A DNA stretch of 64,000 bases, from assembly GCA_009602725.1 (NCBI GenBank), contig WELB01000055.1, positions 15,209 to 79,208 on the forward strand. Reading direction: 5' to 3'. How positions within the stretch are numbered: the stretch's first letter is position 1; each line of letters starts with the position of its first letter. The translations under genes and the position numbers were made by a program. The stretch comes from Spirogloea muscicola (lineage: Eukaryota > Streptophyta > Zygnematophyceae > Spirogloeales > Spirogloeaceae). Of this stretch, positions 1 to 64,000 are shown piece by piece. Under the pieces are notes generated by a model. It was not told the origin of the DNA. It was given only the letters and a program-made list of their open reading frames with translations, and searched no databases.

Positions 1-1
1 C

Positions 2-1560
2 AGCCGCGGCCATGGCGGAGGCCGGGAGCGGCGCAGGAGGCGCAGGAGCAGCAGCAGTAGCCCTGGTCGAGGCCGTCGGCGGCGGCGGCGGAGCCGCAGC
101 CGCAGCCGCAGCCGCAGCCGCAGCCGCAGCCGCCGAGATGACAGGCAAGGGCGCCGGAGTCGAAGCCCGGCAGGGCGCCGCAACCCTGCTGCCGAGCACC
201 GGGCGGCGGCCGCATCCTCGCAACGGGCAAAGGGTGGCCATGGCAGCAGGGCCGATGAGGGTCAAAGGGAAGCTCATCGGGACGGCCTTGCAGACCGCAT
301 CCCGGGCTTTGACAAGATGGTGAGCGATCCCACATGGCCTGCGGCGCACTTGCCGCCAGGAGGGCGTGACGCAGCGGCAGTGCTGCTCGTCCCTGCTGCA
401 GAGTGCTGCGGAGAGGGTGAAGGCTCAGATGAAGCTCCAGCTGTCCGAGATGGGTGAGCCAGAAGTTGCTCTTCTGGCGCTCCACCACATCTCGTCGGTG
501 GCTGTCAGAAGCTCTTTGATGCGAGCAGCTGGCTCCAGCAGCTGCCTGCCACTGATGTGGTCACCTCGGCCCTGGGTCCGGGCGCGGCGGGCAGTGTCCA
601 AGGACACGGCCAAGGGCATGACGGGCGAGTGGGAGCGCTTTGACTTCAGCAGCAGCGCACCGCTGGACGATGACGCCTCGCTGCAGCAACCCGAGAGTCA
701 GTGCCCCAGCTGAGACAGCAGACAAAGTGCACGATGACACCAACCTGGGGACTGCGTGAAGCCTAGCCACACAGTAGTGACTCGTTCCAGTCTTTCGCGT
801 CCTGCTTCTGGCAGATGGTGAAACCTGGGGAGAGCTCAACCTGCACCATGAGGCCGTGGGAGCGTCCCTGTTCTCCTCGCAGACCCAGGTCTTCTGGATT
901 TCAAGCCCCGTGACAAGGCCGCTCTAGCTCGCCTTTGACCTGCTGCCGGTGCCGGTATCCTGGAAATGCTGACGGTCAACCTGGACGAATAGTAAGGGCC
1001 TGTGGTAGCACACTGTTTGGCCAACATCAGGACTCGCACTGACTTGCACAACCTTGTCTGCACGGGCGCAGAAGAAAGAGGCGCAGCTCCAGGCAGCCCA
1101 TGATGCGGCCATCTTCGGTCATGGGGCCATTCTCGGAGCTGATCACTCAGGACCAGGCGCCAAGTTGGATGGAAAGCGGAGCCAAGGCCTGCCAAAGCAG
1201 CCTGCCGTGGAGTCCTTGTGCCTGGAGGAGCTGGAAGGAGCCACCATGGTGGAGGAGGCGGACACCTTGCTCGTGCAAGCTCGCCCATCCATGGTGGGCG
1301 CCGTGCAGGAGGTGCGTCTCTGCGTGCTGGTTGCTTGTCATTGTTGCACCTAGCCCTCAACTCTGCCTGCATTGACGTGTATTTATATATGTTGTATATT
1401 GACATATATGCTGCACCTCGGGTGATGGTTTGAGTCTGCGTGATTGTGAGGAGCAGCGGCAGCCAAAAGCCCCGCCGTGGCAGGAGCGGGTGCGCCTGTT
1501 ACGGGTGTCACGTGCTGCTGCTGCTGCTTCTGCAGCAGCGGCTGCCCAGGTGTTGCCACA
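2..1560 (+). CDS. SR-rich (arginine/serine) coiled-coil protein, 5' end outside the window, partial
   Basis: In frame 2 the first exon (2-319) encodes a basic Arg/Ser domain with seven RS dipeptides in a row (about 92-134), then a segment ending IPGFDKM before a GTGAGC donor. Likely further exons in matching phase are 402-453 (AAERVKAQMKLQLSEM), about 596-702 (KGMTGEWERFDFSSSAPLDD), part of 881-931 (LLDFKPRDKAALARL), about 1070-1311 (KKEAQLQAAHDAAIFG) and 1450-1510 (PPWQERVR). RS domains are typical of splicing factors, and the rest recalls plant arginine/serine-rich coiled-coil proteins, so a nuclear RNA-processing role is inferred. I could not find a clean donor for the exon near 930, where the frame meets a stop, so the model is incomplete or the gene is damaged. 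The RS exon is well supported; the family name is tentative. Confidence 0.5.
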
Positions 1561-2898
1561 GTGTGGCTCTTGCTTGAATGGCCTTGCTGCAAAGTCCTTG
1601 GTGTTCCCGCTGTCCTTCCACTCCCGTATTGCTCCTGCAGCTCCTTGACTCTGCTACTACAAACTAACTTGCTCGCTCTTCGTCTGCCTGCAGGGCCAGG
1701 GTACCTAGCTCAGCTCGAACGTGAACGGGTTGCCATCCATCAGATTAGCAGTCCTGTCACCGGTGGCCTTGACCCGCCACAAAAATGTACGCATCCATAA
1801 GTATAAGATCAGCACTTGGCGTTGGCCAGGCCCTTTTTTAGCTTCCTAGCAGGCCATTCTCGCAGAGGCTTGGACATGGCTTGCACTGCAGCCGCATTGT
1901 TAGGGGGCTACTCTTGTATGGCAGCACCTGAAGGCGTCAAGTTCTGGGTAGGATGGCAGACTTCAATCGCTGGAAGAGTCAGGAACGCAGAAGCACCACA
2001 CAAGGACAAGTGTCTGGACAGTCCTGGCACTGTTGATGGGTATCTGCACACTCCCTAGGATGAGATAGTCTTCTCCACAGTCTCTTTTGGCTCAGTTCCC
2101 CGTTGACATCGTGCGCTCACCTTCACCAAATTGCAGGGGGGGCATAGTCTGCGTGCTCAATTCTCGTTTCTGCAGAGGCCACGTTCCTCCATCACTGTTG
2201 CGCAGATCGTCCATGTCCTGACACCTAGTCAGCAGAATAGTCATCAAGGCACCAGGACGAGACGAACTAGTACTCGAAGCCATGTGCGCATGCTGCTAGA
2301 GCATGCTGCTTCTAAACGAAGGGCTTGTATCATCTTGACCACGGTGCGCAGCTGCGACTTGCAGGAGCTCCTTGTGAGCAGCAACCATACCCCCACAATC
2401 AGCCCAGATAGCAACAAAGCCTGCTGTGACGCCGGTCATTAGGGACCTTCGGAGCGATTTCATTTGTTCACACTGAAAGCCCAAGACCTTGCCTCTGGAC
2501 CTGAGTTCGTGCTTTACTTGGCTTCATTCTGGGGTCTGACAAAGACAAAGGACTCGTTCTCTGACAGTGTCAAATTTGCCAGCGTGCAATCGTGTGGAGA
2601 TTCGGACTGTCAGTATGGGTTTCTCAGAGATTGCTCTGTACAGGTGCTCTTCATCTTCAGATTAGAATATGGTCAAGACTAAGGGTACTCAACCGTTTGA
2701 TTGGTCCACCTTGATCGTTCAGTCAGTGTATGCTTGCTTGTGTCCTTGTGCTTGTCCACAACTGGGAACCCTCTTCATCTAGCCCCAGCACGGTCACCTT
2801 GCACCTTCATATGTGGCACGACCACGAGCAGAACCATCACAGGGGTGGGTCTTCCGGACTGAGCAGATTGAAGGACCAATTGAAATTGGTTCTGCTGA
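1561..2898. other. Intergenic stretch, no gene seen
   Basis: I see no reading frame with family resemblance or consistent splice structure here. It holds the 3' flank of the SR-rich gene and the 3' flank of the Kelch gene on the other strand. Confidence 0.4.
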
Positions 2899-5232
2899 TC
2901 ACAACTCGCCCTCCCAGTAGTCCAGGTCAGCCTGCAGGCAGCTCAAGTCGGCCATGCCAACGGGGTCCGCCAGCGTCGTGAGGCTCGGAGCTGCTTGCCG
3001 GCTGACGGGCCGGCCCCAGACGGTCTCAGTCAGGCCGCTCTCGCCGGGCCTGGGGAATCCCTGCATCATGAGCTGCCCGATGCTACCTGGTCCACCATCG
3101 GAGCTTGCGCCAACGTCTGCTCCAGCGCCAGCACTGCCGCCAGCAGGTACCAGCGGCAGAGATCCGAGGGGGTTGAAGAGGATGCCCCTGAAGTGGCGCC
3201 CGCCAACCTCTGCGGAGAGCAGGAACCCTGCATCAAAGAGGCCGTCGATGACGCCCCGGACATCCGCACCGATCAGCGAGTGGGGCTGCCGGGCCGCTGG
3301 CCTGGCAAGCTCGGGTGCGGGAGCAACACGCGCCATGCTGTACTTGGGCTTCTTCCGGTGGCTGGGCGCCATGGTGGGTGGTGACGGCAGTGTCACGGGC
3401 TGCCACATGCTGGACTCGTGGACGATCACATCGTCCTGGGCTAGCTGCAGGACAAAGAGGTCGCCGAGCGGCACGTCGTTGTCGCCACACCTGCAACGGT
3501 GGAGACATGTCTCCCACGGAGACATATCACGCTGTTAGTGGAGCTGCTGCGCTGAGAGCCAGGACTACTAGTACGACTGCTATGAGGTGCTTGGCCGCCG
3601 AGTTGCATCTGTACCCGCCATACACAATGCTGGAGCTGCCGGCTTGAGTCGCTGAATGCGAGAAGCGGCCACGAGGCAGTGAGCCACAGACATCCAGAAG
3701 CGTCCACGAGCACAGGCTAATGTCCAGCATCCATACGTCGTTGTAGTAGGCTCGGTTCCCGACTCCTCCGAAGACATAGACCTGGCAGGCATCAGGGTAC
3801 ATCAGCGAGCAAGTACGAAGGCAGATGCCTCTCTCGTGCAGCCTGGGCGAGTGCGATGTGTGTGGCCTCTCGCTTGTCAGGAGGTGAAGTGGCGAGCACC
3901 TTACTCTCCCACGCGACTGCCGTGTGACCCGCCCTCGCGTCAGGGCAGTGCAGGCTGAGCGACTCTAGCTGCAGCCATGCACGATTTGGCGGCTCAGGCC
4001 AGCCAGCGAGCACCAATGAAGCACCCCTGCTCCCGACTGCACAGCACTCGGGCAGTTGCTGCCCCTGCCCTTGTCCTGCCGTGTAGCCCATTTGGGAGTG
4101 CTTGGACTGGACTTGTACTCAGGCATGCACGCCCCTCAGACCTCCAGTGGGAAGTAGCTACTAGTACCAACCCTTGACCACGTCATGGTTGCGAGGTCCA
4201 AGACGTCGATGTCGGCGAGGTATCTGTCGCCGCAGTCGCCCCCGAAGACGAGGAGCTTGTCGTCCACCAAAGCCGCCGCCTGGCTGTCCCTGCTGGTTGG
4301 AATGTCACCGCTGATCTCCGGGGAGCGCCACGCCATCTCATCCAGGTCCAGGAGGTGGACGTCGTTCAAGTAGGCGCCTTCGCCTTCGCCGCTGCCGCCG
4401 AAGACGAGCATCTTGCTGCCGTCCACAAGGACTGCGCTGTGGCTCTCCCTGGGAGCCGGGAGCTGGCCGGTGATGTTGGGGCACGTCCACTCCAGGGAGT
4501 CGAGGTCCAGGATGTGGACGTCGTTCACCTTGCGGCTGCCATCGGTGCCCCCGAAGACGACCATCTTCCTGCCGTACATGACGGCGCTGTGGCTGTCTCG
4601 CGGGCCAGGCAGCCAGCCGGCCGTCGCGAGCGGCGTCCAGCTCCACGTGGACGTGCTGAGCACGACGACATTGGTGAAGTGGTGCCCTCCGCAGCAGCCC
4701 TGCAGTGGCAGGACAGACGTCGGCGGCGATCAGCAGCAGCACCCCGACTTCTCGCACTCCAGTGCGGTCATCGCCACTGGGAGCCCTGTCGAGCGTCAAG
4801 CTTGCCGTTTCAAGCCAACAGATGGTTGGCAGCGGGCCCGGCCCCGCGGCCCGTCCGGGCGATTGAAGGACGCATCCACCCCATAACGGCAGCATTGGCT
4901 GGTCGCACTCCAGTCGATCACGGCCAGTGCTGGTCGCTGCGATCTGCACTGATGCTCTGCTGCTGGCTGCGCCAGATCGGCGAGCAGAGGCTGCCGGCGG
5001 CGAGCTGGTCGCGGCAGTGGGCAACCCCAGGCCGTACCCCGAAGACGAGCAGGTTCCCGTCGGAGAAGCAGGCAGAGTGGCCCCACCGCTCGGGAGGAGG
5101 CAGGCTCAGCGGCTCCGGCACAGTCCACCTCGCGGCTGCGGCCGCGCCAGCGCTGTGGGAGGCAGCAGCGTCGTGGCACGGCGGCGGGGTGTTGGCGGCG
5201 GCGGAGGCGGGGTCACGCGGCCGTCGCTGCAT
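2899..5232 (-). CDS. Kelch-repeat protein with a conserved C-terminal block
   Basis: Five exons join in phase: 5232-5038, 4699-4172, 3968-3900, 3781-3615 and 3490-2899, giving about 516 residues. All acceptors are AG and all donors GT. The first two-thirds is a Kelch beta-propeller; repeats show PR.SHSAV...M.VFGG, N(D)VH.LDLD...W and RAGHTAVAW. Successive repeats read LLVFGG, MVVFGG, MLVFGG, LLVFGG and VYVFGG. After the propeller comes a low-complexity linker and a block reading GVIDGLFDAGFLL..EVGGRHFRGILF. I associate that block with the C-terminus of some plant Kelch proteins, but its function is unknown to me. Kelch propellers usually bind proteins. There is no signal peptide or clear membrane segment, so it is probably cytosolic or nuclear. 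The start at 5232 is the least certain point, because upstream sequence is GC-rich and open. It is divergent from the Ca2+-ATPase, about 0.9 kb start to start. Confidence 0.8.
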
Positions 5233-5582
5233 GCTGGGGCCCGGGCGTGCGGAGGGGCGGGGCCGGGAGGGAGGCTGCCACCATGGAGGAGGCGGCGGCG
5301 GCGGCGGCGGCGGGGGAGGCGGCAGGAGGCGGTGGCGGCGGCGGTGGGCGAGGGGGTGGGCGTGGAAGGGAGACGGGGCGGGGGGAGCGCCACTCCCGAG
5401 GGGGAGCTGCAGGCGGGGGACCGACGGCCGGCGGGCTGGGGGGCCCGGGCCGCGATGCGAGAGGAGAAGCGGCTGCTGTCGTGACGAGAGCGGCGTGTCT
5501 TCTTGTGAGGGAGCCGCTTCGTTCCCAATCCTCTGCCTGTCCCTTCTGGGATCGCCGTTCCACGGGCCGCACCCGCCTGTCC

Positions 5583-5725
5583 GAGAAGAAGTGGCTCTCC
5601 CGATGGGGGCAAGGGCTGTGAGAAGAAGAAGAAGTGGCTCTCCCAATGGGGGCAAGGGCTGTGAGAAGCCAGCCCGGAAAGAATTGACAGGGTTCGAAGG
5701 GGCCAAACGACGAGCTGAGAGTCCG
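5583..5725 (-). repeat. LINE 3'-tail copy (type A) in the Kelch/Ca2+-ATPase intergenic region
   Basis: This is the reverse complement of the type-A LINE 3' terminus: a GAA-rich end, GGCTCTCCCAATGGGGG, the GGGCTG/CAGCCC stem-loop and AAGAATTGACAGGGTTCG. A partial second copy of the terminal 40 bases lies directly beside it (5585-5622), so the end was duplicated or two copies landed together. It sits in the space shared by two divergent genes. Confidence 0.85.
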
Positions 5726-5842
5726 AGAGGGGCGGAAAGAGGGGGTGGAGGGACGAGGAGCAGCGGCTGTGAGAAGGGCCTGCTGCCCTGCAAGCGGGGT
5801 GCAAGGGGACGCCAGATCAGGCCAGCACGAGGTGCGCGAGAA

Positions 5843-5890
5843 GCAAGCGCGGCCAGATTGAGGGGTGGCTGGGAGAGGCCAGCCCAAAGG
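5843..5890 (-). repeat. LINE 3'-tail copy (type B), short
   Basis: AAGCGCGGCCAGATTGAG followed by GGTGGCTGGGAGAGGCCAGCCC matches the type-B tail seen at 36.2, 36.5, 40.3, 40.5 and 47.6 kb. It is only about 50 bases long and lies about 250 bases upstream of the Ca2+-ATPase start. Confidence 0.7.
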
Positions 5891-6144
5891 AGCGGACGAG
5901 GTGTGAGGGCAGAGCACGGGCTGTGGTGCCTGACCGATGCGCGCCGGCCAGGGCCGGACGGCAGGCTCCAAGCGGCGGGGTACGGGGCGGCGGGCCCCAC
6001 GCGCGCGCCGCGCCGCCGGATGCGCGCCGCCATCGGACGGCCGTGGCCCCGCGCCGGCCGCTTCCAGAACGAGCGGCCCCCGGCGCCGCCCCTCGCCAAA
6101 GCCTGCCCGAGACGGGGCGGCTTCCCCAGCCNTCGCGCGCCCGG

Positions 6145-13160
<7,016 letters not shown>

Positions 13161-13924
13161 GTTTAGGTTTACAACCCTGAGCATAGGCTTAGCTCGCCAC
13201 CTTCCATTATACGGCAGATGAAGGCTCTGCCTCATTGCCCTAGCAGCATGCACATTGGCATGCAGACACCATTGTTGTTGGCTTGTGATCTGCACACAGC
13301 TCAATCCACCACAAATGTCCACTGGATGGGCAATGCGCCCGTCTGTGGCGGCCCACTCTGGCTTGTTTGGCTATGAGATTTGCGGACTTGAGTGTAGGAG
13401 TGTGAACAGACTCTGTCACAGGTATGCTCATCGTACTGCGGCCTTGCCACCGTAAGGGAACTACCTGCCTAAAAGTCGCAACTGTGGAGGTAGAGTAGTC
13501 CAGCACAACTCCCCATCAACAAACGTAAGTCAATCGAGTTGGTTAGATGCGTGATCAGCCAGCACTCGCGCTGGTAAGAAATCGGATGACTTATTGCAAG
13601 ATTTTAGCAGCTTGTGCAGAAGCTGTTCACGCCAAGACATCTGGACATCTGCCAGCCACAGTAAAAGTACCATGTATTCAATCTTAAGCAATGACATCCT
13701 GGAGACAAGACTGTCTGCTGGAGGAAGTGGGCCAAGGAGGGTTGTCCGGCTTGGCCATGATCTGAAGTTAGGGTGTGCAACCTGGCAAGGCCAGCCCAGA
13801 GGGACAGCGAACTGGCCAAGTAGGGGCGGGAAGCTCAACAAAAGGGTCATCGACTGGAAGCGTCGCTCCCGAGTCAGTCGAGAGGCTTGGTATACAAAAG
13901 CAGGGGCTGTGAGAGACATGATGG
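13161..13924. other. Spacer between convergent Ca2+-ATPase and PEX13
   Basis: This holds the 3' flanks of two convergent genes. The minus-strand ORFs here are continuations of open frames beyond the PEX13 stop, and I see no family resemblance in them. Confidence 0.5.
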
Positions 13925-14796
13925 CTACTTGCCGCTCGCAAGCTTGGCCGTGTCGTCTGCCCACAAGCTGTCCCACGAGGCCTTGCTGTTGCCAGCAGCC
14001 GGCAATGCAAATTTTGCTGGTGCGCTTGGGAGCGGCGCCTGAACCTGGCCAGCATCCAGGTCTGGCATGCCTGGCATGCTCTTGTGCAGTTTGCGTCTTC
14101 TGGCGCGCAGCCCCAGCAATTTCAACACAAATCGCGCCAGCTCGCCATACAGTACGCCAGCTCGGTCAAAGAGCTGCAGCAGATGTTGCATGAAGTATGT
14201 CAATCGAGGCACCTCTTCTTAGGGCCCGACCACCGAGAGGAAGCGCAGCTATCGGGTCTCGTCTGCCTGGATCAGGAGGCCTCAGAATGACGACAACCGG
14301 CGTCTCAGCATGGGGCGCCTCTCACCTGCAGCAACGCCGTGATGAAGAAGTGGAGCGCATGCGTGTTCTCGTCGACCAGGATGGACAGCCGGCCAAAGAA
14401 GCTCATCACACCGTGCATCTGCACTCACGAGCGGCCCTGGAAGTCGTCACCAGCAAGCAGGAGCGCTTGTGCAGCAGACCGGACCGCCAAAAAACGATTG
14501 CAAGAGTCCAACCACGACATCACGGCGCAACAACTTCTTGGGCCACCCTCGTGACAATTGTGCACAATCGTGCACCGATGGCCGGAAAGACACAGGCTGC
14601 TGTGAGGAGTGGCAGTACGCGAGCATGGGGAGAGGCTGCTCACCGCGCGCAGCATGTTCTGCCAGAAGTTGGGCGCCTGCGGCGGCGGCCCACCGTTAGG
14701 GTCGTTCGGGTCGGCGCCGTACGCGCCCATGGGCCCCACCAGGCCGGCCCCGCCGTAGGGCCCCATGCCGCCGCCGTAGCCGCCGCCCATGGCGCC

Positions 14797-14832
<36 letters not shown>

Positions 14833-15138
14833 ACTGTAGCCGCCGCCGTAGCCCCCGAGAGAGGAGCCGTAGCCCCCGCCGTAGCGGCTGTAGGCGCCTC
14901 CGCCGTACCCGCCGCCCATGCCGCCGCCATAGCCGCCGTAGCCGCCGTAGCTGCTCAGGCCACTACTGTAGCCGCCGCTGAGGCCACCGTAGCCGCCCAC
15001 GCCGCCGCCGTAGGCAGCGGAGCCGCCATAGCGGCCGCCGAGGCCGCCATAGGCCGCTGCGCTGCCGTAGGCCCCGAGGCCGGCGGGCGAGGAGGCGGCG
15101 CCGGGGCGGTCCCAGGGCCGCNGAGGGCGACCCGACAT
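13925..15138 (-). CDS. PEX13: Peroxin 13, peroxisomal import docking protein
   Basis: Three exons, 15138-14644, 14418-14326 and 14173-13925, give about 278 residues. PEX13 is a peroxisomal membrane protein that docks the cargo receptors PEX5 and PEX7 during matrix protein import. The N-terminus has the plant-type opening MSGRP.PWDRPG, then a long Gly/Tyr/Met-rich region (YGG and GMGG repeats), then DPNDPNGGPPPQAPNFWQNM. Exons 2 and 3 carry the conserved membrane core FFGRLSILVDENTHALHFF and ITALLQLFDRAGVLYGELAR. There is no C-terminal SH3 domain, as in plants and unlike fungi and animals. A second ATG 12 bases upstream (15150) is in frame; I prefer 15138 because MSGRP fits the family. A single N at 15122 lies in codon 6. 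The sequence around the start codon is the edge of the 262-bp tandem array. Confidence 0.9.
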
Positions 15139-16483
15139 GGCAATCCGCATCCCCGGCGCCCAGCGCTGACCCCAACTGTACCGTCGGAGCGGCTGCGGAA
15201 GCCCCAGGCAGGTGGCTTCTCATCAGCTGGGCAGCCCAGCCGAGCGAGGGGGAACAGGCTAGGCTAGGCTCTGCCAACGGGCGGGGGGAGCGGAGAGTGG
15301 CTCTCCCGATGGGGCAAGGGCCAGCCCGTGTGACCAGCCAGCCAGCCCGAAGTACATACCGGCCGCCCATCCACATGTGCCAACGAGGGCGACCCGACAT
15401 GGCAATCCGCATCCGCGGCGCCCAGCGCTGACCCCAACTGTACCGTCGGAGCGGCTGCGGAAGCCCCAGGCAGGTGGCTTCTCATCAGCTGGGCAGCCCA
15501 GCCGAGCGAGGGGGAACAGGCTAGGCTAGGCTCTGCCAACGGGCGGGGGGAGCGGAGAGTGGCTCTCCCGATGGGGCAAGGGCCAGCCCGTGTGACCAGC
15601 CAGCCAGCCCGAAGTACATACCGGCCGCCCATCCACATGTGCCAACGAGGGCGACCCGACATGGCAATCCGCATCCGCGGCGCCCAGCGCTGACCCCAAC
15701 TGTACCGTCGGAGCGGCTGCGGAAGCCCCAGGCAGGTGGCTTCTCATCAGCTGGGCAGCCCAGCCGAGCGAGGGGGAACAGGCTAGGCTAGGCTCTGCCA
15801 ACGGGCGGGGGGAGCGGAGAGTGGCTCTCCCGATGGGGCAAGGGCCAGCCCGTGTGACCAGCCAGCCAGCCCGAAGTACATACCGGCCGCCCATCCACAT
15901 GTGCCAACGAGGGCGACCCGACATGGCAATCCGCATCCGCGGCGCCCAGCGCTGACCCCAACTGTACCGTCGGAGCGGCTGCGGAAGCCCCAGGCAGGTG
16001 GCTTCTCATCAGCTGGGCAGCCCAGCCGAGCGAGGGGGAACAGGCTAGGCTAGGCTCTGCCAACGGGCGGGGGGAGCGGAGAGTGGCTCTCCCGATGGGG
16101 CAAGGGCCAGCCCGTGTGACCAGCCAGCCAGCCCGAAGTACATACCGGCCGCCCATCCACATGTGCCAACGAGGGCGACCCGACATGGCAATCCGCATCC
16201 CCGGCGCCCAGCGCTGACCCCAACTGTACCGTCGGAGCGGCTGCGGAAGCCCCAGGCAGGTGGCTTCTCATCAGCTGGGCAGCCCAGCCGAGCGAGGGGG
16301 AACAGGCTAGGCTAGGCTCTGCCAACGGGCGGGGGGAGCGGAGAGTGGCTCTCCCGATGGGGCAAGGGCCAGCCCGTGTGACCAGCCAGCCAGCCCGAAG
16401 TACATACCGGCCGCCCATCCACACGTGCCAACGAGGGCGACCCGACATGGCAATCCGCATCCCCGGCGCCCAGCGCTGACCCC
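15123..16483. repeat. 262-bp tandem array in the PEX13/THOC7 divergent promoter
   Basis: Units start at 15123, 15385, 15647, 15909 and 16171, with a partial sixth at 16433-16483; the spacing is exactly 262 bases each time. Units are almost identical. I see CCCCGG versus CCGCGG near each unit start and one CACATG/CACACG difference. Every unit carries a copy of the PEX13 start-codon region (CGACCCGACATGG on +) and, in its second half, a degenerate type-A LINE tail (GTGGCTCTCCCGATGGGGCA ... CCAGCCCG). The near-identical translated ORFs across the array are only the repeat read in one frame. It could be a recent expansion or an assembly artefact. Confidence 0.95.
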
Positions 16484-16514
16484 AACGCCGCCGTGCTCCC
16501 CTTCCGAAGCCGCC

Positions 16515-17665
16515 ATGGCGGCCGCGGCGCCCTTCGCCGGGGGCGCCGCGGAGGACGAGGCCATCTTCAAGCTGCGCCTCCTGACGCGCACCTCCGTGAC
16601 GCGCGGCGACCCGCCCCTGCGCAAGCTCATCCGCAAGCTCGCCGCGCTCACCGACGCCCCCGCCCCCGCCGCCGCGCCGCTNCCCCGCCGCGCAGCCCGA
16701 CGCCGCCGCCGACGCCGCCGCCCGCCTCCTCCGCGCCTTCCTCCAGGACCTCGCCGCCTTCGAGCTCCTGCTCCTCAAGTCCCACGCCGTCGTCGCCGCC
16801 AACCGCCGCGAGCAGGACAGCTTCCGCCACCTCCAGGCCGCGCTCGCCCGCGACAGCGCCCAGGTGCCAGGCCGCACCGCACTCTACGAGACGAGTCCTG
16901 GGATGGGTCTGCCCCCAGTACTCACGCTGCTCGGAGCGAGCGCGAGCGCAGGCGGAGGTGGACATCGAGCAGCTGCAGAAGGACCTGGAGGTGGCCAAGG
17001 TGGAGCGGCAGCACGAGGAGGAATGCGAGGTGGTGCGCAAGCTGATCGCGGCGCAGCCGTCTCGGAGGGCGACGCAGAAGGCCACCGAGGAGCTGGAGCG
17101 CGAGATTGCGGGCCTGGAGAGGGAGAACACCGCCCTGCAGCTGACGCTGGACCAGCGCAAGAAGCACTTTGCGGTGCTCTTCGGTGTGGTGAGCCGGCTG
17201 CGCACCATCTTGCTCAGCCCTGATGTTCCGCCTGCTCCACTTTCGCTTAGGGGACAGGCAGTGGCTGATGGCGTCCTGCTCACCAGTGTGTGCAGCGATG
17301 GATTTGCTGCCTTGATGTGCTCATCTGCGTGGCTTTCGCTGCATTGCTTTCTCTGTCATCCCCTCCTGTCCTGCTGTCATCAGTCCCTTGCACATCAATT
17401 GTTGGACTTAAGCCAGAGCTACAGTTGTGCTGAGCTGCTGTTGCTCCCTGTCACTCTGTTGCAATACCAGGTGGACGACTTGCAGGCTGTTCTTGAGGAT
17501 GAGACTGGAAGCAGCTTTGGCCTGGATGCAAGCCTGCCTAGCCTTGGCACTGGCAGCCTGGTGCTCAGCGATCTGCAGCCACCTGCTTTTCTGGGAGGTG
17601 CCACAGGAGGTGCCACGGCAGCTGCAGGGCGAACGGCTAACGAACTTAGGGTCTTGGAAAGGTAA
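16515..17665 (+). CDS. THOC7: THO complex subunit 7
   Basis: Three exons, 16515-16863, 16952-17188 and 17471-17665, give about 259 residues. THOC7 is a coiled-coil subunit of THO/TREX, the nuclear complex that couples transcription with mRNA export. Diagnostic segments are EDEAIFKLRLLTRTSVTRGD at the N-terminus, then FLQDLAAFELLLLKSHAVV, and in exon 2 the coiled coil VERQHEEECEVVRKLIAAQP and LDQRKKHFAVLF. Exon 3 opens VDDLQAVLED and ends in a Gly/Ala-rich tail. A single N at 16682 breaks the reading frame of exon 1. Leaving it out gives 348 bases and a continuous frame, so it looks like a placeholder rather than a real base. The start at 16515 lies 32 bases after the end of the tandem array. 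Confidence 0.92.
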
Positions 17666-18849
17666 TCGGCGGGTTGGTTGGGAATGCCATGCCCACGACC
17701 CCCTGGAGGTGGCCTGGATAGGGGGGAAGGTTCGATGTGGCGCCAGCCATCATCCAGTGGTCAGACGACCGGCCTTGGCTGTCTCGAAGCTGCTTCAGTG
17801 TGGCTACTTTTTGCAGCGACCACTCCTTCCACTTTGGCACAGCAAGTGCCGGTGTGCCAGCTTCAGTGAGGTGGGTCTCTCGTGCCTCTTTCGTTGCAGG
17901 CCTCAACAGTTGCTTTCAGGCGTGCAGTGGCTTGAGTCTGAGTAGGTACATGCCAGCAGCCTCATCGCGCAGAAGTAGTATAAGCTCGGCACTGGAGTTC
18001 CCACTTAACTTTCTCATGGTATACTCAAGTGCACGTACACTCAGAAGTGCCATGCAGGGAGGTATTGGGTGCCAAGTGTCCGTCTCTATTATTGTGTTGG
18101 ATACTCACATGTCGTCTTGCCTGTTGCTTGCCCATGTATAGCAGGTGAGACTTACTGTGGTTGCAGGAATGAGGTTGTGGACCTCTAGGCACTTGGACCC
18201 ATTTGCTTCATGGCAGGAGTCCAGTAGTATCATCGGGTGGACACCTGCTACTGTTATTGTTGGTCCACTTTGCTGGAACGGCCACCGAAGCTGTGAGGCC
18301 TACGGAGGATGCTCTGTTCAGAGACGCATCTTTTTGACTGCATAGCTGGACTAAGCTCAATTGAGACTATCACTTTTGACCTCCATGTTGGGATTGCTTG
18401 GCCATGGGTAGGATGATGTGCAGTTGTTAACAGGCATACTCTGTGTACCTCGAGTCAGCTGCTCTCACTTGGGAAGGGGGCCATGCCGGCTGCGGCTGCA
18501 CCTCTGATTTGACGTACCACCTACCAGCTCATTCTTACTAATCTCGTTGCTGCTCAGTACTGCCTTTCATTAAAAAGTGGTCATTATGCTACTTTAAACA
18601 TGCCCTTACCTGGCTATTGTGAAGCCTACATCTTGAAGCCCTTTGCACATATCAAGCCCTATGGCAAGGTGCAGGCATAGCACAAGCTCCCTCTAAGATG
18701 TGCTGGGCATCAAGATGCTGGTCAATTCAGATGATTGTTTGTGTGCTAATCCCTCAACCTCACATGACTAGTCCGCTTCATGTCGGGGTTTGCTATCACG
18801 AAGTCAGGGATTGCGTTGCCGCATCAAATAGGTAATATATGTCGAATGT
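17666..18849. other. Spacer between THOC7 and the LINE
   Basis: THOC7 3' flank and sequence leading into the LINE. I see no other gene or recognisable repeat. Confidence 0.4.
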
Positions 18850-21800
18850 GGTAGTATGGCGAATCAGTGGGTCGGGTTGGTGACCACCGAGCTCGGCCAC
18901 TGTTCCAGGAAGGCCAATCGCGCCAAGCAGCAGACCCAAGCCCTTGCTGAGGCCGCTAACCGACGACGGCAGCCCGGCACCCCAGCCCCGACACCCCCTC
19001 CCCCAGCTCCCTCGCCGGCTCAGTGGCGTTGGGCAAGGCTCCTGGACGTAGATGCGGTCATGCTGGAACCCAATCTGCCCACCTTGCGGCACGTCCCCCA
19101 CTGGGCACGGCCACACATCCAGCGAGCCTCGCGGCCCCTACTCACTCGGATGGCTCGGAACAGCTTCGACGAAGCAGCGTGGACTGTCTGGCACCTCCTC
19201 CCTCGCCTAGTCCTGGGACCCCTTCCAAGTGGTCCAAGCCAACGCGCGGTGATGCTAGCCAGGATTCAGCGTTTTGAGGGCGGTGCATGGGAGCAGCTCC
19301 TGGAGGAGCATCGCGCAGCTGTCCAGGTGTCCCAGGCGCGAATCGGCCCACCCCAGCCACCTCAGAGGCTTCAGCTGTCCGCCGCGCCATTCGTTTCGGC
19401 CGCGCAGGGGACCTTTCCCGAGCTGCCCAAGCTCTGGACCCAGCCACCCCAGCACCTCACGACGCAGAGACCCTTGCTGCTCTCCAGACCCTCCACCCCC
19501 CTGTCCCAAGCTTCCTACCCCCTTGGCTCGAGGAGTTTCAGCCCCCGACCATGGTGGACCTCAATCCAGCAGCTCTTCGGACAGCGCTGGTGCAGAGCCG
19601 GAAAGCAGCGGCCGGAGGGCCCTCGGGCATGCTCTTTGAACACCTTCGAGAGCTCTGGCTCGACGACGAGGCGGGTGACTTCAGTCTGCTGCACAAAGTG
19701 TGCCAAGCGGTTGCGCGCGGCCTCCTTCCACCCAAGGCCCGGGCGGCACTCACCAGCAGCACCCTGCTCGCTCTCTCCAAGCCCACCGGAGGCGTCCGAC
19801 CAATTGCGATGGGCGAGGTCCTTACCCGACTGGTTTCAAAAACCCTATTCCAGCAGAACAGAGAGGCGGCGCAGCTCCACTTCTCTCCACACCAGTTTGG
19901 CGCAGGGCTGTCTGCAGGCGCGGAGACAGTGGTTCATGGTCTACATGTTGCCCTAGACTGCAATCCCGATTGGATGGCTCTATCTGTGGACGTGAAGAAT
20001 GCCTTTACCAGTGTTGACAGAGGTGCCATCGCCGAGGAGCTTGCGCACGCATTTTCCCTCCCTCATCCCTTCCTTCCGGTGTTCCTACGGAGCACCCTCC
20101 CGACTGCTCTGGGGAGCGGGCACGTCACAGGTGGTCTTGCAATCCAGCACAGGCACCCGGCAGGGAGACCCTTTGGGCGGGTTCCTCTTTGCATTGGCAC
20201 ACCTACGTGCGCTGCGTAATACGGCGAAGGCCCACCCTGCCGTGCTAATCCCAAGCTACGCCGACGACACCACCCTGGTGGGACCCCCAACTGAAGTCAC
20301 CAGCGCTTACAGCACGTTGGAGCGCGAGCTTCACAGCCTCGGCCTCAGCATCCGGCCCGAGAAGTGTTCAGCCTGGTCTCCAGCCGGCATCCCTACCTCC
20401 AGCAAGCTGCCGGCCGGGTGCCAGACCCCACCACTCGGCATGGTGGTGCTTGGAGCCCCGTTGGGGGCTGCTGCGCATGTGGAGCAAGTTGTGGAGTCCA
20501 CCCTTGAGAACCATCTCCGGACCCTCCCGGCCCTCCCCTCCCTACAGGACGCGCAGCTTGCGGTGGCCATCCTCACCCGGTGTGTGGCCCAGCGTCCCAC
20601 TTACCTGTTGCGGACTGTGCCCCCCACCACTGCACTAAACGCCATCTACTCTATCGTGGACTCCAGACTCCAACAGGCTCTTCATGGCCTGGTGGACCAT
20701 CCCGACCTATCCGCCACGCCGGCGGCCATCCTACAGTGTACCCTACCCATCAGTAAAGGCGGCCTTGGGTGCCGTCCATTGGCTCGCCTGTCCCAAGCAG
20801 CTCACCTGGGTTGCTGGGCCCAAGTGGCCTCCACCATCTCCAGTCGCTTCATCCTGAGGGGCCAGGCTGTTTTAGCACCCGCCATAGCGGGTGTTGCAAC
20901 AGGGAACCTGCCCTTCCAGCTTTCTCTAACCGCAGCACTACGTGACCTCTCGCGCTGCTTACCACCGCTTGCAGAGGGTCATGCAGATTTTGCGGCATGG
21001 GCACGCTGTTCTGACAGGAAAGCGCAGGGCCTTTACTCTCACGCTGCGGACGTGCAGGCCGCCTCTGAATTGCAGGGACTGCTCAAGGACGATGAACGTG
21101 GCCTCACCCGGCTCCTCTCCATCAGCTCCCCAGGGGCGTCGTAGTGGTTAAATGCTCTGCCGATATACGAGTCCCTTCGGCTCTCAGACAACCTGTTTCG
21201 TACCGTGCTCCATCACCACCTCGGCCTCCCCCCCCCTTGCTTGGCTGGCATCCGCCAGTGCGAGTGTGGCCACATTGCCGATGACAAGCTCGCCCTAGCT
21301 GCGCACATGCTAAGGTGTGCTGAGGGGGGTGAGCGCATTGCCTCCCACGACTTACTCAGGGATACAATGTTTGGATTTGTGCTAGAGGCGGGGTATCATC
21401 CGGCGATGGAGGTGTCCGGCATCATGCCAATCTCCTTCAGGCGCGGCAAGCCATACGTGCGGCGTCTGGACGTGGTCGCCACCCCCCGGGGCGGTGGGCC
21501 TCGTCTGCTCCTGGACGTGGTACTGATCGACGCGTACAAGGCTGGCGCACCCACGTCAACTGTGTCTGGCTGGGCCACGTCCAGCGCGGAGCGCAAGAAG
21601 GAGCGGCACTACCAGGACCATCCCCGGGGGGACCATCTTTGCCCGTGTGCCATGGATATCTACGGCGGCTACGGCGTGAAATCCTCCCTGATCCAGCATC
21701 TGGCCCGGCTGGTTTATGCGCGTCGTAACAGTCGGAGGGGCAGCTTGGGCAACTCCAGCTTTCCACAGGCCTTAATTGCATATTATAGAATGCGGCTCTC

Positions 21801-22080
21801 GCTTTCTTTGCTGCGCTCGCCGGCATTGGCTCTTCATCAACGTGCAGGGCGCGCTCTAAGTCAGGCCTCCGGCTTTCGTGGCGGAGCTCCAGCTCCCCAA
21901 GTTAGCTTGTCCGATTTGTTTGTGCTCTCCCGTGGGTACTAATGTCACCTTAGACACCTTAGTTTAGGTCTCTGTATTATGTAGCCTTGTTTAGTTTGCA
22001 CCCGCCTCTGCTTGAACTGTGTATTCGCTTGAATTGGCCTCCCTTTTCATTTCATGCGCCCTGCGCGCCTTTCTCTCGTC
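18850..22080 (+). mobile_element. LINE retrotransposon with reverse transcriptase and restriction-like endonuclease, broken
   Basis: The coding region runs from an ATG at 18856 to the stop at 21942. The N-terminal part (18856 to about 19330) has a Pro-rich stretch and the LLPRL.LGPLPSG..R.V pattern seen in algal LINE polyproteins. The reverse transcriptase follows: NAFTSVDR near 20005, GTRQGDPLGGFLFALAHLRA near 20150 and SYADDT near 20260. The last part (21205-21942) has a C-x-C...H-x4-C zinc motif (QCECG...HMLRC) and RRLDVVA.....LLLDVVLIDAY, typical of a restriction-like endonuclease domain. It ends LSDLFVLSRGY, the same C-terminus seen in many fragments in this window. The frame changes near 19.35 kb and again near 20.1 kb, and one stop separates the reverse transcriptase part from the endonuclease part. 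The 3' untranslated region runs to about 22075 and ends with a type-D tail (CATGCGCCCTGCGCGCCTTT). Confidence 0.88.
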
Positions 22081-22168
22081 ATTGGGCCGTGGGGTTCTGT
22101 GTATGTTGGAGGCCCCAGCACGCCAGACGTATTCCCGGGCCGATCGCGCTGCTATATGTGCCCTAGCT

Positions 22169-22199
22169 ATGGCTGCCACCCATCAAGGGTGGCAGCCAT
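22169..22199. other. Perfect 13-bp inverted repeat
   Basis: ATGGCTGCCACCC, a 5-base loop, then its exact complement. It lies about 90 bases beyond the end of the full LINE. It could be a foldback in a read-through transcript or part of a small unrecognised element. Confidence 0.7.
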
Positions 22200-23460
22200 T
22201 ACTTCTAGTCAAGCAAAAGGCACTGCCCTTCCTGTTGTGCAAAGAAATTCAGCTGCTGCATGCTGCGCTGATTGAGAATTTTGAGTGATACAAGACAGGC
22301 TCATTAGTCTCTCAGCCCCGACCACTCAACACACGTTCCTTTCAGCACTATTGCAGGTGGGAATATTTGTGCACAGCGTTATTGCAAATCTCTTGTGTAG
22401 GCTAAACGCATCCACATATTCAGCTCTTTGCGGTGTACTTATGATTCGTACTGTATCCTGCTAATGCCCAGTACATGCTAATGCCCAATACATGTCACTG
22501 AGACCTGGAATTAAGGATGACCATCCAGTGCCAACCCTACCCTGGACAGGAAAGTGGGACCATTAAAGTTGTGAGAGCACACTGTCACATTATCAATTTT
22601 AGGAGTATGCTGGATGCATCAGCTTACAGCCCACTGGGGAAAAGGTGTGAAGTCTAAATTCACAGGGCTTTCAATACCAGCCTCAAGGAGCACAGGTGGT
22701 CACAAGTTAGCACCATTGCTGTGACGAACAAAGTGCCAGCAATAGGAGGTGGAGGCCATGTACGTCTGAAGCTGTATAGCCAGCCTGCTCATGGGGAGTA
22801 CAATGCTCACGACGCTTCAGGTAAAGCTGCACATACCACTCTACTCAACACGAACCAGCTCCTAACAAGCTTTGAGCACGATAAAATGATCCTGCCTTGC
22901 AGTTACAGATCAGCCACAGAGGCACAGATCTGGTGGCAGCAATGACAAGGCTTCAGCCGATGGAAGCTCCTGCCTTGAGGTCAATGGCACGCGGACAGCG
23001 GCCACAGCCACCTTGGCAGTGCCTCAAATTAGGCTGCTGATAAGAGCCTATGCATGTTACAAATATCCGAATACCAAACGCGCAATGAGTCTGATAGGAC
23101 TCGCTAGGCCAACTGATTGACTTCGTCTTGAATCTTGCCTGCACTTAAAGCACGTCCAGCTAAAATTGCAGGAAGCAATTTTAGGAGTCAACCTTCAGCT
23201 AACCGGAGGGGAGGTAGGTTACTGCTCACGCAGACTGCATGAGCATGCCAGAGCAAACATCATTGGCCCTCTCAAAAAGCAGCTGAGTAGCAGAAAGTGA
23301 AAGATTTTACAAAGCATGCTCAGCTGGACGAACCATGGGCAGGTTGGTCACAATCGGAGAAGTTTATCCAGGTAAAGGGACTGTTCAGGCTGTTGCCGCG
23401 TCGCCGCTTGTGGCCACAGCCGTCATGAGCGTCCCAAGTGCAAAAGCTCTCCTCCGACTG
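22200..23460. other. Intergenic, no gene seen
   Basis: This is AT-richer than its surroundings. I found no ORF with family resemblance, no tRNA and no LINE tail. Confidence 0.4.
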
Positions 23461-23834
23461 TGCACCGCTGGGCAGGCTGGGAAACTCAGCGCGTGGCGAG
23501 CCCCACATCAGGAGATTGGCAGGTGATAGTGCAGATTTCCCCTGTGCAGCTGACAGTACAGAGGGTGCTCGCGGCATGCTGCTTGCTTGAAGATAGGAGG
23601 AAGGTCGGTATCACCTGCCGGCGATTAGGAGGCAGAGTCCTCGGGATTGGCTCGCAGGTGCAGCACACAGTGCACCGGGAGGAGCGGCGCTGGGACCGCC
23701 ACCTTGGATGCATCCTTCTTGCTGAACCCAAACATCTGAGCCCAGCGAGGGGAGGGGTGAGGTGCCTGGGCGAGAGGTCGGGCGGCCATGGCGGCGGCGG
23801 CTCAGAGGAGCGGGAGAGCGGAGGGGCACCTTGC

Positions 23835-24095
23835 CCAGCGTGCGCTTCAGTCAGGCGGCGTGCTCGTCGGGCGAGGCGTGCAGGAAGTCGCCCAGGTGCT
23901 CGCGCAGCTTGCCCATCGTCGACGCCGGCGCCGGCGCGCGCCCGCACCCGCCGCCCGGCGCCGCCTCGCCGCCGCCCCCCGGCGCCGCCTCGCCGCCGCC
24001 CGCGTCGGCTGCGGGTGACGGCGGNCGCCGCCCGGCGCCGCCTCGCCGCCGCCCGCGTCGGCTGCGGGTGACGGCGGCGGCGGCGGGCTGGCCAT
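23835..24095 (-). CDS. Possible first exon of an unrecognised gene
   Basis: From an ATG at 24095 the frame reads MASPPPPPSPAADAGGGEAA, and after more Gly/Ala-rich sequence TMGKLREHLGDFLHASPDEH. The second part looks like real protein, but I cannot assign it. A single N at 24025 sits inside, and about 48 bases on its left are repeated almost exactly on its right. This looks like two overlapping contig ends that were never merged, so the exon is probably shorter than drawn. Other single Ns in the window also lie in GC-rich first exons, which supports a gene start here. No downstream exons were recognised. Confidence 0.3.
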
Positions 24096-24189
24096 TGGCG
24101 TGCGGTGCAAGCTCTGTGCGCCAACAACGAGGGACGGACGTGGCGTGTGTTTGGAGAAATGGAAGGCCAGAGCGGCCAAGACGACCGGC

Positions 24190-24720
24190 AAGCACGTCGG
24201 ATAAGTTACAATATCCACTGCAAACTGACCCGCTCAGAAACCACGGGCCACCACATGAAGGTCGCTAATCGATGCCTGAATCCCAGATGGCAATTTCCGA
24301 GCCCTTCGGCCACCGACTAGAGCTCGCCCAGCTTTCTGATGCAAAGCATGAGCCTGAGCACGCCTGCGAGCAGGCCGACACTTGGTCAGCGCAAGAACGA
24401 CAGATATGCAGCTGGCAAGCCCATCTCGTCCGGAAGCACATCTGCGCGGCGCGCATAGAATAGGTAGGCAAACGTCTCGAGGAGAGTGTGGAATCGAGGA
24501 CCTTTACAGCCAAAGATATCGCCTGCAGCTGGCAGGAGCTGATCGCAGTGTGGGTAGTCGATGTAGTGCTGCAGCTTTTTTCATTCTGCACTGCCCACTG
24601 CGTGGCTTGGATGTGAAGGCGCAGCTCCTTCGATGTGCACATGGCCGGCATCTACAGCAGCCCCTGAGCATCAGAAGCCGCTTTGTTCCCTCTCCGTGGC
24701 TGGGCAGCTCAAGGTCTTCC
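24190..24720 (-). mobile_element. LINE 3' fragment (family E)
   Basis: The segment CCGCTCAGAAACCACGGG ... AGGTCGCTAATCGATGCC is shared with copies at 61.74 and 63.67 kb. Reversed, it encodes a degenerate LINE C-terminus of the LTRGY-stop type. The part around 24395-24545 matches 62512-62660, which lies inside another LINE C-terminal coding stretch. The copy is 5'-truncated and decayed. Confidence 0.65.
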
Positions 24721-24805
24721 CATTTGGAGCTTTTCGTACCTCTCTGGGCTGGCCTTTTACAGATCCTTCTCTTTCATCGCCCCCTGCTGGAAGAGCTTCT
24801 GCCTG

Positions 24806-25000
24806 CTATCCTTGATAGCCCCGTGTCAGCAGTGAGAAGTCAGATGAGCTGAGGGAATGGACTGAGCCTGACACTCCGGACTCCATTGTGTCCACTCCTC
24901 TTTTTTTATGGCCTTTCACAGCTATTGCCCCCTTCCGTTTGATGACGGTCATTTCCCGCATGGAGCAGGCGAGAAGCTTATGCAGCTCCGCACACATCAA
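24806..25000 (-). mobile_element. Degenerate LINE C-terminus and tail
   Basis: The minus strand encodes SSSDFSLLTRGY close to the typical LINE C-terminus. At 24893-24945 the plus strand shows TGGCCTTTCACAGC..TTGCCCCC, a diverged type-A tail in the opposite orientation, so two remnants abut. Confidence 0.45.
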
Positions 25001-25364
25001 TTGGACCTACAGACCAAACAAGCTGGCAAATACAATACTGCAAGCGCTGCCGCATTAGCATTAGCTGCATCCTGTAGCATGCATCCCGCAGTTGCATGCT
25101 ACAGGTGTGGTGGCATGCTCCAAACGGCCCCTCCAACCATGGCGACGATTTTCGACCTGCTGCAGGCCGCTGGAGGAAGGAAACTACTGGGCATTGCTGA
25201 CGACACCATGACGCACAAATTCACGGGCGAGGGGAGCACTCATCGTGGAGCTGCAAGGTACACCACGGCATTTACGTGCAAGACAGTGTGACTGCGGTCA
25301 GATGGAGTTGCGGGACAAGTCCGCGGCAGCACCCGCACGTGTAAGCGGTGGTGTACAAGCACAG

Positions 25365-26052
25365 AGCTGGTACAGTTGAAGAGCCTGGCTCGAGGGCCGC
25401 CAACGGGCCGCCAAATCTGTCTAAGTGAGCTTCTGCTTTGCCGAAGGCGAAATGGGCGGAGGGCATTGGAGGGGCAGCACCTGCACGTAGGGAGCCGTGG
25501 TGCAAAAGAGAGAAGGCGCGTGGTGCGCATGAAATGACAGAGTGGCCAAGCTCAAGGCAATACATTTTTTAAGCAAAAGAAGAAGTGGCTCTCCCAATGA
25601 GGGCAAGGGCTGTGAGAAGCCAGCCCGAAAAGAATTGACAAGGTTCGAAGGGGCCAAACTACGAGCTAAGCAGCGACTGCGGGGCCTGAAGAGGCTATGG
25701 CAGAACGGGAAGGCAAAAGCTAGCGTAAGAAGAGACAAGTGGACTGGTACGACTGAAGAATCTGGCTTAAGGGCTGCCAAACGGACGCCAGATCCATCCA
25801 AGTGAAGTTGTCGTTTGCCGGAGGCGAGATGGGCCAGAGGGCAGTCGAGGGGCCAGCGAGTGACAAAGAAAAACGAAACCGGTCCGGCAAAAGCAAGTGC
25901 AAGAAAAGACAGGTAGACTGGTACTACTGAACAATCTGGCTCGAGGGCCGCCAAACGGCAGATTCACCTAAGTGCACTTGTGACCTGCCGGAGGTGAGAT
26001 GGGCCAGACGGAGTTTGGGGGCCAGCGAGTGACAAACAAAAACGAAACCGGT
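25365..26052. repeat. About 177-bp tandem repeat, three copies, beside a tRNA gene
   Basis: Copies start near 25367, 25741 and 25918, each with CTGGTAC...CTGGCT(C/T)(G/A)AGGGC(C/T)GCCAA and later AGGCGA.ATGGGC. Copies 2 and 3 are 177 bases apart. Copies 1 and 2 are 374 apart, but about 195 bases of LINE tail lie between them, which restores a period near 177. The last copy ends 2 bases before the tRNA. Confidence 0.65.
25505..25700 (-). mobile_element. LINE 3' fragment (type D tail next to type A tail)
   Basis: A type-D tail (AAGGCGCGTGGTGCGCATG, 25505-25560) is followed by a type-A tail (GAAGTGGCTCTCCCAATGAG, the stem-loop, AAGAATTGACAAGGTTCG) that continues to GGCTATGGCAGAACGGG at 25700. 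Together they interrupt the 177-bp tandem repeat. Confidence 0.75.
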
Positions 26053-26053
26053 C

Positions 26054-26125
26054 TCCGTTGCCGGGATTTGAACCCGGGTCGCCCGGGTGAGAGCCGGGTA
26101 TCCTAACCGACTAGACTACAACGGA
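26054..26125 (-). tRNA. tRNA-Glu, anticodon CTC
   Basis: A 72-nt cloverleaf on the minus strand. The acceptor stem is TCCGTTG/CAACGGA. The anticodon stem is CCCGG/CCGGG with loop CTCTCAC, giving anticodon CTC, which decodes GAG. The T arm is a CCGGG/CCCGG stem with loop TTCAAAT. The sequence is very close to plant nuclear tRNA-Glu. There is no intron and no encoded CCA. It lies directly next to a tandem repeat array. Confidence 0.95.
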
Positions 26126-26129
26126 CCGT

Positions 26130-28070
26130 TGCCGTTGGGCGGACACGGAGGAGATGATCGGAGGTGCGGATGCAAAGACTATGTACCGTTGAGACAGTGT
26201 TACACACAGCTGAGGCTCCGCCCTCAACAAGTACCGACCTCACAGAAATCAGCCAGTGTGTGTCACACAGGCAGGTGAGGGCTCCCGTAGTCTGCTCGAC
26301 GGTGATTGCGAGTTCCGGTGATAATGGGCCTGAGGTTGAAATCAAGTGGGTACTCGATTGGCAGTTCGCTGTTCATTCAGGGCCTGAGCGGCTTACATAG
26401 GAGCAAGTCTTGAGGGTCCACGTGGTGCTGATTACAGGGCTTGGTATGGGAATGTAGCATAGGCTTGCGGTGTAGATGGGACTTAAAATTTTGGGGACCA
26501 GCATTTAGAGGAGCGCTGAATGGTTGTTGAACTTGCCGAGAAAAGTAAGCGGGGTTGGGAGTTTGTGCAGTTCCTCAATGTGGCCTTGGGGAAATTAATC
26601 AAATCAGAACATATGCGGCCAACAACAGCGTGAAGCTCATGACGAGCGTAACCCTTGAACCCACCTCTTGACCACCACGAGGAGTCAGCAATCTGACCGC
26701 GCGTTTCTAGAAAAGGACGCAGGCGGCATAAAGTCTAGATTCAGGGTTTGCGACTTGGCATCAAGGGTTTAGCATTTCAATAGAAGGCCAGATCAGCGGG
26801 TGCAAAATCATTCGCACTTATCAAGCTCGACTGATTAACCCACAGGTAAAGTTACAGGAACCTTAAGCAGCAGGAGCTACAGACTTGGGGCTTAGCAAAC
26901 CTGTGCAATCCAAATATTGCTAGGACAGGCTGGGCACTGATGGGCTTGTCGTTCGGACCTCGGGATGTCTAAGCTTGTCCAGCAGTAGAAACAGCGCTCA
27001 CCACCCTCTGCTGATGACCCGAACTCTCTGGCTGGCCTCACATGGTGCATCTGAGGCGTTGGCGTGCCCTTTTGGTCCAGCTTGTGCGGCAGGCCAAGAC
27101 CAGGTCTGCGAGAGTCCCAGGTCGCCACTCTGCCTGTCGTAGCTTCCTTTGGTGGCTGTTGACCCGTGGCTGTTGGCACTACAGCCCACCTGCCATCGTC
27201 CTGGCTGACCTGGTTGTCCGCAGGCCGGCCAATCTTGCTTGGACCAAGTTCTCGTCCTTCTCTCGAGCATCTTCACACAACTGCGCAATCTTTGCAATTT
27301 ATAAGGCGAAGGCGCTCCACAGGCTCAGGCGAAAATAAACGAACTCAATCACGACTGCCTGCCGTTCCTCCAAGTCATCCAGGCTGCATCGTAGGGTCCT
27401 CCCTGGCCAGGCCATCCACCATCGGGCTTCCCGGCTTCCCCTTCAGAGGTGGCCAGGACCACATGTGAGATGCCAAGTCCAGCAGAATCAGCCTCTCACA
27501 GTGAAGGATAGGGAGCACTTCACTACTGGTAGTGGAATATGAGTAGGCCCTTACTGGAGCTTAAAGTAGCAGCAAAGCACGCCCATCACAGAAGCGCAGG
27601 GCAAGTCTTAGGGTTGTTGCCAGGACGGCATTGGAAACAATTCGTGTCAGCAAATTTGAGCAGCAACAGTCCACTACGACTGGTAGAGCAGTCCACTCTT
27701 GCTGCAATGCTCATGACTACTGCCGGATTCGGGCAGCGGTTTCCAAATTGGACGGGTGTGTAGTACATCAAGAATGATTATTCCGTCTGACCGGTAATCT
27801 AGGGTCTAGTCCATATAGTGTGCACCTAGTGCACGGAGAATCACGTTGGGAAGCTTAGTGTGTTCATTTGGAATCCTACTACCTCCTACTGATCTTGCAG
27901 ATGAAATGAAGAACTAATAAAATATTAAAAGTGGATAATGGGTCACCCATACCACCAAAGAATGAGGCGAGCATTTCTATCTTCCAGTAATGCACAAGCT
28001 CATATGTGACTGTACTCAAGCCTGTCTTGGATGACTCATAAGCCAATTGAGCACCTCAGAGAGCATATGT
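26130..28070. other. Intergenic, no gene seen
   Basis: Two kilobases, AT-richer in the second half. It has short ORFs only, none with family resemblance or splice support. Confidence 0.4.
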
Positions 28071-28102
28071 GCTGTGGGGGCACTCCACAGTGCCCCCACA
28101 GC
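28071..28102. other. Perfect 14-bp inverted repeat in the 3' flank of the beta-helix gene
   Basis: GCTGTGGGGGCACT, loop CCAC, then the exact complement. It lies about 90 bases after the stop codon of the minus-strand beta-helix gene, so it would form a strong hairpin in the 3' untranslated RNA. A small foldback element is the alternative. Confidence 0.8.
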
Positions 28103-28191
28103 AGATATGCCTCTCTTGACTGCTCTCGGCTGCTCAATCGACGACCTTGTGATTGGCGTGCCGGCACCAGCAAATGGATACAATGGCCTGT

Positions 28192-31100
28192 CTACTTCGG
28201 AAGGCAGGTGCCTTGACTGTCTACGTAGTTGGAGCTGCAAGTGCAGATCAAGGTGTGGCCTGCACCAATACGACAGGTCGCAGCAGAGTCTCCAAACTCT
28301 GCGCACGGATTACCATCACACCTCCCTGGCTTTGAAGCAGCGCTTTGGCCTGGAGACAGTGGAGGGGGAGGTGGAGGATTTCCTGCACATTGAACTTGGA
28401 AACATGTTGTGGTGGCTGGATTTGCTCGCATGGCATTTTCGCTTCCTTGATGACGACATATAACAAGCAGTAGGAAGAGTCACTAGCAGAGACATTAGAG
28501 AAGCCTCCAGTGCGACAGCCAAGCCCATGCACCTAAGATCTGAGTTCTGCTTCTTGGCACAGGACGTGCCGAGCATGTAGGCAGGCGTCTTTGCAGCAGC
28601 CTGCTTGACAACTTACTGCACATAAAGCCGTCCCCGACGAGCCCAGTCGGGCAGGCGCAGGGTTGGACGGGGTCAAACAGTGCACAGATGCCCACTGGCG
28701 AGCAGAGCGGGAAGCATTCACAAGCTTCACAACCTGTCAGATGTGAGTGCACCATGAGATGCGTGTTGCACGCACGTTTGACAGGAACAGCTGGCCTCTG
28801 CAAGCATATGTAGCCCGCCAGAGTCATGGGTTAAATGCAACACTTTGAAATATAGGGGGTGTCAGACTCACTCAGACTGATCGAACCTCCGGTCACCTTG
28901 ACGGTCCCATTCTGTTACAGCCGTTCATTGAATGCGGCATGTCAGGAGGAGCTGCAAATATGAATCTGAAGGACCTTTCAGATACTTGCTACAACAAAGT
29001 CGAGGAGCTCTGCTATGTAAGACAACATTGTCAAGGTGAAGTAAAGCTGATTATTTGCTAGTCAGAAAATAGATTGCCAGACGCACATAGAGTAAGACAC
29101 AGCATGATTGCCGTCAGTGGCATCCAACCATGGCAGGCTGCAGGGTTCCACAAAGCTTGCTCGTCCCACCGCTCACAAGGTTGTCTCCTGCTACTGCAGA
29201 CTGCAATCAGTGGTATTTTGTGTCACTTTTGGTGCACGCACAGAGTTTACATCACTTGCAAAGGTTGCACCCTCCAGAAGCGGGAGGCATCCTCACCTTT
29301 GCAACATTGTTGGAGAAGGTGGATCCACACAAGGTGAGGCTGTATGGACTGGCAACCTGTATGGCTCCAGCAGACGACTGGCCAGTGCAACACAATAACA
29401 TGTTGAAGTGCTTGTCAGCTCTAGCATCGCAGCATTCAGTGCTCAAGGCCTGCACTTTGCTGTGCTAATACCCAAACCAATGGGAAACATGATCCTTCTG
29501 CACTGTGATGGCAACAAATGTACCGCAGTATTATTGGTGAACGAACACGAAGTGGCCGACGAATTGCCAAATGCAGTGCCGGCAAAGTATGCAGCTCCTC
29601 CGGCACTCTGAAGTGCAAAGGAAATTGGAGCATGAGGTCACAAGCAACAGCGAGCTGCCCTATGTAATATACGCTGCAGAGCTCTGAAGCCTCCCCTTGA
29701 GTTTGTATCTCAAGCAACTAGTAATCACCAGTCCCCAAGGCACAGGGTTGCTGACCACTCATCGAGCCACTGCAGATTCACTGAGTTTTGAGGGCACTAC
29801 CATGTGGCCAAGGGAGTGCAAGTCTCCGCACCCAGAGGAGATGTCGAGCAAGACTGGCAACATACTTGCGAGTCGCTTGCAGCTGCCTCGTTGTTGGCAA
29901 ATGTGGAGAAGGTCATGGAGAGGTAGCCTGGCTCCAGGTACAGTGCGCCCCCCAGCTGCACATGGTCTTGCAGACGCCTTTGATTAGCGTGGATAAGCCC
30001 TAGATGGGATCCCGAAAATGATGTTTGACAGAAGGGCCCACAGCGATTTAGACAAATCTTGTCAGACGTGCCTGCATACTCAGGCCTGTCTGCAGTGATC
30101 CATGCAGTCATTAATATCCACAACAACAGGTGCATGGTGACATCAACCACTGATGCATTCACAGACATGAGGTTTATGTGCAGACATGGCTGGCAAAGTT
30201 GGAGTCAAAGTTGCTCTCCTCGACTGTCGTATTGACCTCGGCAATCCCGTTGACGGCACCACCATTCTGTTGCCGTGAAGCACGTGTTCAAACAGTGGTA
30301 TCTCAATGGCAACTTCTTGTGAAGTGCATGGTCTTCTGACTCCCAAAGTTCCTCACACAGCCGTCCAGCTACTGGACACCATTGAAGTCATACTTCCCGG
30401 GCTGACAATTGTGCACCAATAGTATTTGAGAGGGTCAACTGGCGTCTCACATCTGTCATGGCTTTGTTGCCAGTGAAGTTGGACTGCTTGATGGTCAGCG
30501 TGTCCCCTCTGAAGTAGACTCCACCCTACGACAGGCAGGAAGATCCTCTCAAGAGGCTTGATTATGCAGCAGCAACCAGTGGGCAGTAGGCATGGCAAGC
30601 AAGCATCCGGTCACAAGTCAATAGCACCCATTTCAGTCGAGCAATAAATAGGTACTTAGCAGGCTTATGCTTATCAACTCACAGAAGCCCCCTTATTAGA
30701 TCCAAAGAGACACTGCTTGAGCCAGAGGCAGAGAGAATACACAGACACAGCCCCGCTGCCTTTCTGCAAAAGCAGGTCGACTGCAATCAGCGGCGTATGC
30801 TCCTGAACTGTTTCACTCACTTAGAATGACCTTCAGTCAAGTACTGCAGCAACAGACGGCAGCGACAGATGCAGTCAGGAGCATTGGTTGGGTCAAGGTA
30901 CCTCGCTCGTATTGTCCTGGAAAATGACTGCATACATGTCCAGAAGGCCTCGTGACAGCAAGGCCCCTCCATCCTGCAAACACATTAATAAGTTTCCCAC
31001 ACAATCGTAATTCAGGACATCGTATATACATGAGCTCTTGCTCAAGTGCTGACTAAGTATGCTGGTGTGTCACTACCATCTGTGTGCAGACAATGAAGCA

Positions 31101-34100
31101 GCGGGTTTGCAGAATGTAGGAAGCTCACGCCTGGAGCAGCATTGTGGAGAAACGAGGAGAAGGTGATCTGGTTGTAGTATTTGAAGATGGTGGTGGAGAA
31201 GAAAGAAACAGCCCCGCCCTGGTGTGCCAAATGAGCACCTTGCGCAGCCAATCAGTAATTGTTGTTGCAGCAAAGCAGGTCACATAGCAAAGAAAGAGGG
31301 TGCCTTTACCTTATGAGTGTGCGCCCAGCACCCTTGACAGTCTGTAATGTATATGGAGCAAGTATGTCTCACATTCACAGAAGTGCAGTGCAAATGCAGT
31401 CCCTAATTGTAGAGTCATTCAACAATCATATAGAGATACTTACGTTGTCTGCCGTGTTGCCTTCAAAGATGCAACCCCTGATGCTGGCGAAGAGGGCCGT
31501 CCCATCTGCTGCGGCTTCCGTATACACAGCTCCTCCCTGCTCAACGAATGAGTCTCGACACCCGGAATGTCTACCATAAGTCTCGAAAAAAGACTGTGGC
31601 TTTCCTACGTGATGAACTTAGCACAATGCTGGCCATTGCTGACAGTGCACTCGCCTTGAGGTGCGAGTGCCGCAGCTATTCAATAGTGCAGGATTATGCA
31701 CTGTCAGAGTCGTGCAATACCTCATTTGTATGCATTCTGCGACCACAAATCACATTCACAATGCAGACGATTTGGCCATGGAAGTAGTCGACTCCAAGAA
31801 CGGTTACAGGGACATGGTGCACTCACAAATCCGCCAGCAGCATTGTTGGAGAAGTTGGAGAACTGAATGTAGCTGCCAGGCATTAAAAGCTTGAGCGCCC
31901 CACCATTCTGAAAAGGGGTCAAGCAAGATCCAGGCCTTTGACCAAGCACATCGGTGGCACTCAGCTGCTGCAGAGCTACTGTCACTGATTTGAGTTAGGA
32001 CCAGGTGACTGGAGATGTTATGATCAAGGCTTACAGCTGCTGAGAAGTCATGCGGGAACAGTACTCTCACAGTTGTGGCCCCATTGGCTGTGAATGTGCA
32101 GTCCGTGACATTTGTTGGGGCTCCAGCACAGATTGCTCCGCCACCCTGCAAGCGTGTGCATCAGTTGTGCAGCTTGTGTGAGGACAATGTTGTTCCTACA
32201 CAGATGAATTAGGCACTTAATAACCACGTTCATCTACGTCTTCTCGCACAACATTGCAGGCAGTGAAGACGAGGCCAGCAGGCGAATGTCATGGAACACA
32301 ATGCCCACCCTGTCCGAGGTGTTGTTAGAGAAGCTGCAAGAGGACACATCCCCTGCAGCACCTGAGGATACAATGGCGCCCTGCATGCAGGGCCACACAA
32401 GGGAACGGCATCAAGACTGTAACAAGCCTGTAGCTTGTGGGGTGTGGGCTGGAACATAAGGCTCCTGGCAGGCTATGTTTGTGCTTGCATACAGACCAGC
32501 ACGGAATGTGTCAGTGCAGCCAACCAGCCTTTTCCGTGTGAACAGATTCTTAGAGATATGTAGGAGAACCTTTCACCTGATCCTATCTCAAACCCGACTC
32601 ACGACTGTCTAAAGCCATCTATTCTTGTCAGTACTGGAGGACCTATCTTTGTATAATACTGCACTCTTGCAAGTCTCTACAAGATGCCAGCCGCCCTTGA
32701 GCTCTCACCGCTGAGAAGCAAGCTGCCTAAGGTGATGCAAGAAGTCAGTGGGCAGATTGTCAATCTGACCGCGTCAGATCCAGCATTGTTGCGAAAGGTG
32801 CTGCCTGTGACAGTCAGCACGGACGTCCCATACACTCCAATAGCTCCTGCACCCTGAAAGCAGGCATGGCAGCTTGAGGCTGACGTTTAGAAAGGCAGAC
32901 CAATCAAAAGGAAAAGAAGCACCAGCTATTCTTGCGCTGTTGCAGAGATCCTGAAAGCAGCTACAAGAGAGACACCTGCTTGACACAGTGCCTTTCTAGC
33001 TCTAGCCGTGCAAAGCGAATCCGAGAAGCCCAGATTGAGCGAACCAGCAAACTTCGTGATGGGTGCTGAGCAGGAAGAAAACTTACAACATTCTGAGCGC
33101 TCGCCCCGCCAGATACAATCTTCGAGCTCGAGTTGAGGAATGAACAGCTGGTCAAAGTGACCTTGGAATCGACTGCGGTGATCGCCCCATCTTGCTGCAC
33201 AGCTCTCCACAGGCAGCAGGGCACCTCCTCAATGCAGGTCTGTAGGTAGCAGTAGCCGCCGTGACTGCAGCACCTGTTGGCTGGCAGGCAATGAAGCTGA
33301 CCGACGCCCACTCCCAGCATCATGTGGCTATTCTAGACAACATTTCAAGCAAGCAATGATTGAGCTTGTGGTCACGAACCCCGCCGACGAGGTTCTGGAA
33401 CTGGCAGTTGACAAAGGAGATGTTGGAGCCAGTAATTGTTGCAACAGCTCCTCCTCCTGCTGGCTCAGACTAAAGCAGCGGGCCAGGAGAAAGAGTGTAT
33501 CAGTCTGTGGCTAGCTTGCGGCACACTGTCTCCACCACAAGACAGAGTGCACTTTGTCTCGGCAGCAGAAGTGGAGGCCCGCATTAAATCGCCATGGAAA
33601 AGAGACCGAGCACGACAGCTGAAGAGGAGAAGGGAAAGTAACCGGCCATGATCGAGCTCAACAGCATCAGTGCTGTGCACTGCAGGGGCATTGCTTCTCT
33701 ACGGCAGAGTCGAAAGAGAATGTGACAGGTCGAATCACGCACCACAACGCTCTGGAACAGCAGGTTCTCAAAAGTAAGATCCGAGGTGGCTATGTCAAAG
33801 AGCGCCAGGCGTGCGGACGAGTTGCCCAAGAAGCCACAAGTGTAGATGGCAGGCAGTCCGCATGTGATTGTGTGCCCTTTCGAGCCAACGATCTTGACCG
33901 ATGCGTCAACTGTGATGTTGGCGCACAGTGACATGGTGGAGCTGACGTTGCCCTTGAGCACGGCCTCGACGAAATCCGTGAAGCTGGTTGGTCCTGTGCC
34001 TGGCATTTACAGTGCGATGCACCTAGTCGGGCACCCCTTCGCCTGTCCGGAAAGGCATGGGAGGAAGCTAGGTGTGTCTGGGGAAGGCAAGGAGACAGCT

Positions 34101-35499
34101 GGGATCGACTTGCACCAGGCGGTCTGGCACTCACATTGGTAGGGAGGAGGCGGTGGGGGGCTCGGCGGCGGGGGCGGCGGCGAGGGAGGCGGCGGCGGGC
34201 CTACAAGAGCACGGGCCGCAAGAGATCAACTTCATGTCGGTCAGAGACTGGCAACCACCGAGTCAGTGGTCGCCTGCAGGCGGCGCTGGACTTGCCACCC
34301 TGTGTGTGCGCAAGGCTCGGGTCGCACTCTGGAATTCGTGCACGAAGGTGAAGTTGGTGGCAAGCTCTGGGGCGTCAATAGTGGCGACGCTGCCTTGGAC
34401 GCTGGCAGTCGTCGAGAGCAGCAGGTAGCGGGGGTGTACGCCGTCGTCCCCGCCATTGCGCAGGCGCGGGCCATCCTGGACCCACTGCTGATTCGGCCCG
34501 CCGTTGCATCCGAAGACAATGAGCGACGTATCAGCAGCGTCGTCGGTGCCCGTGGCGTCGAGGCAGAGGACGGTTCCGTTGGGCGCCTGCACGCTGATGA
34601 CCGTGTGGTTGGTCCCGCTGGGCGGCCCGCCGAAGAAGCGGTCCGTGGCGGTGAAGGTCCACAGGTTCGACGGGGCCATGGCCTCGCACGGAAAGCCGCC
34701 GACCGGCTGGCCGTAGGCGTACGCTGCGCCGCCGCCGAGGACGGCGAGGCACAGCACGGCGGGGTTGCCCGTCGGCGGCGGCGACACTGCCCCGTCCACT
34801 GGGCTCCCTGGCCCCACCAGGTACCCCGGCCCGCCTGCCGCCACCGGTGGTGGCGCCGCCCAGGCACATCAAACGAGTGGTCAGCACTCGGTGGGCTCCA
34901 CTGGGCGCGAGCTGGCTCGGGCGCTGCAGTGCCGGGCTGTGCGGGGCTCACTGGAGAAGTCCCCAGCAGTGATGAGCGACCGCCGGCTGCCTTCTGCCGC
35001 CGCTGGCAGATTGGACTCCGCACGCCACCCAACCTGCCACGCCCAGCTGTCAACCGCGCCCCTTCAGGAGTCGGCCCGCATTCCTGTCGCTGACGACGCT
35101 TTGATACCAGCGCTGCTGCACATCCCTCGCACGTCCCTTGGCACAACGTCGTCAATGGCGGCCGCAGTACGCACCTGGCTGCGGAGGTCAGAGTGCCAGC
35201 TCAAGGCGCCGCCTGCCAGCGAGCGCGCACGCCGTCACGCCGTCAGCGTGCGGGCCACGGGTGCCCGTCTCAGGCTGAGAACTCGGCAGGCATCGGTGTA
35301 CCATGGGGACGGCGGCGAGGGCCTGGGCACCGTGGCCGGGCAGGCCAGCAGCAAGCAACGGGGACTGGGGAGGGAGCCCAGGGTGCCCAGCCGAGAGGAG
35401 GAGGGAGGGCGCGCGGGGCTGGCCTGCAGCGCAGCCGAGGAGGAGGAGGAGCGCCAGCAGGCGGAGGAGCCCCGGGAGCGGCGGCGCGGCGGCGGCCAT
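28192..35499 (-). CDS. Secreted modular protein: ricin-type lectin, proline-rich linker, beta-helix coils, two EGF-like modules
   Basis: The start at 35499 opens a signal peptide (MAAAAPPLPG then LLRLLALLLLLGCAAG). The next recognisable exon (about 34870-34330) has a ricin-type trefoil pattern, NGTVLCLDATG...IVFGCNGGPNQQWV. Exon 34200-34135 encodes runs of five and six prolines separated by serine. Exon 33999-33743 begins the right-handed beta-helix (TFTDFVEAVL-like, then ITVDASVKIVGSKGHTITC). About 15 small exons follow, each one coil of the form GGA....(V/I)...F.NN.A, near 33471, 33195, 32854, 32384, 32145, 31906, 31538, 31223, 30974, 30774, 30526, 30271, 29958, 29611 and 29361. Nearly all are phase 0-0. 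A linker exon (28911-28872) changes phase to 1, and two EGF-like exons (28733-28617 and 28325-28192, phase 1-1) end the protein. It is an extracellular, probably matrix or adhesion protein; an enzymatic role of the helix (pectate lyase-like) is possible. The junction between signal and lectin exons is unresolved. Confidence 0.78.
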
Positions 35500-35927
35500 G
35501 GGAGCACCTTCACAGCGGCGGCGGCGGCGGCAGGGCCGACATGTGGCCTCGGGGGGGGGGGGCGCTGGCCAGCAGGGGGGTGGGCAGAGGGAATGAGCAG
35601 CTTATCCGATTTGAGCGCAGTGGCTGTGAGGGGGGGGCCCCAATCCCAAAAGGGCTGCAAAGAGAGGACTGAAAGGCAATAGCGGAAGGTGGGGGGGGGG
35701 GGGGGGCTCCACCCACCCGGGTCGTCGCCGTTGACGCCGGGCTGCGCCAGGTGGCCCTCCGCTGTCGCGGAGCGGGGGCCTGCTTGGTGCGCCGGCCTAC
35801 CCCCCCCCCCGGTTGCGCCCCCCGGTTGGCATGGGCTGTCGATGCGCCCCCTTCCGACCCAGCCCTCCTCTGCAGAGCCTGAGCATGGGATTCTGGTGAC
35901 CTTTCGACTGACGGAGAAAGGGCTCGC

Positions 35928-36000
35928 CCGTGGAGAAGAGGGGCTGGCAAAGCCAGCCCAAAAAGAGTGGACAATGTCTAAAGCCAAAGAAAGAGGGAGG
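35928..36000 (-). repeat. LINE 3'-tail copy (type C)
   Basis: GGGCTCGCCCGTGGAGAAG, then GGGGCTGGCAAAGCCAGCCC (a clean 8-bp stem) and AGAGTGGACAATGTCTAAAG. The same arrangement recurs near 51.6 and 61.95 kb. It lies about 430 bases upstream of the beta-helix gene. Confidence 0.8.
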
Positions 36001-36179
36001 CACTTGCGGGGGCGGCGGGATCACGCGCCCGGCTTCGCCGGTCCGGCCAGACGGTTGCCGGGTCCCGGGCATTCGCCGCCGGATTGAAAGCGTCATCTGC
36101 GTGCTGGCCGTGCGCTGCATCCCCACTTCGGACCTTATCATTCTCGTGCTGGCTGGCTGTTCACAGCCGCGCCCCATTT

Positions 36180-36535
36180 CGGAGAGCCACTCTCTTTTCA
36201 ATTGAGAGTTGAGAGTCCATTGTTTTGGGCTGGCCTCTCCCAGCCACCAGTTAATCTGGCCGCGCTTGCTTCTTTTCAAACCAAAGAAAACAGTGAGTTA
36301 GGTGAAGGGGGTGGGGCCGGGGGGGCCGCCATGGAGGCTGGCGTGGCCTGAAGCGGCGCCAACCCTGTAGCGCAACCGGCCGCCGTCGCCCCCGGATCCC
36401 CGCCTGCGGCTTTCCTGGGCCGGCACCCTCCGGTTTCCTCGCCGGTTGCCTCCCATCCCGTAAGATCAGCAAGCGCGGCCAGATTAACTGGTGGCTGGGA
36501 GAGGCCAGCCCAAAAGGAATGGACAAGGGCTGCCC
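36180..36535. repeat. Two type-B LINE tails in inverted orientation
   Basis: One copy runs on the plus strand at about 36214-36273 (GGGCTGGCCTCTCCCAGCCA ... GGCCGCGCTTGCTT). A second runs on the minus strand at about 36472-36532. They flank about 200 bases of GC-rich sequence with no recognised content, forming a long inverted repeat of roughly 58 bases per arm. Confidence 0.75.
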
Positions 36536-36599
36536 GTAAACAGTGGGGGTGTACAACCTGGTCGAGGTCCATGAGCATTGGTCGATGTGGTTGTGACGG

Positions 36600-38230
36600 A
36601 GGCCTATACAAACATCACTGATGGTGCGACGCCAACAACTCCAGAAGGACTAGCTCTAGAAGATCTGTATCAAGATGTCTACGACAAAGAAATGATAACT
36701 ATACACTTTACACGGTTGATGAACCTTTTGCAGATTTGAAAGCTTTGGATTCAGACGGCAAAACAAGAACAAACTGGCTGGAGATCGACTAAATGCTCAT
36801 ATTGCTCTGCCCAGTACTTCGCAACATGAGCCGGATATGGTATCTCACGGCCACATTGTCCTGATTTTACGGTCCTCATTCTAAAGTAGACATGTAAAAC
36901 GATCATCAACTGTGTGAAGTGTAGCGTCATCTTTGTCTTTGTCAAACAAATTTCTGATACACATCCTTAAGAGCATAGTCGTCCTTTTGCACTTGTTGGC
37001 GTTGCACCAGCAGTAATCTTAGGTAGATTGATCTGCCCGCACCCACTCTCAGAAGATTGGCCGGCTAGTCATTCTTGCTTATCATAGTCTATGACTTCTC
37101 AATAAGCTTGACTACTGCTGGTAAGAAGCAGTAGTGGATTCATCTTGTAGACAAAGAACCTCATTGATCTTTATTTATACATAGCTGTTTTAGTTGGAAG
37201 TAGGCGTGCAAGCCTTGATATTATCTCCCCCACTGGATCCTCTTGTAGCTGAGGTCCTAGATTCCCTTCTTCATCTGATACATAAGCGGAACAGGCTTGG
37301 TCATCCCTAAGACAGTGTCCACAAATTCCTACATACATCAGCGGTTACTGAGTCAGGCAACCCCCCAGCAGCAGCATAGCATCACGATTGACATTGCAAC
37401 CCTGGATGCGTAGCTGAACAGGTCTCGCATAGAAATTATCCTTCAGTTCGAACAGTGAGGAACCCCTGGCGTACCTCCGTACGTTGGCCTCTCTCCATTC
37501 GACCTGATGGCCTGGCGGGGCTTGCAAGAATGAACTCTGAATGAATTCTCCTGCATTCGAACCAACCACAGCGACAACGTCTGGAGAACCAGTAACAGGC
37601 TCAATAATCTGCCCAGATCTTAAGTCCATGCACTGCAAAATGTGTCAGACTTGATAAAAATTAGATGCACTGTAGAATGTGTCAGACTTGCTCGAAAAAA
37701 TCTGTCAAATCTAGTCAGTCGACAACAGACCTGATTCGAGCAGTCAAGTCCACAATAAGAGAGAGTCCTCAAGGCTCAGATCAAGGCTATGCTCAATAAT
37801 TGCGCTACTGACACACAAGGTCACGATGTTTCGTGGTTATTCCGGTGTTACTGATTCTGATGCAATTGGTTGCGGAGTCCCTCGGAGTGAGGCTCCCTAG
37901 TGTGCGGCTGCCTTTTCTATAAGCCCACGCCTTCTTGGCGTGTCACAACAGGAGCGAAGGCGCCCGTCGACATTGCGGCGGCTGCGGCGGCGCTGGGGCG
38001 CTTCTGGCAAGAGCCAGACATTGGGCCGAGTGGACTGCTCAGGCCCAGAGTTGGATTAGCACAGAAGTAGTCGACAATCAATCCTCACGTGATCAACAGA
38101 GCTAACCAACAAGTGGAGAAGAATTCCTCACGATTATTTGCTAATATGTTTTGCGTAAAATGTAGAACATCACGTAAGTAATGGTAGTTGCAATCATCTG
38201 ATGGTTAGAGCACAGCTGGTGGATTTGATG
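36600..38230. other. AT-rich island
   Basis: Base composition drops visibly against both flanks, with many A/T runs and few CG dinucleotides. It contains the unrecognised ORF at 37345-37638 and a weaker minus-strand frame at 36751-36945 (PYPAHVAKYWAEQYEHL). I see no LINE tail inside it. Confidence 0.5.
37345..37638 (-). CDS. Unrecognised ORF in the AT-rich island
   Basis: Ninety-seven codons with balanced composition, including PDVVAVVGSNAGEFIQSSFL and YARGSSLFELKDNFYARPVQ. I do not recognise a family. There is no signal peptide or membrane segment. It reads more like real protein than the GC-rich shadow ORFs elsewhere, and could be an exon of a larger gene or a chance frame. Confidence 0.3.
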   Translation of the reverse strand: MQCMDLRSGQIIEPVTGSPDVVAVVGSNAGEFIQSSFLQAPPGHQVEWREANVRRYARGSSLFELKDNFYARPVQLRIQGCNVNRDAMLLLGGCLTQ

Positions 38231-38589
38231 TCTCCCAATATCTAATGGATGATTATCGGTTCCCAAAAGTGATTGAACAGTCTCTTACGCAAATTAGTCA
38301 GAAGGATCTCGTATGTCAGTTCTTGCGTGTTGTCGCAGGGAAAGGGTTACGTCAAGTACAGGGTCTCCTGATGATGCGTCGGCAGGTCACAAGTGTAAGA
38401 ATGTGCCTCACACCTGTCGACTCACTAGCTTGACGGGCACCTTCGAGCCGGCTCTGCAGCCGGCCCCCTCGGCCCCCGGCGGGCTGACCCGCCGGGACCA
38501 ACTGTGCCCGTGTGATTTGCATTCTTTCAATCTATACAAAGGGGCTCCATAAGTTCACTAACTCCAACAGGGGCCACCGTGCTCCCTCT

Positions 38590-38930
38590 GCCTCCTTCAG
38601 CGGTCTACGGCCCGCGCGCCGCACCTGCGTGCCGGCAGAGCCCTCGCTGCTGCCTCTGGCTCTGGCCAGGGGACCCGCTTCCAGGAGTCCAGCTTCTTTG
38701 GGGATAGTTTTCCGGCAGCTAGTCTGTCGGATTTGAGGCTCCTCACTCGTAACTACTGAGTGGTTCATCCTCCCCCGTTCTGCTATAGCATCTGCAGGCC
38801 CCTTAGCAGCTGCTTAGCGCCTTCTTTTTAAAGCCCCTCCATCATCCGGCCCCTTCAAACCTTGGTCAATTCTGTTTCGGGCTGGCTTCTCACAGCCCTT
38901 GCCCCCAATGGGAGTGCCACTTCTCTCTGA
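38590..38930 (+). mobile_element. LINE 3' end, 5'-truncated
   Basis: The frame ends FPAASLSDLRLLTRNY-stop (about 38700-38758; the frame shifts within the copy). It is followed by GTTCATCCTCCCCCGTTCTG and a type-A tail with GGGCTGGCTTCTCACAGCCC at 38879-38898 and a CCCCCAATGGGAGTGCCACT end. This copy links the LINE C-terminus directly to the dispersed tail. Confidence 0.85.
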
Positions 38931-39019
38931 CCTGAGGCTGCTTAGCAGGGTTACTGAGTGCTTCGTAGCTGTTTTGCTTCTTCTTGTGCTTATTTTTCTT
39001 AGCGCTTCCCCTGGCCCCC

Positions 39020-39100
39020 TTCTCGTACTTTGTTCTTCCTTGTTTGGGCTCGCTTTCCAGCCCCTATCCTCAATGGGCGAGCCCTTCTTCTTTTGCCCGC
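39020..39100 (+). repeat. LINE 3'-tail copy (type C)
   Basis: TTGTTTGGGCTCGCTTTCCAGCCCC then TATCCTCAATGGGCGAGCCC, the plus-strand form of the type-C tail found reversed at 39570 and on the plus strand at 51350. Confidence 0.7.
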
Positions 39101-39454
39101 TGCTCCTCCTTGCTTGCCAGCGCCCACGCCACCTGCCTTGAGTCGCTGCCGGCCTGCTTCCTGCCGGAGCCTGCCGTCGTCACCGCCATGGACAAGAAGG
39201 CGAGGAAGGAGCGCGGCACTCCCTCCAAGAGCGCCGCTTCTCCCTCGCTTGAGCCCCACCTGAGTGACGATGATATTCCGGGTCTGGGCATTCGGTTAGC
39301 CCTAACAGGGCACTAACGAATAGCCCAGCTCAACACAAGCCCCCGATGCCCCCCCGGCCCTCAGTCAGGCAACAACAACAACAAGTACATGTTTATTTAA
39401 GGCGGGCTGGCCCACTTTGAAAGAGAAATACGGCTTCCAACTGGTGGCTGGGAG

Positions 39455-39640
39455 AAGAAAGTGCTCGCCCATATAGGAGAGGAGCTCGCAAAGCCAGCCC
39501 CAAAAAACAATGTCCAAAAGGGAGAGGCTAGCCCAAAAGCAATGGACAAGGTCTCAAATTATAGAGAGAGAAGGGCTCGCCCATTGAGGATAGGGGCTGA
39601 AAAAGGCCAGCCCAGAAAAGAATGTACAAAGGACGAGAAG
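39455..39640 (-). repeat. Stack of type-C LINE tails
   Basis: At least two partial copies in the same orientation: GCTCGCCCATATAGGAGAG ... AAAGCCAGCCCC near 39462-39505, and GCTCGCCCATTGAGGATAGG ... GGCCAGCCCAGAAAAGAATG near 39571-39625. They are followed by the LINE fragment below. Confidence 0.7.
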
Positions 39641-39702
39641 GGGCCAGGGGAAGTACGAAGAACAACAAGCACAGAAATTATGGGTGGCTCTCTCAAATTG
39701 AA

Positions 39703-40260
39703 GAAGAAGTGGCTCTCCCAATGGGGGCAAGGGCTGTGAGAAGCCAGCCCGAAAAGAATTGACAAGGTTCGAAGGGGCCAAACTACGAGCTAAGCAGCGA
39801 CTGCGGGGCCTGAAGAGGCTATGGCAGAACGGGGGAGGATGGACCGCTTAGTAGTTACGAGTGAGGAGCCTCACATCCGACAGACTAGCTGCCGGTAAAC
39901 TATCCCCCTGACGAAAGCCGGAGGCCGCAGCGAGAGCACGGCCAGCACGCAGATGCAAGGCGTGGGCCATGGACCGCTGGAGGGAGACGGACAAGCGCAT
40001 ACGATACACCTGAGCCCACGAGCCAGCGGCGTTGAAGTCAGCCGGCTCACCGCGCCTGCGGGACACAGCGCGCCGTGCAAGCCTGGCCAACAGGTCGAGC
40101 CAGTGGGATCCGAGAGCCCCATGCACGTCCACAGCCAGGGGGACGAACTCGTCGGCAGCCGGGTGGTCGGCGTGTTTGGCCGCCTTGCTGCGAGCGGCCT
40201 CAAATTTGGGCCAAACGAGGAGAGCCCACTTGCTTAAGGGCAAGGCATGTGAACAGACAG
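39703..40260 (-). mobile_element. LINE 3' fragment with intact C-terminal coding stretch
   Basis: The minus-strand reading frame (stop at 39848) encodes FVPLAVDVHGALGSHWLDLL, then FNAAGSWAQVYRMRLSVSLQ and finally ASLSDVRLLTRNY. The 3' untranslated region from 39847 down to 39703 is the type-A tail with stem-loop and CTTCTTCTT end. It is the cleanest example of how coding end and tail connect. The copy is 5'-truncated. Confidence 0.88.
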
Positions 40261-40321
40261 CGGAGGACCGGAGTTTGTCGTGACATGAATCTGACATTGC
40301 TGTTTCTGTTTTCGGTGGCAA

Positions 40322-40585
40322 GAAAGCAAGCGCGGCCAGATTAACTGGTGGCTGGGAGAGGCCAGCCCAAAGTGGCAAGAAAGGGCTGGATGGCGCAAAA
40401 AGGAAGGTACCAATCGCCCATTTTGGCACCCCAGGTCTCAAGGGCCATCGTATCCTCAGACCGTCACTGAGAGTTTGCTTACTGCTGTCTCAGTCCTTAG
40501 CACTCCGACTCCTTCAGACCTTGTCCATTCTTTTGGGCTGGCCTCTCCCAGCCACCAGTTAATCTGGCCGCGCTTGCTCTCACAA
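40322..40585. repeat. Two type-B LINE tails in opposite orientation
   Basis: A minus-strand copy at about 40325-40375 and a plus-strand copy at about 40475-40582. The plus copy starts further upstream (CTGTCTCAGTCCTTAGCACT) and includes CCTTGTCCATTCTTTTGGGC and the stem-loop. The plus copy ends about 195 bases before the HGH1 start codon. Confidence 0.8.
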
Positions 40586-40777
40586 GGAACTCAAGGTCAC
40601 CAGTCGCACGCCCGTAGCGGACCAACGTGGCCCCGCTCTGAACCCGGAGGACAAGCCCTGCCCGTCAGGGGCGCAGGGTTGAGCACCTGCCTCCCCTCGC
40701 CGCCACATCCGGCCGCCGTCGCCGCCCGCGTGGGCTCCGCCGGCCCGGCGAGCAACGCGGTAGCGCCCGCGGGGCCA

Positions 40778-43064
40778 ATGGCCGCGGAGCTGGACGAGCT
40801 GGTGGAGTTCCTGAGCTCCTCGCGCCCCGAGGTCTGCTTTGCCCTCACGGTGCCCATCGAGGAGTCTTAACGGCCCTCCACACACCGCTCGGCCGTCGCC
40901 CGTGAAGCCGGATGGGCTCGCGGGGGCCCGCCTCCTCGTTGGAGCCTGACGGGGCCCCGAGGCGGCCCTGGCAGGTGCGCCGGGAGGCGGTGAGCATCGT
41001 GGCAGGCCTGGCGGGCAGCGAGGACGGCACCGCGGTGCTGGCCACCCGCGCCCCGGCGCTGCTGCCGCCGCTCCTGCGCCTCCTGGCTCAGGATCAGGTC
41101 CGTGCACCGCGCCTCTGCTAAACCCCAAACCCCCTGAACCCAAAACCTTAAACCCTAAGCCTTCTGCCTGCCATGCATCTCGAAGCCTCGGCCTTCGCTG
41201 GACGATGCGCCGTGGCCCACGTCGTTGCTTCCTGGTGTTAGCCCATAGGAGCGCCGCGGCACCATCCTTGCCACTGACCAACTGGGACGCCTGCAGCTGG
41301 CTGGCAGACGAACTGGGTGCAGCTTGTGCAGTGCCTGGTTGCTCAATGCTCCTCACACCGGAGACGTCGGCTGTTGCGCCAGGAGGTGGCAGCTGCCCTC
41401 GTGAACCTGTCGGCAAATGCAGGAGTGGCGGCTGCCTTGACTCAGCAAAGCGGAGTGGAGGCTGCCGTGCAGCTCCTACTGCAGCCGCCGGCGGTGCGAC
41501 CGAGTGCAGCACGGCTGCTCGTGATGCTGCTGGCCAACCTAACCCGCGAGGAGCCTGGCGCCCGGCGCATGCTGCAGGTTCCGAGCTGCCGGCGGAGACC
41601 AAGTCGCACAATTCTTGAGTACTTGCAGACCAGCAGGTGCCAGCAAAGGGCAGCCGCAGTTTGACAGCTGCTTCTATTGTCTGTGTTGCATCATTTGCAG
41701 GAGGACACCCGGGGGGAGGCAAAGGGCGAGTACCTGGCCAAGCTCCTGCAGCTCTTCCTATGGACACCGCTGGACAAGCAGCGTGAGGACCTGGTCAGCC
41801 CTTCCATCTGCTGCCTTGTCCTTACGAGTACAATCACGGCAGGCTGACGAGTTTTGCAGGGGGCCTGTGCTGCAGAAGACGACGCCTTTGAGCACGTTGC
41901 GGCGATTATGGTCAATGTAACACGTCTCCAGGCTGGGCGGCGGCTAGTGCTGAATGCGGAGCGTGCGCTGCTGAAGCAGATACTACCACAGATTGAGTCT
42001 CAGAGCGTCGTTCGCCGGCAGGGGGTGCGCGCCCTTTCATGCTCTTAGTTGTTTAGTTGTGGCACATGACTTCATCCGCTGAAGTCAGTCTAGACCCCTA
42101 AATGCAACAGATATTCCTCCTGAACTTCCCAGTGCTAAGCAATATCTATCCATTTTGTAGGAAGTGGTGCAACCTCTGCACTGTCAGTGACACTGACATG
42201 CATCCTTGGACCCCTTGCCAAACGCTGGCTCTGAGGCCCGAACCTGCCTGAAGAAACTATAGTTGCGCACAGCTTGATTCAACCCTGGTCAGGTGGCAGG
42301 CACAGTGAGGAATTGCTGCTTTGAGGCTGAGACGCAGCTGGCCAACCTACTCCAAACTTCAGAATATTTGTGGCCCGCTCTGCTGCTGCCATTGGCCGGC
42401 TCCAGAGCTTACAGCGATGCAGACTGCAAAATGATGCCGGCAGAGCTCGCTGTGCCACTCTCGTTCGAGCGCCCAATTGAGGAGGACCCACATGTGAAGG
42501 TGGAGGCTGCTGAGGCTCTCTACCTTATTGCAATGCAGGTGATTAGCATCCTCGTCCTCTTGATAATCCTCAGTCGCGAACCCTTCTTTCAGACTTCCTT
42601 GGGCTGGTGAGTATGGTTGGTCCTGCATATGGTTTTGGGGTCTGAATAGCATGATTGTTTGTGGATCTCTGTGATGGGTTGCATGAGAGCCTGGACTGTC
42701 CTGGAAAGCAGGAGGAAGGCCGCCAGGCCCTCTGGAAGGTCAATGCTCCAAGGATCCTCCAAGCGGGCTACGAGGACGAGCAGGATCCCCAGGTCAATGA
42801 AGCATACGAGCGCATTGGCTCGCTGGTGCGTCACCTCCCCTCCTTGAAGGGGGAAAAAATTAGGCTATGGCGACTACAGTGTGAGTGGGTTGCAATTCCG
42901 CTTGCTGGTCTGCCCCTAGTGGTGAGTAGCAGGGCTTAGGACGTTGCTGTTGTTGTAGCTTGGCATCTTCAATGCCATGCTATGCCTGACTGAGTCCTTG
43001 TTTAGCTGTCCCTTGTCTGATGCAGCTTGTAGAAGAAAGTGGGAAGCAGGAGCAACAGCAATAG
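40778..43064 (+). CDS. HGH1: HGH1 family armadillo-like protein (FAM203)
   Basis: Eight exons join in phase to 362 residues: 40778-40831, 40975-41097, 41323-41577, 41701-41793, 41860-42024, 42293-42538, 42712-42825 and 43026-43064. HGH1 is an ARM-repeat protein reported as a chaperone-type factor in elongation factor 2 folding. Diagnostic segments are MAAELDELVEFLSS, AVSIVAGLAGSEDG, RLLVMLLANLTREEPG, AEDDAFEHVAAIMVNVTRLQ, GTVRNCCFEAETQLANLL, YLWPALLLPLAGSRAYSD and FERPIEEDP. Then come WKVNAPRILQAGYEDEQDP and the short last exon LVEESGKQEQQQ. Length matches the family. Intron 2 contains degenerate plant-telomere-like sequence (41126-41158). There is no membrane or targeting signal, so it is cytosolic. 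Confidence 0.93.
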
Positions 43065-44040
43065 TCAGTACATATTGTTGTGCCCACCCACAAGAGCATC
43101 CATGTTGCATTGAGCAGCTAGCAAACCTGTGGACTTGCAAGCAATGCGAACTCTGTCGGATGGCTTGGGCTTGCTTAGAGGACGCCTGTGATGGTCAAGT
43201 GAAGGTTGACGGGTATGGGAGTCGTGTAGATATCTGCAGATGAGTGTCCAACTGCGTCGGGCAGAAGGTATGTCTCGACATACATTTTGCAAAGCTTTTG
43301 CAAAGCTTTAGGCAAAAAAGAAGCTTTACTGACAAATTAGTCTCATTATGACATTTCCATTGCCAATAAAGCCGAAGTCAAATTTCAGCTAAGAACTACA
43401 AGTCAATCTCTTCTGTGTGCACAACCATTGTGGAAGAATGAGCACATGAATATATTGAGACCCACTTTGCATAAATTTTGATTCGGTCCTGTGCTGCTAG
43501 GGAACAGCATAGACAGAGCGACTGAGGCACAGCCGATCTAATTCTTGCCTTTTTGAAGTCGTATGTTGGCTGGAGGGTCAGTGTTCCTCTGGAAGATAGT
43601 GTTAAAGAGATGTGTAAAATAACAAATCAACACCTTCTGGTATTGCTGTCAAGTGTGGTACTTGCTGCTAAAGTGGTCCTCCTGCCTGACTTACACTTGG
43701 TGTGTGTCAAGTAGAAAGCTCAGGTCAAAAAGCTCCGAGAACCTACAGCCGAACTCTTATCAGACAGGGCTCCCCCAGATACAGTGGGACTGAAACGTCG
43801 GTGCAAAAGACTTGCTTGCAACTTGTATTGGACCCACAGTAACACAATACAAGCGACAACGTTGTGCTTCTAGCTCGCTGCAATGCATGACACACATTGT
43901 CGCATCTTGTCACACCTCAGGTATTGATTTGGCCTCCAAGCCCTCAAGAATATGCAAGGCGCTGGCCTTACATGGCTAATCAAGTGCACTTGGTTACTTA
44001 AGCCTGGCCTCGAACGGCAAGCTGTTCTTACTCGCTGTCT
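43065..44040. other. Intergenic, AT-rich, no gene seen
   Basis: HGH1 3' flank. The only structure I noticed is a short direct repeat GCAAAGCTTTTGCAAAGCTT at about 43286-43306. Confidence 0.4.
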
Positions 44041-44044
44041 TTCT

Positions 44045-45545
44045 TGAAAGCATGGTCAGTGGCGGCAGAAAGCAACAGGAAGGGTGTGCCAATTCTCAAG
44101 CCCAAAAGCGTTGTTGCGGCGGTAATGGTCGGTGTACAATCCTGCAGGTGTTTGCATTGGCAAGAAGCAGCTCTGCCAGATGGGGCGAGGGCTATGACAA
44201 GCCAGTCCACAAAGTATTGGTTATAAGGCAGAAGAGGCAGCGAAGGGGGTAGTGTGCACGTCACAGACAAGTCCGTGAGGGGCCCAAGGCGGGGCTCGAC
44301 CAGGCAAGTCTCACACACTTCACCCCATAGAACTTCCACCCCTCCCAGATATATCACGTCCTGCCATCTTATGATCTTCGACCGGGTCAATGGCAACTGA
44401 CAGTCCACTACCAAAGGGCTAGCATGAGCGGTCTTTTGTCCACATCAGTATCGACGACCACTGACCGTGCCGTTGAGGTAGTTGACACAGCTGCCGCCTC
44501 CCGTCGTTGTTCCAGCGCCAGCACCACGCTATCTTGTGGCACGACTCAGGGGTCCGCTGTTTATCAGCCCGAGGAAGTAAACCAGCTACCCCAGTTGTCA
44601 GCCAGGTAAAGTCCCCAGGAGTCTGTCAGGCTCCTGCGGCAGTGACAGTCCAACTACTTTCCGCCCAATGAGGATGTCTACTCTTCAGGCATCTGTCAAT
44701 CCACAAATGCGGCATTGTTAATCCATCTCGGTGAATATCGTTACATCCAGCCAGCGAGCCTCAGACGCCCATGAACGTCTATTGCTAGTGTGAAAGAAAT
44801 TATTGAACAGGGTTGTGGGGGTGTGTATGACCTCATTAGTCCGGGCAGCTTTATTAAATGCGTGCCCCCACTTCATGGCTGCGGGGCCAGGGTGCTTTTG
44901 TCGAAGGCGATTATGGTGCCCTTGTTAGTAATGAGCGTGAAGTCGTCACTAGGCAGGATGGCAAATTGACGCATGGTCAGCCTCCTTTTAGATGGGAATG
45001 ACAGACGTGTTAGCCAAGGCAATCCGGTGAACTGCCTCTTGAAGCTGACCCGCCAATAGCTAGAGGGGCCGCCAAGGCGCGGCCAACACGCAGACGCAGA
45101 CGTGGGTTTGCTATAGAGAATCTGAGTAGGCGCATGCGCCAGGGGCAGCGAGCCCGCACTGCCCTCCTGCTCGCCCGCCCTACAGCCGCTGCCGTCGGGC
45201 CACGGCTCGCCGCTCAAGCAGGTGGAGAAGGTCAAGACAGCGAGCCTCAATCGCTCCGAGGACGTCCATCGCTAGTGTGAAGTGCGCCCTAGGCGGCACT
45301 GTCAACGGCGTGCCCCGCCTTCGTGGCCGAGGGGGGCCCAGCTGGTGCGGTCGGAAGCGACCATCTTGCCCACACGGGCCATGCAGTGATTCGCGGGCAA
45401 TCGACAGGCGTGATAGCGACAAGCTCGACGCGCACTTTGCGGGGCCCGGATCCTGGACGGGCTCAGAGCGGCGGCGGGACTGGCGTCGGGCCTTACCTGG
45501 GCGGGGTCGATCGGTGATCGCCAAGGCCGATGGCCTAGGATAGGC
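44045..45545 (-). mobile_element. Decayed LINE fragments, two related copies
   Basis: A degenerate tail lies at about 44150-44225 (GAGGGCTATGACAAGCCAGTCC). On the minus strand, 45180-45330 encodes LAMDVLGAIEARCLDLLHLL, matching the LAVDVHGALGSHWLDLLARL stretch of better-preserved copies. The segments 44752-44935 and 45238-45380 resemble each other (GTCTATTGCTAGTGTGAA versus GTCCATCGCTAGTGTGAA), so two copies of the same region are present at different ages. Confidence 0.55.
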
Positions 45546-45572
45546 CCGTCCGTTGCACTACGGTCGGGCCGA

Positions 45573-45645
45573 CTCCTAGCCAGACCTTGTCCATTCCTTC
45601 TGAGCTGGCCTCTCACAGCCACCTGCTGTCAATCTGGAAGCGCTG
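45573..45645 (+). repeat. LINE 3'-tail copy (variant of type B)
   Basis: GACCTTGTCCATTCCTTCTG, a stem-loop region GAGCTGGCCTCTCACAGCC, then TGCTGTCAATCTGGAAGCGC. The same end is found reversed near 62975 and 63820, defining a separate subfamily. Confidence 0.7.
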
Positions 45646-45789
45646 TCTGTTGCGTCGGGGACCCAAGGCTCCCAGTGGGCGAAGCGGCCGGCACGCAGCG
45701 TGGCGAAGAAAGATTTCGTGTACTTGAAACAATCGAAAGGCCAATAATAGCCAAGTTCAGAGGCAAAGCACATCAAATGACGTAGCGCT

Positions 45790-47110
45790 GCGAGCATCTA
45801 GCAGCTACTGGAGCTGCTAGAGAAGTAGGGCAGCAGCAGTGGCAGGCGAAGGGATGGGGGGGAAAAGAAGAAGTGGCTCTCCCAATGGGGGCAAGGGCTG
45901 TGAGAAGCCAGCCCGTAAAGAATTGACAAGGTTCGAAGGGGCCAAAGTACGAGCTAAGCAGCAACTACCGGGCCTGAAGATGGGGAAAGGAGGGCCGGCA
46001 GAGCCCCTGGGGGTCTTTCCTGCGTCCGCTTCTGGAGCTGCTAGAGGAGTGAGGCAGTAGCAGTGGCAGGAGGAATGGAGGGGGGGGGGAAAGAGGGCCG
46101 GAAGTGCCGATTGGGGCGTTGCCGACCTGTCCTGCTGGAGCTGCGATAGGAGAGTGGGGCAGCAGCAGTGCCAGGAGGGATGGCATGGGGGGGAAGGACG
46201 GCCGGAAGTGCCGATGAGGGCCTTGTCGACCTGGCCTATGTCTGTTGCAGGAGCTGCTAGAGGAGTGGAGCAGCAGCAGTGGCAGGAGGGAGGGCGGGGA
46301 TGGAAAGGAAGACCGGAAGTGCCGATGAGGGCCTTGTCGACCTGTCCTGCGTCTGCTTCTGGAGCTGCTAGAGGAGTGGGGCAGCAGCAGTGGCAGGAGG
46401 GATGGCAGGGGGGGAATAGAGGGCTGGAAGTGTCGATGGGGCTTTATCGACCTGTCCAGCGTCCGCTGCTGGAGCTGCTAGAGGAGTGAGGCAGCAGTAG
46501 TGGCAGGAGAAATAATGGAGGGGGAAAGGAGGGCTGGAAGTGCCGCTGGGGGCCTTGTTGACCCGTCCTGCGTCCATTTCTGGAGCTGCTAGAAGAGTGG
46601 GAGGCAGCAGCAGTGGGAGGAAGGATGGAGGGGGTGGAAAGGAGGGCCAAACATGCCGATGGGGGCCTTGGCGACCAGTCCTGCGTCTGCCTCTGGAGCT
46701 GCTAGAGGAGTGGAAGCAGCAGCCGCAGCAGGAAGAATGACGGGGGGGGCGAAGGAGGGCCAGGGGTGCCACGGAGTGAAGGGAGCCGAGCCGATGGGGG
46801 CCTTGTCGACCCGACCTGCGTCCGCTTCTGGAGCTGCTAGAGGAGTGGGAGGCAGCAGCCGTGGCAGGAGGGACGGGACGGGAGGGAAGGAGCGGGAGGG
46901 CTGGGGCATTGGGGGCTAGGCCGAAGGGGCAGGACCTGCCGCCGCGAATGCCATGGAGCCAAGGGGAGCCGTGCCGACGGGGGCCTTGTCGACCCGTCCT
47001 GCGTCTGCTGCTGGGGCTGCTTGAGGAGTGGGAGGCAGCAGTCGTGGCAGGAGGGATGGCAGGGGGTGGGAGGGAGGGCTGGCATGCCGGGGCCGCCAAG
47101 GGCGGGGTAG
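45790..47110. repeat. Minisatellite, 103-184 bp spacing, at least nine units
   Basis: The landmark GGAGCTGCTAGAGGAGT recurs at about 46033, 46136, 46254, 46363, 46473, 46580, 46697, 46831 and 47015. Each is followed by a GGCAGCAGCAGTGGCAGGAGG-like stretch, and units share GGGGCCTTGTCGACC. Unit length grows toward the gap through internal insertions. An earlier partial unit lies at 45800-45862. Long open frames across it on both strands are a by-product of the repeat. Confidence 0.85.
45864..45978 (-). mobile_element. Tail-only LINE insertion inside the minisatellite
   Basis: Only about 115 bases of type-A 3' end are present (GAAGTGGCTCTCCCAATGGG to AGCAACTACCGGGCCTGAAG). Minisatellite sequence continues on both sides, and ATGGGGGGGAAA on the left resembles ATGGGGAAA on the right, a likely target-site duplication. 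Confidence 0.75.
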
Positions 47111-47211
47111 CCGAAGGAACAGCACAAGCGAGGGTGACTGGGGAAGCTCGGCAGCCGGCAAGGCGCCGGGGGGGAGAAGGGGGGGCGAAGCTTGGCGCAG
47201 CCTTGAGCGGG

Positions 47212-47629
47212 NNNNNNNNNNNNNNNNNNNNNNNNNNNNNNNNNNNNNNNNNNNNNNNNNNNNNNNNNNNNNNNNNNNNNNNNNNNNNNNNNNNNNNNNN
47301 NNNNNNNNNNNNNNNNNNNNNNNNNNNNNNNNNNNNNNNNNNNNNNNNNNNNNNNNNNNNNNNNNNNNNNNNNNNNNNNNNNNNNNNNNNNNNNNNNNNN
47401 NNNNNNNNNNNNNNNNNNNNNNNNNNNNNNNNNNNNNNNNNNNNNNNNNNNNNNNNNNNNNNNNNNNNNNNNNNNNNNNNNNNNNNNNNNNNNNNNNNNN
47501 NNNNNNNNNNNNNNNNNNNNNNNNNNNNNNNNNNNNNNNNNNNNNNNNNNNNNNNNNNNNNNNNNNNNNNNNNNNNNNNNNNNNNNNNNNNNNNNNNNNN
47601 NNNNNNNNNNNNNNNNNNNNNNNNNNNNN
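47212..47629. other. Assembly gap (418 Ns)
   Basis: A run of undetermined bases directly after the minisatellite and before tandem LINE tails. Predicted frames spanning it have no meaning. Confidence 0.99.
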
Positions 47630-47930
47630 GAAGCAAGCGCGGCCAGATTAACTGGTGGCTGGGAGAGGCCAGCCCAAAAGAGTGGACAAGGTCTGGAGCA
47701 AGCGCGGCCAGATTAACTGGTGGCTGGGAGAGGCCAGCCCAAAAGAATGGACAAGGTCTGAAGGAGTCGGAGTGCTAAGGACTGAGACAGCAGTAAGCGA
47801 ACTCTCAGTAACCTCTCGTCAGTAGATGCAAATCTGAATAGTGTCTGGAGGAGTCGGAGTGCTAAGGACTGAGACAGCAGTAAGCGAACTCTCAGTAACC
47901 TCTCGTCAGTAGATGCAAATCTGAATAGCT
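47630..47930 (-). repeat. Tandem type-B LINE tails and an 85-bp duplication
   Basis: Two head-to-tail copies of AGCAAGCGCGGCCAGATTAA ... CCAGCCCAAAAGA.TGGACAAGG occupy 47631-47760. They are followed by two copies of GGAGTCGGAGTGCTAAGGAC to CAAATCTGAATAG, 85 bases apart (47766 and 47851). The second copy runs into the LINE coding end below. Confidence 0.8.
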
Positions 47931-48119
47931 AGCAGGCGGAAAGACGTCGTTGCCACCTCCCTGCACAGCGGTTCCTGGCATCTGCAGTCCACTTGCTGGC
48001 AGGCCGCGTTTTGGCTGCTGCCGTCCCGGGTTCGACAGGCCAGCGTTTGTCCGTTCTCTGGTCACTCTGATCTGCACTTGCTGACTAGAGCTTACAAAGC
48101 GCCCACTCGCAGGAGTCAT
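47892..48119 (-). mobile_element. LINE 3' fragment
   Basis: The minus-strand frame ends FPPASYSDLHLLTRGY-stop, the shared LINE C-terminus. Upstream sequence is decayed. Its 3' untranslated part is the duplicated 85-bp block. Confidence 0.7.
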
Positions 48120-48129
48120 GGAGAAAGCA

Positions 48130-49690
48130 GATTTTTTGCTCCTTCCGACCCTTTCTAAGCTTTTACATTCCTTTAAGCTGCCCTCTCACAGCCTTCACCT
48201 TACACAAAAGTGCTGTTTCTTCGCCCTCACTTCAGACGGCGCCCTTTGCATTCGTTGCCCATTCCGCCACTTTGGACCTTGGAATTGCCTTTGTGGAGCC
48301 GGCCTTCGGTAGCCAGTGCCGCCTCCTGAAAGACCTTCTCAACCTAGTTTGCCCTTGACCGCCAAGCAGCAATGCCCTCCTCGACCGGTACTGCACTCAC
48401 CTGCGCACCGCTAGACTGGCGCTGTACCACATTGGCGGCTAAGCCGTTATGATGGATGCATCTAAGATCGCTCACTTTGCATCACTCCTGTGCTGATGGC
48501 CCCATCTGAGATGTGTGCATATGTGCCTTGCAAGACCCTGTTCAAGCCGTGTGTGTGTCGCAATGATATTATCACCGCAACCTTGGCCTGCAATCCTGCA
48601 CTTGACTGGCAAATAGTGAAGCCTGCAAGGTCGATGGCGAATGCAGGAATTCGCACGATACTTTTCAGCTGTTCAGATCATGTCCTCAAGCAACTTGCCT
48701 GACTCACGATTACTTGAGGTAGTGAGGGTGGGCTCGGCACCTGCCGATCAGACGCCAGGTCTGTGCGGCTTAAAGTTACATCACAGTCAGGGAGCTCTCC
48801 CCCCTAGGATTGGAGAATCTCCTTTCGGCCCCTATCGCGGACAGCAGAAAGAGGGTGGAGAAACAGCTGTAGGAGAGGGAGACTAGCTCCATTAGGCTAC
48901 GCACGAGCATTGAAAGGGCTTCTCATCCCTACATGATGTATTCCTGAAAGCTGCTCAGTCCACACCTGCCCCGTGCAAAGCAGCCATCCTGCGCTGGACC
49001 TTCATATCGTCTTGTCGTGTTATCGCGATATCGCTTTATCGATTGCTTCCCCTCAGCATGCAAACGGCGATAGAGGAGGGGCAGGCGTGGAAGACGAGGG
49101 GGGCTTGAAACAACCTTTGCTCTTCCATACATGGGGCAAGGCGCTAGGATCCATCCATCCTCAGGTGCTCTGCTGTAAATGCAGGCCTTGGCTCCTCCAG
49201 AGGAGACAAGGATGACTAAAAGCGACTGCTAAGATCTATGTACAAAAGCCAAAAGTCAGCAAACAGGATGGACAGGGCGCCATGCTTGTGGGCTGGTCGT
49301 ACGTATAGGTGCTGGGGCAAGGGGCAGAAGAAGCTGACGGAGCACAGCAAGCAGCAAGTTCTTGTCAATGTCTGTGGTCAATGGAGACCTCACACCGAGG
49401 AACCAATTCCTCACGGTATCATGGCACAGGCCCCCAGCAGCAGCTTCCTACAGAAAGCCAGGACTTGCAAGGCAAGGTCTGAAGGGCGCTGCCAAGACAT
49501 GAATTATTGCATGAGGTACACGTGCACAAGCAAGCTGGGCAAGTGGACGCTTTCCCGTGCGTGCTTTCACACGCACCAGGCAGGGCAGATGCTGGGCCGC
49601 TCAGGGCACCTGGCAGGACCATTCCTCTGTAGCTGGCTCATATAGCCGCATTTACAACACAGATGAGCAATTCCAATGCGGTCATGGCCC
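48130..49690. other. Intergenic, one decayed tail, no gene seen
   Basis: At 48135-48215 a worn plus-strand tail is visible (CTTCCGACCCTTTCTAAGCT, GCTGCCCTCTCACAGCC). The remainder shows no gene or repeat I can recognise. Confidence 0.4.
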
Positions 49691-49694
49691 CTTT

Positions 49695-52600
49695 CGTGAT
49701 TTGGCCCCTTCGAACCTTGTCAACTCTTTACGGGCTGGCTTATCACAGCCCTTGCCCCCATTGGGAGAGCCTCATTCCAAAGGTAGGCAAGGGTTACGAA
49801 AGGCCAGCCCGAGAAAGCCGGACAAGGAAATGGACTGAGAGAAAGTTTTCGAAGGGGGCGATAGCCGTGAAAGCAGAAGGGGCGAGAGCTAGGGTGAAAA
49901 CAGTAGGAAGTCGTGAAAATATACAAGCGCTGTCTCAGAGCTTGCCCGGTGGGATGAATCACTCAGTAACCACGAGTGAGGAGCCGCAAATCCGGAAGGA
50001 CTAGCAGCCGGAAAAGCAGCAGGAAGCCGGACGAGCGTCGGAAGAAAGAGAGAAAAGTGACTGTCCCGATGGGGGCAAGGGCTGTGAAAAGCCAGCCCGA
50101 AAAGAGGTGACAAAATCGAAGGGGCCAAGTGACGGAGGGGCCTAAAACGCTATGTCAGAACGGGTGTAGGATGGACCACTCAGTAGCTACGAGTGAAGAG
50201 CCTCAAATCCGACACTAGCTGCCGGAAAACAATCCCCCTGACGAAAGCCAGAGGCTGCAGCGAGAGCACGGCCAGCACGCACATGCTAGGCGTGGGCCAT
50301 GGACATGGTCGGTCCATGGTCGGAAGAAGGTGGCGCTCCTAATGGGGGCAAAGAGAAGTGGCTCTCACACCCCCGACCTGCGTGCCCAGGCACGATACAT
50401 GGTGCTGGTGGAGAAAGCGGCCTTTGACCAGGTGGTGGAGCTCCATCCTCAGCCTGACCTTCGAGGGCGCGCCCGGCTCCTCTCAGCTCCCCCCCCCCGG
50501 CGGCGGCCTGGTTATCAGCGCTCCCAATATACGCGGCGCTCACCATGCCAGACACGGTCGTCAGTACGGCGGTCCCCCGGCTCCTGGGCCTCCCTCCCTG
50601 CCTCGTTGGGGATAGTTTTCCGGCAGCTAGTCTGTCGGATGTGAGGCTCCTCACTCGTAACTACTGAGTGGTCATCCTCCCCCGTTCTGCCATGGCCCCG
50701 TAGTCGCTGCTTAGCTCGTACTTTGGCCCTTTCGAACCTTGTCAATTCTTTTCGGGCTGGCTTCTCACATCCCTTGCCCCCATTGGGAGGACCACTTCTT
50801 CCTCTTCTTCTTCGTTGGGGTCATGCAGTGCGAGTGCGGTGCCCGCCACGCCGACCCTGCGGAGCTGGCTGCACACATGCTCCGCTGCGCGCACGGCGGC
50901 GAGAGGACCGCTTCCCACGGCCTCCTGCGAGACGGCATGCAGGGAGTGTTCATGGAGGCGGGCTACAAGGTGGCGGTGGAAAATACGTCAATCATGCCCA
51001 TCTGGCTGGGCGCAGACGGTCAGCTCCACACCCGGCGCGCTGACCTAGTCGCCAACCCGCCCGGAGGAGGTCCGTGTATCATCGCGGATGTGGTGACCAC
51101 AGACACTTCGTCGACTCCGCCGCCCACCCCGCCAAGTCGGCGTCGACTGATGGGCAAGCTGTCGGTTTGCCTGCCCGGGGCAAGGAACGTAAGTACGCCG
51201 ACCAGGTGATAAATTCGCGGCCCTGGCCATTGAGGTCCAGGCTTTCGGGGCTTGCGGCAGTGGCTGGCTGGATCTCCTCCAGCGACTTGCCCGGGATGCC
51301 ATCGAGCGGCGGCCGGGTCTGCCAGGGGAGGTACAATTGTACATTCTTTTCTGGGCTGGCTTTTTCCAGCCCCTATCCTCAATGGGCGAGCCCTTCTCTC
51401 GGCTTCAATGCTGCCGGCTCCCAGCCCAGGTATTTCGCATGAGGTTGGCGGTCTCGTTCCAGCGCTCTCCATCTGCATCGTCTCGTGTTTTGTAGTGTAG
51501 TCCTTTTTCGGCCCTTTTTTTCTTTGGCTTTGTAAATTGTCCATTCTGTTTGGGCTGGCTTTGCCAGCTTCTCTTCTCCATGGGCGAGCACTTTCTTTCT
51601 CTCTGGCTCACGTGGTCCACACGCGCGCTTGCCGCGCTGTGGCTGCTGCCTCTGGGTCACGGCGGAGTGCCTCTTTCGCAGCTTCGAGTTATTCTGACTT
51701 GCTGTTGCTCACTCGTGGGTACTGAGTTTCCATCTGCATCATCTCGTTGTCTAGTTGTGTAGTTTTATCTTTTCGGCACCTTCTTTCCGAACCTTGTCAA
51801 TTCTTTGTGGCCTTTGGATATTGTCCATTCTTTTCTGGGCTGGCTTTGCTAGCCCTTCTCTTTTCTTTCTATGGGCGGGCAATTTTTTCTCCGAATGAGG
51901 GCAAGAGCTGTGAAAAGACAGCCCGAAAAGAATTGACAAAGGTTCGAAGGGGCCAAATGACGAAGAGGCCTAAAGTGTTATGTCAGAAAGGGTGTAGGAT
52001 AGACCACTCAGTCCCCCTTAGCCAGCTCATTACCCAGTTAACAGGACACTTGTAAGGCTAGATTTGGCCTCTCTTTCAATCTCATGCGCACCGCGCGCCT
52101 TCTCTCAGTAGCTACGAGTGAGGAGCCTCAATCCGACAAACTAGCTGCCGGAAACCAATCTCCCTGACCATCCCCTTCTCAGGCTGGGAAAGGAAGGGGC
52201 CAGGCGGGGGCAGGCGGGCCGTGTCCCCCCCGGACCCGCCCCGCCATTCTTCTTCGTGCTAGCCTTTTCCAGCTCCTATCCTCTATGGGCGGCCCTTCTC
52301 CGGGGCAAAATCTGGGCAATCTCCTATCGAGCTGGCTTTTCACAGCCATTGCCCCCATTGGGAGAGCCGCTTCTTCTCCGGGGAGGGAGGCCGGGAGAGC
52401 CGGGCCGGCACCGCACAGGCGTGCGCCGCTCGCATCGGGGCGCCGCCGCCGGCGCCGGCGCGCGCGCCCAGGCCAGTGGGCGGCGCCTTGCCGGCCCCGC
52501 CGCTGGCTCCGCTCCCGGGGCGCTGCCCGGCTTCAATGCTGCCGGCTCGGTAGCGCAGGTATTCCGCATGCGGCTGGCGGTCTTGTTCCAGCGCTCCCTG

Positions 52601-52920
52601 CTGGCTCACGCAGTCCTCATGCGCCTGCGCCCGCCTGGCCCCTTCGGACTTTGTCCATTCTTTTGGGGCTGGCCCTTTCCCTTTCTTCTTCTTCTCTCCC
52701 AGCCCAAGAAGGGGCTGGTCGGGGGGATTGGTTTCCGGCAGCTAGTCTGTCGGATTTGAGGCTCCTCACTCGTAGCTACTGAGCGATTCATCCCCTACCC
52801 CATTTTAGAGATCGCGCTTCTGGCCCCCTTCGTAGTTTGGCCCCTTCGAACCCTGTCAATCCTTTTTGGGCTGCCTTCTCACAACTCTTGCCCCCATTGG
52901 GAGAGCCACTTCTTTCCCAG
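49695..52920. mobile_element. Cluster of LINE 3' fragments in both orientations
   Basis: Recognisable pieces in order: plus tail type A 49700-49780; minus fragment 49785-50020 with the LTRGY-type end; minus type-A tail and coding end 50045-50285; plus coding end and tail 50590-50815; plus fragment 50818-51330 with the zinc motif QCECGA...HMLRC and RRADLVANPPGGGP of the endonuclease domain; plus type-C tail 51335-51405; plus type-C tail 51535-51600; plus coding end YSDLLLLTRGY 51600-51724 with a type-C tail 51815-51880; minus fragment 51885-52180 with a nested insert; plus fragment 52240-52790 (FNAAGSVAQVFRMRLAVLFQ to SLSDLRLLTRSY); plus type-A tail 52835-52915. All are 5'-truncated. Confidence 0.8.
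52013..52103 (+). mobile_element. 91-bp insertion inside a LINE fragment, with 6-bp target duplication
   Basis: CTCAGT (52007-52012) is repeated at 52104-52109. Removing the 91 bases and one CTCAGT restores GACCACTCAGTAGCTACGAG, as in the sister copy at 50172. The insert ends CATGCGCACCGCGCGCCTTCT, the type-D tail, and its start (AGCCAGCTCATTACCCAGTT) matches the reverse of 52965-53045. Confidence 0.85.
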
Positions 52921-52961
52921 CCCAGATCCTCTATGGGTTTTGGCGCAGAACTGGCTGATCG

Positions 52962-53048
52962 CTTGGACAGAAGGCGCGCGGTGCGCATGACATTGGCAGG
53001 GAGGCCAATTCTAGCCTTACAAATGTCCTGTTAACCGGGTAATGGAGA
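52962..53048 (-). mobile_element. Second copy of the 91-bp type-D element
   Basis: AAGGCGCGCGGTGCGCATGA ... CTAGCCTTACAAATGTCCTG TTAAC.GGGTAAT is the reverse complement of the insert at 52013-52103. It ends about 25 bases before the start of the PC-esterase reading frame. Confidence 0.8.
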
Positions 53049-53072
53049 CACTAAATATCCCCGAGTGAGCAC

Positions 53073-55601
53073 ATGCATATCAAGGAGAGCTGCCTCTTGT
53101 CGCTTGCGGTCGGCACCCGGCCGTCCCCAGCCGCTCCTCCGACGNCGGCGGCGCTGCAGGCCTTGGCCACGGCGCTGTGCGTGCTGGCGGCCGTGGCGCT
53201 GGGCTGGCACGCCGGCCGCACTGCCCCCGCCTGCTGGCCCCGCCTCCCAGCGCTCTACACCGGCGGCGTTGGCAGTGGCGGCGGCAGTGGCGATCGCGCC
53301 GGCCTCCCCTCTGCCGGCGGCAGCCACCGGCGGCTGCTGCAAGTGGACGACGAGCTGATGCCCACCTCCGGCAGCGACGTGCGCACCCCGCCAGCGGTCG
53401 CTCCGGACGGCAGCTTTCGTTGGGCGCCAGTGTACCAGCGCCCGGGATCTCCACACATCAGCCGTGGCGGGTGGAACCGCGACTTGACCGTACCAGCGCA
53501 GGCCTTTGTGCGCGTTGACGGCTCCTCCGTCTACACACCCGCCGACGTGCTGCGGGTAACCTCCCTCGTTCATGATGTGCCTCGGATTGGGGCGAATTGG
53601 ATTCTCTGCTGCACAGCTTGCCAGTGGCGCGTCGAGGATGTCTGGTGCTAGTACTGGTAGCTACTCCCTCTTGCCTGCCCACCTGCCCGGTAGCTGAGAG
53701 CCTGCCATGCGCCGTCTACAACATGCGCCGCCCGCTGCTTGCTGCACCTGAGCGTCAAAGCCTCACGCACCCGGCTTTCCTTGCTCTTCCCATGTTCCCC
53801 CACAGCTGCTGGCTGGGAAGCGCGTGACAGTGCTGGGCGACAGCGTCACCAACCAGCTGCACGACGTTTTCGTGCTCTCACTGCAGCGTCAGGGTTATGA
53901 GGACCACGTCACGAAGCTGCCCCGCAGGTCGGGATCAGCCCATCTCGCGTACCCCTTTTCGACACGCGCCCCAAACCCTTGTTGTCAACACCTCCGGCTC
54001 ATTGAAGGCTCTGTGCTAGCTGCCCTTGACTCTAGCACAATGTCCCTACGTTTGCCTGGGACCACTGCATGCACTGCCGTCCCCGGCAGTGTAAAATATT
54101 GTCTACCACTTGGGGGAGCTTAGTTTCTGGAGGCCCCTTGCTTATGCTACCTATCCGTGCATGTTGTCTGCCCGCATTGACATGTGTTGCCATCGAGGCA
54201 GGTACCTGTGATTTCCTCACTCTGAGCATGGCCCTCGCAACTTCTCTGTCTGCAGGTACAGCTGCAACGGCAGCCTCGACAGCACGATGCAAGAGCTGGA
54301 GCAGAATTTCGTGCATATGACGCCCTCTATTTTCTCTGAATGGGCCTCCACCCCAGAATTTAAGAAAAGGCATTGCGATACCTACATAAACACCTTCGTA
54401 TTTGGGGGGCCGTTCAAGAACGTGACCTGGACTTACTACCGAGGTAGCAGCGTCTCATTAGCATAAAGTCACAACATTGTCCAACATGCAAGTCACGGCT
54501 ATCTATGTGCCTCAAATTTATCGAGCAGAACTGTACAATCAGAAGGCATTGTTCGATTACTGCTAGAGTGCCAGCCAGCTCAACCCCTTGGAAGGATGGG
54601 AAGAAGTCATTCAGACTGGCTCTTTCATTGGCTGACTTGCAGCTTACATGCTCATTGAGCGGGATGGGAGCAAAAAGGCAACATACGTTCTCTGGCCAGG
54701 ATTGCTGGACCACATCTTTGCCAACAGCGACGTTGTGAGGCCCTCTGACTTGTCAGATAGTTGTGCTTGTTGTGCTTGCCCTCCTGATGTGGAAGAGCAC
54801 CTGTCTGTGGCTAAGTTCCACGGACAGGCTACAGAACCTTTGATTAATTGGCAGCTGACATCATGTGGCTTGACTCGGTGGCCAGGTCATTGCAAATCTG
54901 GGTATTCACTACCGAATGAATGAGTGGGAGGACAGGCTTGCCTACCACTACGGCATTCTTGGTGACCGCATGGAAGCACTGAACAGGCTTCCAGGCAAAC
55001 TTGCATTCTTCCGACAGACCTTTCCTCAACACTTTTACACTACAGATGGGTCAGGTCAATACAAGATCAACACCATATTCGCCTCAGAACCAGAGTTCCA
55101 CACCTGCCACTTTGCTGACAAGGTTGAGCTCCAGGTAGGTACAAGAGCAAGATATTCGCCCAGATTCTGCTACTTTTGTGTTTCAAGCGAAAGCAACTTA
55201 AGCAAGGAAGCAAAGAGTGCCTTTGCTTTAGTAACAAGTGGCTAGTAATCCTTAACCCTAAAGTATTACACCTTTTTCCGAGCAGGTCCTGGCAGGCCCT
55301 TCGTAGTCATCTAGCTGTTGGTCTGCTTTGACTTAACATTGTCTGCTTGCAGTTATGGAGGGATCGTATGCTTCACGCAGTTGCCAAGCCGAGGGGACTG
55401 GCAGTCCAGCCACTTTTTTGGGAGATGGACAAAGCGGAGTTCCACGCCACCTCTCTTCATGGCGGATACTTCCGCGATTGCACTCACTTCGCCTCAGTCC
55501 CAGAGTGGTGGGCTCCCGTTTGGGACACCATGTACCGCACCGCTGCCCAAGAACTCTGCAAGAAGCGCGAGGTTGACAGAGGATACTGCCTAGGCTTTTA
55601 A
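53073..55601 (+). CDS. PC-esterase (PMR5/TBL/Cas1p-type) membrane acyl-esterase or acyltransferase
   Basis: Six exons join in phase to about 460 residues: 53073-53555, 53806-53927, 54256-54443, 54643-54734, 54886-55134 and 55353-55601. An N-terminal hydrophobic helix (about residues 26-45, ATALCVLAAVALGWHAG) predicts a type II Golgi membrane protein with a lumenal catalytic domain. The SGNH-like signature is complete: RVTVLGDSVTNQ with GDS near 172-174, and DCTHF near 420-424 followed by PEWWAPVWDTMY, the DxxH motif. In plants this family transfers or removes acetyl groups on cell-wall polysaccharides; the substrate here is unknown. An N at 53146 lies just before the helix, and the sequence upstream abuts a repeat, so the first about 25 residues and the start codon are uncertain. 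Confidence 0.82.
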
Positions 55602-56750
55602 TCTTAATGCCTTGAAGTGTTTGCACAGGCTACAAGTTCGTTTGAAGACAATCTTGCATGTAGATAATGATGAGCACGTCACGACTGTTCATAAGAGGAT
55701 TTGTGACGGCAAGATGTGAGAGGCACAGACATTGTGCTGAATATGCCTGTTGTTATGATGGAGTTCACACATGCTCCAGAGTACACACAGGCACTACTCC
55801 CGCATGCAGCGTGCGCTCTGCCTTTACAGCCCCCTGCAACTCGCAGCATCCATCTCCCCAGTACCGCATCTGTATCCTTCTTATTGGCTGGTCGCTCACA
55901 GCCTGTGCACCATAGAAGGTGTTGAATGTGACCATATGGTGGAACAGCAGTTTGGGCTGGGAAACCATCTGACTGAGAGCCTACTGGGCTATGGGAGAGC
56001 TCCTGTGAGATGGGATGCCTCGAAACACTGGGCCGTTCTCGCTTGGAGGAAACCATGCAAGCTCTATGCGCCCCAGCAATGGTTGCCACCCACCTTGGGT
56101 GCAGGCTGCGCCTGTGCTGGTCTTCTGTCTACGCGGCTATGAGCGGGATTGCGTCTGTGACGGCGCCTATCTGCTGGATTTGTGGGGGGGGGCAAATGCC
56201 CAGCTGAAGAAACGTGATATGGAAGACGAGAAGCTGCTGATGTTGAGCGCAATCAAGAGATGCAACACAGCAGTCACAGAATTGGCATTCTTATGAGTAG
56301 TGCCTTATCACTTCCATGTGAATGTGAAATGACCAGTGTATTCCTGCCGCCTGCACCTATCGCTAAATTAGTGATAAGGTACAAGTACTTTGAAACCTGT
56401 GTAATCTGTGCTTGGTCGCATTAGTGGCAGTGGCTACCTAGTCAACCAGATTATGCAGCAGATCTGGAAAAGAAAGCAACAACCAAAGTGAGCAAAGGCA
56501 GGCGCACAACAGTGTTGGGGGCTGAACGGCACCACCGGCCGGCGCAACAGATGTGTCATCATGCCAATCTCAAGAGCCGCGAATTGGTGTATGAGGTCAG
56601 AGAGCTGGTGCAGGGGAACCAATACGGACGAACATAGCCCGAGGCAGCTGCGGTTGAAGGACCAACTTGGAGAAGCACGTCAAAGTGGAGAAAGCCCTGC
56701 AGCGACAGAAGAAGTACGACAAAAAGGAAAAAAATGCGGTCATTATATGA
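55602..56750. other. Intergenic, no gene seen
   Basis: PC-esterase 3' flank. A worn tail-like motif (GGCTGGTCGCTCACAGCC) is at 55884-55902. The segment 56050-56105 (CATGCAAGCTCTATGCGCCCC, TGGTTGCCACCCACC) is faintly similar to 22165-22195 and to 24105-24125. Confidence 0.4.
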
Positions 56751-56756
56751 AAGAGG

Positions 56757-57085
56757 CGAATGGCCGGGCCAAAGAAGTGTACATCAAGTGATGATGGTGG
56801 TGGTGGTGGTGGTAGCTCCTCGCATCGAAAGATGGCCCAGCCATACATGATAGACGACTCATTCAAGAGGCCTTCACGAAGGAGCTTTAACAGTCAGTAT
56901 ACAGGCTCGAGAACTAAGCGCATCGAGTTGCAAGAAGAGCTGCGAATGGCCGGGCCAAGGAAGTGCACATCAAGTGATGGTGGTGTTGATGGTGGTAGCT
57001 CCTCTTATTACTTGATGTCCAGCCACAACATGCATGACGACTCATCAAGAGGCCTCCACGTAGGAGCAATCAAATAGACAGTAAA
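56757..57085. repeat. Two-copy tandem repeat, about 187-bp period
   Basis: AATGGCCGGGCCAA(A/G)GAAGTG and CATCAAGTGATG start at 56759 and 56945, each followed by GGTGGTGG, TAGCTCCTC and GACGACTCAT(T)CA. The copies are clearly diverged. Confidence 0.75.
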
Positions 57086-57109
57086 CACCCTCGAGATGGA
57101 AGTGCATCG

Positions 57110-58405
57110 CACTTCAACAGAGGAGCGGTGGCTGTGAAGGCCAGCCCAAGAAATGGACGAGGTTCGTGGCTTCAATTGGTATACAAACAGACTGAAGTGA
57201 TAATGAAGACAAAGACGGTTCCTACAATTGGTATATGAACGAGCTGGATTATGCAACTAACGGAATGGGTGCGCCCTTTACATTGGACGCTCCGAGCAAG
57301 CAAGTCTGGGCAGGCTAAATGACGAAGGCAGCCCTAAGGTAATTGGGAGTTCCCTGGCGGAATGGCAATGGCGGGGAGAGAAGCTCTGTCATGGAAGCTC
57401 GTCCACAGGAGGCAGTGGCTAGACGGAGGGAAGAAGCCCTATGCATGTAGGTGATGGCTGTGAAAGGGTAGCCGTTGCGAACGAAGAGCAGGTCTACAGA
57501 AAAGCCTCGACAACAAAGCAATACTAAATAAGCAAACCAAGTGGCTTCTATCGAATGAGTCACTCATCAACCCCACTCAGTAGCCGCAAGTTGGAATACT
57601 TAGCAACAGGGAAAAAATGCACTTTCAGATTGAGGTTGTCGCAGTGAAAGGTCAGAGCCCAAATACGTCGATTAAGATCTAACGGGGAGCTCCAACAAAA
57701 GGCCGATCATCACTCGGCATCAAGTTTGCAAAATAGAAAGCAATGCAGTAACCCCTGGTCAACAGTCGCAAGCATCAAAATGTCTAGCAGCAAGGAAGAA
57801 GAAGAAAGAGCTCCACATTAGGTGATGGCTGCGAGAGGCCAGCCCACAAGAGAAGCGACTCTTTCAAAAGGAAGGAGATGCAGCTCTACAAAAGAGGGCG
57901 AGGCCTGTGGAAAGCAAGCCCTTTACGGACAAGGTCCAAATCAAGAAGAAGACCATCATTTATTTGATTTATGATTTATGAATCTTCTTAGACAAGACAA
58001 CGACTGTGGAAGACCAGCCCGAATAATTATACAGCGTCAGAAGGGCCGGAAGGTCCCAAGGAACCGGAAAACGGGGAGAGCACCAAGGGTGCTTTGCTTG
58101 CTTATCAACCCCTAGTCAGCAACCGGAAGTTGGGAAGATTAGCAGCAGGAAAGAGGGAAGGGCGCTGTTCCAAAGGTGGCGAGGGCTGTGAAAAGCCAGC
58201 CCAGAAATGAAGGACGATGTACGAAGTGCCGAAGTGTGCTAAACCCACAAAGCTATGCACGTATGGCACCTTGATCCTTGTCAATTCTTCTTGGGCTTGC
58301 CATTCACTGCCCTCGCGCCACCTTCAGAAGAAGTGGCCCACCCAATGGGGCAAAGGGCTGCGAGAAGCCAGCCCGAAAAGAACCCCTTCGAAGGGGCCAA
58401 AAACA
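57110..58405 (-). repeat. Series of six decayed LINE 3' tails, same orientation
   Basis: Stem-loop remnants followed by a GGACAAGG-like box occur at about 57128 (GGCTGTGAAGGCCAGCCC), 57826 (GGCTGCGAGAGGCCAGCCC), 57898 (GGCCTGTGGAAAGCAAGCCC), 58002 (GACTGTGGAAGACCAGCCC), 58181 (GGGCTGTGAAAAGCCAGCCC) and 58356 (GGGCTGCGAGAAGCCAGCCC). The last is nearly intact type A. Confidence 0.65.
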
Positions 58406-58418
58406 CATCAATGCAAGC

Positions 58419-58420
<2 letters not shown>

Positions 58421-58516
<96 letters not shown>

Positions 58517-58580
58517 GAGAGAGAAGAGAGGAGGAGGAGGAGGAGGAGGAGGAGGAGGAGGAGGAGGAGGAGGAGGGGGA
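58421..58580 (+). repeat. (GA)n and (GGA)n microsatellite
   Basis: About 105 bases of GA repeats, then about 45 bases of GGA repeats. The strand switches from dinucleotide to trinucleotide units near 58530. It directly follows the last type-A tail. Arg/Glu-rich frames here are not genes. Confidence 0.97.
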
Positions 58581-58599
58581 GGACAGCGGTCCCCCGCCT

Positions 58600-60630
58600 T
58601 GTATCCGAGGCGGCAGTCAAGGCACGGCAAGCAATCAGATGCAGTGGCGGGCAGGTATCCTAATCTGCTGCTGGCGCTACTAGCAACGCTAATGTGGTCA
58701 GTCTGAGATTGGTACACAACGGTCTCCACTCCATGTGCATCCTTCCAGCTTGGTCCAGCTCAAGCGAGCAATTCTGGTGTGCCACTCGAAGGCGGTCCAT
58801 TAGGAAGTTGAGAGCCGAATTAATTTACGCTGCTCAGGCTTCCAGCGAGTGACCTTGTGGAGCTGACAGCGTAATGTTGAGGCTATGCAATCATCCTCTC
58901 CCACAAGCTGAAGCGCTTGGCTTCAGTGCAAGAACGTTGGAGGAGTGGTCCAACTAACGGTGCACCACATCATGCTAGCATATAGACGCAAGTGTATGCC
59001 CTTACACGTTACAAGAGAAGTGCATGGTTGTGCCACTGATGGACCTTTTTTGAGTAGCTATAGATGAATAGTATACCAGATTGACTGGAGAACAGTACAG
59101 ACATTATCAGAGTGCATGTCTAGTTCCTCAACATCTCGCAATCGCATCAAGCCCATGGCCGATCCTAGTGATCTAGGTTCATCTGTGCAACGTGGACGCA
59201 ACAATCTCATACTTATGTACCAACTTAGAGGTCCAGCATCTGCAAAATCAGGGCTAAGAGGGATGGGAATGGTAGTGTGAGGTCGTAGCCCTGAAAGCAG
59301 GCACGTGTGGAGACGGGAAACGTGTCGATGCTTCCAACTGCTTCTAGTGGCAGATTAAGTAGCCTGCAAACCTTGCTCCAGCTCATAGGTGCAACAAATT
59401 TCCTAATACCATAACAAATGGTAACTTCTGCCTATGTTGAATTACCAGAGCAAGCTACAGGCCAAGCAGGAGCTGAGATTGTTTCTGACCATGACATAGG
59501 GAAACACCTTAGGTACGTGCTTGCTAGGCCACACGCAGTCCCTTGGGCCGGCCTCAGCCAATGCTTTCCTAGTGCAACAAGCGTTCTCCCCAGGAGAGTA
59601 ACTCCCTCGCGCTGGACAGAATGCACTAGGGGCAATAGCTGAACCTTCAGTATTTGATCTTCCTTTTGCTGAAGGAGGTGACTGACTTCCCTGCTGTCTG
59701 CGTGTCAGATCTCCAAATATTGACGAAGGGCTACTAAGATTCCGCATGGTAGATGCGCTCTTGCTCAGCTGGTATGCTCGTGCTCAACTGGATCTCCTTT
59801 CGCTTGTGCTAACCCTTCGTCAAATCAAGATTATGGTTTCTCGGAGCCATTACCCCGATATGGAGGCGCCTCAACTCGCACCTTGTTAGCCATTCTCTTA
59901 CTTTGTGCCTCGTGCTTTATAATTAGTGACCCCAACCTCAATCTGCATGGCGAGTACGCACTTTCTTTTGCCGTACTCTCTAATCATAAGGCTGCACAAG
60001 CTACCAACTCACAGCTGCACGCACGTCACTCCCTGTCTTTTCGCACACCCCAGCACAAGTAAGGCAGTAAGAACAGGTATTGAGCACTATGTGTGCACAG
60101 AGCTAGGACATGAAGGGCGGTCGAGAGCGGTCTTTAATGGCTTCTGGCGTCTGGCTTGTATACTAAGCTGCCAAGAGTTGCACGTATGCATGCCTCCCTG
60201 CAGCCCATGGGCTTCTGAGCCTGTTGCAACTCATGAATGCACGAGCACAGAATTTCTTCTGCACATCCCCCTTTCTCGAGCTGCACTGCACCTCCTGGCT
60301 CCTGGCTCCTGTCTCCTGGCTCCTGGTCAGATTCATGTGGCAAGATTCCACTAGGAAGCACTCTTGATTGTCAGGCTGCCCAGCTGCACTCTTCAAGCCC
60401 AACGCTGACGGTCGCCCTGCCCAGGGGCAGAATGTCACACTGATTCGGGTAGGGCAGCAGAGACGTGGCTAGCAACCAAGTCAAGCGCAAACTAGCCGCA
60501 GGCCCCTTCCCTTCCTGCTACCCAAATTGAGGACTGCAAGGCTGGTGCTACCAAGAGGTGCTGCTCGCAGCACTGAATCTCGGAGAGTACAGGCATCGTC
60601 TATGAGAGGCAGAGCTGTGCAGGTAAAGGA
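58600..60630. other. Intergenic, no gene seen
   Basis: Two kilobases without recognisable coding sequence. At 60292-60328 there is a short CTCCTGG.TCCTGG repeat. Confidence 0.4.
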
Positions 60631-60636
60631 GTGCCA

Positions 60637-61428
60637 TCATAGGCGAAGGTCAGGCGTCCAGGGGCCCTGGACGCTGGGCCGTGTGGTTACATGTCGCGTT
60701 TTCAGCTTCTTGACCTTGCGCCCGAGCGCATCGCGCAACCGGGAGGCATGTCGCTGCACGTCATCTGCGTCCAGGTTCTTGACACCGACCACGCGGCAGC
60801 TTCCATTGGCTGCAAGCGACAGTGGCGATGCGTGCTCGGCGGGCGTCAGCTAATAAGGTCAACAGCACAATTGGTCAGCAGTGCATGGGGCAGCTTGATG
60901 GTCTGTACCGACCAAGGTCGGGCGGCTTAGACTCGTCATAGCCCGCTGGCTCAGAGGTCGAGCAAGCCAGAGCAAGGGCTCAGGGCCTCAACTCAACATG
61001 GGCTGAGGGAGTCTGTTAGGTGTGTACAACCTGCAGTGCAGGAGCACAGAGGCTGGTACTGTGGACCGAACACACTCTGTGGGCTTGGGTTGTTTCTGTG
61101 TGCAAGTCGGACACAACGGGGCTTTGAGCATGGACCAGAGCTTCGCTTGGCCTCTCAGCCCAAGAGCTCTGAAGGACGATGTTGAGGAGCTCGGAGGGAG
61201 GGGGCAGGGCGCAAGATGACCGTAGTGCGCGGCGAGGTGGGGATGGCGGCCGCGGCAGATGGCCTCCTCGACCTCCACCTGCGGGTTGGCGGCGCGGAAC
61301 GCCGCCAGCAGGCCGCCGCCGCCCTCGCTCTCTGCCTGCGCGAACCGGCGCGCCCCAGCGCTGCTGCCCGACACGTCGCATAGCGACACCACGAGTCTGC
61401 GCAGCTGCCACACGCCCAGCTTCGCCAT
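60637..61428 (-). CDS. MRPL43: Mitochondrial large ribosomal subunit protein mL43
   Basis: Two exons, 61428-61221 and 60809-60637, join in phase 1 to 126 residues, close to the plant family length of about 119. Exon 1 reads MAKLGVWQLRRLVVSLCDVS then GSS...G.R.F, NPQVEVEEAICRGRHPHL. Exon 2 reads RVVGVKNLDADDVQRHASRL, RDALGRKVKKLKTRHVTTRP, SVQGPWTPDL. These match the mL43 core (thioredoxin-like fold, L51/S25/CI-B8 family). The donor is GTCATC, weaker than others in the window, and the intron is 411 bases. mL43 has no long presequence, as here. A GC-rich stretch with an N at 61487 lies upstream of the start. Confidence 0.93.
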
Positions 61429-61589
61429 GGCCGTCCGCCGCCGCCGCGCCCGCGGCCGTTGGCCACGGGCGCGGCGCGCCGCGGCGNTGCGCGCCGCGGC
61501 GCCGGCGGCGCGGCGCCGGCGCCGCCGGCAGTGGCGGGGGGTAGCAGCCACGCTTGGCTGCTGTGGCAGTGTCGAAAGTAGGACAATTC

Positions 61590-61935
61590 ATGGCTCTCCC
61601 AAGGAAACGAAGTTAAAGGGTTTGAGGGTTCAGGATTTAGGGTACAGGTTTACGCCTCTCCCCAAGGATTTACGTATATTTAAAACAAACGAAGGCCAAA
61701 CAGCCAAGTACAAAGGCAAGAAAATCACGTACGTAACCTATAGCAGATTGACCCGCTCAGTAAGCACGGGTCAACACGTAAAGGTCGCAAATCGATGCCT
61801 GAAGACCAGATGGCAGATACGAAGCCCTTCTGCGTGAGAACTTCTGCTACCAACTCGAGCTCGCCCAGCTTTCTGGTGCAAAGCATTAGCCTGAGCACGC
61901 TGGAAACAGGCCGAAACTCGTTGTCGCAAGAAAAG
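61590..61935 (-). mobile_element. LINE 3' fragment (family E)
   Basis: It contains GACCCGCTCAGTAAGCACGG ... AAGGTCGCAAATCGATGCC and CCAGCTTTCTGGTGCAAAGC, shared with 24.2 and 63.7 kb. Its outer end has telomere-like GGGTTTGAGGGTTCAGGATTT. It begins about 160 bases upstream of the mL43 start. Confidence 0.7.
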
Positions 61936-62540
61936 CGCGCCCGTAGAAAAGAGGGGCTGGCCAAGCCAGCCCAAAAAAGAGGACAATGTCCAAAGCCAAA
62001 GCAAGAGGAGCCGGAGAAAGGACTCCACTACAACATACTGCAGAACACAGAAACGATGCAGAGGAAAGCTCAGTACCCACGAGTGAGCAACATCAGGTCT
62101 GAGTAGCTCGCTGCAGGGAAAGAGGCGCTCCGCCGAGACCCAGAGGCGGCCACCATAGCACGGCCTGTGCGCGTATGGACGGCGTGGGCAAGGGAGCGTT
62201 GAAGCGATACAGCCAGGCGCATGCGGAAGACTTGTGCGAGCGACCCGGCGGCGTTGAAGCCGGGCATCGCCCCTGGCAGACCCGGCCGCCGGTCAATGGC
62301 CTGGCGAGCAAGCCGCTGAATGAGATCCAGCCAGCGGCTGCCGAAAGCCCCGTGTACATCCATCGCCAGGGCCGCGAATTCATCCCCCACCGGGTGATCA
62401 GCGTATTTTCGCTCCTTGCCGCGGGCCGCCTGGCCGACCGCGTGCCCTGCAAACGACGCCGATCCGCTGGGGTTGGCGGAGTCGATGCAAGAAACAACAG
62501 ATATGCAGCTGGCAAGCCTATCTCAGCTGGAAACACATCT
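61936..62540 (-). mobile_element. LINE 3' fragment with intact C-terminal stretch and type-C tail
   Basis: The minus-strand frame 62390-62070 encodes EFAALAMDVHGAFGSRWLDL, FNAAGSLAQVFRMRLAVSLQ and AASYSDLMLLTRGY-stop. The 3' part runs into a type-C tail at 61936-61995 (GGGGCTGGCCAAGCCAGCCC, AGAGGACAATGTCCAAAGCC). Confidence 0.85.
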
Positions 62541-62659
62541 GCATGTCGTGCGTAGCCTAGAGTGGCAATATTCTGATGGAGAAGGTGGAAACGAGGTCCT
62601 CGTTTCTAGCCAAAGAAGCCAGCCAAAACAGCCAAAGATGACGACTGCCGCTGGCAGGA

Positions 62660-62870
62660 GCTGATCGGGGCGAGGGGGGCGAGGGTTGTGAACAAGCCAG
62701 CCCGAAAGAAATCGACGAGGACCGAAGCGGCCGGAATGTCTTCAGTAGACAATGGTGGCCAAGCCGGTATAGAAAAGACAGAGAGGGAGAAGGCGCGCGG
62801 TGCGCATGAATTGAAAGCGAAGCCAATTCAAGCCAGTACATTGTTCAGGCAAAATACAAAAAGTGCAAAG
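62660..62870 (-). repeat. Type-A tail followed by type-D tail
   Basis: GCGAGGGTTGTGAACAAGCC AGCCCGAAAGAAATCGACGAGG (62676-62720) and GAAGGCGCGCGGTGCGCATG (62790-62810), the same A/D pairing as at 25.5 kb but in the other order. Confidence 0.65.
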
Positions 62871-63029
62871 AAACGAGAAAGAAGTGGCTCGCTAATGTGG
62901 TGGACCGTTCCAATCCGGGGTCTTCTGCCTTGTGCTGGCATGCTGCGGCGAACGCCGCTCGCAGCAGGGATAGCGCTTCCATCTTGACAGCAGTGGGTGT
63001 GAGAGGCCAGCCCAGCACGGCGACGAAGC

Positions 63030-63475
63030 ACGCAAGCCACCTGGCAGGGGACGACTTCGTACTCCTGGCCGTGGATGTGCACGGGCTCTCGTGTCCCAGT
63101 GGCTCGACTTGTTGGCCTGGCTTACGCGGCACGTTGTGTCCCGCAGGTGAGGTGAGCAGGCTGACTTCAACCACGCTGGCTCGCTAGCTCAGGCCTTCCT
63201 AATGCGCCTCTTATCTCCCTCCAGCGACTATGGCCCACGCCCACGCCTTGCACCTGCGTGCCGGCCGTGCTCTAGCTGCAGCCTCTGGCTTTGATTAGGG
63301 GAATTGCCTTCCGGTTGCTACTCTTCGGAATTGCGGCTTCTCACTCGTGCTTACGAAGTGATCCATTCTACCCAAGCTGAGACAGCGCTTTTTGGCCCCT
63401 TCGGACCTTGTCAATTTTTTTCGGGCTGGCTCATCACAGCCCTTGCCCCCATGGTAGAGCCACTTCTTTTTTCGG
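63030..63475 (+). mobile_element. LINE 3' end with type-A tail, 5'-truncated
   Basis: The segment encodes, with frame changes, DFVLLAVDVHG and a degenerate LRLLTRAY-like end near 63350. The tail follows at 63395-63465 (CCTTCGGACCTTGTCAATTT, CGGGCTGGCTCATCACAGCCC, TTGCCCCCAT). Confidence 0.75.
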
Positions 63476-63494
63476 AGAGCCAGAAAGCCAAATT

Positions 63495-63572
63495 CCTAAA
63501 ACTCTGAACCACAAACCCTACACTCGAAAACCTTATCCCTAAACCCTTATTCCTAAAACGAAACCCTTCTGG
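63495..63572. repeat. Degenerate plant-telomere-like stretch
   Basis: Irregular CCCTAAA/CCCTTA-like units (AACCACAAACCCTACACTCG, CTTATCCCTAAACCC) at the outer end of the next family-E copy. It is too degenerate for a true telomere. Confidence 0.55.
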
Positions 63573-63574
63573 CT

Positions 63575-64000
63575 CTCCCAAAGGAATGGAGTGTGTATCA
63601 AAGTGATGGAGGGCCTGTGTGGCCAAGTACAAAGGCAAGCACATTGACTTATGTATATCACCTGCATTTAGCTGACCCGCTCAGTAACCACGAGTCAGCA
63701 CATAGAGGTCGCTAACTGATGACCGTGTACCGGACGGCAATCGACCAGCTCTTGTGCCACCAGCTAAGGCTCAACTAGCTGTCTGATGCAAAGCATAAGC
63801 CTGAGCAAAAGACAAAGCGCTTCCAGATTGACAGCAGTGGCTGTGAGAAGCCAGTCCAAAAGAACGGACAAGGACTGAAAGGGCCAGCTCGCTGCAGACA
63901 TGCTGACACTCGACGTTATCGAAATGACCAGTCGGCTTCCCGCATGCCCATCTAGGCAAATGGGGGCAAGGGCTGTGAACAGCCAGCCCGAGAAAGTTCT
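63575..64000 (-). mobile_element. LINE 3' fragment (family E) and two tails running off the window
   Basis: GACCCGCTCAGTAACCACGA then AGGTCGCTAACTGATG marks the reversed LTRGY-type end (63672-63722). A variant-B tail lies at 63818-63885 (TTGACAGCAGTGGCTGTGAG). A type-A tail starts at 63958 (AATGGGGGCAAGGGCTGTGA) and is cut by the window end. Confidence 0.65.

Follow-up and report, generated by a model that had tools for sequence, protein, structure and literature searches.

R2-like enzymes are now used for RNA-templated gene insertion. The R2Tg protein, as described in the available part of PMC12222951, needs the 3' 65-67 nt of its UTR for target-primed reverse transcription and binds the 3' 67 nt of that UTR, and donors with 67 nt integrate while those with 50 nt do not. 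Stringent-type LINEs, according to the part of PMC4176376 at hand, bind a 3' stem-loop. The RLE clades and their targets have been described, with HERO including many non-specific families (PMC4640811), and non-site-specific R2-like elements exist (PMC7650587), so that, as far as the available portions of both sources go, dispersal of such an element is not new in itself. The literature searched held no description of the element presented here, its coverage being partial and saying little on this point.

The window, that is, the whole 64-kb stretch of DNA that was analysed, contains many copies of a short conserved tail. We consider it probable that this tail is the 3' terminus of diversified R2-like LINEs encoding a reverse transcriptase (RT), a CCHC motif and a restriction-like endonuclease (RLE), and that it is bound by the encoded protein, presumably through the shape of its hairpin, for target-primed reverse transcription.

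Occurrence and anatomy of the tail

The motif CCTTGTCMATTCTTTT matches the window 26 times at up to three mismatches, against a mean of 0.68 and a maximum of 3 in 100 dinucleotide shuffles. Demanding both the 5' arm of the hairpin (at most one mismatch) and the upstream box (at most five mismatches) gave 31 tails, and the first estimate of about 25-30 copies in 64 kb was a fair one. In the whole genome (eukaryotic, 153 Mb in 471 contigs), CCTTGTCMATTCTTTT has 2327 exact matches and the pattern ATTCTTTTN{0,3}GGGCTGGC has 9857, with reversed controls giving 0 in both cases. This excess over chance, in the window and genome-wide, confirms the original prediction of one conserved 3' terminus common to several LINE subfamilies. 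The window holds 9 exact matches to the longer pattern compared to a genome average of 4.1 per 64 kb, thus its tail density is only about twice that of the genome. Within the fetched loci, a looser box-plus-arm pattern matched 200 times versus 7 in reversed sequence, overlapping loci being counted twice. One region of 0.53 Mb (G000:C2:1532062-2065575) contains 36 exact motif matches, or about 67 per Mb where the genome as a whole averages 15 per Mb; this dense cluster might be pericentromeric.

Read from 5' to 3', the end of the LINE ORF (SD..LL[TS]R.Y*) is followed by a UTR of 48-85 nt and then by the box. After a gap of 0-4 nt comes the hairpin, which a spacer of some 10-15 nt separates from the conserved TGGNNGNGC; the element closes with pyrimidines, for example CTTTCTTC. 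The tail itself, comprising the box, the GC hairpin, the spacer and the pyrimidine end, spans about 65 nt (roughly 60-68 nt). At 39703-39767 on the minus strand it reads CCTTGTCAATTCTTTT C GGGCTG-gcttctca-CAGCCC TTGCCCCCATTGGGAGAGCCACTTCTTC. The features of the window discussed below are the following:

39703..39767, minus strand: type A tail, with the box at 39752-39767, the hairpin GGGCTG/CAGCCC at 39731-39750 and the terminal segment ...GAGCCACTTCTTC extending to 39703
39768..39847, minus strand: 3' UTR of the type A LINE, 80 nt, 5' of the tail; near random between families
39848..40201, minus strand: C-terminus of the LINE ORF in a 5'-truncated copy, ending SDVRLLTRNY*
40325..40371, minus strand: family B tail-only insertion of 47 nt (3 nt of the box T-run, hairpin, 3' end)
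40315..40324, no strand: target-site duplication GTGGCAAGAA, first copy
40372..40381, no strand: target-site duplication GTGGCAAGAA, second copy
40463..40578, plus strand: type B 3' UTR and tail, with the box at 40519-40534, the hairpin GGCTGG/CCAGCC and the 3' end GCGCTTGCT
39566..39631, minus strand: type D tail, with the box at 39616-39631, GGGCTGGCCTTTTTCAGCCCC and the end GGGCGAGCCCTTCTC
38689..38923, plus strand: second type A copy, with LINE C-terminus (stop at 38757-38759), 3' UTR, box at 38861-38876, hairpin and tail
47632..47928, minus strand: compound type B insertion, with a 3' UTR segment repeated (period 87) and the tail repeated (period 65), head to tail
51528..51596, plus strand: type C-like tail (GGGCTGGCTTTGCCAGCTT), the downstream part of a nested tail group at 51.3-51.95 kb

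The tails noted at 39.8 and 38.7 kb do follow a LINE C-terminus, as had been claimed: those at 38.86 and 39.75 kb come after SDLRLLTRNY* and SDVRLLTRNY*, respectively. Other genomic copies are homologous to the ORF end at 39848..40201 from around residue 34 of the 150-aa query onwards (33-34 in most matches), and a Pfam search with this 150-aa C-terminus gave no match. Frame ends of the SD..LL type occur at 10 places in the window, some of which chance may explain.

Rfam gave no match between 36000 and 54000 of the window, and Pfam, run on 8 window frames, returned Cation_ATPase_N in one and nothing else. That match lies in an 838-aa open frame (4178-6694). LINE tails at 5.6-5.9 kb overlap this frame, so that gene predictions may take up parts of LINEs. 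Among named proteins the best relative is a predicted one (P0001, eukprot SM000009S23618), which combines an aquaporin (MIP) match with in-frame segments from several of these LINE families; locus L046 is 100% identical to it over 44 aa, while a genome-wide search for a full-length match to it found none, the best reaching 71%. LINE tails account for many repeats of this genome, whose gene models may include fragments of LINEs. Arrays with periods of about 111, 135 and 221 bp adjoin LINE tails at 46018-46903. The window also carries a 262-bp tandem repeat (5.2 copies, 99% identical) at 15123-16486 and a tRNA-Glu (CTC) on the minus strand at 26053-26125.

Conservation between families and the hairpin

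In each of the families A, A2, B, B3, C, D and D2, the C-terminus SD..LL[TS]R.Y* is followed by the UTR of 48-85 nt and then by the tail. Comparing these families as single copies rather than consensus sequences, over 18 pairs of different letters, the between-family identity is 0.76 for the tail (shuffled 0.60), 0.68 for the last 30 codons (shuffled 0.59) and 0.61 for the UTR just 5' of the tail (shuffled 0.58), the latter being near random. This better conservation of the tail than of the adjacent coding end, with a UTR close to random between them, is the strongest evidence for function. The 3' UTRs of several subfamilies end in this element, which supports its earlier assignment to the LINE 3' untranslated region, and the suggestion that reverse transcriptase recognises it fits with its being the most conserved non-coding part between subfamilies. 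The tail is likely recognised by the enzyme of these LINE subfamilies.

Concerning the hairpin, the original prediction distinguished stem types A, B and C and argued that stems that differ in sequence yet stay paired reflect selection on structure. The stem sequences are as it described them, and further types exist (D, GGGCTGG/CCAGCCC, and the minor E, F and G), but they are not separate stems. All types share a near-invariant 5' arm GGGCTGGC and the core GGCTG/CAGCC in a single register, with only the outermost or innermost pairs gained or lost; pairs 1, 7 and 8 alone distinguish types A, B and C. The 3' arm was anchored by sequence in 175 of the 185 copies, the remaining 10 having no anchor. 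In these 175 copies, core pairs 2-6 are paired in 169, 167, 168, 170 and 171 cases (95-98%) because both arms are constant; for pairs 1, 7 and 8 the numbers are 117, 74 and 17. Among the 59 distinct arm pairs, the core is changed in 36, on both arms in 6, and in none of these 6 is the altered pair restored in register. In this set, 73% of in-register positions pair, compared to 16-52% when the 3' arm is slid by 1-3.

The proposed covariation check, run with RNAalifold on 22 diverse tails, recovered the 5-bp core only, with a covariation term of +0.19 and compensatory change at 0 of 5 pairs. With one common core and no compensatory pair, the argument from stems that differ yet stay paired fails. 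Since the core is invariant between families, covariation neither proves nor disproves selection; it is the wrong test for a stem held constant. The comparison with shuffled controls, also put forward at the outset, favours the hairpin: its segments are more stable than shuffles, with a mean z of -2.23 over 86 distinct segments, 55 of them below -2. The hairpin is able to form and is kept.

Several further candidates were discarded. A two-copy rescue at L006:561-640 (GGGCCGGC...CAGGCCC) re-pairs in a shifted register only, amounts to a single copy and is broken in the common register, and the T-A at pair 1 seen in two copies is, in its B-like context, a single change rather than a compensatory one. 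A second hairpin after the first (H1) is no better than shuffles at the 5% level in 11 of 11 types, the best being B3 (31/400). RNAfold of the C and D consensus sequences pairs the box with the terminal TGGGCGAG, and A/C at box position 8 had looked like a compensatory partner of a downstream T/G. As a general feature this helix was rejected: cognate duplexes reach -5.8 kcal/mol versus -5.4 kcal/mol for non-cognate ones, and 1217 of 5040 permutations are as good. Box shuffles fold as low in 13/500 for C, 28/500 for D and 33/500 for D2, which stand out, and type A does worse than nearly all its shuffles (497/500 as low); only in types C and D might the helix be genuine.

It is possible, although in our view rather unlikely, that recognition of the tail depends chiefly on its primary sequence (box CCTTGTCCATTCTTTT, arm GGGCTGGC, terminal TGGNNGNGC..TTCTTC) and that the hairpin is incidental or minor. 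The alignment, in which the box is as conserved as the hairpin arms, and the constant core without covariation are compatible with this possibility, as are the consensus folds of the whole tail, which are unremarkable in 8 of 11 types (not clearly above shuffles, z +0.09 to -1.95), only C, D and D2 falling below -3. It accounts less well for core pairs that are complementary in nearly all anchored copies, for a hairpin stabler than its shuffles and for the loss of pairing once the 3' arm is slid. Known relatives, moreover, recognise structured 3' UTR elements, as reported for R2Bm and R2Tg in the available text of PMC12222951 and for zebrafish L2 in that of PMC4176376.

Insertion marks and tail-only copies

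Family B copies have a constant 3' end and variable 5' ends, and identity among the best full-length matches is 99-100% over 145 nt. Of the 46 truncated B copies, 5 have flanking repeats of at least 10 nt (control with mispaired flanks: mean 0.04, maximum 1), 9 have repeats of at least 7 nt, leaving 37 without (mispaired 0.64, maximum 4), and 17 have repeats of at least 5 nt (mispaired 5.3, maximum 12). Three-quarters of the truncated copies have no repeat of at least 6 nt. In the 82 B flanks, the one family for which flank composition was determined, position +1 is a pyrimidine in 84% and position +2 in 83%, declining to about half by +7. The insertions end at the 3' end of the tail, are 5'-truncated and, in a subset, carry flanking duplications.

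In the mechanism that we propose, the protein would bind the tail on the LINE RNA, with the hairpin as the shape that it probably recognises. The RLE would nick a genomic site starting with pyrimidines, and the nicked strand would prime reverse transcription at the RNA 3' end, as in target-primed reverse transcription. Enzyme release at the hairpin or the box would leave many copies that stop within 30-90 nt.

Short copies are abundant. Family B 30-mers, four of them counted independently and with only one mismatch allowed, have 1316 genomic matches for the last 30 nt, 1127 for nt 31-60, 509 for nt 61-90 and 331 for nt 91-120 from the 3' end. The decrease from 1316 to 509 implies that about three-fifths of the B copies lack the block just 5' of the box and that the majority contain little beyond the tail. 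In 27 of the 46 truncated B copies the 5' end lies 30-60 nt from the 3' end, and in 13 of these at 47-51, directly 5' of the hairpin; the length distribution is biased, as the sample was mostly picked from copies without a neighbouring box match, and chance T-matches can move the ends by a few nt. A perfect tail-only case lies in the region of the original prediction, where the 47 nt at 40325-40371 are flanked by the 10-nt GTGGCAAGAA. Of 40 full-length B matches, 6 are followed by a second partial B tail no more than 100 nt downstream, and in 3 of them it lies within 10 nt. The compound B insertion at 47632-47928 consists of head-to-tail repeats, as template jumping could give.

The R2-like LINE subfamilies carry an unusual load of tail-only insertions. 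Tentatively, and with somewhat less than even confidence, we suggest that the enzyme docks on the tail and frequently does not move off it: synthesis would stop 5' of the hairpin or at the box, yielding tail-only insertions of 30-90 nt, and would sometimes restart on a second RNA, yielding tandem tails. An enzyme docked on the tail and often releasing or jumping after 45-90 nt would cover both kinds of copies. If so, abortive target-primed reverse transcription would have filled the genome with 'self-SINEs', whose length profile could be read as an in vivo map of enzyme release. Provided that the tail-only insertions are abortive products, thousands of them would mark the points at which the enzyme came off.

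Two other explanations were considered. The excess of tail-only copies could instead reflect decay or counting effects, for instance older copies with diverged upstream parts or subfamilies sharing the tail but not the UTR. The limit of one mismatch, the independent counting of the four 30-mers and the bias to short lengths of the 40 fetched B copies, most of which were taken from those lacking a nearby box match, all point in that direction, but the near-identity of the full-length B matches implies that decay is slight, and the short copies lie between unrelated flanks, with repeats of at least 7 nt directly at both ends in 9 of 46. We regard this explanation as unlikely. Still more doubtful is a spread of the tail between families by exchange of 3' modules, through template switching or gene conversion, as opposed to constraint acting on a 3' end that was inherited. 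Tails in tandem or nested arrangement are indeed common, as seen in the six full-length B matches with a second tail nearby and in the compound insertion, but tail type and C-terminal type go together in seven copies, A/A2, D/D2 and B/B3 being closest in both.

The encoded protein and comparison with known systems

The inherited 3' terminus that we favour belongs to a LINE whose protein could be compared with known retroelements. The genome's own ORF (L057, 718 aa) matches RVT_1 with 29.7 bits, just over the cut-off of 29.6, while its relatives reach 62 bits; its frame includes a YADDTTLVG motif in the RT, a CxC...H...C motif and an RLE-like R..D...D...K pattern. The ORF L058 had no Pfam match. 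Relatives of L057 (P0002-P0013) were found, with P0002 showing 40% identity over 87% of the query, and C492, C494, H507, C511, D577 and K607 are conserved in 11 sequences. A CCHC motif and a PD-(D/E)xK-type endonuclease are thereby predicted in the C-terminal part of the protein.

Compared with the PDB, a profile of P0002-P0013 and L057 matches R2 with an E-value of 2.6e-33, and a second stretch of this match, 788-938 on R2, spans the CCHC-RLE region (domain E-value 4e-5); a PDB sequence search with the L057 protein alone found no match. For the AlphaFold model of P0002 (pLDDT 83.9), the seven best fold matches are seven R2 chains, followed by human L1. The model of the genome's own ORF is poor (pLDDT 37.1) and was set aside, so that the fold evidence is that of the relative P0002. 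An N-terminal zinc finger (CPNC...H...C) is present in P0002, and the genome's own element is known without its full N-terminus. Among the fetched copies, no full-length intact copy of this element was recovered, and several contain long N runs; those inside the LINE copies L049-L052 (1091-4209 N per locus) make their long open frames artefacts. Judged by sequence and by the predicted fold, the element is an R2-like RLE LINE that is scattered over the genome and not tied to a single site. A different RT family (L009-L019) accounts for the 11 best RVT_1 matches, near-equal in score and mostly with open frames of 1172-1237 aa; no close match to the LINE tail was found within 1.5 kb of it.

Helitrons, too, typically carry a GC hairpin near their 3' terminus, and 60 of 171 tails have an upstream sequence unlike that of any other copy, but that the tails are Helitron 3' ends or SINEs instead of LINE 3' UTRs is highly improbable, given that the tail comes after an RT-RLE ORF, that B copies have target duplications, which Helitrons lack, together with variable 5' truncation, that the ends do not read CTRR as Helitron ends do, and that no sizeable upstream cluster is devoid of LINE coding sequence. 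A search for a partner SINE with the same tail, covering 171 tails and 276,501 non-N bases, found none, the head clusters without LINE coding sequence having only 4, 2 and 2 members.

Zepp and ZeppL form LINE clusters in green algae, Zepp being an L1-type element with poly(A). The nested, clustered LINE copies described here, in a genome of the green lineage, resemble them; unlike Zepp, the present element is of the RLE type and has no poly(A) end.

The stringent-type LINEs UnaL2, ZfL2-1 and ZfL2-2, as presented in the available part of PMC4176376, have a conserved 3' stem-loop tail with expected recognition by the LINE protein, and a conserved stem-loop 3' tail common to related elements is likewise found here. 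They belong to the APE-encoding L2 clade, unlike the RLE-type element of this genome. A further difference is that the tail is common to several subfamilies within one genome, with no partner SINE among the 171 tails.

The closest likeness is to R2. As in R2 (R2Bm, R2Tg) and the RLE LINEs NeSL, HERO, R4, CRE and Utopia, the RT is followed by CCHC and RLE in one protein, and R2 provides the best PDB profile and fold matches. Unlike R2, which defines its clade in the strict sense by one 28S rDNA site, the element occupies thousands of sites (9857 dispersed tails) rather than this or any other single target, and a pyrimidine-rich start is the only preference visible in the B flanks. Its 3' UTR closes with a compact RNA element of about 65 nt, a length that agrees with the 65-67 nt required by R2Tg, whose own element is placed likewise, as far as the available text of PMC12222951 describes it. 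Its diverged tails, which keep the box, the hairpin core and the end, offer a natural experiment on template choice by R2-like enzymes.
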